The notes under the pieces were generated by a model. It saw only the letters and a program-made list of their open reading frames with translations. It searched no databases and was not told the DNA's origin. Positions 1 to 64,000 of a stretch of DNA of 64,000 bases are shown here, in pieces. The position numbers were made by a program, and so were the translations under genes. The DNA is taken from contig DXDR01000014.1 in the NCBI GenBank assembly GCA_019115385.1, positions 1 to 64,000 on the forward strand, in the 5' to 3' direction. The stretch's first letter is position 1. The number at the start of each line of letters is the position of its first letter. The DNA is from Candidatus Mediterraneibacter avicola (GTDB lineage: Bacteria; Bacillota; Clostridia; Lachnospirales; Lachnospiraceae).

Positions 1-1
1 C

Positions 2-601
2 AGCACTGCTCTGATTGTGATTTTTTCATCAATGGCCGCCTATATTATGACAAGAAAAAACTGGCTTGCCTGCAGAGCTCTGTTCGTTATGATGATCCTG
101 TCTCTGGCGATTCCTTTTCAGGTGCTGATGATTCCCCTGGTCTCCATCTATGGAGGGATTTTTCACATTCTGAATCACAGGGCTACTTTGATTTTTATGC
201 ATGTGGGATTCTGCGTCAGTATGAGCTGCTTCCTCTTCTGCGGGACAATCCGCTCTACAATTCCGCTGGAACTGGAAGAGGCGGCCAGCATTGACGGATG
301 CAGCCAGTTTCAGATTTTCAGGAAAATTGTGTTCCCTCTGCTGAAGCCTACGATAGCGACAACTATAATTATTAACGCACTGAATATCTGGAATGATTAC
401 TTATTGCCAAGTTTGATACTTACAGATAACGAGCTGCAGACGCTTCCCATTGCAACCCGCGTATTTTACGGAGCGTTTTCCTCTGATCTCAATCTTCTGA
501 TGGCTGCGCTGGTGCTTATGATCGTTCCGATTCTTGTATTGTACTTATTTTTACAGAAACATATTATCAATGGTGTTGTAGCGGGAGCTGTGAAGGGATA
601 A
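2..601 (+). CDS. Sugar ABC transporter permease, MalG type (5' partial)
   Basis: This is the C-terminal 199 or so residues of an inner-membrane permease of the CUT1 (MalG/MsmG) family; the start lies left of the window. It has several hydrophobic helices and the cytoplasmic EAA loop (EEAASIDGCSQFQIF), which docks on the ABC ATPase. It ends one base before the ATG of a GH32 gene, so the two are surely co-transcribed. The neighbours imply a fructose-containing oligosaccharide as substrate. The other permease and the binding protein should lie upstream, outside the window. Confidence 0.9.
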   Translation, partial: STALIVIFSSMAAYIMTRKNWLACRALFVMMILSLAIPFQVLMIPLVSIYGGIFHILNHRATLIFMHVGFCVSMSCFLFCGTIRSTIPLELEEAASIDGCSQFQIFRKIVFPLLKPTIATTIIINALNIWNDYLLPSLILTDNELQTLPIATRVFYGAFSSDLNLLMAALVLMIVPILVLYLFLQKHIINGVVAGAVKG

Positions 602-602
602 A

Positions 603-1961
603 ATGAAAAGGAAAGAAGTAATGCGTTATTTTGAAGAACATAGACCGGTCTATCATTTTTCCTGCAAAAAAGGATGGCTGAATGATCCGAATGGATTGAT
701 TTATTACAATGGGTATTTTCATCTGTTTTATCAGCATTATCCTGGCGGGGTGACGCACGGACCTATGCACTGGGGGCATGCACGCTCAAGAAATCTGCTG
801 GACTGGGAGGAACTTCCCATTGCTCTGTACCCGGATGAAAATGGGATGATTTTCTCCGGCAGCATTGTATATGACAGGGATAATACAGGAAAATTCGGAA
901 ATGGGAAGAAGGAGACGCTTGTGGCTGTTTTTACCCATGACCAGATCTGCCGCGGAGAAAAAATCCAGTATCAGAGTCTGGCTTACAGTACAGACGGAGG
1001 GATGTCGTTTAAAAAGTACGCTGGAAATCCTGTGTTGGATTTCGGCCTTTCGGATTTCCGCGATCCAAAGGTCTTCTGGTATGCCAGGGAAGAAAAGTGG
1101 ATTATGCTGACGGCCGCGTTGAACAAAATTCTTATTTTCAGTTCCCGGGATCTCAGGGAATGGGAAAAAGAAAGTGCTTTTTCGACGGAGGATATGCAGA
1201 AAAATGAAATATGGGAGTGCCCGGATCTGTGTGTCCTAAAAGACGGAGAAGGACGAAAAAAATGGGTACTGATTGTCAGTCAGAATACGTTGGATTATGC
1301 AAAAACGGGTATTCGATATTTTATCGGTGATTTTGACGGAAATCATTTTGTGGACGAGACAGGAGGAGACAGGCTTTGGATGGACTTTGGCCGGGATAAT
1401 TATGCCGCAGCTACGTTTGAGGAGACGAAAGACCGGATTGTGCAGCTTGGATGGATGAACTGCTGGGCATATGCGCAGAAAGTGCCGGAAGAGGGATTTA
1501 GAGGAAGCATGACCATTCCACGGGAACTGTTCCTGCTGGAGACTCCGAATGGAACCCGCATGGGACAGAAGCCGGCCAGAGAAATATTTGATAATATTCA
1601 TATACAAAGACTGACTGAGAATAAAGTGGTGCAGGACGTTCTGAACGGGATATTTGAAATCGAACCGCAGGGCGACAGAGGTGAAATTTTTATAAAAAAT
1701 GAATATGAGACGCTTTCAGTCTCTTTTGATTACAAAAAGGGCTGGATCTCTGTTGACAGAAGCGGGCTTTGCTGCAATCTCGGGGATGAATTTGCAGAGC
1801 TGAGAAAAATGCGTTTCTGGATGAAGGAAGACAGGAAAATCCTTCTTGTAGTGGACACGACAAGCATAGAAATCTTTGCAGCCGGAGGAGAAGCTGTGGG
1901 GACATTTCAGTTTTTCCCGGAGCGCCCTTTTCAGACGCTGGAAGTAAGAATGGAGGAGTGA
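603..1961 (+). CDS. Glycoside hydrolase family 32 (beta-fructosidase)
   Basis: A 452-residue GH32 enzyme that hydrolyses beta-fructofuranosidic bonds (sucrose, fructo-oligosaccharides or levan fragments). The three family motifs are present: WLNDPNG with nucleophile Asp28, FRDP with Asp154 as transition-state stabiliser, and WECPDL with acid/base Glu205. No signal peptide is visible, so it probably acts in the cytoplasm on sugars imported by the preceding ABC transporter. The C-terminal 120 or so residues fit the usual beta-sandwich. The exact substrate (sucrose, inulin, levan or a dianhydride breakdown product) cannot be read from sequence alone. Confidence 0.93.
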   Translation: MKRKEVMRYFEEHRPVYHFSCKKGWLNDPNGLIYYNGYFHLFYQHYPGGVTHGPMHWGHARSRNLLDWEELPIALYPDENGMIFSGSIVYDRDNTGKFGNGKKETLVAVFTHDQICRGEKIQYQSLAYSTDGGMSFKKYAGNPVLDFGLSDFRDPKVFWYAREEKWIMLTAALNKILIFSSRDLREWEKESAFSTEDMQKNEIWECPDLCVLKDGEGRKKWVLIVSQNTLDYAKTGIRYFIGDFDGNHFVDETGGDRLWMDFGRDNYAAATFEETKDRIVQLGWMNCWAYAQKVPEEGFRGSMTIPRELFLLETPNGTRMGQKPAREIFDNIHIQRLTENKVVQDVLNGIFEIEPQGDRGEIFIKNEYETLSVSFDYKKGWISVDRSGLCCNLGDEFAELRKMRFWMKEDRKILLVVDTTSIEIFAAGGEAVGTFQFFPERPFQTLEVRMEE

Positions 1962-1965
1962 TATT

Positions 1966-3390
1966 TTGAAAGGAAACAGGTATATTTTTTATACCCCGGA
2001 AGAACAGTATCCGGGCATGCCCCACGGTGAAATGTGCGGGGATCTGATGCCCTTTTACCGGGATGGAAAATTCATATTGCTTTTTCTGTACAAATATTGT
2101 ATCTACGCGGTAGAAACCGAGGACTTTGTTCATTATGGAGAATGCAGGCTTGTTCTGCAGAACGGAAGCCCGGAGGAACAGGACTGGCACGCTGCTACAG
2201 GAAGCGTATTCTATTATAATGATAAATTCTATTTTTATTATACCGGTTTCTGTGAGGGGAACAGAGGAGTTCCGGGAAAACACGAACAGGCGATTCTCCG
2301 GGCGGTCAGCACCGACCTTAAGACATGGAAAAAAGATCAGGATTTTCACTTTGCTCCTGATGAAGCGCGGTTCAGCGGGGAACACTGGAGAGATCCGCAG
2401 GTATTCTGGAATGAAGAAAAAAAGAAAATCTGTATGCTTGTGACAGCTGCTGAAAAAGAAGGCAATTATATGCGAAATGGCTGTACGGCAGTTTATATGT
2501 CAGATGACGCGGAGAACTGGGAATTTTATGATACGGTTTATTCACCGGGAATCTTTCCCACCCATGAGTGTCAGGATGCATTTTTGATGGGCGGAAAGTG
2601 GTATCTGGTCTTTTCCACATACAGCAGGCAGTGGGAGACACGTTACAGGATGGCAGATCAATTTGACGGCCCCTGGGAGACTCCTCTTTTGGACGATGGA
2701 TTTGATGGGCGGGAATTCTATGCGGCAAAGACGGTTTCGGACGGTACGAAACGGTTTCTGGTAGGCTGGCAGTCCATACGGAAAGACTGCCTGGACAGCA
2801 GTCCGTTTGTTTGGGGCGGAAATGTAATCGTGCATGAACTGGCCCAGAGATCGGATAAGACACTCGGAGTAAAAATGCCGGTTACAATAAGAAATTCTTT
2901 CAAAAAATATCTTCCCGTGGTCCTTGAAAACCAATTGGGAGAGTGGCAGGCGGACAAGGCTATAAGAGGGAAATGCATGAATGGATTTGGCTGGGCCAGA
3001 CTTGGAGAACTGTCGGGAAACGTGTTATTTGAGGGAACTCTTGCATGGGAGGAAGGAACCCATGCGGCCGGACTGATGATCCATACAGCGGGTCCGAATC
3101 TGGAAAAGTGGTGCCAGCTCAGAATCGAGCCGTATCATGGCAGAATCGCTGTGGAGCGGTATGATCAGATCAACGGTGACCAGATGTATCTGGACGAGAG
3201 AAGGATACGTTTTGATAAGAACGAGGCAAAGGTGCAGCTTATTGTCAGCGGGAATATTCTGCTTGCCTATGTAAATGATACTGCACTGACCACGCGCTGT
3301 TACAGCTTACAGGACGGAGGAATCGGCCTTTTTGTGGAATGCGGGGAGGTATACTGGCGGGATGTGGAGTTGAAAGGAGGAGAAGAATGA
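1966..3390 (+). CDS. Divergent GH32-like glycosidase (clan GH-J)
   Basis: A 474-residue five-bladed propeller glycosidase, more divergent than its neighbour. The NDPNG motif is replaced by CGDLMPF (Asp26 as likely nucleophile), while HWRDPQVFW (Asp143) and HECQD (Glu201 as likely acid/base) are kept. The C-terminal part from about residue 330 resembles the GH32 beta-sandwich. The start is a TTG at 1966, chosen because GGAGGA lies 8-9 bases upstream and no ATG fits. No signal peptide is seen. With the first GH32 and the following GH172 it forms a three-enzyme cascade; a fructosyl or related furanosyl substrate is inferred. Confidence 0.82.
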   Translation: MKGNRYIFYTPEEQYPGMPHGEMCGDLMPFYRDGKFILLFLYKYCIYAVETEDFVHYGECRLVLQNGSPEEQDWHAATGSVFYYNDKFYFYYTGFCEGNRGVPGKHEQAILRAVSTDLKTWKKDQDFHFAPDEARFSGEHWRDPQVFWNEEKKKICMLVTAAEKEGNYMRNGCTAVYMSDDAENWEFYDTVYSPGIFPTHECQDAFLMGGKWYLVFSTYSRQWETRYRMADQFDGPWETPLLDDGFDGREFYAAKTVSDGTKRFLVGWQSIRKDCLDSSPFVWGGNVIVHELAQRSDKTLGVKMPVTIRNSFKKYLPVVLENQLGEWQADKAIRGKCMNGFGWARLGELSGNVLFEGTLAWEEGTHAAGLMIHTAGPNLEKWCQLRIEPYHGRIAVERYDQINGDQMYLDERRIRFDKNEAKVQLIVSGNILLAYVNDTALTTRCYSLQDGGIGLFVECGEVYWRDVELKGGEE

Positions 3391-4490
3391 ACTGGTTTGA
3401 ATTGAATTCGGCTGCCCTGCTTTCAGACGGCAGAAGCAGAGCAATAAACGCGGAAAATCCTACCGGAGAAAAGGGAAACGGCGGAAGAGCTGCCAGTTGC
3501 TTAGGCCCGTCCAGAAAAGGCTCGCCATGTATCCCGCTGATCGAACCCGGCGAGACGAAAATACTGGCAGATATTTCAGGATGCGGCGTGATTCAGCATA
3601 TATGGGTTACGGTAACGGAACAGATCAGCCCGAAAAACAGATATGTACTTCGGGACCTGGTGCTTCGGATGTATTGGGATGACGAGAAGATTCCTTCTGT
3701 AGAATCCCCTCTGGGAGATTTTTTCTGCTGCGGATTTGGAAAGGCATATTTTGTAAACTCAGCTCCTGTGGCAGTTCTTCCACGCAGCGGAATGAACAGC
3801 TATTTTGCCATGCCCTTTCGTAGACATGCCAGGATAACTATAGAAAATCAGAATGCAGAAGCGGTTCCGTCCTTTTTCTATCAGATTGATTACTGCCTGT
3901 ATGACAGCCTGCCGGAGGAGACCGGGTATTTCCATGCGCACTGGAGACGCAGCAGGATAACGGAGCCGGGGAAAGATTATACGATTCTGGATGGGGTAAA
4001 AGGCCGGGGGAAATATGTGGGGACGTTTCTGGCTGTTTCCACTCTGGAGCGTTACTGGTGGGGAGAAGGAGAAGTCAAATTTTATCTGGATGGAGATGAG
4101 GAATATCCGACGATCTGCGGAACAGGGCTGGAAGATTATTTCGGAGGCGCCTGGAGTTTTGCCGGGAAGAAAGTGAACGGGAAGATGACAGAACAGACTT
4201 ACTGCACTCCGTATCTGGGATATCCTTTTTATTCCCGGACAGATGATGATATACAGAATGATTATCACAATGATGACTGCCCTCCCATGCGCGCTCTGTA
4301 CCGTTTTCATCTGCCGGATCCGGTCTGTTTTCAGCAGGATATAAAGGTCACTGTACAGCAGATAGGATCCTGTCATGCCGGGATATTTGAACGGCAGGAT
4401 GACGTTTCTTCCGTTGCATACTGGTATCAGACGGAGCCTCACGAGGCGTTTTTACATTTGCCTCCGGCCCGGGCGAGATGGCCCAGGTAA
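3387..4490 (+). CDS. GH172 (DUF2961) glycoside hydrolase
   Basis: A 367-residue protein with the full DUF2961 signature: GCGVIQHIWVTV, PLGDFFCCGFG, WWGEGEVKFYLDGD, CGTGLEDYFGG and the C-terminal VAYWYQTEP. DUF2961 is now GH172, whose characterised members act on alpha-D-fructofuranosides (difructose dianhydride I synthase/hydrolase) or D-arabinofuranosides. Conserved acids in GEGE (Glu227/229) and GLED (Glu249) are the likely catalytic pair, by inference. The ATG at 3387 follows AAAGGAGGAG and overlaps the stop of the preceding gene, giving translational coupling. Linkage to two GH32 genes favours fructose over arabinose. No secretion signal is seen. Confidence 0.88.
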   Translation: MNWFELNSAALLSDGRSRAINAENPTGEKGNGGRAASCLGPSRKGSPCIPLIEPGETKILADISGCGVIQHIWVTVTEQISPKNRYVLRDLVLRMYWDDEKIPSVESPLGDFFCCGFGKAYFVNSAPVAVLPRSGMNSYFAMPFRRHARITIENQNAEAVPSFFYQIDYCLYDSLPEETGYFHAHWRRSRITEPGKDYTILDGVKGRGKYVGTFLAVSTLERYWWGEGEVKFYLDGDEEYPTICGTGLEDYFGGAWSFAGKKVNGKMTEQTYCTPYLGYPFYSRTDDDIQNDYHNDDCPPMRALYRFHLPDPVCFQQDIKVTVQQIGSCHAGIFERQDDVSSVAYWYQTEPHEAFLHLPPARARWPR

Positions 4491-4551
4491 CTGAATACGA
4501 ATGGAACAAAATTTGTTCAATTTGGATTTATCGGGACACGGAATTGGCAGG

Positions 4552-4842
4552 GCTTACGAAAACAGACAGTTACAAATTATCTTGAAAACGTATTCAGAAA
4601 TAAGGAGTCTGGGGTTTCACTTCCGTTCCGCGGATGAAGAAAAACTATGAAACCTGACGGCAGGCTAAGAACAAAATTTACAACGGGAAACTCGCGTTCC
4701 GCTCGGACAGTCCCGTTGTAAATTTTAACGCCTGCCGCCAGGTTTCAACTTTTTCTAATCTCCGCTCCAAAGTCAGCGAAACCCCAGGCCCCTTATTTCT
4801 GAAAGGCTCATCCAGCCGTCTGTAACCGCCTGTTTTCTAAGT
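4552..4842. repeat. Large imperfect palindrome (about 290 bp)
   Basis: The 413-bp gap between the convergent GH172 and ABC permease genes has no gene and is dominated by nested inverted repeats. The core 4673-4688/4711-4726 is a perfect 16-bp stem around a 22-base loop. Outside it, 4649-4665 pairs with 4730-4746 (16/17), 4595-4618 with 4778-4801 (22/24), and 4552-4572 with 4822-4842 (imperfect). Outer similarity may reach 4524-4532/4887-4895. No ORF and no transposase is inside. It could be a non-autonomous mobile element, a structured RNA or an elaborate bidirectional terminator. Confidence 0.8.
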
Positions 4843-4903
4843 TCATCCAATCGCCAGTCCCTCCCGGCACCCCTTCTCACTCATACAAATCCAAAGTTAT
4901 CTT

Positions 4904-5626
4904 TTATTTCACTTCCGTCCGCCGGATGATCCTGTAAGCCCCCAGACTAAAAACAGCAGTCAGGAGAAACAGGGTCAGAAGAGGAAACAGATAGTTGACA
5001 GTTCCGCCGCCCATAAATCCCATTGCCCGGGTGGCCAGTTCACTGATATCATCTACCAGGCTTTGGGGTAAAACATACCGGAACAGTGCGACTGCCAGCA
5101 GGATAACGCCGACAAGAACCACGCCCAGGCAGAGGGACAAAGTCTTTTCCAGCTTGTGTACCGTAAGGACAGCCAGATAGAACAGGCTGCAGGTCAGCAT
5201 ATAGAGAAGAAACAGCCACAGCCAGTTCGGGAGAATATCGCCGTACCCGTAAATAACGCCGAACAGGGAGGAGTAATTTGGAAGAAAATAGTGCAGCAGA
5301 TTTCCCGTGACGGTATCTACCAATGACATGATCCCTCCAATAAATGCAAACATAACGAACGAGGCCGTAAAAATATATTTTCGTGTAAATCCGTTCTGGA
5401 TCATCATTTTGAAGTCTTCACTGTACCCCAATGCTCCGAGAATGCCAACATAAATAAAGGTGTTCATCTCCAGACAGTTTGTGCCGGCATTTTTGGGATC
5501 TCCTGTCAGGACGGCAACGATAACATAGATCAGCAGAACAATAGCATATTCGATTGCGTAAAACAGCCAGATATACTTAAATGAAGTCGTGCATTCATAT
5601 TGAATGAGTGTGTTTAGTTTTTTCAT
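4904..5626 (-). CDS. ABC-2 type transporter permease
   Basis: A 240-residue integral membrane protein with about six hydrophobic helices (first near residues 18-42, last near 215-235) and no soluble domain. It pairs with the ATPase encoded immediately upstream (2-base gap) and a YtrA-type GntR regulator, the arrangement of Ytr/BcrAB-like exporters involved in cell-envelope stress or antibiotic response. The substrate cannot be inferred from sequence. Confidence 0.85.
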   Translation of the reverse strand: MKKLNTLIQYECTTSFKYIWLFYAIEYAIVLLIYVIVAVLTGDPKNAGTNCLEMNTFIYVGILGALGYSEDFKMMIQNGFTRKYIFTASFVMFAFIGGIMSLVDTVTGNLLHYFLPNYSSLFGVIYGYGDILPNWLWLFLLYMLTCSLFYLAVLTVHKLEKTLSLCLGVVLVGVILLAVALFRYVLPQSLVDDISELATRAMGFMGGGTVNYLFPLLTLFLLTAVFSLGAYRIIRRTEVK

Positions 5627-5628
5627 AG

Positions 5629-6489
5629 TTATTCCCCGCCTTTCTCTGTCAGTTTCACGAACAGTTTCTGTAGATTCATACTGGTGATCTGTAAATTGCT
5701 GCCCTGGGGAAGCTGCGTTTTTTCTCCTATCACATAGGAGAGTTTCAGACCGCCCAGTTCGTCGTTCCCGATGACATTTTTATCCTGGCAGTAATGGTCA
5801 ACTTCCGAAGCCAGACCGGAGACGCAGTAGCCGCTTTCCAGCAGTGTGTCTACACTCTCCTGGAGCAGAAGTTTCCCCTCGTCGATTAAAACAACTTCCT
5901 CGATAATATTGGCAACTTCTTCGATCAGATGGGTTGCGATAATAATTGTCTGGTCATTTGATTCAAAGTTTTTCAGCAGAAGATCATAAAACAATTCTCT
6001 GTGGTTGGCGTCCAGGCCCAGCACCGGTTCATCGAAAATCAAATAGGGAACATTCAGCGACAGAGCCGCCGTCAGTTTGAAAATGGACTGGTATCCTTTT
6101 GACAGGGCTTTGAACCGTTTGTTTACATCAAGATGAAATTTATCTGCGATCTGAAATGCCTTTTCCGCATCAAAGCTGTCGTAAAAGCGGTCGATCCACT
6201 TAAAGAGATCTTTAATCTTAAGGCTTGAGTCATAAAGATCGGCTTCGCTCATGCAGAAAATCTTTTCGTGTACATCCATATTTTCTTTTGCGGGAAGACC
6301 GTCGATAAGAATGGTTCCGTCATCGGCAAAAATGCGGTTGGCAATAATGTTGATAAGGGTGGATTTCCCGGCGCCGTTTCTTCCGAGAAAGCCGTAGATC
6401 TTTCCGTGCTCAAAAGAACATGAAATATGGTCGAGAGCAGTAACGTCCCTGTATCGTTTTGTGACATTATTGATCTGAATTGCGTTCAT
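5629..6489 (-). CDS. ABC transporter ATP-binding protein (YtrB-like)
   Basis: A 286-residue ATPase with Walker A GRNGAGKST, a diverged signature loop LSKGYQ in place of LSGGQ, Walker B LIFDEP and the H-loop histidine in ATHLIEE. The LSKG signature is common in the BcrA/YtrB group. ATGs occur at 6495 and 6489; 6489 is preferred because the AAGGGG site is 8-9 bases upstream, versus 2-3 for the first. The start lies within the 3' end of the repressor gene, so translation is coupled. It forms an exporter with the downstream permease. Confidence 0.9.
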   Translation of the reverse strand: MNAIQINNVTKRYRDVTALDHISCSFEHGKIYGFLGRNGAGKSTLINIIANRIFADDGTILIDGLPAKENMDVHEKIFCMSEADLYDSSLKIKDLFKWIDRFYDSFDAEKAFQIADKFHLDVNKRFKALSKGYQSIFKLTAALSLNVPYLIFDEPVLGLDANHRELFYDLLLKNFESNDQTIIIATHLIEEVANIIEEVVLIDEGKLLLQESVDTLLESGYCVSGLASEVDHYCQDKNVIGNDELGGLKLSYVIGEKTQLPQGSNLQITSMNLQKLFVKLTEKGGE

Positions 6490-6853
6490 CTTCATAACCC
6501 CTTTCTACTAAAGCAATAATCTCTTCCTTTGTCATCTTAAGCTTTGACGCTTCCGCGATCATTGCAGCAATGTACTGATTATAGAACAGTCCCTGTCGTT
6601 TCCGGCGTATTTTCTCAACAGCCCCTTCTTTCACAAACATACCAAGCCCTCTTTTCTTATATATAATCTCTTCGTCCACAAGCAGATTCATTCCTTTGAG
6701 AACAGTATGTGGATTGATATTCAGCAGGGCGGATATTTCGTTGGTGGAGGGGATTTTTGTCTCCTCCGGGAATACGCCTGTGAAGATGGAGTCCTCCAGT
6801 TGTTCTGCAATCTGAATGAAGATCGGCTTCTCTATATTCGGATTAATGTGCAA
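6467..6853 (-). CDS. GntR family regulator, YtrA subfamily
   Basis: A 128-residue repressor: an N-terminal winged helix (residues 10-75, with the GntR hallmark STNEISALLNINPHTV) and a short alpha-helical tail instead of a full effector domain, which is typical of YtrA. Such proteins sit first in operons with ABC exporters and repress their own operon. A perfect GTTAGTT-4-AACTAAC inverted repeat lies just upstream of the gene, downstream of its own promoter, supporting autorepression. Confidence 0.9.
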   Translation of the reverse strand: MHINPNIEKPIFIQIAEQLEDSIFTGVFPEETKIPSTNEISALLNINPHTVLKGMNLLVDEEIIYKKRGLGMFVKEGAVEKIRRKRQGLFYNQYIAAMIAEASKLKMTKEEIIALVERGYEDERNSDQ

Positions 6854-6881
6854 TTAAATCACCGCCTTTGCTTGCTGGTTT

Positions 6882-6899
6882 GTTAGTTGAGTAACTAAC
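6882..6899. promoter_or_regulatory. YtrA-type operator
   Basis: A perfect inverted repeat GTTAGTT-GAGT-AACTAAC lies about 7-24 bases downstream of the expected transcription start of the gntR-ABC operon and 29 bases before the gntR ATG. Its position suggests roadblock repression by the GntR protein. A further partial half-site (TAACTAGC) abuts it. Confidence 0.75.
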
Positions 6900-6912
6900 T
6901 AGCTTTGATATC

Positions 6913-6941
6913 ACTATATGCGATTTCAGCATAATTGTCAA
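6913..6941 (-). promoter_or_regulatory. SigA promoter of the gntR-ABC operon
   Basis: On the minus strand, TTGACA (6936-6941), a 17-base spacer, then TATAGT (6913-6918). This is near consensus, so the operon should be strongly transcribed unless repressed. Confidence 0.85.
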
Positions 6942-7011
6942 TATTTTTTTCAAAATATGAGACGTTATTTAAACGGAGAAGAAATGCTAAATGTGGTTAA
7001 TTAAGAAGAAA

Positions 7012-7070
7012 GCCGCAGAAGATTCCGGGCCCTCCCTTATTCTCCCGGAATCTTCTGCGGCGTATTTTTT
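7012..7070 (-). terminator. Intrinsic terminator downstream of mntP
   Basis: A perfect 18-bp stem (7012-7029 with 7044-7061) and 14-base loop. On the minus strand it is followed by a T/C-rich tract (CTTTCTTCTT). On the plus strand it is followed by a T-run (7065-7070), so it could work both ways. Confidence 0.8.
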
Positions 7071-7114
7071 GCTGCCTGTTGAAAATATGCAGATATTGCA
7101 GGATACACCAGAAC

Positions 7115-7675
7115 TTACAGGACACCCAGGTGCTCCAGCAGGATCTTGAGTCCCAGAAGGATCAGGATCACTCCTCCGGTCAGTTCGGCTTTTGCTTTAT
7201 ATTTTGTCCCGAAAATGTTGCCGATCTTTACACCGGCGGCAGAGATGATAAATGTTGTTGCGCCGATAAAGGATACGGCTGCCACAATATTGACCTTCAG
7301 AAATGCGAAGGTGATCCCCACAGCCAGAGCGTCGATACTGGTGGCCACAGCCAGAAGAAACATTGTTTTTATATCCAGAGAGTCATTTTCCTTTTCGCAT
7401 TCGCCTGAACAGGCTTCCCGAATCATATTTCCCCCGATGATACCCAACAGTATAAAGGCGATCCAGTGATCCACGGCTGTGATACTGTCTTTGAACTGAG
7501 AGCCGAGCAGATATCCCAGAGCAGGCATCAGAGCCTGAAAACCCCCGAACCATATCCCCACTATGACAGCCTTTTTCACAGAAATTTTCGGCATGGCAAG
7601 GCCCTTACAGACAGAGACCGCAAAAGCATCCATAGACAGCCCTACGGCTAAAATAAACAATTCCAGTAATCCCAT
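7115..7675 (-). CDS. mntP: Manganese efflux pump MntP
   Basis: A 186-residue six-helix membrane protein of the MntP family, which exports Mn2+. It shows the family repeat with conserved aspartates: [14 protein letters not shown] near residues 13-26 and [13 protein letters not shown] in the second half. The ATG at 7675 follows AAGGAGG; longer frames upstream read through the riboswitch and terminator and are not translated. The Mn2+-type riboswitch in the leader agrees with the assignment. Confidence 0.94.
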
Positions 7676-7721
7676 AACTTTCCTCCTTAGCAAATTCAAA
7701 ACTCGTTCATATTTCCTGCCA

Positions 7722-7870
7722 ATAAAAAACAGGCGCGTTTGCTGCACCTGCCGGAATACATGTACAGCACACAAAGAAACTGTACATGAGTCTCATTATT
7801 TAAGATAAGCCAGGCCGGACGGCCAGTATGTTGACTTACCACGTAGGAATACGCCAATTACTCCCTCACG
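7722..7870 (-). ncRNA. yybP-ykoY manganese riboswitch with terminator
   Basis: On the minus strand the aptamer runs from 7870 to 7785. P1 is CGTGAG (7865-7870) paired with CTCATG (7785-7790). Conserved GGGAGTA follows P1, GTCAACATAC lies in the middle, and AATGAGACT precedes the 3' P1 strand: the hallmarks of the yybP-ykoY class. Downstream are a perfect 9-bp hairpin (7759-7767/7780-7788) sharing bases with P1, and an intrinsic terminator (7730-7736/7744-7750 plus T-run). Mn2+ binding would be expected to favour read-through into mntP. Confidence 0.85.
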
Positions 7871-7900
7871 AACTGAGAATATATTATCAGTTTGAGGGAG
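7861..7900. promoter_or_regulatory. Hairpin competing with the riboswitch 5' strand
   Basis: A perfect inverted repeat: CTCCCTCA (7861-7868) with TGAGGGAG (7893-7900), and AACTGA (7871-7876) with TCAGTT (7887-7892). In the mntP transcript its 3' strand includes both the P1 strand and the conserved GGGAG of the aptamer, so the two folds are mutually exclusive. Confidence 0.65.
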
Positions 7901-8000
7901 ATTTTGCAACAAAAAATTGGATTTAGTGAAACGAACTTGAAAGGTAAACCGTCCGAAACTTTCTCCACACACAAATCCGGATTTTGTCAAGTTCACAGGA

Positions 8001-8029
8001 TTGACATACTTTCCTGCTAGGATTAGGAT
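8001..8029 (+). promoter_or_regulatory. Candidate promoter of the two-component operon
   Basis: TTGACA (8001-8006), 17-base spacer, TAGGAT (8024-8029); a TACAAT sits 5 bases further on. The -35 is consensus and the -10 weak. Together with the mntP leader it fills the 428-bp gap between mntP and the response regulator. Confidence 0.55.
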
Positions 8030-8103
8030 ACAATAAGCAGAAATGGGCGAAACAGCCGTAAAAGGCAGTATATACAGCAAAGGTGTAAAGGAGAGGAACT
8101 GTG

Positions 8104-8784
8104 ATGGAAAAAGTAAAGATTCTTGTTGTGGATGACGAGAGCAGGATGCGCAAACTGGTGAAGGATTTTTTGAGCCGGGAAGGCTACACGGTTCTGGAGG
8201 CGGCAGACGGTGTGGAAGCGATGGATATCTTTTATGTAGATAAAGAGATCGCAATGGTCATACTGGATGTGATGATGCCGAAGATGGACGGCTGGCAGGT
8301 GTGCAGAGAGATCCGGGAATCTTCAAAAGTGCCCGTTATTATGTTGACGGCCCGGTCTGAGGAGCGGGATGAGCTTCAGGGATTTGAACTTGGGGTAGAC
8401 GAGTATATTTCCAAACCTTTCAGCCCGAAGATCCTGGTGGCCAGAGTGAATGCTATTTTGAGAAGGACGCTTGGAACAGATGGAGGAGATGTAATGTCTG
8501 CCGGAGGGATTGTGATCGACAAGGCTGCCCACATTGTAAAGATCGACGGGAAAGCGGTTGACCTCAGCTATAAAGAATTTGAACTGCTGACATATTTTGT
8601 GGAGAATCAGGGGATCGCTCTGTCCAGGGAAAAGATACTGAATAATGTGTGGAATTATGATTATTTTGGGGATGCCCGCACGATCGATACCCATGTTAAG
8701 AAACTGAGGAGCAAACTGGGAGACAAAGGCGAGTATATTAAGACGATCTGGGGCATGGGCTACAAATTTGAGGTGGAAGAATGA
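8104..8784 (+). CDS. OmpR/PhoB family response regulator
   Basis: A 226-residue two-domain regulator. The receiver domain (residues 1-120) has acidic Asp10/Asp11, phospho-acceptor Asp55 in ILDVMMP, Thr in MLTAR and Lys in SKPF. The C-terminal winged helix (about 130-225) carries RTIDTHVKKLRSKLG. The ATG at 8104 is preferred over the GTG at 8101 because GGAGAGG is better spaced. Its stop overlaps the kinase start (ATGA). The linked mntP gene has its own riboswitch, so it is not an obvious target. Confidence 0.93.
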   Translation: MEKVKILVVDDESRMRKLVKDFLSREGYTVLEAADGVEAMDIFYVDKEIAMVILDVMMPKMDGWQVCREIRESSKVPVIMLTARSEERDELQGFELGVDEYISKPFSPKILVARVNAILRRTLGTDGGDVMSAGGIVIDKAAHIVKIDGKAVDLSYKEFELLTYFVENQGIALSREKILNNVWNYDYFGDARTIDTHVKKLRSKLGDKGEYIKTIWGMGYKFEVEE

Positions 8785-10316
8785 AACATTCAATCCGAAG
8801 GCAGATAACGGTTATTTTTATCTGTGTGCTTGTCTTTATTCTGGGTTGTCTGTTTATTGTGAATATGGGGTTTCTGGAACGGTACTATTTTTCGTATAAG
8901 ACAAAAGACCTGCTTGACACTTACAATGACGTAGACAAGGCGCTTCAAAAAGATACCTTTCAGGATGAGGATGTACAGAATAAAATCCTCTACCAGGTAG
9001 AGAAGATGAATGTTGACCTGATCATTATAAACAGCAGAGGAAAGAGCGCGTTTTCTACCATCAGTGATCAGGATCCCCGTATGCTCCAGATGCTGTCTGA
9101 TTTTCAGAATATCGTAGAAAATGATTCGATCCCGGGGTATCTGATGAAGCGGACAGATGACTATATTCTTTACCGGACTTCTGACTGGCAGGGAGAGACA
9201 GAATATTTAAAGATGTACGGGTATTTTTCGGACAGTTCTTTCTTTATGATGCAGAGCCCTCTTGAAAGTATTCGCGAGAGTGCAGCCCTTGCCAATCGTT
9301 TCCTCATTTATCTGGGAGTGACCGGTATTATCTTCGGCGGTGCCCTTGTGTGGTTTTTCTCCAGAAAGATAACGAAGCCCATCATGGAACTGGCAGACCT
9401 GTCAAAAGAGATGGCAAATCTGAATTTTGACGCAAGATATACCCGGGGAGGGAGCGACGAGATCGGCGTTCTGGGAGAAAATTTCAACAAAATGTCCATG
9501 CAGCTTGAAAAGACGGTTTCTGAACTGAAACGGGCGAACAATGAACTGAAAAAAGACATTGAGCAGAAAGAAAAAATGGAAGATATGCGGAATGAGTTCC
9601 TGGGAAATGTGTCCCATGAATTAAAAACGCCTATTGCCCTGATCCAGGGATATGCAGAAGGCCTGAAAGAAGGGGTGAACGATGACGCCGAAAGCCGGGA
9701 GTTCTACTGTGACGTTATCATGGATGAAGCCGGGAAAATGAACCAGATGGTCAAAAATCTGCTGACGCTGAACCAGCTTGAGTTCGGTTCGGATGAAGTC
9801 GTTTTTGAGCGGTTTGATATAGCGGGACTTGTCCGGGGTGTGCTGGCAAGCTGTGAGATTCTTGTTCAGCAGGCAGGAGCAGAAGTGAGTTTTGTATCAG
9901 ACGAATCCGTTTTTGTGTGGGCGGATGAATTTAAGACAGAGCAGGTTGTGAGAAACTATCTGACCAATGCCATTCATCACGTGGGAAATGAGAAACGTAT
10001 CGAGGTCAAAATTCTGGAAAACGACGGGAAGGTCAGAGTGTCCGTGTTTAACAGCGGAAAGCCCATACCGGAAGACGATCTGCCAAAACTCTGGGATAAG
10101 TTTTATAAGGTGGATAAGGCACATACAAGAGAGTATGGCGGGAATGGGATCGGCCTTTCTATTGTCAAGGCCATTATGGAGTCATTCCATCAGAAGTATG
10201 GAGTGATGAATTTTGACAATGGGGTCGAATTTTGGTTCGAACTGGATGCCAAGAATATGGATGTCGATGAGAAAAAATCGGATGAGAATACAGAGCTTGC
10301 TGCATTACCGGAGTAA
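8781..10316 (+). CDS. Sensor histidine kinase (HAMP, class I)
   Basis: A 511-residue membrane kinase: TM1 near residues 10-30, an extracellular sensor domain (about 31-170) without a recognised ligand motif, TM2 near 172-193, HAMP to about 245, a linker coiled coil, HisKA with phospho-acceptor His279 in NVSHELKTP, and HATPase_c with the N-box NYLTNAIHH and G-box GNGIGLS. It partners the preceding regulator by a 4-base overlap. A hydrophilic tail of about 20 residues follows the ATPase domain. The signal is unknown. Confidence 0.92.
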   Translation: MKHSIRRQITVIFICVLVFILGCLFIVNMGFLERYYFSYKTKDLLDTYNDVDKALQKDTFQDEDVQNKILYQVEKMNVDLIIINSRGKSAFSTISDQDPRMLQMLSDFQNIVENDSIPGYLMKRTDDYILYRTSDWQGETEYLKMYGYFSDSSFFMMQSPLESIRESAALANRFLIYLGVTGIIFGGALVWFFSRKITKPIMELADLSKEMANLNFDARYTRGGSDEIGVLGENFNKMSMQLEKTVSELKRANNELKKDIEQKEKMEDMRNEFLGNVSHELKTPIALIQGYAEGLKEGVNDDAESREFYCDVIMDEAGKMNQMVKNLLTLNQLEFGSDEVVFERFDIAGLVRGVLASCEILVQQAGAEVSFVSDESVFVWADEFKTEQVVRNYLTNAIHHVGNEKRIEVKILENDGKVRVSVFNSGKPIPEDDLPKLWDKFYKVDKAHTREYGGNGIGLSIVKAIMESFHQKYGVMNFDNGVEFWFELDAKNMDVDEKKSDENTELAALPE

Positions 10317-10356
10317 AGCGGCAAAATTATGTCGAGGTAAAGTGATAAATTTTTGC

Positions 10357-10385
10357 TTTACATCACAAGAAAAATGCGATAAAAT
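10357..10385 (+). promoter_or_regulatory. Promoter of the AGCS symporter gene
   Basis: TTTACA (10357-10362), 17-base spacer, TAAAAT (10380-10385), starting 41 bases after the kinase stop. It indicates independent transcription of the symporter. Confidence 0.7.
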
Positions 10386-10411
10386 ATTTTTGTTAAGGGA
10401 AAATATAATGA

Positions 10412-10455
10412 GGCATACGGTATGCCAACTGGCAACAGTCGGTATTGCGTATGCC
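10412..10455 (+). promoter_or_regulatory. Leader with three GGCATAC/GTATGCC arms
   Basis: GGCATACG (10412-10419) can pair with the adjacent GTATGCC (10420-10426) or with the distal CGTATGCC (10448-10455). The two pairings exclude each other. The block lies in the 5' UTR, about 40 bases before the symporter start. No known riboswitch class is recognised. Confidence 0.5.
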
Positions 10456-10494
10456 TTATCTGTTATCAATGGGAGAAAACAGGAGGGACTTGAA

Positions 10495-11898
10495 ATGTAT
10501 AAGCAGATCTGTGACGCAGTCGAGTCTGTGCAGGGAGTCGTATGGGGCTGGGGAATGATCGTGCTCCTTTTGGGGACGCATCTTTTCCTCACGATCCGCA
10601 CGGGATTTATCCAGCGCAAGACTATAACGAAAGGGATTCCCCTTTCCGTGGCCAAGGAGGATGAAGCAGACGGCGAGGTCAGCCAGTTCGGCGCTCTTGC
10701 GACTGCTCTTGCATCTACCATTGGAACCGGAAATATTATTGGGGTAGGAACCGCCATTGTACTGGGAGGTCCAGGCGCTGTTCTGTGGTGCTGGCTGACC
10801 GGTGTGTTCGGCATTGCGACAAAGTATGCTGAGTCTCTGATCGCAGTAAAATACCGTGTCAAAACAGCTGACGGACGAATGCAGGGCGGCGCCATGTATG
10901 CCCTTGAGCGGGGCTTGAATATGAAGTGGCTGGGGATGATTTTTGCAGTGTTTGCAGGCTTTGCATCTTTTGGGATCGGATGCGCTACCCAGGTGAATGC
11001 CATTGCAGAGGTGTGCAACAACAACCTGGAGATTGAACCCTGGGTCGTGGGATTTGTAGTTGCGGTTCTGACAGCATTTGTTATTTTCGGCGGGATTAGG
11101 ACGATTGCAAGCGTATGCGAAAAGCTGGTTCCGTTTATGGCGCTCTTTTATGTGATTGGGTGTCTGATCATTCTGGGAATAAATCATGAGTTCGTACTGC
11201 CTGCGATCAAAACGATCTGCCAATATGCTTTTTCTAATGAACAAGCGGCGATAGGCGGTGTCATAGGCGGAGGCATCCGGTGTGCCATTCAGTACGGCGT
11301 TGCCAGGGGCCTGTTTTCCAATGAATCAGGGATGGGTTCGGCTCCTATCGCAGCTGCAGCCGCAAGGACGAAAAATCCCGTGCGTCAGGCACTGGTATCC
11401 TCTACAGGAACCTTTTGGGACACCGTGGTGGTATGCCTGATGACCGGTCTGGTCCTTGTGTCCACAATGCTGAAAGAGCCCGGAATAGTTGTTGATATGT
11501 CGTCTAACGGCGGAGAACTTACGACAAGGGCGTTTGCACAGATCCCATATTTTGGTCCGTTCATTCTGGTCGTAGGCATCATCACCTTTGCATATTCGAC
11601 CATTCTTGGATGGGCGTATTACGGTGAGCGGTGTGTTGAGTATTTTTCCGGGAAGAAAGGTCTTATTCCCTACCGGATCCTCTACGTTGCAGTTGCTCTG
11701 ATCGCTCCGGTCCTCGCGCTTGATCTTGTATGGGATATTGCAGATATTCTGAACGCGCTCATGGCGATACCAAACCTGATCGCGGTGCTTCTGCTCTCTC
11801 CGGTTATTGTAAAGGAAACGAAGAAATACATAAACAATCTGGATAAAGTAGACGATACACAGGTTCCTGTTGTTGAGACGGGAGTAGGGAAAAAATAG
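10495..11898 (+). CDS. Sodium:alanine symporter, AGCS family
   Basis: A 467-residue, roughly 11-helix transporter that imports alanine or glycine with Na+. Family motifs are the GxGN-type block FGALATALASTIGTGNIIGV near residues 63-82 and GLFSNESGMGSAPIAAA near 275-290. The ATG at 10495 follows AGGAGGG by 7 bases; the much longer upstream extension overlaps the promoter and leader and is rejected. It stands alone between the two-component genes and hisH. Confidence 0.93.
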   Translation: MYKQICDAVESVQGVVWGWGMIVLLLGTHLFLTIRTGFIQRKTITKGIPLSVAKEDEADGEVSQFGALATALASTIGTGNIIGVGTAIVLGGPGAVLWCWLTGVFGIATKYAESLIAVKYRVKTADGRMQGGAMYALERGLNMKWLGMIFAVFAGFASFGIGCATQVNAIAEVCNNNLEIEPWVVGFVVAVLTAFVIFGGIRTIASVCEKLVPFMALFYVIGCLIILGINHEFVLPAIKTICQYAFSNEQAAIGGVIGGGIRCAIQYGVARGLFSNESGMGSAPIAAAAARTKNPVRQALVSSTGTFWDTVVVCLMTGLVLVSTMLKEPGIVVDMSSNGGELTTRAFAQIPYFGPFILVVGIITFAYSTILGWAYYGERCVEYFSGKKGLIPYRILYVAVALIAPVLALDLVWDIADILNALMAIPNLIAVLLLSPVIVKETKKYINNLDKVDDTQVPVVETGVGKK

Positions 11899-11934
11899 CG
11901 GGCAGCGGCATGCCTGTTCGGAAAGGAGCAGAAA

Positions 11935-12540
11935 ATGATAGCAGTCATTGATTATGATGCAGGCAATATAAAAAGTGTGGAGAAAGCATTGCTTTTTCTG
12001 GGGCAGGAGGCGATAGTGACCGGGGACAGTAAAGAGATCCTGGCGGCGGATAAAGTCATCCTTCCCGGTGTGGGGGCGTTTGGCGACGCTATGGATACGA
12101 TCCGCAGCAGGGGCCTGGATCATGTGATCCGCCAGGTTGTAGAAAACGGAACGCCATTTCTGGGAATCTGTCTGGGTCTGCAACTTCTTTTTGAACGGAG
12201 TGACGAAGCTCCGGGAGTGGAAGGTCTGGGGATACTCGGAGGAGAGATCCTTCGCATCCCGGATCAGGAAGGAATGAAAATCCCGCATATGGGCTGGAAC
12301 TCTCTGCATCTTGAAAACAATGGAAGACTGTTTCGGGACATTGAAGAGAACGCGTATGTATATTTTGTACATTCATATTATTTAAAGGCAAAAGATGAGT
12401 CTATCGTAAAGGCGTCTGCTGAATACGGAATTCATATCCATGCTTCTGTAGAAAAAGGCAATGTATTTGCCTGTCAGTTCCATCCAGAGAAAAGCAGTGA
12501 TGTAGGGCTTCATATCCTGAAAAATTTTGTGGAACTGTAG
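11935..12540 (+). CDS. hisH: Imidazole glycerol phosphate synthase subunit HisH
   Basis: A 201-residue class I glutamine amidotransferase subunit that supplies ammonia to HisF in the fifth step of histidine biosynthesis. The nucleophile is Cys79 in [11 protein letters not shown]; the His-Glu pair lies in CQFHPEKSS near the C-terminus. The ATG follows GAAAGGAGCAG. Full length. Only hisH and hisF of the pathway are in the window, so the remaining his genes must be elsewhere. Confidence 0.97.
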
Positions 12541-12581
12541 GTGCCGGTATATAATCCGGCTGTGAAAGGAGACAGGCAGTT

Positions 12582-13343
12582 ATGTTTACAAAAAGAATTA
12601 TTCCCTGCTTGGATGTAAATGCAGGCCGGGTTGTAAAAGGAGTAAATTTTGTGGATTTGAAGGATGCCGGCGACCCGGTGGAGATCGCGAAGGCATATGA
12701 CAGGGCGGGGGCGGATGAACTTGTCTTTCTGGACATTACAGCGTCGTCGGATGCCCGAAAGACGGTGACCGACATGGTCAGGAAAGTGGCCGAGTGCGTT
12801 TTTATTCCATTTACTGTGGGCGGAGGGATCCGCACAGTGGACGATTTCCGGGCAATACTGAGAGAGGGCGCTGATAAAGTATCGATCAACTCATCCGCCA
12901 TCAATAATCCCCGGCTGATAAGCGACGCGGCAGACAAATTCGGCAGCCAGTGCGTGGTCGTGGCCATAGATGCAAAACGCAGGGCCGACGGTTCAGGCTG
13001 GAACATCTATAAAAACGGCGGCCGGATAGATGTGGGGATTGATGCGGTAGAGTGGGCCAGAAAAGTGGAGGCGCTGGGGGCAGGGGAAATCCTGCTGACA
13101 AGTATGGATGGCGACGGCACAAAAGCGGGATATGATCTGGAACTGACCTGCGCTATAGCTGAAAGCATATCCATTCCGGTTATCGCATCCGGCGGTGCAG
13201 GAAGACTGGAACACTTTAAAGAAGCGCTCACTGTCGGCAGGGCAGATGCAGCACTTGCGGCGTCACTGTTTCACTACAAAGAACTGGAGATCAGAGAAGT
13301 CAAAGAGTACCTTCTTCAGGAAGGCGTACCGGTTCGGCTATAA
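12582..13343 (+). CDS. hisF: Imidazole glycerol phosphate synthase cyclase subunit HisF
   Basis: A 253-residue beta-alpha barrel that converts PRFAR plus ammonia to imidazole glycerol phosphate and AICAR. It has the N-terminal [16 protein letters not shown] with catalytic Asp11, phosphate loops TVGGGIR and ASGGAG, and the C-terminal catalytic Asp in TSMDGDGTK. It is separated from hisH by 41 bases with its own AAAGGAG site; the two proteins form a heterodimer. Confidence 0.97.
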
Positions 13344-13380
13344 ATTGACTATAAAAATAGTTGCATTTCAGAAGAATATT

Positions 13381-13429
13381 CAGACGATTTGTTCAAAAGG
13401 GGTCAGACCCCTTTTGAACAAATCGTCTG
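13381..13429. repeat. Palindromic repeat, GGGGTCAGACCCC family (copy 1)
   Basis: A perfect palindrome with 23-bp arms (13381-13403 and 13407-13429) around a 3-base CAG centre, in the 108-bp gap between hisF and ung. Its core matches four other intergenic copies in this window. There is no T-run, so it is not a plain terminator. Confidence 0.85.
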
Positions 13430-13451
13430 ATAATTGTAAAGGAGTACATAT

Positions 13452-14120
13452 ATGTCAGGATTAAACGGCGATTGGTATGAAGCGCTGAAGGGAGAGTTTT
13501 CAAAACCGTATTACAGGAAATTGTTTGAGACTGTAAGGAGGGAATACAGTACCCATTTGATCTTTCCGCCTGCGGATGATATTTTTAATGCGTTTCACCT
13601 CACTCCTCTTAAGGAGGTGAAGGTGGTGATCCTGGGACAGGATCCGTACCATAATCACAGGCAGGCCCACGGGCTGTGTTTTTCTGTGCAGAAGGGGGTG
13701 GATATCCCGCCGTCTCTTGTGAATATCTATCAGGAACTGCATGATGATCTGGGATGTGCGATTCCAGATCACGGCTGTCTGACTAAATGGGCGGAGCAGG
13801 GGGTGCTTCTTCTCAATACAGTGCTGACTGTCAGAGCGCATCAGGCGAATTCCCACAGGGGAATCGGATGGGAAGAGTTCACTGATGCGGCGATCATGGC
13901 TCTGAACAGTCAGGAACGGCCAATCGTCTTTATCCTCTGGGGCAGTCCGGCGCAGAGAAAAAAGGCGATGCTGAACAATCCGGACCATCTGATACTTACC
14001 GCGCCGCATCCCAGCCCGCTTTCTGCGCATAGAGGATTTTTCGGGAGCAGGCCCTTCAGCAAAACAAATGAATTTTTGCTGAGCCACGGAGTGGAGCCGG
14101 TCGACTGGCAGATTGAGTGA
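13452..14120 (+). CDS. ung: Uracil-DNA glycosylase, family 1
   Basis: A 222-residue enzyme that removes uracil from DNA to begin base-excision repair. It carries the water-activating motif GQDPYH (Asp64), the uracil-recognition stretch LLLNTVLTVR, and the DNA-intercalation loop HPSPLSAHRGF. Full length for the family. It has its own AAAGGAG site and lies between a palindromic repeat and a tRNA gene. Confidence 0.97.
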   Translation: MSGLNGDWYEALKGEFSKPYYRKLFETVRREYSTHLIFPPADDIFNAFHLTPLKEVKVVILGQDPYHNHRQAHGLCFSVQKGVDIPPSLVNIYQELHDDLGCAIPDHGCLTKWAEQGVLLLNTVLTVRAHQANSHRGIGWEEFTDAAIMALNSQERPIVFILWGSPAQRKKAMLNNPDHLILTAPHPSPLSAHRGFFGSRPFSKTNEFLLSHGVEPVDWQIE

Positions 14121-14127
14121 AAAGTTC

Positions 14128-14156
14128 TTGCATTTTTGCCGGATCAGCGTTATAAT
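14128..14156 (+). promoter_or_regulatory. Promoter of tRNA-Gly(CCC)
   Basis: TTGCAT (14128-14133), 17-base spacer, TATAAT (14151-14156), placing the start about 10 bases before the mature tRNA. Confidence 0.8.
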
Positions 14157-14172
14157 TCATAGCGTGACAGAT

Positions 14173-14243
14173 GCAGATGTAGTTCATCGGTAGAACACCA
14201 GCTTCCCAAGCTGGGAAGGCGGGTTCGATTCCCGTCATCTGCT
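14173..14243 (+). tRNA. tRNA-Gly, anticodon CCC
   Basis: The cloverleaf closes fully: acceptor GCAGATG/CATCTGC, D stem GTTC/GAAC, anticodon stem CCAGC/GCTGG with loop TTCCCAA (anticodon CCC at 14205-14207), and T arm with TTCGATT. The discriminator is T. CCA is not encoded. Confidence 0.95.
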
Positions 14244-14245
14244 TG

Positions 14246-14290
14246 AAAAAAGCCGAGAGTAATGCAGGTCAGCATTCCCGGCTTTTTTTG
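14246..14290 (+). terminator. Terminator of the tRNA-Gly gene
   Basis: An interrupted stem (AAAAAAGCCG..AATGC with GCATT..CGGCTTTTTTT) beginning three bases after the tRNA and ending in a run of seven T. Confidence 0.85.
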
Positions 14291-14323
14291 ATACTGGAAT
14301 TGAACTTGCGCGGAGGGAGAAAT

Positions 14324-14590
14324 ATGTTCCGTTTATGGGGAAAAGAATTTAAAGACAACCGGATGCTCCGGGATATTGTTATCTGTGATGAGACAGAAGA
14401 TACCAGAACGCACAAGATATTTCATGCGCTGGATGAGATATGCTATGCGTTTGACCTGAGCAAGCCGATCTGGCTCGACTCCACGATCGAAGAATTTAAG
14501 CGTCATGCAAAGACCCGGTTTTATCAGGATAATTTTGTGGATTCTATTGACTTTGATTATCTGGAGATTCAGATCATAGAGGAAGGATGA
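14324..14590 (+). CDS. Small conserved-type hypothetical protein
   Basis: An 88-residue acidic cytoplasmic protein with no family I can name and no membrane segment. Its central part (LDEICYAFDLSKPIWLD) and regular charged pattern look like a folded domain. The ATG at 14324 has GGAGGGA 6 bases upstream; longer frames run back into the tRNA. It is followed after 16 bases by the EIIC-like gene and is probably in its operon. Confidence 0.75.
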   Translation: MFRLWGKEFKDNRMLRDIVICDETEDTRTHKIFHALDEICYAFDLSKPIWLDSTIEEFKRHAKTRFYQDNFVDSIDFDYLEIQIIEEG

Positions 14591-14606
14591 GGGGAGAGCG
14601 GCAAAG

Positions 14607-15662
14607 ATGAAAAGTATACTGGATCGATTTTTTATTGACGGACTGAGCGGAATGGCTCACGGATTATTTGCAACTCTGATCATAGGCACGATCATCCAGC
14701 AGATTGGGAACTTTGTGCCTGGCGGAACCGGAGATATGATCTATCTGCTGGGAAAGGTTGCGGCAGGGCTGACTGGAGCAGGCATCGGAGCCGGAGTGGC
14801 CCGAAAGCTGGACGCAGGGCATCTGGTGGTTGTATCGGCTGCCGTTGTCGGGATGATCGGAGCATTTGCCTCACGGATCCTGGCGGGAGAAGTTCTTGTG
14901 GATGACAGCCTTGTACTCACAGGGCCGGGGGAACCGCTGGGCGCGTTTCTGGCGGCCTACATAGCCGTTGAGATCGGGATCCTTATTTCCGGAAAAACAA
15001 AACTTGATATAATACTGACTCCGCTTGTGTGCATTGGGGTCGGTTCGGCGGTGGGACTTTTTGCAGGACCGCCTATTTCCAGGTTTATGGCATGGCTGGG
15101 CTCTCTGATCAACTGGGGAACAGAACAGCAGCCTCTGGTCATGGGAATCGTTGTCTCTGTTCTTATGGGAATGATCCTGACGCTTCCGATCAGCTCGGCG
15201 GCCCTGGGCGTGATCCTCAATTTGTCCGGGCTTGCAGCCGGAGCCGCCACAGTGGGCTGCTGCTGTAATATGATCGGATTTGCCGTGGCAAGTTTTCGGG
15301 AGAACAAGATCAGCGGCTTTCTGGCCCAGGGAATCGGGACGTCCATGCTGCAGGTGCCAAACATTGTGCGTCATCCGCTGATCTGGATCCCGCCGATTTT
15401 ATCCAGCGCCATTCTGGGACCGGTGGGAACTATGCTTTTCCAGATGACGAATAATGCAACGGGTTCCGGTATGGGGACGGCGGGGCTGGTAGGCCCCCTT
15501 ATGACCTGGCAGGTAATGACGCAGACAGAGCCGGGAACGATCGTACTGTTTAAGATCATATTGATCCAGTTTGTCCTTCCGGCCGTTTTGACATTGCTTA
15601 TCTCAGAGTTTATGAGAAAGAAAAAATGGATCCGCTACGGTGATATGAAACTGGAACTTTGA
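14607..15662 (+). CDS. PTS-like membrane protein (PTS_EIIC_2 family)
   Basis: A 351-residue, highly hydrophobic protein with about ten helices, Gly/Ala-rich, resembling the PTS_EIIC_2 domain family (putative EIIC transporters without fused EIIA or EIIB). No EIIA, EIIB or sugar enzyme is nearby, so a conventional PTS role is unproven. GAGGGGAG precedes the ATG. Alternative view: a permease of unknown substrate that shares the EIIC fold. Confidence 0.75.
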   Translation: MKSILDRFFIDGLSGMAHGLFATLIIGTIIQQIGNFVPGGTGDMIYLLGKVAAGLTGAGIGAGVARKLDAGHLVVVSAAVVGMIGAFASRILAGEVLVDDSLVLTGPGEPLGAFLAAYIAVEIGILISGKTKLDIILTPLVCIGVGSAVGLFAGPPISRFMAWLGSLINWGTEQQPLVMGIVVSVLMGMILTLPISSAALGVILNLSGLAAGAATVGCCCNMIGFAVASFRENKISGFLAQGIGTSMLQVPNIVRHPLIWIPPILSSAILGPVGTMLFQMTNNATGSGMGTAGLVGPLMTWQVMTQTEPGTIVLFKIILIQFVLPAVLTLLISEFMRKKKWIRYGDMKLEL

Positions 15663-15705
15663 CCAGTTTTAAAAATTAAAAACCTCTAAAAAAAGAGTGA
15701 ACTCT

Positions 15706-15734
15706 GTGACAGAGAATACAAAATATGGTATACT
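15706..15734 (+). promoter_or_regulatory. Promoter of relQ
   Basis: GTGACA (15706-15711), 17-base spacer, TATACT (15729-15734), with transcription expected to start near 15741. This rules out the ATG at 15735 as the relQ start. Confidence 0.8.
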
Positions 15735-15770
15735 ATGCAGGAACAGAACAACCAATGGGGGATGTCAGCG

Positions 15771-16517
15771 ATGAAAAGTGAGCAGCAGGTTGAGGCAGCA
15801 TTGAAGAGCTACGAAGATGTTGACAGCTGGAAGACTGTGATTTTTCTTTACAATGCAGCCTTGAAGGAAGTGGGCACAAAGCTTGAGATTCTCAACGACG
15901 AGTTTCAGCATGTGCACAAGTACAATCCCATCGAACACATTAAGACCAGGATTAAGACGCCGGAGAGCATTGTTAAAAAACTGAAACGCTACGGCTACGA
16001 AACATCGATTGAAAATATGGTCAGATATGTGAACGATATTGCCGGGGTAAGGCTTATCTGTTCTTTCACATCCGACATTTACCGGCTGGCTGAGATGATA
16101 GGAAATCAAAGCGACCTGAAAGTACTCTCGATCAAGGATTATATCAGAAATCCGAAGGAGAGCGGCTACAAAAGTTATCACATGCTCGTATCCGTACCGA
16201 TTTTTTTGTCGGACAGCGTGGTAGATACGAAGGTTGAAATTCAGATCCGCACGATCGCGATGGATTTCTGGGCGAGTCTGGAGCATAAGATATATTACAA
16301 ATTTGAAGGAAATGCTCCGGACTATATCAGCCGTGATCTGAAGGAATGTGCAAAGATGGTATCCGAGCTTGATGAAAAGATGCTGTCTCTGAATGAAGCG
16401 ATCCAGGAGTGCATCGAGCATCAGGCCAACAGAGATAACATGAACGACGTTTTGCACAATGTGATCGGCCCCGGGCCGGAACAGAAAGCCCTAGATTTTA
16501 TGGAAAAGGAAAACTGA
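15771..16517 (+). CDS. relQ: Small alarmone synthetase RelQ (YjbM-like)
   Basis: A 248-residue (p)ppGpp synthetase with only the RelA/SpoT synthetase domain. Typical stretches are IKTRIKTPESIVKKLKR, NDIAGVRLICSF, SGYKSYHMLVSVP, VEIQIRTIAMDFWASLEHKI, and a helical C-terminal tail as in the tetrameric RelQ group. Start choice: the ATG at 15735 overlaps the promoter and the ATG at 15762 directly abuts the GGGGG site, so 15771 (9-base spacing) is best. No hydrolase domain is present. Confidence 0.92.
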   Translation: MKSEQQVEAALKSYEDVDSWKTVIFLYNAALKEVGTKLEILNDEFQHVHKYNPIEHIKTRIKTPESIVKKLKRYGYETSIENMVRYVNDIAGVRLICSFTSDIYRLAEMIGNQSDLKVLSIKDYIRNPKESGYKSYHMLVSVPIFLSDSVVDTKVEIQIRTIAMDFWASLEHKIYYKFEGNAPDYISRDLKECAKMVSELDEKMLSLNEAIQECIEHQANRDNMNDVLHNVIGPGPEQKALDFMEKEN

Positions 16518-16527
16518 ATAGGAAGAG

Positions 16528-16565
16528 GGACCGGACTCCGATGATCAGGAAGTTCAGTCCTTTTT
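16528..16565 (+). terminator. Terminator of relQ
   Basis: GGACCGGAC pairs imperfectly with GTTCAGTCC (16552-16560) and is followed by TTTTT. A second hairpin (16602-16636, about 13 bp) overlaps the -35 and spacer of the next promoter. Confidence 0.65.
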
Positions 16566-16617
16566 CTATATTTGTAACGGTTCAGACCGCTATTAAGATT
16601 TAAAGAGGCGAAAGATA

Positions 16618-16646
16618 TTGATGCTTTTGCCTCTTTTCGGTATACT
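16618..16646 (+). promoter_or_regulatory. Promoter of the arsR-metal ATPase operon
   Basis: TTGATG (16618-16623), 17-base spacer, TATACT (16641-16646), about 26 bases before the ArsR ATG. An AAAGAGGC..GCCTCTTT hairpin covers the -35 and spacer and could be an upstream terminator or a regulatory site. No classic ArsR 12-2-12 operator is seen. Confidence 0.75.
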
Positions 16647-16671
16647 AAGTATTTGAAGGGAGAAATGATCC

Positions 16672-17031
16672 ATGGAAAGAACAGAAGCAGAGAGCTGTGA
16701 CGTTATTCATGTCCATAAGGATGCAGCAGAAAAAGTGCGGAACTGTCTCCCCGCTGAAGAGGAGCTGCTGGAATTGTCCGGGTTTTTCAAAGTATTCGGG
16801 GATGCTACAAGGATTAAGATACTCTGCATCCTGCTCCAGTCGGAAATGTGTGTGTGCGATCTGGCGCAGACGCTGAATATGACTCAGTCAGCAATTTCCC
16901 ACCAGCTCAGGATGCTGAAGCAGATGAAGCTGGTGAAAAGCCGCCGGGAGGGGAAAACGGTTTTTTATTCCCTTGCAGACGGCCATATAAAAACAATCGT
17001 CAACCAGGGAATGGAGCACATCAGAGAGTAA
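16672..17031 (+). CDS. ArsR/SmtB family metal-responsive repressor
   Basis: A 119-residue winged-helix repressor. The recognition helix MTQSAISHQLRMLK is typical, and the CVCDL motif (ELCVCDL type) offers metal-binding cysteines at the alpha-3 position used by CadC/ArsR proteins; HVHKD near the N-terminus and the C-terminal H..H residues may contribute. It precedes a P1B-ATPase, so a Zn/Cd/Pb-type signal that derepresses efflux is the likely role. An out-of-frame ATG at 16665 is ignored. Confidence 0.92.
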   Translation: MERTEAESCDVIHVHKDAAEKVRNCLPAEEELLELSGFFKVFGDATRIKILCILLQSEMCVCDLAQTLNMTQSAISHQLRMLKQMKLVKSRREGKTVFYSLADGHIKTIVNQGMEHIRE

Positions 17032-17101
17032 AAACAGCGCGCTGAAAGCTGCGGTAAAGTTCATGGGAAAAACTACAGGATAAGTCAGAGGGGTGAGGGA
17101 C

Positions 17102-18958
17102 ATGTCTGAAAAAGCCAAAAGAAAAGGAATAGAAATTGGAGCAGGTCTGCTGGCCTACGTGATTGTCTGGGCGATTGAATTTTATGCAAATCTGGGCAGA
17201 CAAGAGGCGGCGCTCCTGTTTCTGGTGCCATACGTGGTCCTGTCAGCAACAACGTATGTGGAACAGATCAAAAAGATCAGAACCATGAAGTTTTTGGATG
17301 AGAATCTGCTGATGATCGTAGCTACATGCGGTGCCTTTGTTGTCGGACGGTACAGAGAAGCGGTGGGAGCTATGCTTCTCTATCAGGCGGGCAGGCTGGT
17401 GGAAGAACTTTCACTGAGCAGTACGAAAAAATCAATCGCTAAATTTATAGATATCAGGCCGGAGTATGCAAATCTCAAAGAAGGCGCCGGGGAAAGAGTT
17501 GTAGAACCACAGGAATTGCAGCCAAAACAGATTATTGTCCTGAAACCGGGAGAGAAAATACCTGTTGATACTGTCGTGACCATGGGAACCGGAACGGTGG
17601 ATATGAAAGCGCTTACCGGAGAGTCAAAGCCCAGGGCTGTAAAAATCGGCGACAGGCTGTACAGCGGAGGCATCAATCTGAATGGCGTGCTCGAGGCCAG
17701 AGTGGTTAAGGCGTACAGCGAATCTATGGCTTCAAAGGTTATGAAGCTTGTGGAAAATGCAAATGAAAAAAAATCGGACAGTCTGCGCCTGGCAGACAGA
17801 TTTACAAGGTACTATACGCCGATCGTCATAGCTATTGCAGTCCTTACCTTTATCCTTCCGCCCATGATGTTTCCGGGAACGAGAGATGAATGGATATTCC
17901 GAGGACTGATCCTTCTTGTGGCGGCATGTCCGTCCGGGCTGCTGGTATCCATACCAATGGCCTTCCTGGGGGGGATCGGCGCAGCTTCCAGGCAGGGAGT
18001 GCTGATCAAGGGAAGCAGATGCATTGAGGCTCTTACCCAGGTAGATACCTTTGTGTTTGATAAAACCGGAACCCTGACGGAAGGAGTCTTTCATGTTCAA
18101 AAGGTAGTCCCCCATAAGATCCAGGAAGAGGAACTGCTGGAACTGGCGGCTTTGGCGGAGGCATATTCCACTCATCCCATTGCTTTGTCGCTTCGGACGG
18201 CATATGGAAGCGAGATAGATAAATCCCGTGTGGGAGAAGTGACAGAATATCCGGGGCTTGGACTGTGCGCTGAGGTGGACGGCAAACGTGTATATATTGG
18301 AAATTACAGGCTGATGAACCGACAGGGCTTGTTCTGCCGCCCGGTGGCAGGGCCGGGAACAGCGGTCCATGTGGCGGTTGAAAAAGAGTACGCCGGATAT
18401 ATTATGATCTCTGATGTGATCAGAGAAGACGCGGGCCGGCTGATCCGGTGGCTTCACAGACACCAGATGGCATCCGTCATGTTTACGGGAGATAATGAAG
18501 AGGCCGCTGAAGATGTGGCTGGAAAGCTCAAAATAGAAAGTGTTTACGCAGACCTGATGCCGGAGGATAAGGTGGAGCAGCTTGAGGAATTCCGTGAAAG
18601 CGAGATGGAAGGAGAAAAGCTGGCTTTTGTCGGAGATGGGATAAATGACGCTCCGGTTCTGGCCCGGGCCGACGTAGGAATCGCTATGGGCGGACTGGGC
18701 GCAGACGCCGCTCTGGAAGCCGCGGACATTATCCTGATGGAAGACGAGCCGTCCAAAATCATCAATGCAGTCCGGATTTCCAGAGCTACGCTGCGGTCTG
18801 TGAAACAGAACATGACGTTTGCCATCGGGATGAAGGCAGTTTTGATCATACTTGCATTTTGCGGACTGATCACTATGCAGAACGCGATCATCGCCGATGT
18901 TGCTGTGATGCTGATCAACATTTTGAATTCGTTCTGGATGATGAAATATCCAGAGTAG
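17102..18958 (+). CDS. Heavy-metal P1B-type ATPase (Zn/Cd type)
   Basis: A 618-residue ATP-driven metal pump with about eight helices. It carries TGES (actuator), DKTGTLTEG with phosphorylated Asp320, the HP-type motif THPIA, TGDN and GDGINDAPVLA. The metal-site motif in helix 6 is CPS (Cys276-Pro-Ser) instead of CPC, and there is no N-terminal HMA domain. ATG 17102 is preferred over the in-frame GTG at 17093. The ArsR gene just upstream supports efflux of a toxic divalent metal. Confidence 0.9.
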   Translation: MSEKAKRKGIEIGAGLLAYVIVWAIEFYANLGRQEAALLFLVPYVVLSATTYVEQIKKIRTMKFLDENLLMIVATCGAFVVGRYREAVGAMLLYQAGRLVEELSLSSTKKSIAKFIDIRPEYANLKEGAGERVVEPQELQPKQIIVLKPGEKIPVDTVVTMGTGTVDMKALTGESKPRAVKIGDRLYSGGINLNGVLEARVVKAYSESMASKVMKLVENANEKKSDSLRLADRFTRYYTPIVIAIAVLTFILPPMMFPGTRDEWIFRGLILLVAACPSGLLVSIPMAFLGGIGAASRQGVLIKGSRCIEALTQVDTFVFDKTGTLTEGVFHVQKVVPHKIQEEELLELAALAEAYSTHPIALSLRTAYGSEIDKSRVGEVTEYPGLGLCAEVDGKRVYIGNYRLMNRQGLFCRPVAGPGTAVHVAVEKEYAGYIMISDVIREDAGRLIRWLHRHQMASVMFTGDNEEAAEDVAGKLKIESVYADLMPEDKVEQLEEFRESEMEGEKLAFVGDGINDAPVLARADVGIAMGGLGADAALEAADIILMEDEPSKIINAVRISRATLRSVKQNMTFAIGMKAVLIILAFCGLITMQNAIIADVAVMLINILNSFWMMKYPE

Positions 18959-18971
18959 AGGAGAGGTTTGG

Positions 18972-19529
18972 ATGATGAAAAAGATAAGAACGGCAGGCGC
19001 TGCCGCGGCGGCTCTTCTGGCGGTGTATATGCTGTCAGGCTGCGCGGACGCGATAAAGGATGGAACAAAGGCGCTGGAGGAGGGCAGATATGAAGAGGCC
19101 CAGGAGTTATTCCAGGAAGCAGCCGGGGATGCGGACGATAAGACTGCGGCTGAGGCATACAGAGGGCTTGGAATGGCGTATTATGAGCAGGAGGAGTATA
19201 CGTCTGCTTTGGAAGCTTTTCAGACTGCGCTGGACAAAGGCGGGGAGCAGACAGTACAGATTTACAATCTTATGGGAATTTGTGGGATGAAAACTTCAGA
19301 CTACGGCAGCGCGTTGGGATATTTTCAGTCCGGCCTTGCTATGGCGGAAACGTCTGCGGGTGAGGATACAGATGCCGGGCTGATCCAGGAAATGAGATAC
19401 AATGAGATCGTGTGTTATGAACAGACTGCAGACTGGGAAAGTGCAAAACAGAAAATTTCTGAATATCTGGCAGATTATCCCGGGGATGAAACTGCAGAGA
19501 AAGAAGCAGAATTTTTAGAAACACGGTAG
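18972..19529 (+). CDS. TPR-repeat lipoprotein
   Basis: A 185-residue secreted lipoprotein: signal peptide with lipobox LSGC (Cys24), then three or four tetratricopeptide-like helices (for instance AYRGLGMAYYEQEEYTSALEAF). It begins 13 bases after the metal ATPase and probably shares its transcript, though nothing ties it to metals. TPR lipoproteins usually act as protein-binding scaffolds on the outer face of the membrane. Confidence 0.85.
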   Translation: MMKKIRTAGAAAAALLAVYMLSGCADAIKDGTKALEEGRYEEAQELFQEAAGDADDKTAAEAYRGLGMAYYEQEEYTSALEAFQTALDKGGEQTVQIYNLMGICGMKTSDYGSALGYFQSGLAMAETSAGEDTDAGLIQEMRYNEIVCYEQTADWESAKQKISEYLADYPGDETAEKEAEFLETR

Positions 19530-19551
19530 TGCTGCAGCGCTGCCGTGTTTT
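19518..19551 (+). terminator. Terminator overlapping the TPR lipoprotein stop
   Basis: AACACGG..AG..GC pairs with GC..CT..CCGTGTT across a TGCA loop, followed by TTTT; it overlaps the stop codon. A second perfect 9-bp hairpin (19657-19678) with no T-run lies just before the hflX ribosome binding site. Confidence 0.65.
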
Positions 19552-19696
19552 GCACGATACACCTGGCAGGCGGCTGCAGCGCTTGTGCGGGAAGACATTT
19601 GCCGGGTAACGGACAGCGGCCGGCTTTGCCGGGAGCTGCCCGTGGTATCGCGGCGGATAGGGAAGGCATCTTCCCTATTCAGTCCAGGGAGGTATT

Positions 19697-20932
19697 ATGG
19701 AAAAGACAGATAACAGTATAGAAGAAAAAGTGATCCTTGTAGGGATTGAAACAGGAGGGGAGGATGCCTCCCGGTCGCTGGATGAGCTCGCTGATCTTGC
19801 CAGGACAGCAGGAGCCGTCGTGGCGGGCAGGCTGATCCAGGTCCGGGACGCGGCTCATCCGGGCACATATGTAGGAAAGGGAAAGCTTCAGGAATTAAAG
19901 GAACTTCTCTGGGAGACAGAGGCAACGGGGATCATCTGCGATGACGAGCTGACGAGCGCCCAGCTGAAAGGACTCGAGGAAACGCTGGACTGTAAGGTGC
20001 TGGACAGAACACTTCTCATTCTTGATATTTTTGCCGGGCGTGCGGTTACCGGAGAGGGAAAACTCCAGGTGGAACTGGCTCAGCTGCGCTATCGGGCGTC
20101 CAGACTGTCGGGAATGGGAAGAGCTATGTCGCGGCTCGGAGGCGGCATCGGTACCAGGGGGCCGGGCGAGAAAAAACTGGAGACGGACCGGAGACTGATA
20201 CGGGAGAGGATCAGCCGCCTGAAGCGGGAGTTAAAAGATGTAGAAAAACACCGGGAACTCATTCGGGGACAGCGAGCCCGGTCCGGTCTTAAGGTGGCAG
20301 CCCTGGTAGGCTATACATCGGCGGGAAAGAGCAGCATTGAAAATGCGCTGACGGATGCGGGCATTCTGGAAGATGCCATGCTCTTTTCTACTCTGGATAC
20401 GACAACCCGTTCCCTGATGCTTGACGCTACGCAGGAGATATTGATCACAGATACGGTAGGTTTTATCCGCAAGCTCCCCCACCATCTGGTAGAAGCTTTT
20501 AAAAGCACCCTGGAAGAGGCAAGGTATGCCGATATCCTGATCCATGTAGTGGACGCATCCAGCCCTGATATGGATATGCAGATGCATGTTGTATATGAAA
20601 CGCTCAGAGAACTGGGCGCCGAAGGCAAACCGGTAGTCACGCTTTTCAATAAACAGGATCTGCTGGCTGAGAATGGGACACAGAGAGACTTCCGGGCGGA
20701 TTATTCCATCGGGACATCCGCCAGGACCGGTCAGGGGCTGGATGAGTTAAGAACAGCGCTTCTTGAAATCCTGAGGAGAGATCAGATTTATATAGAACGG
20801 CTGTATTCCTTTGATGAAGCATGGAAGACTCAGCTGATACGGAGCAGAGGTCAGCTTGTATCTGAAGAATACCTGCCTGAGGGAATCAGCATTAAGGCCT
20901 ATGTGCCCGGGGAGATTTACGGAAAGGTATAG
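19697..20932 (+). CDS. hflX: GTPase HflX
   Basis: A 411-residue ribosome-associated GTPase that splits stalled or hibernating ribosomes under stress. The N-terminal HflX domain (1-200) ends in GGGIGTRGPGEKKLE. The G domain has G1 GYTSAGKSS (Ser where Asn is usual), G3 DTVGFI and G4 NKQD. The C-terminal region of about 60 residues follows. GGGAGG precedes the ATG. A perfect palindrome AGCGTCAGTGT/ACACTGACGCT overlaps its stop. Confidence 0.95.
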   Translation: MEKTDNSIEEKVILVGIETGGEDASRSLDELADLARTAGAVVAGRLIQVRDAAHPGTYVGKGKLQELKELLWETEATGIICDDELTSAQLKGLEETLDCKVLDRTLLILDIFAGRAVTGEGKLQVELAQLRYRASRLSGMGRAMSRLGGGIGTRGPGEKKLETDRRLIRERISRLKRELKDVEKHRELIRGQRARSGLKVAALVGYTSAGKSSIENALTDAGILEDAMLFSTLDTTTRSLMLDATQEILITDTVGFIRKLPHHLVEAFKSTLEEARYADILIHVVDASSPDMDMQMHVVYETLRELGAEGKPVVTLFNKQDLLAENGTQRDFRADYSIGTSARTGQGLDELRTALLEILRRDQIYIERLYSFDEAWKTQLIRSRGQLVSEEYLPEGISIKAYVPGEIYGKV

Positions 20933-20952
20933 CGTCAGTGTACACTGACGCT
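20931..20952. other. Perfect palindrome at the hflX 3' end
   Basis: An 11+11 base perfect inverted repeat with no loop and no T-run, between the convergent hflX and SDR genes. It could slow or end transcription in both directions. Confidence 0.5.
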
Positions 20953-20995
20953 GGGGAGGACTGGGAAAGAACAGAAGGTCCTGCGGCGGGGGATA

Positions 20996-21727
20996 TCAGA
21001 GAAATCCCCCGTCAATGCCAATGATCTGGCCGGTCATATAGGAAGGGGCTTCGGCCAGCATCAGGACCAGCTGAGCAGCCTCCTCCGGCGTACCGAACCG
21101 TCCGGCCGGAATCTCTTCCGCCAGTTCCTGTGACTCCTCCGGGGTGAGGCGGGCGTTCATTGCTGTGTTGATGACCCCGCAGGCCAGAGCGTTTACCTGG
21201 ATATTGCTGGGGGCAAGTTCCTTGGCAAGGGCTTTTGTAAGTCCGTTCAGGCCGGCTTTCGACGCAGAATAGGCGGCCTCGCAGGAGGCGCCGGAGACGC
21301 CCCACATGGAGGAGATATTGATAATGCGGCCGGACTTGCGGGAAACCATCGGGGGGACGGCAGCGCGGCAGCAGTAGAAGGCGGATGAAAGGTTCGTGTC
21401 TAGGACTTTCCTCCATTCCTCGTCGGACAGTTCGCTTAAAAGACCGAAATGGGATATCCCGGCGTTGTTTACCAGAACATCCAGGCAGCCGCATTCTCTG
21501 TGGACTGTTTCAAAAATCTGCGCCGTCTGCCCGGAACTGCTGACATCGCCGGGGACACAGGTGCAGGAAGCGCCCATATTAAGGATTTCATTTTTGAGCC
21601 CGGACAGAAGCCCGGGGGAACTGGACGAATTTATAAACACATGATACCCGGAACGGGCAAAAGCCAGGGCACAGGCTCTCCCGATGCCCCTTGAAGATCC
21701 AGTGATAAGAACATTTTTTTTCTCCAT
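20996..21727 (-). CDS. Short-chain dehydrogenase/reductase (FabG/YmfI-like)
   Basis: A 243-residue Rossmann-fold oxidoreductase: TGSSRGIG for NAD(P) binding, NNAG, and the catalytic Ser-Tyr-Lys set in NISSMWGVSG and YSASKAG, ending in GIDGGFL as in 3-oxoacyl-ACP reductases. There are no fatty-acid genes nearby. One close relative class is the EF-P 5-aminopentanone reductase YmfI. The ATG at 21727 (MEKKN) follows AAAGGAAA; an upstream in-frame ATG lacks a site. Confidence 0.85.
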   Translation of the reverse strand: MEKKNVLITGSSRGIGRACALAFARSGYHVFINSSSSPGLLSGLKNEILNMGASCTCVPGDVSSSGQTAQIFETVHRECGCLDVLVNNAGISHFGLLSELSDEEWRKVLDTNLSSAFYCCRAAVPPMVSRKSGRIINISSMWGVSGASCEAAYSASKAGLNGLTKALAKELAPSNIQVNALACGVINTAMNARLTPEESQELAEEIPAGRFGTPEEAAQLVLMLAEAPSYMTGQIIGIDGGFL

Positions 21728-21883
21728 AATTTCCTTTCTATGCCATAAACCCACTGTAAATCCAGAGATTTTGCGATTCGGCATTCCTTTCTTATCTGCG
21801 TTAAATACTCTGTTTGGGAGAATGTATGTCTAATATAGCATGGATTTTCTGATTTAGGAAACAAAAAATAGGCAAAGGGCACA

Positions 21884-21912
21884 TTGTTTTTCTGTGTCTG
21901 GATTGATATAAT
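21884..21912 (+). promoter_or_regulatory. Promoter of the HD-domain gene
   Basis: TTGTTT (21884-21889), 17-base spacer, TATAAT (21907-21912), about 84 bases before the ATG. Confidence 0.7.
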
Positions 21913-21995
21913 TACAGTAACTTAATCAGAAATTTACATATTTTACACACAGGACGCGTCCTGAGGGCGCAGTACAGCGGATCGGAGGTAAGCCT

Positions 21996-22589
21996 ATGCT
22001 GGATGATGCCATAGAATTTGCAACAAAAGCTCATGAAGGACAGTTTAGAAAAGGAACGCGGCGGCCGTATATTGTCCATCCGATCGAGGTGATGGATATC
22101 GTGTCAACAATGACCAAAGACGAGGAGGTTATCTGCGCGGCAGTACTGCACGATACGATTGAGGACTGCAGCGGAATTACAAAGGATGTGCTCAAACTCA
22201 GGTTTGGGGAGCGGGTTGCAGATATGGTCGTGCAGGAGAGCGAGGATAAATCCCAGACCTGGGAGGAGAGAAAGGGAGCAACGATACAAAGGCTCAAAGA
22301 GGCGTCTCTTCCTGTCCAGATGATCGGGCTCGCGGACAAGCTTTCTAACATGCGTGATATCGACAGGGATTATCCTGCCGCAGGAGAGCAGCTCTGGAGC
22401 AGATTCCGTATGCAGAGCAAGGCGGCTCTGGCCTGGTATTATAAAGGCATCCGCGATGTACTTAAAGAAAATTTTTCGGGTGTGGAGGCGTATGAAGAGT
22501 ACTGCAGCCTGATCGACAAAAATTTCGGACCGGGTCCGGCCCACAGAGACTGGATGCCGGGAAAGAGTGTTTCTCCGGTTCAGGCCTGA
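21996..22589 (+). CDS. HD-domain phosphohydrolase (SpoT/MESH1-like)
   Basis: A 197-residue HD hydrolase resembling the hydrolase half of RelA/SpoT. It has AHEGQFRKGTRRPYIVHPIEV with the first metal ligand His, the HD pair in AAVLHDTIED, and the later Asp in LADKLSNMRD. By family it may hydrolyse (p)ppGpp (small alarmone hydrolase), which would complement RelQ 6 kb away; other nucleotides are possible. Its 3' end overlaps that of the convergent DUF6512-like gene by 10 bases. Confidence 0.85.
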   Translation: MLDDAIEFATKAHEGQFRKGTRRPYIVHPIEVMDIVSTMTKDEEVICAAVLHDTIEDCSGITKDVLKLRFGERVADMVVQESEDKSQTWEERKGATIQRLKEASLPVQMIGLADKLSNMRDIDRDYPAAGEQLWSRFRMQSKAALAWYYKGIRDVLKENFSGVEAYEEYCSLIDKNFGPGPAHRDWMPGKSVSPVQA

Positions 22590-23080
22590 AAAAGAGGAAG
22601 CCCCGGAACACGTAAGGTAAAGAAAACGAACAGGGCGAACAATAGGAACGTGAGTCCATACAGCAGCATCCGGCAGCGGTATACCCTGTCTGACTCTTTC
22701 AGCTTCCATGCGGTTCCCCACGCAGTCAGAACTGCTGCAAAAAAGATGGCGATATCTACGGCTATGACAGTCCGGCCGAGGATGCCCGAGTATGTGTAAA
22801 AAAGAACGGGGATACTCATCGTCCCCAGTATGTTTCCGAAAAAAAGAGCGCCGGGCAGCGACGGAAGGGATTCCCTCAGTTGTGCGGACAGAAAAAGAGA
22901 ACAGATCAGCATGGGAAAAAAGAGCAGTTTCATATGTTCCCATGTTGATTCATTTACAGGGGAGAAAAAGGCCACAAGAGGATTCTCTCCCGACCACTGA
23001 TAGAAAAAATGGGAAAGTGTTCCCAGGACTGCAGTAAATACAATTCCCACAGCATAATATTTCTTAACTCTGTTTTCCAT
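22580..23080 (-). CDS. DUF6512-like integral membrane protein
   Basis: A 166-residue membrane protein with five hydrophobic helices and the conserved stretch FFSPVNESTWEHMKLLFFP between helices 1 and 2, which I associate with the DUF6512 family. Function unknown. It is convergent with and slightly overlaps the HD-domain gene, and divergent from the glucosaminidase gene. Confidence 0.75.
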   Translation of the reverse strand: MENRVKKYYAVGIVFTAVLGTLSHFFYQWSGENPLVAFFSPVNESTWEHMKLLFFPMLICSLFLSAQLRESLPSLPGALFFGNILGTMSIPVLFYTYSGILGRTVIAVDIAIFFAAVLTAWGTAWKLKESDRVYRCRMLLYGLTFLLFALFVFFTLRVPGLPLFQA

Positions 23081-23180
23081 AACTAAACCCCACAGAAAAT
23101 GTTCCGATTTTGTTTGTATATTGGTGTATTATATGTGAATATACTTTAAATATACTTCCGGCTTTGAAGGAGGCGTCCAG

Positions 23181-23975
23181 GTGGATATAAATAATAAGAT
23201 AAAAAATAAAAAGCAATATCGGCTCTGCCTTGAGGCGGGACTTGCCGTTCTTCTTGTGCTTACTCTTGCCCTTGCGGGGAGAGCGGGGCTTTTAAAGAGC
23301 AAAGACGGAGAGGGACAGGCGGCTCACGCGGCCGCGCAGGGGGAAACGGCCGGGAGTACGGAAGAGTTGAGCGAGAAAGCCGCTGAGGAGAACCGCCGGG
23401 CGGAACAGGAAGCTGATGAGGCGGAGGAAACAGTGGCGGAAGGCCAGTATCCGATACTCGGAGACAGCGGCGTTACGGTACAGCAGATGGTGGACTATTT
23501 CGAGGCTTCCGGCGAGGAATATCCTGAATCAGATCTGGCGGCCGGAGGGGCAGATTCCATAGAGACATTCTGTCAGATGTATTATGAAGAGGCAGAGGCA
23601 GAGGGGGTGCGTGCCGAGGTTGCTTTTGCCCAGACAATGAAGGAAACAGGTTTTCTTCAGTACGGAGGAGATGCCTCGATCGAACAGTTTAATTTTGCCG
23701 GCCTTGGGACGACGGGAAACGGAGTGCCGGGCAATTCCTACCCGGATGTTCGCACCGGGATACGGGCACAGATCCAGCATCTGAAAGCATATGCCACCGC
23801 GGATGCCCTGGAGCAGGAATGTGTGGACGACAGGTATTCATATGTTAAAAAGGGTTCAGCTCCCTATGTGGAATGGCTGGGGCAGCAGGAGAATCCGGAA
23901 GGACTCGGCTGGGCAACCGGTGACAACTATGGTTATGATATCGTCGGGATGATAGAGGATATGCAGGAGGGGTGA
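23181..23975 (+). CDS. Secreted glucosaminidase-domain protein
   Basis: A 264-residue protein with a basic N-terminus, one hydrophobic helix (residues 18-37) acting as signal or anchor, an Ala/Glu-rich linker (40-90) and a C-terminal beta-N-acetylglucosaminidase domain: VAFAQTMKETGFLQYGG with the candidate catalytic Glu, QFNFAGLG, and YVEWLGQ. It probably trims peptidoglycan. The start is GTG at 23181 after GGAGG. Monocistronic, ahead of the valS leader. Confidence 0.85.
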   Translation: MDINNKIKNKKQYRLCLEAGLAVLLVLTLALAGRAGLLKSKDGEGQAAHAAAQGETAGSTEELSEKAAEENRRAEQEADEAEETVAEGQYPILGDSGVTVQQMVDYFEASGEEYPESDLAAGGADSIETFCQMYYEEAEAEGVRAEVAFAQTMKETGFLQYGGDASIEQFNFAGLGTTGNGVPGNSYPDVRTGIRAQIQHLKAYATADALEQECVDDRYSYVKKGSAPYVEWLGQQENPEGLGWATGDNYGYDIVGMIEDMQEG

Positions 23976-24008
23976 CAGGCGGATCCTTCTTAAGATTTTT
24001 TAAATGTC

Positions 24009-24037
24009 TTGACAAACGGGAGTCTTGAGTCTATAGT
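24009..24037 (+). promoter_or_regulatory. Promoter of the valS T-box transcript
   Basis: TTGACA (24009-24014), 17-base spacer, TATAGT (24032-24037). Confidence 0.85.
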
Positions 24038-24043
24038 ATTGGA

Positions 24044-24414
24044 TAGTTAATTTTTAGTTAACAAGTTGGTAATGATTTGGAAAAGGTGTTGAAGAAGAGG
24101 AGTACATTATTACGCCCGTCAGAGAGGGCCGTCCGGACAGTTTGTATAACATTCCGGCTGAAAGACGGTCTCGGGGTCAGGATAATGGAAGGTAGCTTCC
24201 GAACTGGATGACTGAAGAACGCTTTCGGCTTTCGGGCAGCTGATCTGAGAAGAAAGGAAAGTGTGGATAAGACATCCCGGAATGGCCAACGTTACAGGGC
24301 CGAGAGATATGGACTGCATTTTATTAATGTACGGATAAATGCAGAACTGTATAAAATAAGGTGGTACCGCGGAAACTTCGCCCTTTACAGATTATGTAAA
24401 GGGCTTTTCTTTTG
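24044..24414 (+). ncRNA. T-box riboswitch of valS (valine specifier)
   Basis: A tRNA-sensing leader filling the 505-base gap before valS. Stem I shows AGTA on the 5' side of the specifier loop, AGAGAG in the distal part, and GAAGGTAG on the 3' side after the helix CATTAT/ATAATG. The loop contains GTA (24192-24194), a valine codon. The T-box GGTGGTACCGCGG ends at 24372. The terminator is a 9-bp stem (24380-24388/24396-24404) followed by TTTTCTTTT. Uncharged tRNA-Val should stabilise the antiterminator. Confidence 0.93.
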
Positions 24415-24480
24415 GAATTGTGAAGAATCCGTGAACAGAAAACAGACAGGCAGATTATGAGGGAGATTAAGGAGAAGAGT

Positions 24481-27129
24481 ATGAGCAGAGAACTGGCAAA
24501 AACATACAATCCGAAAGAGATTGAAGAAAAGCTGTATGAGAAATGGTGTGAGAACAAATATTTCCACGCAGAGGTGGACAGGAGCAGAAAACCCTTTACT
24601 ACGGTAATGCCGCCTCCGAATATTACGGGAAAGCTTCACATGGGGCACGCGCTGGACAACACACTGCAGGATATCCTGATCCGATATAAAAGAATGGAAG
24701 GATACAATGCCCTCTGGATTCCGGGGACGGATCACGCGGCTATTTCCACGGAAGTTAAAGTCACTAACCAGCTGAAAGAGGAAGGTATTGACAAGAAGGA
24801 ACTGGGAAGGGAAGGATTCCTGAAGAGAACCTGGCAGTGGAAGGAAGAATACGCGGGAACGATCGAGGGACAGCTGAAAAAGCTGGGAGTATCCTGCGAC
24901 TGGGACAGAGAGCGGTTTACAATGGACGAGGGCTGTTCCAAAGCCGTAGAAGAAGTGTTTATCAGCCTGTATAACAAAGGATATATTTACAAGGGTTCCA
25001 GGATCATCAACTGGTGTCCGAAATGCAAGACATCCCTTTCTGACGCTGAGGTGGAGCATGAGGAGCAGGAGGGACATTTCTGGCATATCAAGTATCCGAT
25101 CGCGGGGACTGACCGGTCCCTGGAGATCGCAACGACCCGTCCGGAAACCATGCTCGGTGATACTGCGATCGCGGTACATCCGGATGATGAGAGATATCGT
25201 GATATTATCGGGAAAAATGTAATCCTGCCTTTGGTCGGCCGGGAGATCCCGATCGTGGCGGACTATTATGTAGATCAAGAGTTCGGAACCGGGGCGGTGA
25301 AGATCACGCCGGCTCATGATCCGAACGACTTTGAGGTAGGCAAACGTCACAACCTGGAAGAGATCAACATTATGAACGATGATGCCACCATCAATGAAAA
25401 AGGCGGAAAATATGCGGGTATGGACCGCTATGAAGCGAGAAAGGCGATCGTAAAAGATCTGGAAGAGCAGGGATTTCTTGTAAAAGTCGTTCCCCATACC
25501 CATGCGGTGGGAACCCATGACCGCTGCGGCACAACGGTAGAGCCGCTGATCAAGCAGCAGTGGTTTGTAAAGATGGAAGAACTGGCAAAACCGGCGATCA
25601 ATGCGCTGAAGACCGGCGAACTGAAATTTGTGCCTGACCGGTTTGACAAGATTTATCTGCACTGGCTGGAGAATATCAAAGACTGGTGTATTTCCCGCCA
25701 GATCTGGTGGGGACACCGGATCCCGGCCTACTACTGCGACGAGTGCGGAGAGGTTGTCGTGGACAGACACGCACCTGAGAAATGCCCGAAGTGCGGCTGT
25801 TCTCATTTCACTCAGGACGAAGATACGCTGGACACCTGGTTTTCTTCAGCACTGTGGCCTTTCTCTACGCTGGGGTGGCCGGATAAGACGGAGGATCTGG
25901 ATTATTTCTATCCCACGGATGTGCTGGTGACCGGATATGACATTATCTTCTTCTGGGTTATCCGTATGGTATTTTCCGGATATGCCCACACAGGAAAGTC
26001 TCCGTTCCATACAGTACTGATCCACGGCCTGGTGCGGGATTCCCAGGGGCGGAAAATGAGCAAATCGCTGGGAAACGGCATCGATCCATTGGAGATCATC
26101 GACAAGTACGGCGCGGATGCTCTCAGGCTTACGCTGGTGACGGGAAATGCTCCCGGCAATGATATGCGTTTCTATAATGAAAGAGTAGAGGCGAGCCGCA
26201 ACTTTGCCAATAAAGTGTGGAATGCATCCCGGTTTATCCTTATGAATATGGAAGCGGGCGCTGCTGCGGAGCCGGATGACGCTCTGCTGACGCCGGCAGA
26301 CCGCTGGATCCTGTCCGCGGTCAATACACTGGCAAAAGATGTGACGGAAAATATGGACAAATATGAGCTGGGAATTGCCGTTCAGAAAGTATATGATTTC
26401 ATCTGGGACGAGTTCTGCGACTGGTACGTGGAACTGGCAAAATATCGGATCTACCACAGAGAAGAAAACCCACAGGCGGCAGACTGCGTGCTTTGGGTGC
26501 TCAAAACTGTGCTTGGACAGGCACTGAAGCTCCTTCATCCGTTTATGCCTTTCATTACAGAAGAAATCTACAGCGCGCTTGTGCCGGAGGAAGAGTCTCT
26601 GATGATGTCAGAGTGGCCAAAGTACAGAGAGGACTGGAACTTCCCGGCCGACGAAAACGTGATGGATCATGTCAAGGCTATGATACGCGGCATCCGCAAC
26701 ATCCGTTCCGAGATGGACGTACCAAACAGCAGGAAAACAAAGGTATACATTGTCTCAGAGGATGAAAAACTCTGTCAGGCGATCGACGGATTCAAAGAGT
26801 CTGCTCAGCCGCTGATGCTCTCGACGGATATTTTTATTTGCAGTTCCAAAGAAGGAGCAGGCGACAATGCAGTTTCTATTGTGGTGCCGGACGCAGTGGT
26901 TTATCTGCCGCTGGAAGATCTGGTGGACTTTGAGCAGGAGATGAAACGGCTGACACAGGAGGAAGAGAGACTGAACGGTGAGATCAGAAGAGCGCAGGGA
27001 ATGCTGGCAAACGAAAAATTTGTGAGCAGGGCGCCCGAGGCAAAAGTTCAGGAAGAAAGGGATAAGCTTGAGAAATATACGCAGATGCTTGCACAGGTAA
27101 AAGAGAGAATGGCAGGGCTCAGAAAGTAG
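24481..27129 (+). CDS. valS: Valyl-tRNA synthetase
   Basis: An 882-residue class Ia synthetase that charges tRNA-Val. Class signatures are HMGHA ([10 protein letters not shown]) and KMSKS ([10 protein letters not shown]); the editing domain includes [12 protein letters not shown], and a C-terminal coiled coil (last 70 residues or so) clamps tRNA. ATG 24481 is chosen for its AAGGAGA site; an in-frame ATG at 24457 lacks one. It is controlled by the preceding T-box. Confidence 0.98.
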
Positions 27130-27208
27130 AAGAGCTCCTGCCGCAAATAGAACGGCGCGTCCCGGAAGAAGGACGCTGTCTGCCGCAGAAAAAGAAAAGA
27201 GGGTGTAG

Positions 27209-29425
27209 ATGAAACGCATTCAAATCAGAAAACCTGATATTAAGGGGTTCTTTTCTAAGGTTAAACATCTGAAAAAGGAAGATATAAAAAGACATTTTCA
27301 GCAGAAGAAGGAACGGCGCCAGCAGATTCTGGAAGAGCGCCGCAACAGCGCGTTTGCGAAAAAGATGCGGCCGGTTTATAAATGGATGAACCGTTTTTCC
27401 CTGCCGCTGCAGTATCTGCTGGCCTGTGTGATCAATTTCTTTGTGGAGCTGATCTCCAGGCATTCCCTGTTCCAGGCATGGGATTATCTTGTTGAGACGC
27501 CGCTTGTATTTTTATATAATTCATGTCTGATATTCGCTACATTTACGCTTGTGTATCTGGTGCGGCGCCGGGTTTTTGCCAGAATCCTCATAAGCGTGTT
27601 CTGGCTTTTTCTGGGGACATGCAACGGCTACCTGCTGTTGAAGAGGGTAACGCCTTTTAATGCCCAGGATCTCAAAGTCCTGTCGGACGCCCTGGAACTG
27701 ACGAACAATTATTTCACTCCGGTGGAACTGGTCCTTCTGATCGTGGGAATCGCGGCGGTGGTTCTTTGGGTGATATCCATGTGGAGGAGAGGCGGACAGT
27801 ACACGGGGAAAATGCACCGTATAATCGCTCTTTGCGGAAGTGTCGTCTCTTTTGCCCTTTGTGTGCTGCTGACAAATGAAGCCATTGACAAGCGGGTGAT
27901 CTCCAATTATTTTGGCAATATTGCATTTGCATATGAAGACTATGGATTCCCATACTGCTTTTCTGCCAGCCTGTTTAATACAGGGATAAATAAACCGGCG
28001 GGTTACAGTGAGCAGACGATGGCGGAGATCAGCAATAATGGAACCATTACAGAGAGCAGTTCCGGCCGGTCAGAAGATGAGATGCCCAATATTATTGTTG
28101 TGCAGCTTGAGTCCTTTTTTGACCCCACGGAAGTGGAGTGGCTTAAGTTTTCGGAGGATCCGATCCCGAATCTGAGAAAATTGTTCTCTGAATATTCTAC
28201 CGGATATTTTAAAGTCCCTTCTGTGGGTGCGGGTACGGCCAATACGGAATTTGAAGTTCTTACTGGTATGAGTATGCGTTTTTTCGGTCCCGGTGAATAT
28301 CCTTACAAGACATACGCCAAGACGAAGGTTCTGGAGAGTGCGGCAACAGCGCTGTCTGGATTTGGCTATGGCACGGAGGCTCTCCATAACAACGGCGGAA
28401 ATTTCTACAGCCGGGCCCAGGTGTTTAACAATATGGGCTTTGACCATTACACGAGCAAGGAGTTTATGAATATCCTCCAGACCACTCCGAAAGGATGGGC
28501 AACAGATGATATCCTTGTGCCCAATATCATGGAGTCTATGGACACAACAGAGGGTCAGGACTTTGTGTTTACGATCAGCGTGGAGGGACATGGAGAGTAT
28601 CCTACGGAAAAGGTGCTCGACAACCCGAAGATCAAAGTCAGCGGCGTTGAGGATGAGGGCGAGCGCAACGCGTGGGAGTATTATGTGAATCTTGTATACG
28701 AGATGGACCAGTTCGCGGGAGATCTGATCGAAGCGGTCGAGGCGAGAAATGAACCTACAGTTGTGGTATTTTACGGAGATCATCTGCCGACGATGGATCT
28801 TGAGGCAAAAGATCTGAAGAGCAGATATTTGTATAATACCAACTATGTGATCTGGGATAACATCGGCCTGGAGAAGAAAGACGGAAATCTTGCGGCATAC
28901 CAACTGATCGCCGAGGTATTTGAGCGGCTGGACATCCACTCGGGCACCGTGTTTAACTATCATCAGCAGAGACGTGAGACAAAGAACTACCTTTCGGATC
29001 TGGAACTGCTCCAGTATGATATCATGTACGGTAAACAGTATGTGTACGAGGAAAGCGGCGCGCCGATCACGGAAGGTCATATGGTGATGGGAGTGAAGGA
29101 TGCGCAGATCACGGAAGTGCTCAGCCAGCTTGACGGATCCTACAGTGTATACGGGGAGAACTTTACAAAGCAGAGCAAAGTGTTTATAAATGGGGATAAA
29201 CAGCCTACCAGCTTCCTGAATAATACAAGACTGGATCTGAAAGAGTCAGAACTTGAAGATGGAGATACGATCATGGTGGCTCAGGTGGGCTCGAGCAATA
29301 CTATATTCCGGACGTCAAAGACCTATGAGTACCGGGATGGGACACTGATCGAACTGCCTGAAGAGGAAAATGCCGTTGAAAATGGAAGGCAGGCGTTCGT
29401 GAGCGAGGAAGATATGGAAGAATGA
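27209..29425 (+). CDS. LTA synthase family sulfatase-fold membrane protein
   Basis: A 738-residue polyglycerol-phosphate synthase-like enzyme. A basic N-terminal tail of about 60 residues precedes five hydrophobic helices (about 65-250). The extracellular sulfatase-fold domain has catalytic Thr343 in GTANTEFEV and metal ligands in QLESFFDP and FYGDHLP. After about residue 620 a C-terminal extension resembles an Ig/TIG-like fold (YSVYGENF..VFINGD), unusual for standard LtaS. It overlaps folC by 4 bases. It probably makes lipoteichoic acid or a related glycerol-phosphate polymer. Confidence 0.88.
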   Translation: MKRIQIRKPDIKGFFSKVKHLKKEDIKRHFQQKKERRQQILEERRNSAFAKKMRPVYKWMNRFSLPLQYLLACVINFFVELISRHSLFQAWDYLVETPLVFLYNSCLIFATFTLVYLVRRRVFARILISVFWLFLGTCNGYLLLKRVTPFNAQDLKVLSDALELTNNYFTPVELVLLIVGIAAVVLWVISMWRRGGQYTGKMHRIIALCGSVVSFALCVLLTNEAIDKRVISNYFGNIAFAYEDYGFPYCFSASLFNTGINKPAGYSEQTMAEISNNGTITESSSGRSEDEMPNIIVVQLESFFDPTEVEWLKFSEDPIPNLRKLFSEYSTGYFKVPSVGAGTANTEFEVLTGMSMRFFGPGEYPYKTYAKTKVLESAATALSGFGYGTEALHNNGGNFYSRAQVFNNMGFDHYTSKEFMNILQTTPKGWATDDILVPNIMESMDTTEGQDFVFTISVEGHGEYPTEKVLDNPKIKVSGVEDEGERNAWEYYVNLVYEMDQFAGDLIEAVEARNEPTVVVFYGDHLPTMDLEAKDLKSRYLYNTNYVIWDNIGLEKKDGNLAAYQLIAEVFERLDIHSGTVFNYHQQRRETKNYLSDLELLQYDIMYGKQYVYEESGAPITEGHMVMGVKDAQITEVLSQLDGSYSVYGENFTKQSKVFINGDKQPTSFLNNTRLDLKESELEDGDTIMVAQVGSSNTIFRTSKTYEYRDGTLIELPEEENAVENGRQAFVSEEDMEE

Positions 29426-30729
29426 CATACGGGGAAGCAGTAAAATATATTCTGGACATTCCAAAGTTTTCAAAAAAAAACAGTGCGGAGCATACAGGAT
29501 TCCTTCTCAACTCTCTGGGAAATCCCCAGGATGCAGTAAAAGTTATCCATGTTGCGGGAACCAACGGGAAGGGATCGGTATGCGCATATCTGGATGCAAT
29601 GCTCCGCTCAGAGGGAGTGCGTACAGGGCTTTTCACTTCGCCTCATCTGGTAAAAATAAATGAGCGCATTGTCATTGACGGCAGTCCCATCAGCGACGAT
29701 GCGTTTGTCTTTATTTTTGATAAAGTGCTTTCCGGCGTGAAAAAAATGGAGGACAGAGGAATGCCTCATCCCACGTTTTTTGAGTTCCTGTTCGTTATGG
29801 GCTTAACTGCCTTCGCTGAGGCGGGAGCAGATTATGTGGTGCTGGAGACAGGACTGGGAGGAAGACTTGACGCGACCAATACAGTGGCGCATCCTCTTGT
29901 GAGCGTGATCACCTCCATCGGAATGGATCACATGGAATATCTGGGGAACACACTGGCGCAGATCGCGGGAGAAAAGGCCGGAATAATCAAGCCGGGCGTT
30001 CCTGTATTTTTTTCAGAGACTTCCCCGGAAAGCGACCGCATCATAGAAAGTACAGCAAAAAAATGCGGCAGTTCCTGTAAAAAAATCGGGAAAGACGCGT
30101 ACGAAATTCTTGGAATCGAAGAGAAACGTATTGCATTTTCCCCGGCCAGTGATTATTATGGAAATACCACGTGGAAACTGAACAATATCGGCGTGTATCA
30201 GCCGGCAAATGCAATCCTTGCAATGGAAGTAATGCGTTCTCTTTTTGGAAGTTCCGGCCGTCGGGATTTATGGAGAAAAGCTCTGTCAGATGTGAAATGG
30301 GCGGGCAGAATGGAGGAGATCCTTCCAGATGTCTATGTGGACGGGGCACATAATGTAAGTGCGGTGGAGGCTTTTGCCAGGAGCGTTCTTCCAGATGAAA
30401 GAGGCAGGGCGATCTTGTTTTCGGCGGTGAAGGATAAGGACTATGCAGAGATGATATCCCGACTGTGCCGGGATGTTCAGGCAGATTTTTATGTGGTAAC
30501 CATGATAGAAAACAGCCGCGGGGCCCGGGCGGAGGAACTGGGCAGGCTGTTTGAGAGATACACAGATAAACCTGTTATTGTTACAGTGGATGTAAAAGAG
30601 GCGTTTGATTACATACTGGCTCACAGAGAGGGCCGGAGAGTATACTGTCTTGGTTCCCTGTATCTTGCAGGTATGATAAAAGAACTGATTCAGGAGGAAT
30701 ACGGATGCTCAATTATGAGGAAGAATTGA
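29422..30729 (+). CDS. folC: Folylpolyglutamate synthase/dihydrofolate synthase
   Basis: A 435-residue Mur-ligase-fold enzyme that adds glutamate to folates (and may also make dihydrofolate). It has the P-loop GTNGKGSV near residue 50, the folate loop TSPHLVKINERI, and ETGLGGRLDATN. Start ATGA overlaps the stop of the preceding gene. A 44-codon gene begins inside its 3' end, suggesting a coupled operon. Confidence 0.96.
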   Translation: MTYGEAVKYILDIPKFSKKNSAEHTGFLLNSLGNPQDAVKVIHVAGTNGKGSVCAYLDAMLRSEGVRTGLFTSPHLVKINERIVIDGSPISDDAFVFIFDKVLSGVKKMEDRGMPHPTFFEFLFVMGLTAFAEAGADYVVLETGLGGRLDATNTVAHPLVSVITSIGMDHMEYLGNTLAQIAGEKAGIIKPGVPVFFSETSPESDRIIESTAKKCGSSCKKIGKDAYEILGIEEKRIAFSPASDYYGNTTWKLNNIGVYQPANAILAMEVMRSLFGSSGRRDLWRKALSDVKWAGRMEEILPDVYVDGAHNVSAVEAFARSVLPDERGRAILFSAVKDKDYAEMISRLCRDVQADFYVVTMIENSRGARAEELGRLFERYTDKPVIVTVDVKEAFDYILAHREGRRVYCLGSLYLAGMIKELIQEEYGCSIMRKN

Positions 30730-30839
30730 AAAAGTTCAAGCCGAGCCTTGAGGTGGAAGAGATAGAGGAAGCTGTTTACAAAGAAGATTTGTCTGATATG
30801 ACAGATCTGCTGAAGCAGGTCATGGATCAGAAAAAATGA
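30705..30839 (+). CDS. Small protein of 44 residues after folC
   Basis: A short, strongly acidic/charged protein (begins MLNYEEELKKFKPSLEVEE, ends QVMDQKK) overlapping the folC 3' end by 25 bases. The AGGAGG site 7 bases before its ATG is excellent, and the remaining 110 bases have no other use, so I consider it a real gene. Predicted helical, soluble. Family unknown. Likely translated together with folC and the following TPR gene. Confidence 0.7.
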   Translation: MLNYEEELKKFKPSLEVEEIEEAVYKEDLSDMTDLLKQVMDQKK

Positions 30840-30869
30840 TTTCGGGCAGAAGGATTGTGGTGAGTATAG

Positions 30870-32228
30870 ATGGATTATGCGAAAAAGATCGTTTACCAGT
30901 CTAATTACTGGTACAATGACGGTCTGAGAAAAGCGCAGATCCGCGATATGTCAGGGGCAGTGAAGTCACTTAAGATAAGCCTGCAGTTTAACAGGGAAAA
31001 TATCGCGGCGCGAAATCTTCTCGGACTGGTGTATTATGGGATCGGAGAAGTTGCGGAAGCTCTGGTAGAGTGGATCATCAGTAAAAATCTCCGGCCCAGG
31101 GATAACATAGCCGATTATTATATCAAAAAGGTACAGGCCTCGGCAAATGAGCTTGAGACCATTAACCAGGCCGTGAAAAAATATAACCAGTGCCTCGGGT
31201 ACTGCAGACAGAACGGGGAGGATCTGGCGATCATCCAGCTGAAGCAGGTCATAACCTCTCATCCTTCATTCCTGAAAGCGCATCAGCTGCTCGCTCTGCT
31301 TTATCTGCACACGGAACAATATTCCAGAGCGAGGCAGATACTGCGTATTGCCCGTCGGCTGGATACAGCCAATGAGATTACCCTGAGATATATGCATGAA
31401 CTGACTGTGCGCCGGGGAAAAAGCCGCAGAGCGGGGAAAAAGAAAAAAGAGGATGCCGTGGAGTACAGCATGGGAAACGAGACCATCATCCAGCCCAGAC
31501 ATTCAGCGGTGAAGGAGATGGCATCGCACCTTGCAGTGGCAAATATCTTCATCGGAGCAGCGATCGGGGCTGCGATCATCTGGTTTCTGGTCGCTCCTGC
31601 GGTAGATCAGTTCAGATCAGAGCGGCTGAACAGCCAGATGAGGGAGTACAGCGAGCAGATAGATACGCTGGAGGCTCAGATCAGCGCCCAGACAAGAACA
31701 TTGGATAATTATCGGGCACAGAGCGAGAGCGCGGAAGCGGATGCTCAGAAAGCCGCCGGAACTTCTGACAGTTATGAAAATCTTATTTCAGTCATGGAGC
31801 AGTACAGGTCGGGGTCGTACGAATCAAACGCACTGGCGGATTCCCTTCTCAATATAACCAGGGACAACCTTGGTGATAACGGGAAGGCTCAGTACGACGA
31901 ATTGACAGGAGCGATCTATCCCAGAGCCTGTGAGAACAGGATGTCAGAAGGACAGGAAGCTCTGAATGCCGGGAATTATGAGAATGCCATCGAGGCTCTG
32001 TCCAAAGTTGTCAGGATGGATGCCGGTTACGGTGAGGGCGAGGCGCTCTTCAGACTTGCTGAAGCATACCGGGGAAACGGAGACAATGAAAACGCGTCCG
32101 CATATTTCCAGAGAGTTGTGGACGAATACGGAGATTCCCGGTACGCACAAGATGCCGCCGATAATCTGGCCGCGATATCCGGAACTTCCGATAGTTCTTC
32201 CGGTACCGGAGACAGCAGCGGAGAATAG
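30870..32228 (+). CDS. TPR-repeat membrane protein with coiled coil
   Basis: A 452-residue protein. N-terminal TPR-like repeats (residues 1-175) are cytoplasmic; a single TM helix (about 220-245, ANIFIGAAIGAAIIWFL) is followed by a coiled coil (about 250-300) and C-terminal TPRs (about 350-435) outside the cell. The Ser/Gly/Thr-rich tail is disordered. A role as an envelope scaffold is inferred. No enzymatic motif. Confidence 0.85.
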   Translation: MDYAKKIVYQSNYWYNDGLRKAQIRDMSGAVKSLKISLQFNRENIAARNLLGLVYYGIGEVAEALVEWIISKNLRPRDNIADYYIKKVQASANELETINQAVKKYNQCLGYCRQNGEDLAIIQLKQVITSHPSFLKAHQLLALLYLHTEQYSRARQILRIARRLDTANEITLRYMHELTVRRGKSRRAGKKKKEDAVEYSMGNETIIQPRHSAVKEMASHLAVANIFIGAAIGAAIIWFLVAPAVDQFRSERLNSQMREYSEQIDTLEAQISAQTRTLDNYRAQSESAEADAQKAAGTSDSYENLISVMEQYRSGSYESNALADSLLNITRDNLGDNGKAQYDELTGAIYPRACENRMSEGQEALNAGNYENAIEALSKVVRMDAGYGEGEALFRLAEAYRGNGDNENASAYFQRVVDEYGDSRYAQDAADNLAAISGTSDSSSGTGDSSGE

Positions 32229-32304
32229 AGGAAACCGCAATCATTGGAATAAACAATATAAAAAAAGAAAAAACAACGCATAAAGGCAGAAAATTTACGA
32301 AAGA

Positions 32305-32337
32305 AAAGGATGTGCAAAGAGGCACATCCTTTATTTT
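32305..32337 (+). terminator. Terminator after the TPR membrane protein gene
   Basis: A perfect 11-bp stem (32305-32315/32322-32332), loop AAAGAG, followed by ATTTTT. It separates the valS-folC region from spoIIA. Confidence 0.88.
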
Positions 32338-32352
32338 TGCACAACTTTGTGT

Positions 32353-32373
32353 AAAAGGGGTCTGACCCCTTTT
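32353..32373. repeat. Palindromic repeat, GGGGTCTGACCCC family (copy 2)
   Basis: AAAAGGGGT-CTG-ACCCCTTTT, 9-bp arms, directly before the spoIIAA ribosome binding site. A partial echo (AAAGGGGCCTGTCCCT) follows at once. Confidence 0.8.
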
Positions 32374-32405
32374 GAAAGGGGCCTGTCCCTGAGAGGAGGA
32401 GTTAA

Positions 32406-32720
32406 ATGAAATATCAGGTTCAGGAGAACTGTCTGACAATTTATCTTCCACGCGAGGTGGACCATCACAATGCGGAGGAGATGAAGCGGGAGGCGGATGC
32501 AGTTATTGACAGGAATCATATCAAATATATTATTTTTGATTTTGAGAAAACGGATTTTATGGACAGTTCCGGCATAGGGGTGATTATGGGAAGATATAAG
32601 ACGATCTGCCTGATCGGAGGAGAGATATGGGCAGTCCACGCGAATGCGAGGATTAAAAAGATACTGATGTTGTCAGGTGTGACGAAAATTATGCAGATAT
32701 ATGAGGAGGATGAGGCATGA
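32406..32720 (+). CDS. spoIIAA: Anti-sigma F factor antagonist SpoIIAA
   Basis: A 104-residue STAS-domain protein. The phosphorylatable serine lies in DSSGIGVIMGRYK (Ser54/55). When dephosphorylated by SpoIIE it binds SpoIIAB and frees sigma F in the forespore. GAGGAGG precedes the ATG. First gene of the classic spoIIA operon; overlaps spoIIAB by 4 bases. No SigH-type promoter was recognised in the short upstream gap. Confidence 0.96.
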   Translation: MKYQVQENCLTIYLPREVDHHNAEEMKREADAVIDRNHIKYIIFDFEKTDFMDSSGIGVIMGRYKTICLIGGEIWAVHANARIKKILMLSGVTKIMQIYEEDEA

Positions 32721-33172
32721 AAAATACGAATGAAATGGAGATCAGGTTTGACAGCAGATCCGAGAATGAGGGATTTGCAAGGGTAGCAGTTGCGGCGTTT
32801 ATGACCCAGCTCAATCCTACGGTGGAGGAAGTGGCAGATGTTAAGACTGCGGTCTCGGAGGCTGTGACAAATGCTATTATCCATGGATACGAGCAGGAGA
32901 TAAAGAAGGTACATATCCGCTGCCGGATCCGGGAGAATATTTTCTTTGTGGAAGTCAGCGATACGGGCAGGGGAATTGAAAATGTGGAAGAGGCCATGCG
33001 CCCTATGTTCACCACCAGACCGGAACAGGATCGCTCCGGCATGGGCTTTGCTTTTATGGAGGCCTTTATGGATCAGGTGGAAGTGGAATCTGAGCCTGGG
33101 AAAGGGACCACGGTGAAAATGCAGAAGGCCATCGGAAAAGGAAGGGAGATATGGACCACACAATCGCTTTAA
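32717..33172 (+). CDS. spoIIAB: Anti-sigma F factor / kinase SpoIIAB
   Basis: A 151-residue GHKL serine kinase that holds sigma F inactive and phosphorylates SpoIIAA. It shows the N-box (EAVTNAIIHGY), G1 box DTGRGI, and G2 region DRSGMGF. Overlaps spoIIAA by 4 and sigF by 22 bases. Confidence 0.96.
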   Translation: MKNTNEMEIRFDSRSENEGFARVAVAAFMTQLNPTVEEVADVKTAVSEAVTNAIIHGYEQEIKKVHIRCRIRENIFFVEVSDTGRGIENVEEAMRPMFTTRPEQDRSGMGFAFMEAFMDQVEVESEPGKGTTVKMQKAIGKGREIWTTQSL

Positions 33173-33867
33173 TCAGAAAATCGCACGACGGAGATAAAGA
33201 AGCGAGAGAACAGCTTGTGGAGGAAAATATCGGATTGATCTGGTGTGTCGTGAAACGCTTCTGTGGCCGTGGGACAGAATCCGAGGATCTCTTTCAGATC
33301 GGATGCATCGGCCTTCTCAAGGCGATCGACAAATTTGATCTGTCTTATGATGTTAAGTTTTCCACATACGCGGTGCCTATGATATCGGGAGAGATCAAGC
33401 GCTTTCTCAGGGACGATGGAATGATCAAGGTCAGCCGTTCTCTGAAGGAACTCTCCTACCGGAGCTTTCAGGCGAGAGAAAAACTCACGGACCGGCTGGG
33501 ACGGGAACCGACCCTGGATGAACTTTCATGCGAGCTGGGGACAGAAAAGGAGGAAATCGTGCAGGCTATGGAGGCCGGAAGCGAGGTGGAATCTCTATAC
33601 CGCCCCATTCATCAGAAAGAAGGAAGCGAGATACAGCTTCTGGATAAAATAGAAGAAAAAGAAAAAAAAGAAGACCGGATCCTTGACCGGATGATGCTGG
33701 GGCAGCTTTTGGAAACACTGGATCCACAGGAGAGACAGTTGATCTACCTGAGATATTTTGCAGACCGGACGCAGACAGATGTTGGAAAAATCATGGGGAT
33801 TTCTCAGGTCCAGGTGTCCAGGCTTGAGAAAAAAATACTTCAAAATATGCGGAAAATGACGTTGTAA
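33151..33867 (+). CDS. sigF: RNA polymerase sigma-F factor (SpoIIAC)
   Basis: A 238-residue sigma-70 family factor of the first forespore compartment. Region 2 contains DLFQIGCIGLLKAIDKFD and FSTYAVPMISGEIKRFLRD; region 4 contains the helix-turn-helix RTQTDVGKIMGISQVQVSRLEKKIL. It starts inside the spoIIAB 3' end and ends before a small hairpin (33921-33945). Confidence 0.97.
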   Translation: MDHTIALIRKSHDGDKEAREQLVEENIGLIWCVVKRFCGRGTESEDLFQIGCIGLLKAIDKFDLSYDVKFSTYAVPMISGEIKRFLRDDGMIKVSRSLKELSYRSFQAREKLTDRLGREPTLDELSCELGTEKEEIVQAMEAGSEVESLYRPIHQKEGSEIQLLDKIEEKEKKEDRILDRMMLGQLLETLDPQERQLIYLRYFADRTQTDVGKIMGISQVQVSRLEKKILQNMRKMTL

Positions 33868-33970
33868 ACACATATTTCTGCCGAAAATCCAGATACTATT
33901 TCTGAAAAAGTATACAGCGACCGGATGTGCGTGAAGCACGTCCGGGAGGAGTGGAAAGGTCGGTGAAAAT

Positions 33971-34126
33971 ATGGATGACGGACATAAAAAAATATGGTAC
34001 TCGATTTTTACTGTGCTGGCAGTCGCAGCTGCACTGGGAATCCTTTATTGGTTGAGCAACCCGCAGCAGGAGAACTCAGAAGGATTTTTAATCCGGGATA
34101 CGGAGGTGGAAAGCCGTGTCGTTTGA
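33971..34126 (+). CDS. 51-residue single-pass membrane protein in the spoVA region
   Basis: Encodes a 51-residue protein: short charged N-terminus, one TM helix (about residues 9-28, WYSIFTVLAVAAALGILYWL), and an acidic tail. Its stop overlaps the spoVAA start by 11 bases, so translation looks coupled. An AAAGG site is about 11 bases upstream and a stronger GGGAGGAG about 20 upstream. Family unknown; position implies forespore expression and a role at the spore membrane. Confidence rests on the overlap and TM pattern. Confidence 0.65.
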   Translation: MDDGHKKIWYSIFTVLAVAAALGILYWLSNPQQENSEGFLIRDTEVESRVV

Positions 34127-34781
34127 TACTGTCACTCTTTATATCAAGGGAAACAGGGATGTAGAAGTTACAAAAGACGAGGTGACACTGGGCGATATCC
34201 TGACAATGGAGTGCTCTGACAAAAGAGTGATCCCCAAAGTGAAATCCTTAAGAATCCTGAAAATACAGAAGCCCGGGCGCCAGCGATATGTGATCTCTAT
34301 CCTTGAGATCATCGCCTGCATACACAAAAACTGTCCCGGCATTGAGATACAGAATCTTGGCGAAACAGATATCATTGTCACCTGTGAAGACCAGAAAACT
34401 CCGGCAAAATTCTGGCACATAGTAAAAACAGCATTTGTAGCTGCGGTCACCTTTTTTGGCGCGGCATTTACGATCATGGCATTTAATAACGACGTGGATG
34501 TGACCCGTCTGTTCAGTCAGATCCATGAACTTGCCACAGGAGCGGAAAGCTCAGGTTTTACTATACTGGAAATCTCATATTCGGTGGGCCTTACAGTGGG
34601 AATCCTGGTTTTCTTTAACCATTTCGGCAAGAAAAAGTTTACGGTAGATCCCACGCCTATGGAAATTCAGATGAGGCTTTATGAAAATGACATCCAGACT
34701 ACGCTGGTAGAGAATGCCTCCAGGAGAGGGGATGAGATTGATGTGGACAACGCAGATACTTCTGGCAGCAGTCGGACTTAG
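34116..34781 (+). CDS. spoVAA: Stage V sporulation protein AA
   Basis: A 221-residue protein: SpoVAA N-terminal domain (residues 1-95, VTLYIKGNRDVEV) then two TM helices (about 105-125 and 147-170) and a hydrophilic tail. SpoVA proteins form the inner spore membrane channel for dipicolinic acid. The start is GTG 34116 after GGAGG. Overlaps spoVAB. Confidence 0.92.
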   Translation: MSFDTVTLYIKGNRDVEVTKDEVTLGDILTMECSDKRVIPKVKSLRILKIQKPGRQRYVISILEIIACIHKNCPGIEIQNLGETDIIVTCEDQKTPAKFWHIVKTAFVAAVTFFGAAFTIMAFNNDVDVTRLFSQIHELATGAESSGFTILEISYSVGLTVGILVFFNHFGKKKFTVDPTPMEIQMRLYENDIQTTLVENASRRGDEIDVDNADTSGSSRT

Positions 34782-35157
34782 CGCGGGCGCTGCGGTGGCA
34801 GGAGGCCTGTTCGCATTTATCGTAGAGCTTGGCGTGGTAGCCGACTTTGCGGACAGGACGCACACAGCCGATAAGATATTGTTTTATGAAAGCTGTGTCG
34901 CCCTTGGCGGGATACTCGGAAATATCTTTTATGTCTTCCGGCTCGATCTTCCGGCCGGAACCTGGTTTCTCGCATTATACGGCATACTGGCGGGTATTTT
35001 TGCCGGATGCTGGGCAATGGCGCTGGCAGAAATCTTGAATGTATTTCCGGTTTTTATCAGAAGATCAAGGGTAGTCAGGTATCTGACAGCATTTGTTTTG
35101 AGCATTGCGCTGGGTAAGGGACTGGGCGCATGTCTGTTCTTTTTTCAGGGATGGTAA
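34741..35157 (+). CDS. spoVAB: Stage V sporulation protein AB
   Basis: A 138-residue membrane protein with four hydrophobic helices, matching SpoVAB. ATG 34741 is chosen since AGGAGAGGGG lies 9 bases upstream; ATG 34732 directly abuts it. It overlaps the spoVAA 3' end by 41 bases and is followed by a hairpin (35158-35189). Confidence 0.9.
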   Translation: MWTTQILLAAVGLSAGAAVAGGLFAFIVELGVVADFADRTHTADKILFYESCVALGGILGNIFYVFRLDLPAGTWFLALYGILAGIFAGCWAMALAEILNVFPVFIRRSRVVRYLTAFVLSIALGKGLGACLFFFQGW

Positions 35158-35189
35158 GCGGCGTGCTGGCCGACAGGTCAGCACGCCGC
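35158..35189. other. Strong hairpin between convergent spoVAB and spoVAC
   Basis: A perfect 11-bp GC-rich stem (35158-35168/35179-35189) with 10-base loop overlapping the spoVAB stop region; no T-run on either strand. May end transcription or mark one edge of the inverted spoVAC segment. Confidence 0.6.
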
Positions 35190-35284
35190 ATTATAGTCTT
35201 CTGCCGGATCATCTGCGCAGTACGCTGCAGGAGTGTTACTTACAGTTATCGCATATTATGCGGCAGACTGCGGTGTACGAGTTG

Positions 35285-35746
35285 CTATATGACCGACACC
35301 CATATCCAGTAGATCAGGCCAAGCACCCAGCTTGTAAAGATACCATACAGTATGACCGGGCCGGCTATGGTGAAAATCTTGCATCCGATGCCGAACACCT
35401 GGCCTTCTTTTTTGTACTCAATGGCAGGGGCTGCGACCGAGTTAGCAAATCCTGTGATGGGAACGAGAGCTCCTGCGCCTCCCCATTTGGCAAGCTTCGG
35501 ATAGATGCCGGTTCCGGTCAGCAGGACACTGATGAGTACCAGTATCATGGAAGTCCATGCACTGCAGTCATCCGTGGAAAGCTTTCGGTATTCGCAGTAA
35601 TGATAGATTACCTGCCCCAGAAAGCAGATCGTGCCGCCAAGGAGAAATGCCTTGAGCATATTAAGCCATACATTATGCCTGGGGGTTTTCTGTTTGACAT
35701 ACTTTTCGTACTGCTGTTCCTGTTTCATACGCTGTACTTTGTCCAT
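35285..35746 (-). CDS. spoVAC: Stage V sporulation protein AC (inverted)
   Basis: A 153-residue membrane protein with clear SpoVAC features: YLYN-like NVWLNMLKAFLLGGTICFLGQ, then WGGAGALVPITGFANSVAAPAIEYKKEGQVFGIG. SpoVAC is the mechanosensitive-type core of the dipicolinic acid channel. ATG 35746 follows AAAGGAGA. It lies on the opposite strand to spoVAA/B and spoVAD/E, with which it is normally co-linear, so it must have its own promoter in the 200-bp divergent region before spoVAD. Confidence 0.93.
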   Translation of the reverse strand: MDKVQRMKQEQQYEKYVKQKTPRHNVWLNMLKAFLLGGTICFLGQVIYHYCEYRKLSTDDCSAWTSMILVLISVLLTGTGIYPKLAKWGGAGALVPITGFANSVAAPAIEYKKEGQVFGIGCKIFTIAGPVILYGIFTSWVLGLIYWIWVSVI

Positions 35747-35944
35747 ATAAGCGTCTCCTTTCATTTCCGGCGGTGTGGGCGATACGCCGTACCCGGCGCC
35801 GCCATGCGCCTGTTTTTTCTATTATCTGAATAAAGCCTGAAAATATACTTGCGGGGGAAAAGTTCTGCAGCTGCGTATATTCCGGAAATACCGGCAGATA
35901 CTATTCCTGCAGATGAAATTAACAAAAGGAAACGGGGAAAGCAT

Positions 35945-37006
35945 ATGAATCAGACGAAAGGGAGCCAGAGCCTGGTATTTGAGGAAGCGCCGGTCATCAT
36001 AAGCGCAGCGTCCGTGGCCGGGAGCAAGGAGGCAGAAGGACCTCTGGCAAAGCTGTTTGACATGACAAATCAGGACGACCTGTTCGGGGCTCAGACCTGG
36101 GAGGAGGCGGAGAGCAATATGCAGAAAGAAGCCTGCGTCCTGGCGCTGGGAAAAGCACATGTGGATCCAAAGGAAGTGCGCTGTCTGTTCGGAGGAGATC
36201 TGCTCCGGCAGGGCGTCGCTACATCCATGGGAGTGGAGGCGCTGCAGATTCCCATGTTCGGGCTCTACGGGGCGTGTTCTACATCCGGGGAGGCCCTGGC
36301 TCTTGCCGCTATGAGCACGGCGGCGGGATACGGGAAGTATATGCTGGCCGTAACGTCCAGCCATTTTGGAAGCGCAGAAAAAGAGTTCCGTTTTCCTCTG
36401 GGATATGCCAGCCAACGTCCCCTGTCGGCCCACTGGACTGTCACAGGAAGCGGCGCCTTTCTGGTAGCGCCAAACGGGACACACATGCGGGAAGGCCAGC
36501 CAGAGGCAGGCGGAGCAAATGAGGGATGGCGCCATATTCGGATCGCGGGAGTCACTGTCGGAAAGATCGTGGACTATGGCCTGAAAGATTCCCAGAATAT
36601 GGGAGCCTGCATGGCGCCGGCAGCAATGGACACGATTGTACAGAATTTTAGAGACATGGATCGGACAGAGGCTGACTACGACAGGATCATCACCGGAGAT
36701 TTGGGGTATGTGGGTCAGTCTATCCTGTTTGATCTGGTCAGAGGGAAAGGCTATGATATTCGGAAAAGACATATGGACTGCGGTATGGTGATTTTTGACC
36801 AGGAAACTCAGGACACCCATGCCGGAGGAAGCGGATGCGGCTGTGCGGCAGTTACCCTCGCTTCGTTTATCCTCCCTAAAATTGAAAAAGGAGACTGGAG
36901 GCGGGTGCTTTTTGTTCCCACCGGAGCTCTTATGTCAACAGTCAGTTTTAACGAAGGAGCCAGCGTACCGGGGATTGCCCATGGAATCGTGCTGGAACAT
37001 TTCTGA
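35945..37006 (+). CDS. spoVAD: Stage V sporulation protein AD
   Basis: A 353-residue thiolase-fold protein that binds dipicolinic acid at the spore membrane. Family stretches include LFGGDLLRQGVATS, LYGACSTSGEALALA and GGSGCGCAAVTLAS. ATG 35945 is chosen after GGGGAAAG. Divergent from spoVAC, 46 bases upstream of spoVAE. The roughly 200-bp divergent region 35747-35944 contains no forespore promoter I can call with confidence. Confidence 0.93.
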   Translation: MNQTKGSQSLVFEEAPVIISAASVAGSKEAEGPLAKLFDMTNQDDLFGAQTWEEAESNMQKEACVLALGKAHVDPKEVRCLFGGDLLRQGVATSMGVEALQIPMFGLYGACSTSGEALALAAMSTAAGYGKYMLAVTSSHFGSAEKEFRFPLGYASQRPLSAHWTVTGSGAFLVAPNGTHMREGQPEAGGANEGWRHIRIAGVTVGKIVDYGLKDSQNMGACMAPAAMDTIVQNFRDMDRTEADYDRIITGDLGYVGQSILFDLVRGKGYDIRKRHMDCGMVIFDQETQDTHAGGSGCGCAAVTLASFILPKIEKGDWRRVLFVPTGALMSTVSFNEGASVPGIAHGIVLEHF

Positions 37007-37052
37007 CGGCAGACTGACAGGCGGAGAAAGAAAAGGAAAGGCGGAGAAACTT

Positions 37053-37409
37053 ATGGAATATTTATATTCATTTCTGATCGGAGGGCTGATCTGCGCCGCA
37101 GTCCAGATCCTGCTGGACAGGACAAAGCTTATGCCCGGGCGCGTTATGGTGCTTCTGGTGTGCGGAGGGGCTCTGCTGGGCTTCTGCAACATATATGGAC
37201 CCTTCAAAGAATTTGCAAGATCAGGGGCAAGCGTCCCGCTGCTCGGTTTTGGCAATACGCTCTGGCAGGGCGTGAAAGAGGCGGTGGATCAGTACGGATT
37301 TATCGGAATCTTTATGGGCGGTTTTACCGCCAGCGCAGTAGGGATTTCCGCAGCTCTTGTTTTTGGATATCTGGCGGCGCTGATCTTTGATCCTAAAATG
37401 AAAAAATGA
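37053..37409 (+). CDS. spoVAE: Stage V sporulation protein AE
   Basis: A 118-residue membrane protein with about four helices, with SpoVAE/SpoVAC family motifs GASVPLLGFGNTLWQGVKEAV. Start ATG 37053 after GGCGGAG. Follows spoVAD in the same transcript. Confidence 0.9.
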   Translation: MEYLYSFLIGGLICAAVQILLDRTKLMPGRVMVLLVCGGALLGFCNIYGPFKEFARSGASVPLLGFGNTLWQGVKEAVDQYGFIGIFMGGFTASAVGISAALVFGYLAALIFDPKMKK

Positions 37410-37438
37410 AGAGGCGCTCCGCGCTCCGTGCAGCTGTA

Positions 37439-37468
37439 TTGACAAAAACAGGTTCCTGATGGTATTAT
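37439..37468 (+). promoter_or_regulatory. Promoter of glmS leader
   Basis: TTGACA (37439-37444), 18-base spacer, TATTAT (37463-37468), giving a leader of about 135 bases. Confidence 0.7.
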
Positions 37469-37507
37469 AAACGGCAGAGTTGGCAAAAAGGATGGAATGG
37501 CGGGTAC

Positions 37508-37557
37508 GGGGTAATAGAACTTTCAATGAGGAAGGAAGCTTTTATTACCCTTTTTAT
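37508..37557 (+). terminator. Terminator inside the glmS leader (attenuator)
   Basis: GGGTAATAGAA (37509-37519) pairs with TTTTATTACCC (37540-37550), followed by TTTTTATT. It lies between the promoter and the glmS ATG, so it should limit transcription unless overcome. No glmS ribozyme core is present. A 34-codon frame (37492-37596) crosses it. Confidence 0.7.
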
Positions 37558-37610
37558 TCTGCTGTTCTACAGTGTTACGAGCTAGAAAAGAGATAAAGGA
37601 GTATAATGCC

Positions 37611-39449
37611 ATGTGTGGAATTGTAGGATATGTAGGGGAAGGGCAGGCAGCCCCGATTCTTTTGTCGGGACTTGAAAAGCTGGAGTACAGAGGATATGAT
37701 TCGGCAGGAATTGCGGTCCGCAATGAATCCGACGGAAACATCGAGGTCGTGAAGGCAAAAGGCCGTCTGAGGATCCTGGCAGAAAAAACAGATGGAGGCA
37801 TGGCAGTACCGGGGACCTGTGGAATCGGGCACACCCGCTGGGCTACTCATGGTGAGCCGTCGGAAAACAATGCCCATCCGCATTGCTCTGAGGACAGGTC
37901 TGTCGTTCTGGTCCACAACGGTATAATCGAGAATTACCAGGAACTGAAGGATAAGCTGCTGAAATCCGGCTACACGTTTTATTCTCAGACAGACACGGAG
38001 ATCGCAGTGAAGCTGGTAGATTACTATTACAAGAAGACGGGCACTCCGCTGGAGGCTCTCACCCGGGCTATGCTCAGGATCCGGGGTTCTTATGCATTTG
38101 GCGTGATGTTCCATGACTGTCCGGGACGGATATTTGCAGCGAGAAAGGACAGCCCGCTGATCATAGGCATGAGCGCGCATGGAGCGCTGATCGCTTCCGA
38201 TGTGCCCGCAATCCTGGATAAAACGAGAGACGTATACTATATCGGCAACATGGAGATCGCCGAGCTGTCCAAGGATGAAGTACATTTTTACAATATTGAC
38301 CGGGAAGAGATCCACAAAGATATGGTGGAGATCAAATGGGACGCCGAGTCGGCGGAAAAAGGCGGATATGAGCATTTCATGCTCAAGGAGATCCATGAGC
38401 AGCCCAAAGCGGTTCAGGACACTGTGGGGGCGTATGTTAAAGACGGGCATATTGATTTCTCAGAGGTGGGTCTTACAGAAGAATTCCTGAAAAGCCTGGA
38501 CCGGGTTTATATTGTGGCCTGTGGTTCGGCATATCATGTCGGAATGTCGGGAAAATATGTGATGGAAGATCTGGCGGACACTCCGGTGGAAGTAGATCTT
38601 GCTTCTGAGTTCCGTTACAGAAACCCGAAACTTATGAAGAATTCCATGGTGATCGTTGTATCACAGTCCGGCGAGACGGCCGACAGTCTTGCGGCTCTGC
38701 GGCTGGCAAAGGAGAAGGGGGTTCCGGTGCTGGGCGTGGTCAACGTGGTCGGTTCCAGTATAGCCCGGGAGAGCGATTATATCCTTTATACTTATGCGGG
38801 ACCGGAGATTTCCGTGGCAACGACAAAAGCCTACAGCACACAGCTGATCGCCATGTATCTGATCGCCATTGAGACGGCGTTTGTGAAAGGGCTGATCAGT
38901 GAAGAGAGATATGCTGAACTGATCGAGGAACTGGGAAGACTGCCGGAGAAGATTCAGAAGACATTGGACGACAAAGAACGCATCCAGTGGTTCGCCAGCA
39001 AATATGCGAATGCACGCGACATCTTTTTTATCGGAAGGGGCCTGGATTATGCCATCAGCATGGAGGGCAGCCTGAAGATGAAGGAAATCAGCTATATCCA
39101 TTCAGAGGCATATGCGGCGGGCGAGCTCAAACACGGCACCATCAGCCTGGTTGAGGACGGCACTCTGGTCGTCGGTGTGATGACTCAGAAAGCTCTGTTT
39201 GAGAAAACGCTCAGCAATATGGTTGAAGTAAAGAGCCGCGGCGCGTACCTGATGGGTCTGACTCTTTACGGAAATTATAATATTGAAGACAACGCGGATT
39301 TCTCCGTGTATGTGCCAAAGACAGAACAGTATTTTACGACCAGCCTGGCGATCGTGCCGCTGCAGCTGATGGGCTACTATGTCAGTGTGGCGAAGGGGCT
39401 GGATGTAGATAAGCCGAGAAACCTGGCAAAATCTGTAACAGTCGAATAA
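37611..39449 (+). CDS. glmS: Glucosamine-6-phosphate synthase
   Basis: A 612-residue amidotransferase making glucosamine-6-phosphate from fructose-6-phosphate and glutamine, first step towards peptidoglycan amino sugars. N-terminal Cys2 (MCGIVGYVG) is the glutaminase nucleophile; THGEPSENNAHPH and two SIS domains (SQSGETADSLAA near 360; GRGLDYAISMEGSLKMKE near 480-500) follow, ending in DVDKPRNLAKSVTVE. An out-of-frame ATG lies 5 bases upstream. Confidence 0.98.
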   Translation: MCGIVGYVGEGQAAPILLSGLEKLEYRGYDSAGIAVRNESDGNIEVVKAKGRLRILAEKTDGGMAVPGTCGIGHTRWATHGEPSENNAHPHCSEDRSVVLVHNGIIENYQELKDKLLKSGYTFYSQTDTEIAVKLVDYYYKKTGTPLEALTRAMLRIRGSYAFGVMFHDCPGRIFAARKDSPLIIGMSAHGALIASDVPAILDKTRDVYYIGNMEIAELSKDEVHFYNIDREEIHKDMVEIKWDAESAEKGGYEHFMLKEIHEQPKAVQDTVGAYVKDGHIDFSEVGLTEEFLKSLDRVYIVACGSAYHVGMSGKYVMEDLADTPVEVDLASEFRYRNPKLMKNSMVIVVSQSGETADSLAALRLAKEKGVPVLGVVNVVGSSIARESDYILYTYAGPEISVATTKAYSTQLIAMYLIAIETAFVKGLISEERYAELIEELGRLPEKIQKTLDDKERIQWFASKYANARDIFFIGRGLDYAISMEGSLKMKEISYIHSEAYAAGELKHGTISLVEDGTLVVGVMTQKALFEKTLSNMVEVKSRGAYLMGLTLYGNYNIEDNADFSVYVPKTEQYFTTSLAIVPLQLMGYYVSVAKGLDVDKPRNLAKSVTVE

Positions 39450-39473
39450 ATATATTTGACAGAGCATTTGATG

Positions 39474-39506
39474 CGCCTGCTTTCCGAAAGGAAGGCAGGC
39501 GTTTTT
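39474..39506 (+). terminator. Terminator of glmS
   Basis: CGCCTGC pairs with GCAGGCG (39495-39501), inner TTCC/GGAA, then TTTTT. Confidence 0.9.
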
Positions 39507-39552
39507 ACAAAGATTTAACAGTTTTTCTTTCTGCCCGCCTTTTCGGGTCTGT

Positions 39553-39558
39553 TATAAT
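39553..39558 (+). promoter_or_regulatory. -10 element of the rpiR-type gene
   Basis: A consensus TATAAT 62 bases before the ATG; no good -35 is present at 16-18 bases, so expression may be weak or activator-dependent. Confidence 0.45.
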
Positions 39559-39620
39559 GAAAAGCAGAAGCAGACAGAAATAAGGAAAGGAAAATCTGTA
39601 GAAATACTACAGACCGGAAG

Positions 39621-40502
39621 ATGAAGAATTATATAACAAAACAGATTGAAGCCGGTTACGGAGATTTGAGAAGATCGGAAAAGCAGGCGGCGGACTATAT
39701 CTTATCTCACATGGAGGAGGCGGCAGATCTTCCGCTGGATCGGCTGGCTTACAGCGCAAAGGTGAGCCAGCCCACAGTTCTGAGGATGCTCAAAGCTCTG
39801 GGTTTTAACGGCTACAAGGATTTTCGCTACCAGCTTGTAGCTGAGCTTGCCAGGGAGACGGACCGGGAAAAACCGGATCAGATCATGTACGGATATACGC
39901 TGAGCAGGCAGGATACTCTTGAGGAGATCCCAATAAAAATGGCAGCTACAACCCAGCGGATGATGGAAGAGACCTTGAAGAATTTCTCTGGAAAAAACTA
40001 TCAAAAGGCGGTCCAGAAGCTGAAAAAGGCCAGGCTGATCGATATTTACAGTGTGGAGAATTCAGAAGTTACTGCAATGGATCTGTTGACCAAGCTTCTG
40101 TACCTGGGGCTGCCCTGCAGACATTTTAGTGATTACTATTTTCAGCGGATCTCGGCGGGCAGCCTGACATCGGAGGATGTGGCGGTGGGGATTTCCTACT
40201 CCGGAGAGTCGAAGGATACAGTGGATGTAATGCGCACGGCAAGAAAGGCCGGGGCATGCACGATCGTGATCACCAATTTCAGAGATTCTACGATCGCGAA
40301 ATATGCAGATATTCTCATCTGTACCAGCCAGGAACAGTTTTTCTACGGGGACGCGATCTTTTCCAGAACTACTCAGCTGCTGATCGTGGATATGATATAT
40401 ATGGGAATCATTGCATCTGATTATGAGCGGTATGTGGAGCAGCTGAACCGGTGCGAAAAAGTCGTGCGCGAGAAGGCATATGACAACAGAAAAAGAAGGT
40501 AG
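39621..40502 (+). CDS. RpiR/MurR family regulator
   Basis: A 293-residue regulator with an N-terminal helix-turn-helix (residues 1-80, VSQPTVLRMLKALGFNGYKDF) and a SIS sugar-phosphate domain (about 120-260, GISYSGESKDTVDVMRTA). It sits between glmS and the aminoethylphosphonate operon. An amino-sugar phosphate effector is typical of the family; whether it controls glmS, the phosphonate genes or neither is unknown. Confidence 0.92.
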   Translation: MKNYITKQIEAGYGDLRRSEKQAADYILSHMEEAADLPLDRLAYSAKVSQPTVLRMLKALGFNGYKDFRYQLVAELARETDREKPDQIMYGYTLSRQDTLEEIPIKMAATTQRMMEETLKNFSGKNYQKAVQKLKKARLIDIYSVENSEVTAMDLLTKLLYLGLPCRHFSDYYFQRISAGSLTSEDVAVGISYSGESKDTVDVMRTARKAGACTIVITNFRDSTIAKYADILICTSQEQFFYGDAIFSRTTQLLIVDMIYMGIIASDYERYVEQLNRCEKVVREKAYDNRKRR

Positions 40503-40526
40503 ATTTTCTACATTTTAAAGTAGGTT

Positions 40527-40572
40527 AAGCCTCTGTAAAGTTTACATTTCCTTTACAGAGGCTTATTTTTTT
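40527..40572 (+). terminator. Terminator of the rpiR-type gene
   Basis: A perfect 14-bp stem (40527-40540/40551-40564), followed by a run of nine T. Confidence 0.92.
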
Positions 40573-40600
40573 TTGATAGAAACGACGGAAAAAGGCCGGA

Positions 40601-40606
40601 TATAAT
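40601..40606 (+). promoter_or_regulatory. -10 element before the aminoethylphosphonate operon
   Basis: TATAAT without a matching -35 at normal spacing (TTGATA is 22 bases away), followed by a CCGCGC..GTGCGG hairpin in the leader. This suggests regulated rather than constitutive expression. Confidence 0.45.
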
Positions 40607-40691
40607 CTTCCTGTGGGCCGCGCAGAAAAGCCGTGCGGTTCTCGGAATCTTTCGATATTTTTGATCGATCTGTAAAAGAGGAGTAAGTATT

Positions 40692-41462
40692 ATGCTGGAG
40701 TTGAAAAATGTAAAAAAGAGTTACGACGGGACGCCGGTTCTCAAAGACATCACCCTTGATATCGAAGACGGCGAGATCGTGTCGATCCTGGGACCGTCCG
40801 GGTGCGGCAAGACGACGCTTCTGAACCTGATTCTCGGAATTGTGGATTCCGACGGCGGAAAGATAATTTTTAACGGGGAAGATATCACGGCTGTGCCGAT
40901 GGAAAAGCGGGGATTTAATATTGTGTTTCAGGATTATGCACTGTTTCCCAATCTCAATGTGTATCAGAACATTACTTATGGACTGAGGAACAGGCCGGAA
41001 ATTTCTTCAAAAGAAGAGGTGGAGGATCTGATCGCTCTGCTTGGTCTGGAGGAACATCTGGAGAAAAGGATCGGGCAGCTCTCCGGCGGGCAGAAGCAGA
41101 GAGTAGCGCTGGCCCGGACAATGGTGATGAAGCCGAAGATCCTGCTGCTTGACGAGCCGCTGAGCGCCCTTGACGGTGTGATCAAGGAATCTATCAAAGA
41201 CCGGATCAAGACCATTGCAAAAGAGTACAATTTGACGACGATCATCGTTACCCATGATCCGGAAGAGGCTCTGACCCTCTCTGACAGAGTAATGATCATC
41301 AATGAGGGACAAATCGCACAGTATGGTAAACCGGAAGAAATCATAGAACGGCCTCAGAACGGTTTTGTAAGAAAATTTATCCTGAATCAGCTGGAGATAA
41401 AGAAAAATAATATCTATACTCCGTTTTCCGGGCAGATGCAGGAACAGATGCAGGTCTGCTGA
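40692..41462 (+). CDS. ABC transporter ATP-binding protein (2-aminoethylphosphonate type)
   Basis: A 256-residue importer ATPase: Walker A GPSGCGKTT, Q-loop FQDYALFPN, signature LSGGQ, Walker B LLLDEP, and His in VTHDPEEA. Similar to Pot/Fbp-type ATPases. The downstream genes for permease, binding protein, PhnW and PhnX define the substrate as 2-aminoethylphosphonate. Unlike larger members it has only a short C-terminal tail. Confidence 0.88.
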   Translation: MLELKNVKKSYDGTPVLKDITLDIEDGEIVSILGPSGCGKTTLLNLILGIVDSDGGKIIFNGEDITAVPMEKRGFNIVFQDYALFPNLNVYQNITYGLRNRPEISSKEEVEDLIALLGLEEHLEKRIGQLSGGQKQRVALARTMVMKPKILLLDEPLSALDGVIKESIKDRIKTIAKEYNLTTIIVTHDPEEALTLSDRVMIINEGQIAQYGKPEEIIERPQNGFVRKFILNQLEIKKNNIYTPFSGQMQEQMQVC

Positions 41463-41475
41463 AGAGGAGAGAACG

Positions 41476-43290
41476 ATGAGAAAGAACAGAGAGATTAAAA
41501 TGATTTTTATCCTGCTGGCAGTCTTTTTTACCCTCTTTCTGGCGCTGCCAATGATCATGGTGCTGGGGCAGTCCTTTACGGTGGACGGGCAGAACGGGAT
41601 TACGTTTTCCAACTACGCAGAGCATGTCCGTGCAGTGTTTGAGGACAATACCCTGTTCGGCGTATACACCAACTCGCTTATGGTGGCGGTGATCACGGCT
41701 CTTGCAGGGACGCTGCTCTCCTATGGGGCGGCGCTTGTGACAGCCAGAAGCACGGTCAGCGGTAAGATCAAAAGTGCGATTGAAAGTATTGCCTTTGTGA
41801 CAAATACAATTCCCGGAATGGTGATCGGTCTTGCCTATCTGTTTGCATTTACGGGGACATCCCTGCAGAACACGTTCGCCATTCTCATCATATGTAATAT
41901 TGTCCATTTTTTCTCTACGCCGTATCTGATGATGAAGAATTCACTCTCCAAGATGAATGCTTCCTGGGAGACAACGGCCATGCTGATGGGCGATAACTGG
42001 ATTAAGACGATCATGCGTGTTGTGACGCCCAATGCCATATCCACGCTGCTGGAGGTATTCAGCTACTATTTTGTAAATGCAATGGTAACGGTCAGCGCGG
42101 TGATCTTCCTGGCGGGAGCCCGGACAATGGTGATCACCACAAAAATTAAAGAACTGCAGTATTTTAACAAATACAATGAAATCTTTGTCCTGTCGCTTCT
42201 GATCCTTCTGACTAATCTGATCGGCAGGGAACTGTTTCGGAAACTGGCAGAAGCCAGCCGGAGAAAGGAGAATAGAACAAATATGAATAAGAAAATCAAA
42301 AAAATGAATTTTAAAAAGGTGGCCGCATTTACCCTTGCTGCGGCAGTTACTGTAACTGGAGTGAGTCTGACAGGCTGCGGCGGCTCTTCAGAAGATCAGG
42401 TTATTATTTATTCGAATGCAGATGATGAGGCTGTGGAGGCGATGAAAAATGCCCTGGACAGCAATGGATACGAGGGACAGTATATGTTCCAGACTTTCGG
42501 AACTTCCGAGCTGGGCGGCAAACTGCTGGCAGAGGGCAAGGATATTGAGGCAGACCTGGTGACCATGAGCACATTTTACACAGAGAGCGCCCAGGAGCAG
42601 AACAGCATGTTTTTGGATCTGGACTTTGACGCAGACACCATCGACGAGTTCCCGGCATACTGTGCGCCGATCACATCTCAGGAGGGCACGATCATCGTCA
42701 ATACAGAAATGTTGGAAGAACATGACCTGCCCATGCCTGAGTCTCTGAAAGATCTGGCTGACCCGGTTTACAAGGGCTATGTATCTGTGACCGACATTGC
42801 GTCTTCTTCTACCGCATGGCTGCTGATCCAGGCTCTTGTATCTGAGTACGGACAGGACGGGGCAAAAGAAGTGCTTACGGGAATTTATGAAAATGCGGGA
42901 GACCATATCGAGGATTCCGGTTCTGCGCCGCTGAAAAAGGTGCGTGCCGGAGAAGTGGCAGTAGGATTCGGCCTCAGGCAGCAGGCGGTTGCTGACAAAG
43001 AGGATGGGCTTCCTATCGACTTTGTGGATCCGGCAGAGGGAAATTTCAGCCTGACAGAGTCGGTAGCAGTCGTTGATAAGGGTGACAAGACGAATGAAAA
43101 GGCTATGAAGATGGCACAGTGTATCATTGAGAACGGCAGGGAAGAACTTCAGTCCTATTATCCGAATGCACTGTACAACGGTGAGGAGACAGATGCGGCC
43201 AATCAATCCGCAAATCCGAAAGTATTTCCGGAAAAACTGACAGTAGATCTGCTGGAAAAACATCAGCAGTTGTCTGAAGAGTGTAAATAA
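41476..43290 (+). CDS. Permease fused in frame to a substrate-binding lipoprotein
   Basis: One 604-codon frame encodes two proteins normally separate. Residues 1-269 are a PhnV/PotC-like permease with about six helices and the EAA-type loop SKMNASWETTAMLMGDNW. Residues 270-604 are a complete binding protein with its own signal peptide, lipobox LTGC and an AfuA/PhnS-like fold. No stop separates them; an AAAGGAG site and ATG sit at the junction. Only one permease domain exists, although related systems carry two. Real fusion, recent indel or dual initiation are all possible. Confidence 0.8.
   Translation: MRKNREIKMIFILLAVFFTLFLALPMIMVLGQSFTVDGQNGITFSNYAEHVRAVFEDNTLFGVYTNSLMVAVITALAGTLLSYGAALVTARSTVSGKIKSAIESIAFVTNTIPGMVIGLAYLFAFTGTSLQNTFAILIICNIVHFFSTPYLMMKNSLSKMNASWETTAMLMGDNWIKTIMRVVTPNAISTLLEVFSYYFVNAMVTVSAVIFLAGARTMVITTKIKELQYFNKYNEIFVLSLLILLTNLIGRELFRKLAEASRRKENRTNMNKKIKKMNFKKVAAFTLAAAVTVTGVSLTGCGGSSEDQVIIYSNADDEAVEAMKNALDSNGYEGQYMFQTFGTSELGGKLLAEGKDIEADLVTMSTFYTESAQEQNSMFLDLDFDADTIDEFPAYCAPITSQEGTIIVNTEMLEEHDLPMPESLKDLADPVYKGYVSVTDIASSSTAWLLIQALVSEYGQDGAKEVLTGIYENAGDHIEDSGSAPLKKVRAGEVAVGFGLRQQAVADKEDGLPIDFVDPAEGNFSLTESVAVVDKGDKTNEKAMKMAQCIIENGREELQSYYPNALYNGEETDAANQSANPKVFPEKLTVDLLEKHQQLSEECK
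42283..43290 (+). CDS. Internal start: aminoethylphosphonate-binding lipoprotein
   Basis: Alternative product of the previous frame. ATG 42283 has GAGAAAGGAG 12 bases upstream and begins a textbook lipoprotein signal (basic N-terminus, Ala/Val-rich core, LTGC). The mature part is 300 residues with VIIYSNADDEAVEAM and ADLVTMSTFYTESAQ as in iron/phosphonate-binding proteins. If translation starts here a normal free lipoprotein is made. In the two other frames stop codons lie right at the junction (TAG 42272, TGA overlapping the ATG). Confidence 0.75.
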   Translation: MNKKIKKMNFKKVAAFTLAAAVTVTGVSLTGCGGSSEDQVIIYSNADDEAVEAMKNALDSNGYEGQYMFQTFGTSELGGKLLAEGKDIEADLVTMSTFYTESAQEQNSMFLDLDFDADTIDEFPAYCAPITSQEGTIIVNTEMLEEHDLPMPESLKDLADPVYKGYVSVTDIASSSTAWLLIQALVSEYGQDGAKEVLTGIYENAGDHIEDSGSAPLKKVRAGEVAVGFGLRQQAVADKEDGLPIDFVDPAEGNFSLTESVAVVDKGDKTNEKAMKMAQCIIENGREELQSYYPNALYNGEETDAANQSANPKVFPEKLTVDLLEKHQQLSEECK

Positions 43291-43386
43291 GATGAGAATG
43301 CCGGCGGAGGGCGGCACAAATAGAGAACGGTGCATTGGCAGACCCGGGCGCCGTCAGAAAATGAAGAACAGGAAAGAGGAAATAAA

Positions 43387-44487
43387 ATGAAAACATATAA
43401 ACTGCTTACACCTGGTCCGCTGACCACAACAGCCACGGTAAAGAGAGAGATGATGTTCGATCACTGTACATGGGACGACGACTATAAAAAGATTACCCAG
43501 GAGATCCGCAGGGGACTTTTAAAGCTTGCCCATGTGTCAGAGGAAGAGTATACGGTTGTTCTTATGCAGGGCAGCGGCACATTTGGAGTGGAATCTGTAC
43601 TGACCAGTGTGATCGGATCCGGAGACAAAGTGCTGATATGTACCAACGGAGCATATGGAGAGCGTATGGCCGATATTACTGAACATGCAGGAATCGCGTA
43701 TCAGGTGTATTCAGAACATTACAACAAAGTACCGGATGCGCAGCATATTGCGCAGCTTTTGGAAGAAGATCCCGGTATTACCCATGTGGCTATGGTACAC
43801 AGCGAGACGACATCCGGCATTCTCAACGATATCCAGGCGGTAGGAAAGGCTGTAAAAGAAAAAGGCAGAGTGTTTATCGTAGACGCCATGAGCAGTTTTG
43901 GAGGTGTAGACATCCCGGTCAAGGACTGGGGGATTGATTTTATCATCAGCAGCGCCAATAAGTGTATTCAGGGAGTCCCGGGATTTTCCTTTATCATTGC
44001 AAGAAAGGATCTTTTGATAGAAAGCGCCGGAAAGGCAAGGAGTCTTTCCCTGGATCTTTATGATCAGTGGAAGACGATGGAAGTGGATGGGAAATGGAGA
44101 TTTACCTCTCCGACCCATGTGGTCCTGGCGTTTGCCCGTGCGATGAAAGAGCTGGAAGAGGAAGGCGGCATTTCAGCCAGAGGCCGCCGCTATGCAGAAA
44201 ACAACCGTCTGTTGATCGAGAAGATGGGGGAAATGGGGATTTATCTGTACATCGACAGCGAACACCAGGGACCGATCATCACCACCTTTTTTTATCCTGA
44301 GAAATGCTGTTTTACATTTTCTCAGATGTATGAGTACATCAAGGAAAGAGGATATGCTATCTATCCGGGCAAAGTGACGGAGGCTGAGACATTTCGGATT
44401 GGAAATATCGGCGAGATCTATCGGGAAGATATCGAAAACGTATGCGCGATCATAAAAGAATTTCTGGAGGAGTACAACCATGAGTAA
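43387..44487 (+). CDS. phnW: 2-aminoethylphosphonate--pyruvate transaminase
   Basis: A 366-residue PLP enzyme converting 2-aminoethylphosphonate and pyruvate to phosphonoacetaldehyde and alanine. N-terminal LLTPGPLTTTATVK is diagnostic; PLP lysine is Lys192 in SSANKCIQGVPGF. ATG 43387 follows AGAGGAAAT. Overlaps phnX by 8 bases. Confidence 0.96.
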   Translation: MKTYKLLTPGPLTTTATVKREMMFDHCTWDDDYKKITQEIRRGLLKLAHVSEEEYTVVLMQGSGTFGVESVLTSVIGSGDKVLICTNGAYGERMADITEHAGIAYQVYSEHYNKVPDAQHIAQLLEEDPGITHVAMVHSETTSGILNDIQAVGKAVKEKGRVFIVDAMSSFGGVDIPVKDWGIDFIISSANKCIQGVPGFSFIIARKDLLIESAGKARSLSLDLYDQWKTMEVDGKWRFTSPTHVVLAFARAMKELEEEGGISARGRRYAENNRLLIEKMGEMGIYLYIDSEHQGPIITTFFYPEKCCFTFSQMYEYIKERGYAIYPGKVTEAETFRIGNIGEIYREDIENVCAIIKEFLEEYNHE

Positions 44488-45256
44488 GATAGATGCAGTG
44501 ATATTTGACTGGGCAGGAACGACTGTAGATTTCGGATGCTTTGCTCCTGTCAGAGCGTTTATGGAGGTGTTTAGAGAGTATGGCGTAGAACCGACGATAG
44601 AGGAGGTCAGAGAGCCGATGGGGATGCTCAAGATCGACCATATACGCACTATGCTCAGGATGCCCCGCATAAGCCGGTGCTGGGAAGAACTTCATGGAAA
44701 TGTACCGGGAGAGGAAGAGGCGCAGAAGCTGTTTGCCATTTTTGAAGAAAAGCTCCTGAGTATCCTCCACCTGCATTCTGATCCGAAGCCGGGAGTAGTT
44801 GATACGGTGAAAAAGCTCAGAGAGAAAGGAATAAAAATCGGTTCAACAACAGGGTATACAGACAGGATGATGGATATTGTTGTCCCTGCTGCCGCTTCCA
44901 AAGGGTATGAGCCGGACGTGTGGTTCAGCCCCGACTCTGTGGGGGAGAAAGGACGTCCCTATCCCTATATGATATTCCGCAATATGGAAGCTTTGGGACT
45001 GACAGATGTGCATCGTGTAATCAAAGTCGGGGATACAGTTTCAGATATTAAAGAGGGAAAAAATGCGGGAGTGTTGTCTGCTGGGATCATTGTGGGAAGC
45101 TCCGAGATGGGACTGACGCAGGAGGAGTTTGAGACGCTCTCAGCGGAAGAAAGAGAAAAGAAATGTCTTCAGACAGAAGCAAAATTTTTGGCTGCGGGGG
45201 CGGATAAGGTATACCGGACGCTGGAAGAACTGGAAAAAAGCCTGCAGACAGGATGA
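44480..45256 (+). CDS. phnX: Phosphonoacetaldehyde hydrolase
   Basis: A 258-residue HAD-fold enzyme that cleaves the C-P bond to acetaldehyde and phosphate. Nucleophile Asp10 in FDWAGTTVDFG; the Schiff-base lysine is Lys51 in EPMGMLK; the C-terminal GDTVSDIKEG completes the site. With PhnW it gives the two-step route from 2-aminoethylphosphonate to phosphate and nitrogen. Confidence 0.96.
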   Translation: MSKIDAVIFDWAGTTVDFGCFAPVRAFMEVFREYGVEPTIEEVREPMGMLKIDHIRTMLRMPRISRCWEELHGNVPGEEEAQKLFAIFEEKLLSILHLHSDPKPGVVDTVKKLREKGIKIGSTTGYTDRMMDIVVPAAASKGYEPDVWFSPDSVGEKGRPYPYMIFRNMEALGLTDVHRVIKVGDTVSDIKEGKNAGVLSAGIIVGSSEMGLTQEEFETLSAEEREKKCLQTEAKFLAAGADKVYRTLEELEKSLQTG

Positions 45257-45357
45257 AAAGTTTCCTGCTGCGGGCTTTCTGCCGTTTTGTATTCCGCGGC
45301 GGATCGGTAAAGAAGCCGGGCGTATATTTCCGTCCGTTTGGCGGCTGCCCCGGCGCT

Positions 45358-45636
45358 TTATTCGTCCCATCCTTCATAAAAGCGGATGTTTACGCAGATA
45401 TTTCTTACTATATCGCCGTCCTCTGTGGAAATATCGCTGATATCAGAAACGTACGGCAGCGAGGGTTCCTCTTCTTCGAGTTCTACGTTGATCCAGTTCC
45501 TTGCAGCTTCGTTTGCGTTGTCAATAGCTTCGTCCAGTGTATCGCCGGCAGCCTCGCAGCATTCCAGGTCCGGGAAAAAGGCGCTGTAGCCTCCGGATTC
45601 TGTTTTGCGGAAAACGGCGGGGTAAATAAATTTCAT
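45358..45636 (-). CDS. HicB-like protein without HicA
   Basis: A 92-residue protein with the HicB partial RNase H fold: YPAVFRKTESGGYSAFFPDL, then AAGDTLDEAIDNANEA. It lacks a C-terminal DNA-binding domain, and no HicA toxin frame is found on either side, so it looks like an orphan antitoxin-type protein. The 5' leader holds a hairpin (45662-45720). Confidence 0.85.
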   Translation of the reverse strand: MKFIYPAVFRKTESGGYSAFFPDLECCEAAGDTLDEAIDNANEAARNWINVELEEEEPSLPYVSDISDISTEDGDIVRNICVNIRFYEGWDE

Positions 45637-45661
45637 TTTACAGATATCCCCTTTCTGATGT

Positions 45662-45720
45662 GGAGTGGACCGCCCCGGGAGGCGTATTCCTGCGTGTGAT
45701 ATGCCAACGGGCGGTACTCC
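45662..45720. other. Hairpin in the hicB-like leader
   Basis: GGAGT..ACCGCCC (45662-45675) pairs with GGGCGGTACTCC (45709-45720) across a loop of about 33 bases. Located 26-84 bases upstream of the hicB-like ATG. Could be a protein or RNA binding site. Confidence 0.45.
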
Positions 45721-45795
45721 ATTAAGATATAACAGATCAGGAGAGATGACAAGGGGATTTGAAAAGGAAAATGCATTTATGGCAGGAAAATATAT

Positions 45796-47004
45796 TTATG
45801 CAGTCTTTTCCGCCTGCCTTCTCTTCTTCAAAGGAGCAGCATCTGAGAGAAGGACGCCGATCAGGAGCACTGCCGGGAAGACGACAGAACAGAGAATGCC
45901 GAAGCTGAGCCCCTTGCCGGAAGATTCAGAGAGCATACCTACAAAAGAAGGCCCTCCAGAGCAGCCAAGATCGCCTGCCAGTGCAAAAAAGGCAAACATT
46001 GCGGTCCCGCCGCCCTTCAGTGAGGCCGCTGCCATGCTGAATGTGCCCGGCCACATGATCCCCACCGAAAATCCGCAGATGCCGCAGCCGATCAGGCTGA
46101 GTGCAGCGGCAGGAGAGAGGGAGATAACAAAATAGGAAGCAATGCAGAGAAGGGCGCTCCCACTCATTGCCTTTTTAAGAGCAATCTTGTCCCCGTACAG
46201 ACCATACAGAAATCTGGATGTTCCCATGCATACGGCAAAAAGCATGGGGCCGGCAAGATCCCCGATCGTCTTGCTCACGCCAAGTCCCTGTTCTGCAAAG
46301 CTTGAAGCCCATTGGCTGACCGCCTGCTCACTGGCTCCGGCGCAGGTCATGACTACAAGGAAGATCCAGAACACAGGGCGCTTTATCAGCCCGGTAAGGG
46401 GAATGCCCTCTTCGTCCTCGGAAACAAGGGGATAGAGAGGCACTTTTGTAAAGACGACAAGGTTGGCCGCCGGGACAAGCGCCCACAAAAGAGCCAGGGT
46501 CTTCCAGTTGTCAATCCCGAAAACAAGAAAGAACAGAGTGGACAGCAACACCACAGCTACATGGCCCCAACAGTAGAAGGAATGCAGCATACTCATGGAC
46601 TTTTCCTTATTTTTTGTGGGGAGAGCTTCAACAATGGGACTGATCAAAACCTCCAGCAGTCCGCCGCCTACAGCGTAGACAACGACTGAGATCAGCAGGC
46701 CGGCAAAAGGATCGGCCGTTACATCCGGGAGAAAGGCAAGTCCTGCAAGCCCTGCAAAAGCAAACGCGTGAGCTGCTACCGCAGAAGCCCGGTATCCGGC
46801 CCGGTCCACAAACCCGGCAGAAAGCATATCCACAATAAGCTGAGTAAGAAAATTTACCGTGATCAATATTGTGATCCGGGACAAAGAAATCCCGTAAGTA
46901 TCCTGAAAAGTCAGAAACAGCAGCGGTACAAAATTATTCACAACAGCCTGAACAACATATCCCGTATAGCACGCGGCAAGCGTAGACTTATAAGAAAGAT
47001 TCAT
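45796..47004 (-). CDS. MFS transporter
   Basis: A 402-residue, 12-helix major facilitator superfamily protein with sugar-proton symporter-like (FucP/YfkF-like) arrangement: QDTYGISLSRITILITVNF, VGGGLLEVLISPIVEALP, and a central loop of about 20 residues. The substrate is not evident. It is transcribed alone from a promoter with three phased repeats immediately upstream. Confidence 0.87.
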   Translation of the reverse strand: MNLSYKSTLAACYTGYVVQAVVNNFVPLLFLTFQDTYGISLSRITILITVNFLTQLIVDMLSAGFVDRAGYRASAVAAHAFAFAGLAGLAFLPDVTADPFAGLLISVVVYAVGGGLLEVLISPIVEALPTKNKEKSMSMLHSFYCWGHVAVVLLSTLFFLVFGIDNWKTLALLWALVPAANLVVFTKVPLYPLVSEDEEGIPLTGLIKRPVFWIFLVVMTCAGASEQAVSQWASSFAEQGLGVSKTIGDLAGPMLFAVCMGTSRFLYGLYGDKIALKKAMSGSALLCIASYFVISLSPAAALSLIGCGICGFSVGIMWPGTFSMAAASLKGGGTAMFAFFALAGDLGCSGGPSFVGMLSESSGKGLSFGILCSVVFPAVLLIGVLLSDAAPLKKRRQAEKTA

Positions 47005-47038
47005 ATTCAGTTCTCCTTTTGCAAAATATTCTCTGATG

Positions 47039-47066
47039 ATTATACATTATACCGGAGAATATACAA
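47039..47066 (-). promoter_or_regulatory. Promoter of the MFS gene
   Basis: On the minus strand TTGTAT (47061-47066), 16-base spacer, TATAAT (47039-47044). A second TATAAT lies 9 bases upstream. Confidence 0.65.
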
Positions 47067-47072
47067 TATCGC

Positions 47073-47103
47073 TTGCAGAATAATTGCAGAATCGTTGCAG
47101 AAT
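47073..47103. repeat. Three 11-bp phased direct repeats upstream of the MFS promoter
   Basis: TTGCAGAAT occurs at 47073-47081, 47084-47092 and 47095-47103, a period of exactly 11 bp, ending 7 bases before the -35. In the gene's direction the unit reads ATTCTGCAA. The spacing of about one helical turn suggests an activator-binding array. Confidence 0.75.
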
Positions 47104-47118
47104 CCTGCCGTTTAACAG

Positions 47119-47135
47119 AAGGGGTCAGACCCCTT
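47119..47135. repeat. Palindromic repeat, GGGGTCAGACCCC family (copy 3)
   Basis: AAGGGGT-CAG-ACCCCTT with 7-bp arms, in the 615-bp gene-free stretch between the MFS and MarR genes that also holds copy 4 and a tRNA gene. Confidence 0.8.
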
Positions 47136-47156
47136 TGGCAAAAAAATTCAGACAAC

Positions 47157-47189
47157 TTTTCTCAAAGGGGTCAGACCCCTTTGAGAAAA
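47157..47189. repeat. Palindromic repeat, GGGGTCAGACCCC family (copy 4)
   Basis: A perfect palindrome with 15-bp arms (47157-47171/47175-47189) around CAG, flanked on both sides by TTCAGACAA direct repeats. Confidence 0.85.
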
Positions 47190-47239
47190 ATCTTCAGACA
47201 ATTCTCAAAATACTGTTTTAAAAAAATTAAAAAAAGTGT

Positions 47240-47268
47240 TGACATACCGGCAACACTGTAGTATAGTA
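47240..47268 (+). promoter_or_regulatory. Promoter of tRNA-Gly(GCC)
   Basis: TTGACA (47240-47245), 17-base spacer, TATAGT (47263-47268), about 30 bases before the tRNA. Confidence 0.85.
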
Positions 47269-47298
47269 TTCATTGTTCCGGTCAACGGAACAGATGAT

Positions 47299-47371
47299 GC
47301 GACAGTGGCTCAGTTGGTAGAGTACGACCTTGCCAAGGTCGGGGTCGCGGGTTCGAACCCCGTCTGTCGCT
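47299..47371 (+). tRNA. tRNA-Gly, anticodon GCC
   Basis: Acceptor GCGACAG/CTGTCGC, D arm GCTC/GAGT, anticodon stem CGACC/GGTCG with loop TTGCCAA (anticodon GCC), T arm GCGGG-TTCGAAC-CCCGT-type. The discriminator is T; CCA is not encoded. A second glycine tRNA in the window. Confidence 0.95.
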
Positions 47372-47379
47372 CTGATATG

Positions 47380-47415
47380 AGCATCTGGATCTGAAAAGGT
47401 TCAGATGCTTTTTCT
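47380..47415 (+). terminator. Terminator of tRNA-Gly(GCC)
   Basis: AGCATCTG (47380-47387) pairs with CAGATGCT (47402-47409), followed by TTTTCT. Confidence 0.85.
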
Positions 47416-47619
47416 ATATTGTAAAATGTGTCTGTTCTGTCTCATTTTTACCAGCGGGAGCTGTTAAAGTATAATTTATGGAGAAAAATTCTTATTGACG
47501 GGACTTTCCTGGCGCAGGGGTTCTGTGATATACTGTGAACGCAGCAAAACCGGTCGGCGGAACGGTGTACATGGCCTGATTTTTACTGAACGCGTCAGAT
47601 ACAGCAGGGAGGTTTGACA

Positions 47620-48054
47620 ATGGAAAGGCGGGGGCATCCTGTAGGGTTTTTGATCAAACAGATTAATAATGTATATGAAAAAGACTTGAATGAAAAGCTG
47701 AAGGGTTTGGGGATTACAGCATCACAGTGCGCGGTGCTGGACTATCTTTTTCATACCAGCAAGGATGAAGTCAGCCAGAGAGATGTGGAGCGCCATCTGT
47801 CTCTCAAAAATCCCACAGTGACCGGCATACTGAAACGGCTGGATGAGAAAGGATATATTTTTTGCGTGCCAAATGAAAATGACAGGCGGAAAAAGAAAAT
47901 TTATCTTACGGAAAAAGCTTATGATATACGAAGAAGAATGGAAAGCGATCGCCGCAGGATGGACAGGGAACTGACCAGGGGGATGACCAGAAGAGAAGTA
48001 GACGCTCTCAGAAAATATCTGGAAAAATTACTATATAATATCGCGGAGCCCTGA
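47620..48054 (+). CDS. MarR family transcriptional regulator
   Basis: A 144-residue winged-helix dimeric regulator: LGITASQCAVLDYLF, the recognition region LSLKNPTVTGILKRLDEKGY, and the wing NENDRRKKKIYLTEKA. ATG 47620 with GGGAGG upstream is preferred to an in-frame TTG at 47614. It is followed by a palindromic repeat, so it is probably a single-gene unit; the target is unknown. Confidence 0.9.
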   Translation: MERRGHPVGFLIKQINNVYEKDLNEKLKGLGITASQCAVLDYLFHTSKDEVSQRDVERHLSLKNPTVTGILKRLDEKGYIFCVPNENDRRKKKIYLTEKAYDIRRRMESDRRRMDRELTRGMTRREVDALRKYLEKLLYNIAEP

Positions 48055-48099
48055 AAACAATCCATGACGTTGGAATGAAATTATCTGAAAATTTGGCTG

Positions 48100-48118
48100 A
48101 AAGGGGTCTGACCCCTTT
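48100..48118. repeat. Palindromic repeat, GGGGTCTGACCCC family (copy 5)
   Basis: AAAGGGGT-CTG-ACCCCTTT with 8-bp arms, between the marR-like gene and thyA, flanked by imperfect TTATCTGA and GTCTGAATA outer arms. Confidence 0.8.
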
Positions 48119-48153
48119 TGACAAAGTTGTCTGAATATTTAAGGAGGAATAGG

Positions 48154-49002
48154 ATGAGTTACGCGGACAGAGTGTTTATTGATATGTGCCGGGATATTCT
48201 GGAGAATGGCACGAGTACGGAGGGGGAGAAGGTGCGTCCTGTCTGGGAGGACGGCACACCGGCCTACACGATTAAGAGGTTTGGCGTTGTGAACCGATAT
48301 GATTTGTCGAAAGAGTTTCCGGCGCTTACGCTCCGTCGTACGGCGATCAAAAGTTGTGTGGACGAGCTTTTGTGGATCTGGCAGAAGAAGTCTAATAATG
48401 TGAATGAGCTGAAGAGTCACATCTGGGACAGCTGGGCGGATGAGAGCGGTTCCATCGGGAAGGCATACGGCTACCAGATGGGTGTGAAGCATCAGTATAA
48501 GGAGGGGATGATGGATCAGGTGGACCGGGTAATCTATGATTTGAAGAATAATCCTTACAGCCGCCGGATCATGACGAATCTCTATGTGCATCAGGATCTT
48601 CATGAGATGCATCTGTATCCTTGTGCGTACAGCATGACATTTAATGTAACGAAGGAGAAGGACAGTGATGTGCTGACGCTGAATGGCATCCTTAACCAGC
48701 GCTCTCAGGACGTGCTGACCGCTAACAACTGGAATGTGTGTCAGTATGCAGTCCTGATCCATATGCTGGCTCAGGTGTGCGGTATGAAAGCGGGAGAATT
48801 TGTGCACGTGATCGCAGATGCCCACATTTACGACCGTCATATTCCGATGGTGGAGGAACTGATCTCGAGGGAGCCGCTCCCGGCTCCGGTATTCCGGCTG
48901 AATCCAGATATAAAAGATTTTTACGATTTTACAACGGACGACGTACAGTTGGAAAATTATGAGACCCATCCGCAGATAAGAAACATTCCGGTGGCGGTCT
49001 GA
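48154..49002 (+). CDS. thyA: Thymidylate synthase
   Basis: A 282-residue enzyme making dTMP from dUMP with methylene-tetrahydrofolate. Catalytic Cys157 lies in LYPCAYSM; RSQDVLTANNWNV and DAHIYDRHI are the dUMP-binding stretches. ATG 48154 follows AAGGAGGA. It precedes folA by 96 bases, and the pair forms the usual thymidylate cycle unit, since DHFR regenerates the folate oxidised here. Confidence 0.96.
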   Translation: MSYADRVFIDMCRDILENGTSTEGEKVRPVWEDGTPAYTIKRFGVVNRYDLSKEFPALTLRRTAIKSCVDELLWIWQKKSNNVNELKSHIWDSWADESGSIGKAYGYQMGVKHQYKEGMMDQVDRVIYDLKNNPYSRRIMTNLYVHQDLHEMHLYPCAYSMTFNVTKEKDSDVLTLNGILNQRSQDVLTANNWNVCQYAVLIHMLAQVCGMKAGEFVHVIADAHIYDRHIPMVEELISREPLPAPVFRLNPDIKDFYDFTTDDVQLENYETHPQIRNIPVAV

Positions 49003-49098
49003 TACAGAGACATTACAAAAATATTTTGCGGCAGGCCGGATGCAGGACAGCAACCCGGGCTTTGCACACCCGCTTTATTTATATGGAGGAAATAGTAA

Positions 49099-49587
49099 AT
49101 GAAAGCAATACTTTCAGCAGACAGAAACTGGGGAATCGGAAACGGGAACAAGCTTCTCGTCAGCATTCCTTCGGATATGAAGTTTTTTCGTCAGACTACG
49201 ACGGGAAAGGTTGTGGTAATGGGTCGGAAAACCCTGGAGAGTTTCCCGAACGGACAGCCGCTTAAAAACCGGATCAATATCGTGCTTACCGGGAATAAGG
49301 ACTATACTGCCAAAGGAGCGGTGATCGTGCACTCGCAGGAGGAACTGCTTGACACGCTGAAGCAGTACGATACAGAGGATATCTATATCATCGGCGGGGA
49401 GAGCGTTTACCGTATGATGCTTCCGTACTGCGATACGGTGTTTGTGACAAAGATCGACCGGACATTCCAGGCGGATACGTTTTTCCCGAACCTGGACGAG
49501 ATGGAAGAGTGGGAAATGACAGAGGAAGGGGAGGAGCAGACCTGCTTTGACCTGGAATTTCGTTTTACAAAATATGAGCGCAGATAG
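49099..49587 (+). CDS. folA: Dihydrofolate reductase
   Basis: A 162-residue NADPH-dependent reductase. N-terminal AILSADRNWGIGNGNKLL, PSDMKFFRQTT, the nucleotide-binding VVMGRKTLES and IYIIGGESVYR are conserved. GGAGGAAA precedes the ATG. Linked to thyA. Confidence 0.96.
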   Translation: MKAILSADRNWGIGNGNKLLVSIPSDMKFFRQTTTGKVVVMGRKTLESFPNGQPLKNRINIVLTGNKDYTAKGAVIVHSQEELLDTLKQYDTEDIYIIGGESVYRMMLPYCDTVFVTKIDRTFQADTFFPNLDEMEEWEMTEEGEEQTCFDLEFRFTKYERR

Positions 49588-49596
49588 GATGGTTGA

Positions 49597-50649
49597 ATGA
49601 CAGAGAGAAAAGGGAAAAGGAGACGGGAAAGAAGAAAGAGGATTTGCGCAGCGCTGCTTCTGACAGTGTGCACTCTGGTTTCAGGCTGCAGCTTCCCGGG
49701 ATCAGAAGATTTCCGGGAAGATTCCCAGGAAGATGCAGCGGGAGACAAGATCAGCGTAGTGACTACTATTTTTCCCCAATATGATTTTGTCCGCCAGGTT
49801 GCAGGGGACAGAGTGGATTTAAAGATGCTCCTGAAACCCGGCGAGGAGAGCCATTCTTATGAGCCGACGCCCCAGGATATTATCGCCATACAAAACTGCG
49901 ACATATTTATTTATGTAGGCGGAGAAAATGACGTCTGGGTAGAGGACATCCTGGATTCCATGCCGGACGCCGGGATGCAGACACTGAGGCTGATGGACTA
50001 TGTGGACACAGTGGAAGAAGAGCACGTGCAGGGAATGGAGGAACAGCCCGGGCACACGCACGCCCGCGACGACGGGGAAGAGGAGGCGGATCATTCGGTC
50101 CATGAAATCGATGAACATGTGTGGACTTCCCCGGAAAATGCTTCTCTCATTGTTGCGCGCATCGCAGAGCTGCTGTCCGAGGAAGATCCGGCGAACGCCG
50201 GCGTTTATGAATCAAATGCTTCTGCATATGAGAAAGAGCTGGAACGTCTGGATCAAAAGTTCCGTGAGATTGTGGACAGCGCGGAAAGAAATCTCATTAT
50301 TTTCGGCGACCGATTTCCATTCCGGTATTTTGCAGACGCCTACGGGCTGGAGTATTATGCCGCGTTTCCGGGCTGCGCTTCCGATACGGAACCCAGCGCC
50401 GCAACAATGGCGTTTCTGATACGGAAGGCAGAAGAGGAGAAGGTTCCGGCTGTCCTGAAGATGGAACTGAGCAGCGATAATATCGCCAATGCGGTGGCGG
50501 AAGCCGCAGGCGTGGATGTAAAAGTATTTTACAGCTGCCACAATCTGTCGGCAGAACAGTTTGAAAACGGAGAAACATATCTGAGCATGATGGAAAAGAA
50601 TGCGGAAACATTAAAGGAGGTGCTGAACGATGGCGCTGATCAAATGTGA
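49597..50649 (+). CDS. znuA: Zinc-type metal-binding lipoprotein (ZnuA/AdcA-like)
   Basis: A 350-residue cluster A-I binding protein. Signal peptide with lipobox VSGC; ligands in EESHSYEPTP and IDEHVWTSP; an acidic His-containing loop (about residues 145-170, HTHARDDGEEEADHSVHE) as in zinc-specific members; DTEPSAATM near the C-terminal lobe. Its 3' end overlaps the ATPase gene by 20 bases. Zn2+ is favoured over Mn2+ by the His-rich loop. Confidence 0.9.
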   Translation: MTERKGKRRRERRKRICAALLLTVCTLVSGCSFPGSEDFREDSQEDAAGDKISVVTTIFPQYDFVRQVAGDRVDLKMLLKPGEESHSYEPTPQDIIAIQNCDIFIYVGGENDVWVEDILDSMPDAGMQTLRLMDYVDTVEEEHVQGMEEQPGHTHARDDGEEEADHSVHEIDEHVWTSPENASLIVARIAELLSEEDPANAGVYESNASAYEKELERLDQKFREIVDSAERNLIIFGDRFPFRYFADAYGLEYYAAFPGCASDTEPSAATMAFLIRKAEEEKVPAVLKMELSSDNIANAVAEAAGVDVKVFYSCHNLSAEQFENGETYLSMMEKNAETLKEVLNDGADQM

Positions 50650-51340
50650 AAATGTGTCTGTCGGCTATGAGGGCCAGACCGTGGTAAAAGACCTGGATTT
50701 TCAGATTGACGCCGGGGACTACCTGTGTATTGTAGGTGAAAATGGTTCAGGAAAGAGTACGCTGGTAAAAAGCCTCCTGGGTCTTAAGTCTGTAGAGAAA
50801 GGGCAGATCCTGTTTGGTGACGGACTGCGTCAGAACGAGATCGGTTACCTGCCACAGCAGACAGACGTGCAGAAAGATTTTCCGGCCAGTGTGTACGAGG
50901 TAGTGCTTTCCGGCAGGCTTAACAGCAGAGGGATCCGTCCTTTCTATACCGCGGTGGACAGGAAAACAGCATATGAAAAAATGAGAATGCTGGGCATAGA
51001 AGATCTGTCCAGGCAGTGCTTCAGGGATCTCTCCGGGGGCCAGAAACAGAGAGTGCTTCTGGCGAGAGCGCTGTGCGCCACGAAGACGCTGCTGCTTCTG
51101 GACGAGCCGGTGACAGGACTGGATCCGATCGTTACGGCGGAATTTTACGAATTGATACAGAAAATCAATCAAGAGGCGGGCATTGCAGTCGTGATGGTTT
51201 CCCATGACATTGAAAGCGCTGTAGAGTATGCGACTCACATTCTGCACCTTCAGGAGACGGCGCTGTTTTTCGGAACCGCCGGAGAGTATCAGAAGAGCCG
51301 CGTGGGCAGAACGTTTCTGGGAGGTGGATCAAATGACTGA
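50630..51340 (+). CDS. znuC: Metal ABC transporter ATP-binding protein
   Basis: A 236-residue ATPase: Walker A GENGSGKST, QQTDVQKDFPASVYEVVLSG, signature LSGGQ, Walker B LLLDEP, and VSHDIE. Energises zinc import with the adjacent lipoprotein and permease. GGAGG precedes the ATG inside the 3' end of the upstream gene. Confidence 0.92.
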   Translation: MALIKCENVSVGYEGQTVVKDLDFQIDAGDYLCIVGENGSGKSTLVKSLLGLKSVEKGQILFGDGLRQNEIGYLPQQTDVQKDFPASVYEVVLSGRLNSRGIRPFYTAVDRKTAYEKMRMLGIEDLSRQCFRDLSGGQKQRVLLARALCATKTLLLLDEPVTGLDPIVTAEFYELIQKINQEAGIAVVMVSHDIESAVEYATHILHLQETALFFGTAGEYQKSRVGRTFLGGGSND

Positions 51341-52160
51341 GACATTATTTGAAATGCTTTCCTATCCCTTTATGGTACGGGCTTTTGTGGTGGGAATCCT
51401 GGTGGCACTGTGCTCCGCGCTTCTCGGGGTGAGTCTGGTGCTGAAACGTTATTCCATGATCGGGGACGGACTCTCCCATGTGGGGTTCGGGGCAATGGCT
51501 GTGGCGGCGGCCATGAACGCGGCGCCTCTGGCCGTAGCGATTCCCGTGGTCATTGCAGCAGCGGTGCTTCTGCTCCGTATCAGCGGCAGCAGCCGGATTA
51601 AGGGGGACGCGGCGATCGCACTGATCTCCACCAGCTCTCTGGCTGTAGGCGTGATGGTGATTTCTATGACAACAGGAATGAATACAGATGTATATAATTA
51701 CATGTTCGGCAGCATCCTGGCAATGAGCCGTGAGGATGTGGTACTGAGCGTGACTCTGGCCGTGGTGGTACTGGCCCTTTATATTTTCTTTTACCAGAAA
51801 ATATTTGCCATCACCTTTGACGAGACATTTGCAAGAGCTACGGGAGTGAAAGCCGGACTTTACAATACCATGATCGCAGTGCTCACAGCGGTGACGATCG
51901 TGCTTGGAATGAGGATGATGGGCGCTCTTTTGATCTCCAGCCTGATCATCTTCCCGGCGCTTACGGCTATGCGGGCGTGCAGGACATTCCGCAGTGTGAC
52001 GATCCACGCGGCATTTATTTCTGTGATCTGCCTGATCGCCGGACTTCTGATGTCGTATCTGGGCGGAACTCCGGCGGGAGCCAGTGTGGTGATGGCAAAT
52101 ATCGCGGCGTTGGCGCTGTATTCTTTGACAGGGGTGCTCCGGGGCAGGATAAAGCGGTAA
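51333..52160 (+). CDS. znuB: Metal ABC transporter permease
   Basis: A 275-residue membrane protein of the ABC-3 family with about eight helices: LLGVSLVLKRYSMIGDGLSHVGFG and MRMMGALLISSLIIFPALTA are typical. ATG 51333 overlaps the ATPase stop by 8 bases and follows GGGAGG. Last gene of the importer operon. Confidence 0.92.
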   Translation: MTETLFEMLSYPFMVRAFVVGILVALCSALLGVSLVLKRYSMIGDGLSHVGFGAMAVAAAMNAAPLAVAIPVVIAAAVLLLRISGSSRIKGDAAIALISTSSLAVGVMVISMTTGMNTDVYNYMFGSILAMSREDVVLSVTLAVVVLALYIFFYQKIFAITFDETFARATGVKAGLYNTMIAVLTAVTIVLGMRMMGALLISSLIIFPALTAMRACRTFRSVTIHAAFISVICLIAGLLMSYLGGTPAGASVVMANIAALALYSLTGVLRGRIKR

Positions 52161-52235
52161 GAAATCGGGGGACAACCGTCGGATATTCCGGCGCGTTGCC
52201 TGTCTAAAAGAAAGAGAACACAGGGAGAAAAGGAT

Positions 52236-52946
52236 ATGAATACAGCTGCGCTGTTCTGTATGGCCGCTTTGGGAACATACTATTTTCTCAGGAAGCGGGA
52301 GGAAAAAATAAAAGCATTGATCTGTAAAGCGGCAGCCACATCTCTGCCGCTTTTTCTGCTGATCTGGAATTTTGAGACAGCGATTGACGCAGGACCGTTG
52401 CCATACTGGTGTACGGCAGCGGGAATTGTATTTTACATGGCGGCTGATGTCCTTTTGGAATGCCGGTTTATTCCGGGGGCAGTTTGTTTTGCGGCGGGGC
52501 ATGTCAGCATGGCCGCAGGGTTTGCAGCTGGCGTAAGGAAGGAAATCCTGTCCGGCATCCGGGAGTTTCCGGGGGTATCGGGCCATGCCGGTGCAGCGGC
52601 GTGGACGGCGGCGCTTTCTCTGCTTTTTATCGGCGCGGCATATGCGGCGCTGCACAGATATTTCCCCTATCTGAAGAAAAAGAAAGTTCTGACGCCTGCA
52701 GCCGGATATATCACGGTGCTGAGCATTATGGCCGCGCTGGCTGTCACCGACGGCGTGCAGAAGGGGATGCTGAGCGGAAACTGGAACGCCTGGATCCCGG
52801 CTGCGGGCGGGATATGTTTTGTTATATCTGACATCCTCCTGGGGCAGAACAGGTTTGGAAAACGCCGGAGCCGAAAGAAGGGAGCGGCAGTCCTGATCCT
52901 GTATTATCTTTCGGTCTATCTTTTCTCCATGCGGCTGTGGTTCTAA
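52236..52946 (+). CDS. YhhN family membrane protein
   Basis: A 236-residue protein with about eight helices and the YhhN/TMEM86 pattern (FYMAADVLLE..F near residue 70; CFVISDILLG near 198). Eukaryotic members hydrolyse lysoplasmalogen; bacterial function is unproven, although plasmalogens occur in anaerobic clostridia. It has its own GGAGAAAAGGA site. Confidence 0.8.
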   Translation: MNTAALFCMAALGTYYFLRKREEKIKALICKAAATSLPLFLLIWNFETAIDAGPLPYWCTAAGIVFYMAADVLLECRFIPGAVCFAAGHVSMAAGFAAGVRKEILSGIREFPGVSGHAGAAAWTAALSLLFIGAAYAALHRYFPYLKKKKVLTPAAGYITVLSIMAALAVTDGVQKGMLSGNWNAWIPAAGGICFVISDILLGQNRFGKRRSRKKGAAVLILYYLSVYLFSMRLWF

Positions 52947-52992
52947 ACGGCTTTTCTTTTTAGGCTGATTAAAAAAGATCAACAATATGTGA

Positions 52993-53021
52993 TTGACAGA
53001 GATAAAATCCCACACTATAAT
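52993..53021 (+). promoter_or_regulatory. Promoter of the ilvB T-box transcript
   Basis: TTGACA (52993-52998), 17-base spacer, TATAAT (53016-53021): a perfect consensus. Confidence 0.92.
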
Positions 53022-53027
53022 AAATAT

Positions 53028-53399
53028 AAATTTTCCCTGCCAAGGGCGCTCTGCTTTCAGAGACGCAAAAAGGCAGGCGTACAAATGCAGCGACAAGGAG
53101 GAGTACATAGTTTTCCGAAGCAAAGAGAGAAGATGGCCGGTGTAAATCTTCGAGAGGGAATTATGGAAGGTAGCCTTCGAGCAGTGAACCGAACGGCATC
53201 TGCCGCGGCAGGAGCATCAGTAGGCTTCAACGTTTTCCCGCGTTACAGGGACTCGGTATCGGAATCATTTTCAGCGGCCGCGATGGAGCGGCGCCGGAAT
53301 CAGACTCCCGTACCGGAAGAGTGCAGAGAAAACTTCTCTGAAGTTAGGTGGTACCACGGATTTTAATTCGCCCTGAGCATGCAGATGCTCGGGGTTTTT
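53028..53399 (+). ncRNA. T-box riboswitch of ilvBN (valine specifier)
   Basis: Fills the 475-base gap before ilvB. Stem I has GGAGGAGTACAT on the 5' side, AGAGAG, and ATTATGGAAGGTAGC on the 3' side. The specifier loop GAAGGTAG matches that of the valS leader and contains GTA (53170-53172), a valine codon. T-box GGTGGTACCACGG ends near 53359; the terminator is a stem 53371-53380/53385-53394 with TTTTT. Confidence 0.92.
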
Positions 53400-53421
53400 C
53401 TTATGAAAGGGAGGTATTGAA

Positions 53422-55140
53422 TTGAGACAGATTACAGGAAACAAACTACTTGTAAGAGCGCTGAAAGAAGAAGGAGTGGACACGATTTTCGGATATCCGG
53501 GAGCATGTACCATTGACATCAGCGACGAACTTTACAGACAGGATGAGATTAAGATAATCCTGCCGCGCCATGAGCAGGCGCTGGTACATGAGGCTGATGC
53601 ATACGCCAGGACCACGGGGAAAGTCGGCGTGTGTCTTGTTACCAGCGGCCCTGGCGCTACCAATCTGGTGACAGGTCTTGCTACAGCCAACTATGACAGC
53701 GTGCCTCTGGTATGTTTTACCGGACAGGTCGCAAAGCATCTGATCGGAAATGACGCGTTCCAGGAAGTGGATATTGTGGGGATCACCCGGAGCATCACCA
53801 AGTACGGAGTGACAGTGCGCAACAGAGAAGATCTGGGAAGAATTATCAAGGAAGCGTTTTATATTGCCCGCACGGGGAGACCGGGGCCGGTGCTGATCGA
53901 TCTTCCCAAAGACGTGATGTGTGAACTGGGAAGCGCAGAGTATCCGTCTTCCGTCAATATCCGGGGCTATAAGCCGAACACCAGCGTGCATATGGGACAG
54001 CTCAAAAAAGCGCTTAAGATGCTCAAAAAGGCGAAGCGGCCGCTCTTCCTCGCAGGAGGCGGAGTCAATATCGCCCGGGCAAACGACGTGTTTACGGAAG
54101 TGGTAAATAAAACAAACGTGCCTGTTGTTACAACGATCATGGGCAGGGGGGCAGTTCCGACGGATCATCCACTGTTTGTGGGAAATCTGGGAATGCATGG
54201 CTGTTATGCGGCGAATATGGCAGTGGGAGAGTGTGATCTGCTTTTTTCTATTGGAACCCGTTTCAACGACCGTATTACAGGAAAGCTGCACTCCTTTGCG
54301 CCGAATGCGCAGATCGTGCACATTGACATTGACACGGCGTCCATTTCCAGAAATATTCACGTGGATATTCCGATCGTAGCGGATGCTCTGGAGGCGGTTC
54401 AAAAGATGAATGAGTATGTGGAACCCTGCGATACGAAAAAATGGCTTGCACAGATTGAAAAGTGGGATGAAGAACATCCGCTGAAAATAAAGAGCAAGCC
54501 GCAGATGACGCCTCAGGACATTATAGAAGAGATGAACCGCCAGTTCGATGACGCCATCATCGTATCAGATGTAGGACAGCACCAGATGTTCGTATCCCAG
54601 TACACGGAGATCACAGAGAAGAAACGGATGATCATGTCCGGCGGGCTTGGAACAATGGGGTACGGATTTCCCGGAGCTATCGGCGCTCAGATAGGCAATC
54701 CTGATAAACGGGTTATTGCCGTTTCGGGAGACGGCGGAATGCAGATGAACATCCAGGAATTTGCAACTGCTGTGCTGGAGGAACTCCCACTGATCCTCTG
54801 TGTTTTCAACAATGAATACCTTGGTATGGTGCGGCAGTGGCAGAAACTGTTCTACGGAAAGCGTTACAGCATGACGAATCTCCGTTCCGGAGCCCTTTTC
54901 CGGAGGACAAACGGACAGGAGATGCCGGAGTATACGCCGGATTTTGTAAAGCTTGCAGAAAGTTATGGAGCGAAGGGACTCCGGGTTTCCAAAAAAGAGG
55001 AGATTGCCTCAGCGTTTGAAGAGGCGAAGAAAAATACAAAGACACCAACGCTGATCGAATTTCTGATCGACCCGGAGGAGATTGTGTACCCGATGGTGCA
55101 GCCGGGCGGAAGTCTGGACGAAATGATTTTGGATTGTTAA
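53422..55140 (+). CDS. ilvB: Acetolactate synthase large subunit
   Basis: A 572-residue ThDP enzyme, first common step of valine, leucine and isoleucine synthesis. Contains FGYPGACTID near residue 25 with RHEQALVHEADAYAR (catalytic Glu51-type), SGPGATNLVTG, and the ThDP site GDGGMQMNIQE..NNEYLGMV. The start is TTG 53422 with AAAGGGAGG 7 bases upstream; no ATG is available. Diverged YPGACTIDISD replaces the usual YPGGAVLPIYD. Confidence 0.95.
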   Translation: MRQITGNKLLVRALKEEGVDTIFGYPGACTIDISDELYRQDEIKIILPRHEQALVHEADAYARTTGKVGVCLVTSGPGATNLVTGLATANYDSVPLVCFTGQVAKHLIGNDAFQEVDIVGITRSITKYGVTVRNREDLGRIIKEAFYIARTGRPGPVLIDLPKDVMCELGSAEYPSSVNIRGYKPNTSVHMGQLKKALKMLKKAKRPLFLAGGGVNIARANDVFTEVVNKTNVPVVTTIMGRGAVPTDHPLFVGNLGMHGCYAANMAVGECDLLFSIGTRFNDRITGKLHSFAPNAQIVHIDIDTASISRNIHVDIPIVADALEAVQKMNEYVEPCDTKKWLAQIEKWDEEHPLKIKSKPQMTPQDIIEEMNRQFDDAIIVSDVGQHQMFVSQYTEITEKKRMIMSGGLGTMGYGFPGAIGAQIGNPDKRVIAVSGDGGMQMNIQEFATAVLEELPLILCVFNNEYLGMVRQWQKLFYGKRYSMTNLRSGALFRRTNGQEMPEYTPDFVKLAESYGAKGLRVSKKEEIASAFEEAKKNTKTPTLIEFLIDPEEIVYPMVQPGGSLDEMILDC

Positions 55141-55152
55141 GAAGGAGGCAGG

Positions 55153-55665
55153 ATGATGGATAACAGTATAAAGAAAAGATGGATTTCTGTTTATGTAGAG
55201 AATCAGGTTGGCGTTCTGTCAAAAATATCCGGCCTGTTTTCTGCAAAATCATATAATCTGGACAGTCTGACAGTAGGAACGACAGAAGATCCTACGGTAT
55301 CCAGAATGACTATAGCCACAGTAAGCGACGACGAGACCTTTGAGCAGATCAAAAAGCAGCTCAACCGCATGATTGAAGTGATCAAAGTTATTGATTTTAC
55401 AGATATATTTGTAAGAATGAAAGAAATCCTTTATGTAAAAGTGCTCAAATGTACACCGGAGGACAAGGTAGAAGTCTTCCAGATCGCCGAGACATTCAAG
55501 GCAAAGGTGATCGACTATGGCCGGGACAGTGTGCTGGTGGAATTCGTCCAGACCGCGACAAAAAACGACGCAGTAGTTAAACTGATGAAAGAAGAATTCA
55601 AAACAATCGAAGTAGTACGCGGCGGAAGCGTAGGCATCGAATCCATCAGCATGATGGAACGATAG
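55153..55665 (+). CDS. ilvN: Acetolactate synthase regulatory subunit
   Basis: A 170-residue ACT-domain subunit (WISVYVENQVGVLSKISGLFSAKSYNLDSLTVG) that confers valine feedback inhibition on IlvB. The C-terminal half is the second ferredoxin-like domain. GGAGGCAG precedes tandem ATGs (55153, 55156). Followed by a strong hairpin. Confidence 0.95.
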   Translation: MMDNSIKKRWISVYVENQVGVLSKISGLFSAKSYNLDSLTVGTTEDPTVSRMTIATVSDDETFEQIKKQLNRMIEVIKVIDFTDIFVRMKEILYVKVLKCTPEDKVEVFQIAETFKAKVIDYGRDSVLVEFVQTATKNDAVVKLMKEEFKTIEVVRGGSVGIESISMMER

Positions 55666-55688
55666 GGTGCAAACCAGTCTGCTCATGC

Positions 55689-55752
55689 GGAGCAACATCC
55701 AGGAACCGTCTTGCAAGTGTACTTGCAGAAGGCGGTTCCTGGATGTTGCTCC
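55689..55752. other. Nested perfect hairpin downstream of ilvN
   Basis: A 20-bp perfect stem (55689-55708/55733-55752) enclosing a second 7-bp stem (55712-55718/55721-55727). No T-run follows on the plus strand. Two copies of GGCGGACGCC lie just beyond (55757-55766, 55825-55834). May be a terminator variant, a repeat element or a structured RNA. Confidence 0.7.
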
Positions 55753-55854
55753 ATATGGCGGACGCCAAACAGCGAGATGGAGGCGCGGAGCGGCGGAATC
55801 GAGCTGGCAAGAGCAGACGAGAAAGGCGGACGCCTAAAAAAACCGAGCGCACTC

Positions 55855-55883
55855 TTGATTTTTTTTAATGGCGGTATTATAAT
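55855..55883 (+). promoter_or_regulatory. Promoter of ilvE
   Basis: TTGATT (55855-55860), 17-base spacer, TATAAT (55878-55883); start about 48 bases before the ATG. No T-box is present here. Confidence 0.8.
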
Positions 55884-55937
55884 GTTCAGAGTAAAGAGTT
55901 GTTGTCCTGCGTGAAGCAGAGGAATGGAGGAAACACA

Positions 55938-56963
55938 ATGGAGAAAAAGATTCTTGACTGGGAAAATATCGGATTTAGCTATATCCAGACAGACAAGCGT
56001 TATGTGTCAAATTATAAAGATGGAAAATGGGACGACGGCGCACTGATCGATGATCCGAATATCGTGATGAATGAATGTGCAGGTGTTCTCCAGTATGCTC
56101 AGACCGTATTCGAGGGAATGAAAGCCTACACGACAGAAGACGGGCATATTGTGACTTTCCGTCCGGATCTCAATGCTTCCCGCATGGTGGATTCGGCAAA
56201 GCGTCTGGAGATGCCGGTATTTCCGGAGGAGCGCTTTGTTGACGCGGTGGTGCAGACAGTGAAGGCCAACGCGGCATATGTTCCGCCCTACGGTTCAGGC
56301 GCTACATTATATATCAGACCCTATATGTTCGGCATCAATCCTGTGATCGGAGTAAAGCCGGCTGACGAATATCAGTTCCGCGTATTTACCACACCGGTCG
56401 GGCCGTATTTCAAAGGCGGTGTAAAGCCGATCACAATCTGTGTGTCGGATTTTGACCGTGCGGCGCCCCACGGAACAGGACATATCAAAGCAGGACTGAA
56501 CTATGCAATGAGCCTTCATGCGATCGTGACAGCACACGCCAACGGATTCGACGAAAATATGTACCTGGATTCCGCGACAAGAACAAAAGTGGAGGAGACC
56601 GGAGGAGCAAACTTCCTCTTTGTTACAAAAGACAATAAGATCGTAACCCCTCATTCTTCCACGATCCTTCCCTCTATCACCAGAAGGTCTCTGATGTATG
56701 TGGCTGAGCATTATCTCGGACTTGAGGTGGAAGAGAGAGACGTATACTTTGATGAAGTGAAAGACTTCGCTGAGTGCGGCCTGTGCGGAACTGCGGCAGT
56801 GATTTCTCCGGTAGGAAAGGTAGTAGATCATGGCAAGGAGATCTGCTTCCCAAGCGGAATGGAAAAGATGGGGCCGACGATCCAGAAATTGTATGATACA
56901 CTGACCGGCATTCAGATGGGACACATTGAAGCGCCGGAGGGCTGGATCAAAGTCATCGAGTAA
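55938..56963 (+). CDS. ilvE: Branched-chain amino acid aminotransferase
   Basis: A 341-residue fold-type IV PLP enzyme, last step of valine, leucine and isoleucine synthesis. QTVFEGMKAY, RPYMFGI, the PLP lysine in GHIKAGLNYA, and VEETGGANFLFV are diagnostic. ATG 55938 follows GGAGGAAAC. Confidence 0.97.
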   Translation: MEKKILDWENIGFSYIQTDKRYVSNYKDGKWDDGALIDDPNIVMNECAGVLQYAQTVFEGMKAYTTEDGHIVTFRPDLNASRMVDSAKRLEMPVFPEERFVDAVVQTVKANAAYVPPYGSGATLYIRPYMFGINPVIGVKPADEYQFRVFTTPVGPYFKGGVKPITICVSDFDRAAPHGTGHIKAGLNYAMSLHAIVTAHANGFDENMYLDSATRTKVEETGGANFLFVTKDNKIVTPHSSTILPSITRRSLMYVAEHYLGLEVEERDVYFDEVKDFAECGLCGTAAVISPVGKVVDHGKEICFPSGMEKMGPTIQKLYDTLTGIQMGHIEAPEGWIKVIE

Positions 56964-57016
56964 GATAAAACAGAAAGGACAGAAGACGGCGGAAATTCCG
57001 GCGGACAGTCCAATGA

Positions 57017-57071
57017 AAAGCGGCTGCATGAGCAGACAGAAAATTTCTGAATGTTCATGCAGCCGTTTTTT
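57017..57071. terminator. Bidirectional terminator between ilvE and mgtE
   Basis: CGGCTGCATGA (57021-57031) pairs with TCATGCAGCCG (57055-57065), with a T-run on the plus strand and CTTTTC on the minus strand; it serves both convergent genes. Confidence 0.9.
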
Positions 57072-57102
57072 GCCCTGATAAGCGGTCTGCCCGTCCAGGC
57101 TA

Positions 57103-58434
57103 TTAAAGGTCAAACAATATGGTCGCAATATTGAAGTAAATTAAAATGGAAAACGTGTCCACCAGTGTTGTGATCAGCGGGGATGCCATGATCGCCGGAT
57201 CCAGGCGGAGTTTTTGCGCAAACAGCGGAAGCATGCATCCGATCAGCTTGGAAATAATAACCGTAGCGATCAGAGACAGGGCGATGACCAGCGCAAGCTG
57301 GGAATTGTGATAAGTGATAAAGATGCGTATTCCGTTGGTCACCGCGAGAACGCCGCCGCAGATCAGAGAAATACGGAACTCCTTAAATATTACCCGGAAC
57401 AGATCACGGAAATGAATCTCATTTAAAGCCAGCCCTCGGATGATAAGAGTAGCGCTCTGTGAGCCGCAGTTGCCTCCCGTGTCCATCAGCATGGGGATGA
57501 AGGAGACAAGCAGGGGAATGGCTGCAAAGGCGTCCTCGTACCTTGTTATAATAGTTCCTGTGATAATGGAAGTAAACATCAGCACGAGAAGCCAGGGGAT
57601 CCTGTTTTTCGCGTGAGCCATCACAGAGGTCGCAAAATACGGTTTTTCGCTTGGGTTAATAGCTGCCATTTTTGTGATGTCCTCTGTGGCCTCCTCTACC
57701 ATGACATCCATCGCGTCGTCAAAAGTGACGATACCCACCATGTGGTCGTCTTCGTCAAGGACGGGAAGCGCGATCAGGTCGTATTTCGTAAACAGACGGG
57801 CCACTTCCTCTTTGTCCGTGTGTGTTTTTACAGAAATGATCTCTGTCTCCATCAGTGTTTCGATCAGCATATTGTCATCTTCTGTCATCAGCTCTTTGGC
57901 TGAGACGGTTCCGATCAGTTTCCGGCGTTCTGTGACATAACAGGTATAAATTGTTTCCTTGTGGATGCCGGTCTCCTTGATATGAGCCATAGACTGAGCT
58001 ACGGTCATGTTTTTTCTCAGATCTACATATTCAGTTGTCATGATGCTGCCTGCACTGTCGTCGGGATAGTTCAGCAGTTCGTTTATTTTGATGCGGTCCT
58101 CGGCAGATACCGTATCCAGAATGCGGGTCACCAGATTGGCGGGAAGATCTTCCAGCATATCGACAGTGTCGTCCATATACAGGTCTTCCAGCAGTTCCTT
58201 CAGTTCTTTTTCTGTAAATATCTGTACCAGATACGTCTGCATGGATGTGTCCATATTGGAAAATACTTCGGCTGCTTTGTCCTTTGGAATCAGACGGAAT
58301 GCAAGAGCCAGAGCCTTGTCATCCAGCTCGGAGAGAAGCAGGGCTATGTCCACTTCGTTCATCACGTCCAGAATACTTCTTACCGCTTTGAACTGCCGCT
58401 GTTCCAGGAGCTTTACAAAAATATCTCTGTTCAT
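57103..58434 (-). CDS. mgtE: Magnesium transporter MgtE
   Basis: A 443-residue Mg2+ channel: N domain (1-130, superhelical), two CBS domains (about 135-255, each with Mg-sensing acidic residues), a plug helix, and five TM helices with the pore motif MLMDTGGNCGSQSATLIIRGLA. ATG 58434 is preferred to 58440 because GAGAGG is 8 bases away. Controlled by an upstream M-box, and possibly by a leader ORF. Confidence 0.95.
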   Translation of the reverse strand: MNRDIFVKLLEQRQFKAVRSILDVMNEVDIALLLSELDDKALALAFRLIPKDKAAEVFSNMDTSMQTYLVQIFTEKELKELLEDLYMDDTVDMLEDLPANLVTRILDTVSAEDRIKINELLNYPDDSAGSIMTTEYVDLRKNMTVAQSMAHIKETGIHKETIYTCYVTERRKLIGTVSAKELMTEDDNMLIETLMETEIISVKTHTDKEEVARLFTKYDLIALPVLDEDDHMVGIVTFDDAMDVMVEEATEDITKMAAINPSEKPYFATSVMAHAKNRIPWLLVLMFTSIITGTIITRYEDAFAAIPLLVSFIPMLMDTGGNCGSQSATLIIRGLALNEIHFRDLFRVIFKEFRISLICGGVLAVTNGIRIFITYHNSQLALVIALSLIATVIISKLIGCMLPLFAQKLRLDPAIMASPLITTLVDTFSILIYFNIATILFDL

Positions 58435-58504
58435 AATCATTACCTCTCTTTATGAAATTTTTGATTTTAAAGCTGCATAAATGATAACTGGCGCCAGAGT
58501 CCAT
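58319..58504 (-). CDS. 61-codon ORF overlapping the mgtE start
   Basis: Begins MDSGASYHLCSFKIKNF at 58504 and ends 116 bases inside mgtE in another frame. It has the strongest ribosome binding site in the leader (AAAAGGAGGTGAGG). Its second half may be an overlap artefact. It could be a decoy or coupling ORF regulating mgtE translation, or the tail of the larger leader frame that starts at 58576. Function unknown. Confidence 0.4.
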   Translation of the reverse strand: MDSGASYHLCSFKIKNFIKRGNDYEQRYFCKAPGTAAVQSGKKYSGRDERSGHSPASLRAG

Positions 58505-58576
58505 AACCTCACCTCCTTTTATCCAAGACTCGCTCGCGGGCTGCGGCGCGGGATCCGGGTCAGCGTAAGCTGACAT
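58502..58576 (-). promoter_or_regulatory. mgtE leader frame with Asp/Pro-rich stretch
   Basis: An ATG at 58576 opens a frame reading MSAYADPDPAPQPASESW and running on into the 61-codon ORF. It lies downstream of the M-box terminator and upstream of mgtE. Alternating Asp and Pro followed by Pro-rich residues resembles the MgtL leader of Salmonella, where acidic/proline runs destabilise ribosomes at low Mg2+. The ribosome binding site (AGGGA) is weak. Confidence 0.45.
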
Positions 58577-58650
58577 AATATTTTTCCGAATCCCTGCGCA
58601 TCCTCGCAGAGCGCTTATCAGATGGGAGAAAACTCTCATCTGATAAATAA

Positions 58651-58893
58651 GAAAACTCCGTCACTGCCTGAACAATGACGGAGCCAGAATAACAAAATTA
58701 ATATCTGCGGATGTACATCGTCCAAGCTTTAGTATCACAGGGCATATCAACTGCATTAGGATGCGCCTTCACGACGCTTCCTGCTGACCAGCGCATTGTG
58801 TCTCCACAATCTTGCGGCAGCAGTCTTCGGGAATATCCCAATCCCTGTGGTAACCTCACCTACCGAAATATATCGAAATATATAAGATTTACC
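58651..58893 (-). ncRNA. M-box magnesium riboswitch with terminator
   Basis: On the minus strand the aptamer starts with TAGGTGAGG (near 58862), includes ACTGCTGCC, AATGCAGTTGATATGCCCTGTGATACTAAAGCT, and ends near 58711: the ykoK/M-box signature. The terminator is an 8-bp stem (58656-58663/58676-58683) followed by TTTTC. Mg2+ binding should promote termination before mgtE. It occupies most of the 608-base gap between the leader ORF and pepD. Confidence 0.93.
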
Positions 58894-58899
58894 TTACTT

Positions 58900-58928
58900 A
58901 TTGTAGCCCCTGGATCGCAGAGTGTCAA
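58900..58928 (-). promoter_or_regulatory. Promoter of the M-box-mgtE transcript
   Basis: On the minus strand TTGACA (58923-58928), 17-base spacer, TACAAT (58900-58905). Confidence 0.85.
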
Positions 58929-58947
58929 GAAAAAACATCTGATCGTG

Positions 58948-58976
58948 GTGAAATTTGCGGAAAAATCTGCTATAAT
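58948..58976 (+). promoter_or_regulatory. Promoter of pepD
   Basis: GTGAAA (58948-58953), 17-base spacer, extended -10 TGC-TATAAT (58971-58976), divergent from and interleaved with the mgtE promoter region. The 5' UTR is about 130 bases with no recognised element. Confidence 0.65.
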
Positions 58977-59112
58977 GAGAAAAGCCAGTTCGCCTGTTTT
59001 CCTGATGAAAGCAAATGGCAATAAAACATGGAAGACAGTGCCCCGGCACGGTCATATCAACAGAGGAATACGGGCAGAATAAAGGAAAATGCCATAGAAA
59101 AGAGGAAGAGAA

Positions 59113-60573
59113 ATGGAATATAAGATTACAGGCTATAAACCGGAGAAACTATTTCACTTTTTTGAGGAAATCAGCGCGATCCCCAGAGGTTCGGGAAATG
59201 AAAAGGGAATCAGCGATTATCTTGTAAAGTTTGCAAAAGACAGAAATCTCTGGGTACATCAGGACGAAGCATATAATGTGATCATAAAAAAAGACGGAAG
59301 CGAGGGCGCAAAAGACAAGCCGGCTGTTATGCTCCAGGGACATATGGATATGGTATGCGAGAAGATAGCGGGAGTGGAGCATGATTTTGAAAAGGAGGGT
59401 ATTGAGCTGGTCGTAAAGGACGGAACGCTCACAGCCAACGGCACCACCCTTGGCGCGGATAACGGCGTGGCAGTGGCGCTGATGCTGATGGTGCTGGACG
59501 ATGAAGACATCAAGCATCCTCCGGTAGAGTGCGTGTTTACTACTGAGGAAGAGGTTGGGTTAGACGGGGCCAAAACTCTGGACAAGTCTCTTATCACTGC
59601 GCGAACCATGATCAATATGGATTCCGAGGATGAAGGGATTGCCACAGTAAGCTGCGCCGGCGGCCTGAGAGCAGAGTGTGTACGCCCGATAAAGCGGGAA
59701 GCGGCAGAAGGAACTGTGATCCAGATTGACATATCGGGACTGCTGGGAGGACATTCTGGAGTAGATATCAATAAAGAGCGGCAGAATGCTAATATACTGA
59801 TGGGGAGGATGCTGCACAGTCTGATGAAAAATACGGACGGAAAGCTGATCAGCGTCTCCGGGGGGAGCAAGGATAATGCGATTCCCAGAGAATGTACAGC
59901 TTCTCTGCTCTATGCAGAAGAGACAGAAGCTGCGAAAGCAGAAGAACTTGCCTGCAGCCTGGCTGAGACGTTTGCTGCAGAACTCTCTTCCGATGAGCCG
60001 GACTTTTCCTGCGAGATGTCAGTGGAAGAAAATGTATCTGCAGAAGTCCTAACTGACAAGGATGCAGAGGCAGTTGTCAGAGCGATGTATCTTGCGCCCA
60101 ACGGAGTGCAGAAAAGAAATCTTAAAATGGACGGCTTTGTGGTAACATCCACGAATATGGGGGTGGCCCGCACAGAGGAAAATGAAGCGAAGCTTATATT
60201 TGCCCCTCGTTCTTCCGTGGCTTCTCTGCAGGAAGAGATGAAAGAACGCCTCCAACTGTATGGGGAGGTATTCGGATTTGAGATTTCCTTCAGCGGAGAG
60301 TACCCGGGATGGAGCTATAAGGAAGAATCTCCTGTCCGCCAGGTGATGCAGGAGAGTTATAGGGAGCTGTTCGGTGAAGAACTGAAGATCGAAGCTATAC
60401 ATGCAGGGCTCGAGTGCGGTCTGTTTTCCGATGCGCTGCCGGGGCTGGACGCTATCGCCGTAGGCCCGACTCTGAAAGACGTGCACACGCCGGATGAAAG
60501 CCTGCCGCTGGATTCTTTTGAGAGATTTTATCAGTTCCTGAAAGACGTGCTGAGACGGCTGGCAGAGCGGTAG
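59113..60573 (+). CDS. pepD: Aminoacyl-histidine dipeptidase (PepD, M20)
   Basis: A 486-residue zinc dipeptidase of family M20C that cleaves Xaa-His and other dipeptides in the cytoplasm. Metal and catalytic motifs: GHMDMVCE, TLGADNGVAVAL, TTEEEVGLDGA, NMDSEDEG and HAGLECG. GAGGAAGAG precedes the ATG. Placed beside an OPT peptide transporter on the other strand, which may supply its substrates. Confidence 0.95.
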   Translation: MEYKITGYKPEKLFHFFEEISAIPRGSGNEKGISDYLVKFAKDRNLWVHQDEAYNVIIKKDGSEGAKDKPAVMLQGHMDMVCEKIAGVEHDFEKEGIELVVKDGTLTANGTTLGADNGVAVALMLMVLDDEDIKHPPVECVFTTEEEVGLDGAKTLDKSLITARTMINMDSEDEGIATVSCAGGLRAECVRPIKREAAEGTVIQIDISGLLGGHSGVDINKERQNANILMGRMLHSLMKNTDGKLISVSGGSKDNAIPRECTASLLYAEETEAAKAEELACSLAETFAAELSSDEPDFSCEMSVEENVSAEVLTDKDAEAVVRAMYLAPNGVQKRNLKMDGFVVTSTNMGVARTEENEAKLIFAPRSSVASLQEEMKERLQLYGEVFGFEISFSGEYPGWSYKEESPVRQVMQESYRELFGEELKIEAIHAGLECGLFSDALPGLDAIAVGPTLKDVHTPDESLPLDSFERFYQFLKDVLRRLAER

Positions 60574-60614
60574 ACCTGTCTTCTGTATTCAGACGCCAGA
60601 TCAATATGAAAAAC

Positions 60615-60649
60615 AGAAAAGCCTGCAGAATCACGCTGCAGGCTTTTGC
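60615..60649. terminator. Bidirectional terminator after pepD
   Basis: A perfect 12-bp stem (60617-60628/60636-60647) with A-run and T-run, serving pepD and the convergent operon. Confidence 0.92.
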
Positions 60650-60660
60650 TGTATCAGTCC

Positions 60661-61005
60661 TTATTTCAGCTGATATACAGTCTGACTTCCGTCTTTGTTT
60701 TCTGTGATCATTTTCTGCCGGATCATATAGGGCAGGATGGATCCTAAAAATTCTTTCGGGTCTGTCACGGCAATCTGCTGCCTGCTGAAAGGCTGTTTTG
60801 CGGTCAGATCTTTAACAAAAGGTTCCAGTTCTTTTAAAGTCAGCGCTTTGTTTTTGCGGAGCGCTTTTTTAACCCTTGCAACCCCTTTTGACGCGAGCAG
60901 ATTGGACAGTTCCTGATTCTGGCGCGCAGAGCGCCACAGACCCCAGGCATAGATGATCATTGTGGCAAGTGCAAAGAGAAGAACATAGGGAATATATTTC
61001 AACAT
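60661..61005 (-). CDS. Small membrane protein with winged-helix-like domain
   Basis: A 114-residue protein: one N-terminal TM helix (about 5-25), then a cytoplasmic domain (about 35-114) whose helices and final beta-pair look like a winged helix (KALTLKELEPFVKDL..ITENKDGSQTVYQL). No named family recognised. Its ATG shares a base with the stop of the PqqD-like gene, so the pair is co-translated. Confidence 0.75.
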   Translation of the reverse strand: MLKYIPYVLLFALATMIIYAWGLWRSARQNQELSNLLASKGVARVKKALRKNKALTLKELEPFVKDLTAKQPFSRQQIAVTDPKEFLGSILPYMIRQKMITENKDGSQTVYQLK

Positions 61006-61358
61006 TATTTCTGTTTCTCCCCTTTCCAGTGAATCATATGGTTATCGTGCATGATTTCAAGAAATTTGATCAGCCTTGACATCGTTTTTTCCATTGAAGG
61101 GAACTTCTGCTCCATTTCCTGCGATAACTGATGTACATCCTTTACGCCGTCGACAGCTGTCCACACAAACGTTCCGTAGTCATCCAGGGTAATATCGCTG
61201 ACTCTGGGGCGGTGGAAGAACTTCTGGGCGATCCTGTGGTAAAATCCCTTCCATTCGATCAGAATAACGGCCCGTCCGTCTTCATTGATTTGAAACTCGA
61301 TATCCGGATTTTTGACCGGAATATAATCCAGATAATTCTGCTGGTTTTTCTTTTTCAT
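61005..61358 (-). CDS. PqqD-like peptide-binding protein
   Basis: A 117-residue protein with the PqqD fold: IEWKGFYHRIAQKFF, LDDYGTFVWTAVDGVKDVHQLSQEMEQKF, and a C-terminal helix. PqqD proteins are RiPP recognition elements that bind precursor leader peptides. No radical SAM enzyme or precursor is in view; instead it is downstream of an OPT transporter. Start ATG 61358, with AAAGGAGA 13 bases upstream. Confidence 0.82.
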   Translation of the reverse strand: MKKKNQQNYLDYIPVKNPDIEFQINEDGRAVILIEWKGFYHRIAQKFFHRPRVSDITLDDYGTFVWTAVDGVKDVHQLSQEMEQKFPSMEKTMSRLIKFLEIMHDNHMIHWKGEKQK

Positions 61359-61449
61359 TTTATAAATATGTCTCCTTTTTACATCAGTGCCGAAGTGCAG
61401 CAATTCAGCCGCGTCATTTATATTGTGCCTGAACCTTTGACAAAATACA

Positions 61450-61507
61450 GCGCCAGTGTACGGCGGGAGGCCGTGCCATAGGACAGCCCCCTGCGTACTC
61501 CGACGCT
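61450..61507 (-). terminator. Hairpin after the OPT transporter gene
   Basis: On the minus strand CAGCG..GTACG pairs with CGTAC..CGCTG, followed by TATTTTGTC; imperfect, so partial read-through to the pqqD-like gene is likely. Confidence 0.5.
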
Positions 61508-61508
61508 G

Positions 61509-63386
61509 TTATTTTTCTTTCTTCATGCACAGCTTGTACAGTCCGAAGAGAAGTACAACGAAGATTACCAGGCTTCCGATCTGCGGAATAGAGAATGGAA
61601 GCACAATGACATCTGCCACATTGCAGACAGCAAGAACGGCAAGAATGATACCCATAATACCTTCTCCTGCGATCAGGCCGGAGGTAAAGAGAACTCCACG
61701 GTCTGCACGTTCCTTTTTCTCTGCGTCAGTTCCTTTGACTTTATCTACGATGTAGCGGATGATACCACCTGCCATGATTCCGGCGCTCAGGCTGAATGGC
61801 AGATACATACCTACGGCAAAAGGCATTACCGGGATCTTCAGGATCTCAACTGTTACGGCGATAAATACACCGATGAGAATCAGAGCCCACGGAAGATTTG
61901 CATCCATAATACCTTCAACCAGGATCTTCATCATAGTTGCCTGTGTGGCAGGAATCTGTTCTGTGCCGTATCCCCACGCTTCATTCAGCAGGTAAAGCAC
62001 GCCGCCGATGGCAGCTGCAGATACAACGACACCGATCAGCTCACCGATCTGCTGTTTTTTCGGCGTAGCGCCGACAATAAATCCGGTCTTTAAGTCCTGT
62101 GATGTATCTCCGGCGATAGCAGCAATAATACAGATAACACCGCCGATCGCGATAGCGCCGATCATACCTGTTGTGCCGTCTGTGCCTGTCACTTTAAGCA
62201 GAACAGTGGCAATGATGATCGTTGCGATAGCCATACCGGATACCGGGTTGTTGGATGACCCGATCAGGCCTACCATACGGGAGGATACTGATGCAAAGAA
62301 GAATCCGAAGATTACGATGATCAGTGATCCGATGGGGTTAACCGGGAATGTGGGGATAAGCCAGATCAGCACAACAATAGCAAGGATCAGGATCAGCAGC
62401 ACGGGCATCGGAAGATCCTGCTGCGTACGCAGAGTATTTTTGTTCGTCTGCTTTTTGCCCATGCTTGCCATTGCCTGTTTGAAAGTGCGGACGATCAGCG
62501 GGAATGTCTTGATCAGGCTGATCAGACCGCCTGCCGCAACGGCGCCGGCGCCAATGTATCTGACATAAGTACCCCACAGCTCATCGGGGCTGAGGGAAGA
62601 AATCGGCCCTTCTCCCGGGAAAATTGTGGCATCTCCGCCGAACAGCGCGATCGCAGGCATAAGTACAAACCAGCTCAGCGTACCGCCGGCCAGCATATAG
62701 CTGGAGATCTTCGGTCCGCAGATAAAGCCCACACCGGCCAGTGAGGGAAGTACCTGGATTCCGATCTGGGATCCGGCATAGCCTTTAAATGCATATCCGA
62801 TCTCGCTGGGGAACAGTTTCAGGCCGTCTGCCACAAACTTATATACTGCGGCAATACCCAGGCCGGAGAATACAGCGCCTGCTTTGCTGCCGCCTTCTTC
62901 TCCTGCAAGAAGAACCTCTGCACATGCAGTTCCCTCAGGGAACGGAAGCGTTCCGTGTTCTTCTACGATCAGCGCCTGACGAAGAGGTACCATAAAGCAG
63001 ACACCCAGGATACCGCCGAACAGCGCGATCAGGAAAATAGTCATTATGCTCGGGAATTCGATTTTTCCCTCCTCAGCCCAAAGAAACAGGGCAGGCAGCG
63101 TGAAGATTGCTCCCGCTGCAAGAGACTCACCGGCAGAACCGATAGTCTGTACCAGATTGTTCTCAAGGATGGAATCCCTGCGAAGAATGATACGGATAAT
63201 TCCCATCGAGATAACAGCCGCCGGAATAGAAGCAGATACTGTCATGCCGACAAGAAGTCCCAGATATGCGTTGGCAGCGCCAAACACAACCGCAAGGATG
63301 ACACCAATGAGAACAGAGGTTACCGTAAACTCCGGAACGATCTTGTTCGCCGGAATATACGGTTTGAACTCATTTTTGTTGTCCAT
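61509..63386 (-). CDS. OPT family oligopeptide transporter
   Basis: A 625-residue proton-coupled oligopeptide transporter with about 14-16 helices. Family stretches include GAANAYLGLLVGMTVSASIPAAVISMGI near the N-terminus, EGTACAEVLLAGEEGG, and SSNNPVSGMAIATI. ATG 63386 is preferred to 63395 for ribosome-site spacing (AAAGGA). It probably imports peptides (or metal-peptide chelates) used by PepD and other peptidases; co-directional with the PqqD-like gene. Confidence 0.93.
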   Translation of the reverse strand: MDNKNEFKPYIPANKIVPEFTVTSVLIGVILAVVFGAANAYLGLLVGMTVSASIPAAVISMGIIRIILRRDSILENNLVQTIGSAGESLAAGAIFTLPALFLWAEEGKIEFPSIMTIFLIALFGGILGVCFMVPLRQALIVEEHGTLPFPEGTACAEVLLAGEEGGSKAGAVFSGLGIAAVYKFVADGLKLFPSEIGYAFKGYAGSQIGIQVLPSLAGVGFICGPKISSYMLAGGTLSWFVLMPAIALFGGDATIFPGEGPISSLSPDELWGTYVRYIGAGAVAAGGLISLIKTFPLIVRTFKQAMASMGKKQTNKNTLRTQQDLPMPVLLILILAIVVLIWLIPTFPVNPIGSLIIVIFGFFFASVSSRMVGLIGSSNNPVSGMAIATIIIATVLLKVTGTDGTTGMIGAIAIGGVICIIAAIAGDTSQDLKTGFIVGATPKKQQIGELIGVVVSAAAIGGVLYLLNEAWGYGTEQIPATQATMMKILVEGIMDANLPWALILIGVFIAVTVEILKIPVMPFAVGMYLPFSLSAGIMAGGIIRYIVDKVKGTDAEKKERADRGVLFTSGLIAGEGIMGIILAVLAVCNVADVIVLPFSIPQIGSLVIFVVLLFGLYKLCMKKEK

Positions 63387-63512
63387 GATGTTCATTCCTT
63401 TCTATATTTTTAACGACTTCTTAACACAGTCCAAACTATTATAGCACTTTGGCCTGATAAAGGAAAGAAGAAATTTATAGAGAAGAGAGGATTGTCCGTA
63501 ACAGCTCAGCCA

Positions 63513-64000
63513 TCAGGGCCGCAGTTCCAGTATTCTGTCCGCAGTTCTCCGGGCCAGATGCATATTATGGGTAATGACAATAACCCCCATATTCAGCCGG
63601 GAAGTTTCCCGGAGGACCACATCCCAGATCTGGGCCTGTGTGATCACATCCAGCATGGTGCTGATCTCATCGCAGATCAGATAGTCTGCTTTGCTCATCA
63701 GCGCCCGGGCCACGCAGAAACGCTGCAGTTCGCCGCCGGAGAGCTCCCGGGGAAAACGGTCGAGCCATGCGGGCTCAATGCCGAAAGCATTCAGCATATC
63801 TTCATTCAGTCCGCCGCTTTCTTCCAGTACGCGCCTGAGCCGCCAACGGGGATTTACCGCTTTTTCGGGATGCTGGAAGATCAGCTGGACGGGGCAGAGG
63901 CCTTTTGCCGGGAGAGGTTTCCCGTCAGCCAGAACCTGTCCTGCGGATGGTTTCAGATATCCGGCCAGTATCATAGCCAGTGTTGATTTGCCGCAGCCGC
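63513..64000 (-). CDS. Peptide/nickel-type ABC ATPase (5' partial)
   Basis: The C-terminal 162 residues of an OppF/DppF/NikE-like ATPase; the N-terminus lies beyond the right edge, which cuts within Walker A (GCGKST). Present are the Q-loop FQHPEKAVNPRW, signature ELSGGELQRF, Walker B LICDEIST, and ITHNMHL. The substrate is unknown. Confidence 0.88.
   Translation of the reverse strand, partial: GCGKSTLAMILAGYLKPSAGQVLADGKPLPAKGLCPVQLIFQHPEKAVNPRWRLRRVLEESGGLNEDMLNAFGIEPAWLDRFPRELSGGELQRFCVARALMSKADYLICDEISTMLDVITQAQIWDVVLRETSRLNMGVIVITHNMHLARRTADRILELRP

Follow-up and report, generated by a model that had tools for sequence, protein, structure and literature searches.

An open reading frame that is conserved among relatives precedes the Mg2+ transporter gene mgtE in Candidatus Mediterraneibacter avicola and runs out of frame past the mgtE start. 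In the window, the 64,000-nucleotide stretch of DNA analysed here, this leader ORF (MDSGASYHLCSFKIKNFIKRGNDYEQRYFCKAPGTAAVQSGKKYSGRDERSGHSPASLRAG) has 61 codons plus a stop and occupies positions 58319 to 58504 of the minus strand. Comparison of leaders establishes that its start, its Shine-Dalgarno (SD) sequence and its frame are conserved, that its length changes by threes, and that its overlap with mgtE is under constraint. On the strength of these alignments, we lean slightly toward a reading in which the ORF acts in series with an M-box riboswitch and would hold mgtE down by competing with mgtE initiation.

Results

Layout of the mgtE leader

The mgtE gene lies at 57103-58434 on the minus strand (TIGR00400, 476 bits), with its start ATG at 58434 and a second in-frame ATG at 58440. 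A sigma-70-type promoter-like site for the mgtE transcript (TTGACA-17-TACAAT; 58900-58928, minus strand) agreed at 11 of 12 consensus positions and is a consensus match only. The sequence-only reading had placed an M-box and a terminator ahead of mgtE; the M-box was confirmed, and a terminator-like hairpin follows it. The M-box (Mg2+) riboswitch aptamer RF00380 was found at 58710-58874 on the minus strand with 86.9 bits (E 1.5e-17) against an Rfam gathering score of 44 bits; the match covered the full model (1-169) and was the only M-box match in the whole genome assembly. Downstream of the aptamer, an intrinsic-terminator-like hairpin with 14 pairs, a 4-nt loop and a T-rich tail was present at 58654-58685 (minus strand) and is probably the M-box expression platform. 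In having an aptamer and a terminator-like hairpin the locus resembles the M-box/ykoK leader (RF00380); it differs in the extra conserved ORF downstream. Elsewhere in the window, a T-box leader was seen at 53081-53378 on the plus strand (112.9 bits).

The leader ORF begins MD(S/A)GA(S/G)(Y/C)H among relatives and MDSGASYH here, and it continues, downstream, the frame of an Asp/Pro stretch that is described below. Its ATG at 58504 lies 70 nt before the mgtE ATG. The SD of the leader ORF (AAAGGAGGTGA; 58509-58519, minus strand) is near-perfect, with a duplex of -18.1 kcal/mol, and the SD of mgtE (AAGAGAGG; 58443-58450, minus strand) lies inside the leader ORF at -10.6 kcal/mol. Mean duplex energies with the 16S tail over 64 leaders were -17.8 kcal/mol for the leader ORF and -10.0 kcal/mol for mgtE. 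The leader SD outdid the mgtE SD in all 64; a pattern requiring this SD had supplied 20 of these leaders.

Occurrence in relatives

Ahead of mgtE, all 30 congener loci fetched, the window's own included, had the block (A)AGGAGGTGAGGTTATGGACTCTGG.GCC in exact or slightly varied form. The leader ORF was found in 35 of 35 congener genomes with an mgtE orthologue of at least 79% identity; these comprise the 30 loci, two further congeners and three that are the same contigs as L096, L099 and L100. Two incomplete congener genomes (G011 and G014), in which no mgtE orthologue was seen, were left out of the counts. A search with a degenerate exact pattern in one genome per species returned 50 stretches, of which 49 were at the same place before mgtE; the remaining one (L066) was off-target. 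The named relatives in this pattern scan were mostly Mediterraneibacter, a genus of the Lachnospiraceae.

Beyond the genus, the family was searched with approximately one genome per genus, in sets of 299 and 260 genomes. An mgtE of 63-78% identity was present in 14 of 259 other genomes. Where the upstream sequence was sufficient, the leader ORF was present in 12 of 13 and read MDAGASYHS with variants; the lone exception (L133) is the second gene of a tandem mgtE pair, whose upstream stretch was read without a leader ORF. The pattern search of the family gave matches in 9 of 299 genomes, seven of them mgtE leaders (the window's own included) and two off-target (L116 and L120). A longer pattern searched across the order, in a sample that included 14 other family members, matched a single genome among 146, that of the window.

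The counts that follow are based on 64 distinct leaders drawn from 93 rows: 30 congeners, 20 from the pattern scan, 12 from other genera and 2 further congeners. Three rows were excluded from the counts: the off-target L066, L127 with 29 nt upstream of mgtE, and the tandem-pair L133. Conservation of the start, Asp2 and the SD is partly by construction, since the pattern behind 20 of the 64 rows requires ATG, Asp2, Ser3, Gly4 and the SD; in addition, the string ATGGA(C/T)GC, present in 12 of the 13 leaders, served to locate the ORF in the 12 rows of other genera. Frame and length were not selection criteria in the collection of rows.

Sixty-two rows have no early insertion; in these, Met1 and Asp2 were invariant, partly by selection, and Gly4 was kept in 61, Ala5 in 58 and His8 in 57. 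Position 6 was Ser or Gly in 61 of 62, and position 5 was acidic in 0 of 62. The presence of Asp2 in 35 of 35 congeners is an observation that selection did not force. Over the first ten residues, 60 of 64 leader ORFs carried one acidic residue and 63 of 64 no proline.

The M-box reached its gathering score in 21 of the 25 ORF-bearing leaders that were run against Rfam. The other four (L014, L130, L134 and L160, the last a stretch of 761 nt only) kept the leader ORF but gave no M-box at that score. The ORF is thus independent of the M-box, and since it persists where no M-box reaches the Rfam threshold, its link to Mg2+ is through mgtE only. L103 ([Ruminococcus] torques ATCC 27756), which is grouped with L014 and was judged by motif only, likewise kept the leader ORF with no M-box detected.

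Frame and length of the leader ORF

The leader ATG and the mgtE ATG were 70 nt apart in 50 rows, 73 in seven, 76 in three, 64 in two, and 67 and 61 in one each. All six distances equal 1 modulo 3, so that the offset was the same in 64 of 64 leaders. As a control, the spacing between the M-box 3' motif and the leader ATG was spread over the three modulo-3 classes (24, 21 and 11 of the 56 leaders with the motif). Between the two ATGs, a stop codon occurred in 0 of 64 leaders in the leader frame (frame 0), in 63 of 64 in frame 1 and in 38 of 64 in frame 2; with bases shuffled from codon 10 onward, approximately 15 of 64 leaders would be expected to be stop-free.

Because the rows are related, counts of change on a tree are the fairest figure. 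On a FastTree phylogeny built for 55 rows from the part of MgtE that follows the overlap, the ATG distance changed at least 11 times, every time by threes. Among the 48 rows with both distances, the ATG distance showed 8 changes, none of which altered its modulo-3 class, compared with 43 changes in the control, 21 of which did.

The fixed offset bears on two other explanations. The first is programmed +1 frameshifting, by which the leader ORF would be joined to mgtE to give an N-terminally extended MgtE. An offset of +1 in 64 of 64 leaders is what speaks for it, but mgtE retains its own SD and ATG, the constraint described below is spread across codons 2-35 and not placed at one site, and the codons ahead of the leader stop vary between genomes. 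On inspection of the overlap sequences no common site was seen, and we regard this candidate as highly improbable.

The second is positive coupling, in which translation of the leader would open structure at the mgtE ribosome-binding site and would be needed for mgtE translation. Since mgtE starts with ATGA in 52 of the 64 genomes, a leader ORF with an offset of 2 modulo 3 would end right there, in the common coupling overlap. That offset was found in 0 of 64 leaders, from which we infer that competition is favoured over coupling. The leader ORF instead ends about 110 nt past the mgtE start. The structures that favour coupling are described with the RNA evidence below.

Constraint in the overlap with mgtE

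The leader ORF and mgtE overlap out of frame at 58319-58434 (minus strand), where synonymous constraint was about three times that in the rest of mgtE. The ORF ended 104-119 nt into mgtE in 61 of 64 rows, and 149, 263 and 335 nt into it in the other three. In 49 rows with a 443-residue MgtE, codons 2-37 had a synonymous-homozygosity excess of 0.302 and were the top 36-codon window (p = 3e-8); other blocks of mgtE gave 0.05-0.13. The constraint fell off where the leader ORF stops, and codons 22-34 were still constrained, with a mean of about 0.34 over the 12 columns listed. The paralogous mgtE, which has no such ORF, showed no excess in 20 congeners (codons 2-37, 0.092; rest, 0.110; p = 0.83).

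Avoidance of stop codons did not by itself account for this pattern: at sites where T cannot make a stop, constraint was 0.281 in the overlap and 0.100 elsewhere (p = 5e-6). Given the amino acids and codon usage of mgtE, the leader frame would stay free of stops as far as mgtE codon 34 with a mean probability of 0.08 over 58 rows; for the other out-of-frame reading the value was 0.0.

There were 90 wobble alternatives seen in the overlap that are silent in mgtE, and 89 of them alter a leader residue; keeping the wobble bases therefore keeps the peptide. This constraint beyond the avoidance of stops speaks for a further explanation, in which the product of the leader ORF is a functional small protein of approximately 60 residues that is dual-coded with the first part of mgtE and produced along with MgtE. 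So does the invariance of E49, R50 and H53 in 47 aligned leader products, in which G52, S54 and L55 were at least 90% conserved. However, the product is poorly conserved after codon 11, up to a KRG before mgtE, it matched nothing in Pfam or NCBIfam, and three of the 64 ORFs end later than the others. AlphaFold2 with the 47 sequences returned no confident fold (pLDDT 56.5, pTM 0.17), and a folded small protein was rejected on that ground. A functional product of some kind is, in our estimate, unlikely, though a real contender.

RNA structure around the two starts

Part of the conservation is probably at the level of RNA. Across leader codons 2-9, single-base codon edges were synonymous in 16 cases and non-synonymous in 18, against an expected synonymous share of 25%, and codon 5 was GCC in 58 of 62 rows. 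Together these suggest that an RNA-level constraint is present too, and the GCC codon is a point in favour of the whole block being an RNA or DNA element, such as a hairpin or a protein site, and not a translated frame. A possible small hairpin at 58481-58512 (minus strand), in which the leader SD would pair with leader codons 7-8, points the same way. It was kept in 17 of 17 leaders, with all 136 cells paired, and in no pair had both sides changed; the evidence for this hairpin is weak, and as read from these alignments it would look the same under coding constraint. The lengths that change by threes, the frame-specific absence of stops and an overlap constraint that ends with the ORF all stand against an element of RNA or DNA only. 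Such an explanation was rejected, as the leader-SD hairpin lacks a compensatory pair and mgtE codons 22-35 showed no excess structure (z 0.1), and we give it very little credence.

Further structure was seen around the mgtE start. The mgtE SD region tended to pair with mgtE codons 7-13, more strongly than synonymous shuffles would (mean z over 58 rows -1.35, with 22 of them below -2), and a hairpin in mgtE codons 8-21 had a mean z of -1.5 (below -2 in 7 of 30 rows), or of -2.2 with another codon table (below -2 in 31 of 40 rows). Both of these speak for positive coupling; on the other side, no conserved helix was found at the mgtE SD within the leader in 17 leaders. Weighed together with the position of the ORF end, positive coupling appears quite unlikely. 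The structure in codons 8-21 and the pairing of the mgtE SD may add to the overlap constraint.

At 58376-58410 (minus strand), in mgtE codons 9-20, a possible hairpin of the form CUUCUC...GAGGAG was seen, with some two-sided changes in relatives. The mgtE SD is another possible partner for the CUUCUC arm, and in the window itself the outer stem of this hairpin contains two mismatches.

The Asp/Pro stretch and a dispersed repeat

The leader ORFs of Salmonella mgtL and mgtCBR contain Pro/Asp codons and exert leader-peptide control of Mg2+ transporters. By likeness to these, the sequence-only reading had proposed that an Asp/Pro-rich frame downstream of the M-box terminator is a second, MgtL-like Mg2+ sensor. 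The letters ADPDPAPQPA do exist, at 58535-58564 on the minus strand, and the frame is open. Four in-frame starts upstream of them were tested: ATG 58639, which is the earliest ATG, GTG or TTG in that frame, ATG 58576, CTG 58621 and CTG 58609. None had a usable SD, with duplexes from +1.0 to -4.5 kcal/mol, compared with -18.1 kcal/mol at ATG 58504.

The Asp/Pro letters are carried by a dispersed structured repeat of approximately 109 bp at 58521-58629 (minus strand), between the terminator and the leader ORF. With 58650-58506 as a DNA query against 61 genomes (the window's own and 60 related), the segment gave a single hit in the window's genome and matches in 13 of the 60 others, over at least 100 bases in seven. 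It occurred at no fewer than 15 places in one genome (G003) and 14 in another (G029), both lower bounds because few candidates per genome were scored. Among 60 ORF-bearing leaders of mgtE for which 250 nt or more of upstream sequence was available, the repeat was present in one, the window's own, and the Asp/Pro codons were absent from the other 59; four further BLAST rows in this search were chance matches of 12-16 bases. The repeat was absent from leader L101, although its mgtE is 94.9% identical over 393 residues.

In an alignment of the window with 29 other copies (loci L033-L061), 18 of the 29 began ADPNPAP at the same place, 11 read ADPNPAPRLA and three kept DPDP. The repeat folds as a long hairpin (12 copies; two-sided change in 3 of 32 pairs), and the ADPDPAPQPA stretch is largely one arm of its stem. 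Since 18 of 29 other copies read ADPNPAP there, the Asp/Pro look comes with the stem of the repeat, and the letters are a by-product of insertion of the repeat into this leader. In related genomes the hairpin-forming repeat measures approximately 109-125 bp, and several copies lie at contig ends. Leaders L073 and L085 have an unrelated segment in common that stops directly at the leader-ORF SD, resembling the insertion of a mobile element there.

The Asp/Pro codons were therefore rejected as a Mg2+ sensor, given the lack of a usable SD, the presence of the repeat in 1 of 60 leaders and the identity of the letters with a repeat stem. What had been named in advance as evidence against the proposal, that no conserved frame or start would be found, is what the alignment of leaders gave for this stretch, and we give the Asp/Pro model virtually no weight. 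The broader part of the earlier proposal, a translated frame in series after the M-box that acts on mgtE, gained comparative support for other codons, those of the ORF at 58504, and not for the Asp/Pro codons.

Paralogues and a second mgtE group

No closed strong-SD ORF was found at threshold in the leaders of the window's own paralogue and of nine congener paralogues (L150-L159). The leaders of a distant mgtE group (at most 59% identity) were scanned for closed ORFs with an SD of -11.5 kcal/mol or stronger, whatever the peptide; in these 72 leaders no MDSGASYH-type ORF was found at the SD threshold. In 17 of the 72, an SD-preceded ORF encoded a peptide beginning M(D/E), and 13 of the 17 contained RS or SR when read by eye. 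An 18th candidate, of 11 residues, was ambiguous. ORFs of this second group, beginning M(D/E) and often with GRS, were noted in other Lachnospiraceae, in L135-L138, L143-L147, L162, L164, L167, L169, L196, L201, L207 and L221-L224. In L136, L144, L147 and L162, for example, a terminator-like hairpin includes the ORF start in its 5' arm, as seen without a shuffle control.

Discussion

The arrangement of two starts of unequal SD strength suggests how the leader ORF may act. The M-box would set the number of transcripts that pass the terminator. On read-through transcripts, ribosomes would load preferentially on the leader ORF and, in translating it, would sweep the weaker mgtE ribosome-binding site, so that mgtE translation is held down. 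Fewer starts on the leader, or stalling or drop-off within MD(S/A)GASYH, would leave the mgtE start accessible, so that more MgtE is made. That the leader ORF is translated, and that its effect is inhibitory, we infer from comparison of sequences. Mg2+ as the signal for the leader ORF is a guess; low Mg2+ would be the natural trigger, and Asp2 a candidate destabiliser. Competition for initiation needs no conserved amino acids, and wobble sites without stop risk are constrained, so a role for the product or the nascent chain may be missing from this scheme.

A more far-reaching version would supply such a role. Two Mg2+ inputs would stand in series in the Lachnospiraceae, the M-box acting on transcription and the nascent MD(S/A)GASYH aborting or stalling at low Mg2+ to uncover the mgtE start, with the DNA read in two frames; the M(D/E)..S.GRS ORFs of the second mgtE group would do a like job by means of attenuator hairpins. 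We offer this as speculation that is rather unlikely to hold in full.

The Salmonella mgtL and mgtCBR leaders differ from the conserved ORF, whose first codons are not rich in Pro and Asp. Another comparison is Salmonella mgtQ, an SD-preceded ORF just before a Mg2+ transporter gene with, as here, an acidic residue at position 2 (PMC8092293). There, translation of the leader and of the transporter mgtB are inversely related, and with Asp2 and Glu5 replaced the leader ORF was translated more and mgtB less (PMC8092293). By this analogy, Asp2 of the present ORF may be regarded as a lead and no more. The two differ in that mgtQ has 8 codons and works with alternative stem-loops (PMC8092293), whereas the ORF here has about 60 codons and overlaps the transporter gene.

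In M. tuberculosis, a conserved ORF in the pe20 leader, uORF2 (rv1805A), is under the control of an M-box (PMC12810186). The order of elements is alike, with an M-box first, then a conserved small ORF that has an SD, then the regulated gene (PMC12810186). That source describes a translational platform, Rho-dependent termination and pe20 as the regulated gene (PMC12810186), whereas a terminator-like hairpin is present here; also unlike uORF2 (PMC12810186), the ORF here overlaps mgtE out of frame and belongs to a different phylum. The Thioalkalivibrio mgtE motif, described as a structured riboswitch candidate confined to Thioalkalivibrio, is likewise a candidate regulatory RNA before mgtE, but the present locus has a leader ORF (PMC11109978). 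A search of the open-licence PMC literature for an M-box riboswitch together with an upstream open reading frame gave no match by those terms. Within that open-licence literature, the leader ORF was unreported in titles and abstract openings among the matches listed.

To our knowledge, leader-ORF control of Mg2+ transporters is known from enterobacteria and, recently, behind an M-box in Mycobacterium. The motif that looked right, DPDPAP, was a repeat insertion, and the conserved element adjoined it, which is a caution for readings of this kind. The leader ORF gives a definite start codon for mutation, and its overlap with mgtE would account for the silent-site constraint at the start of the gene. 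If a gut Firmicute does carry a conserved, dual-coding leader ORF out of frame behind its M-box, riboswitch and ribosome-based control can be stacked on one transcript.
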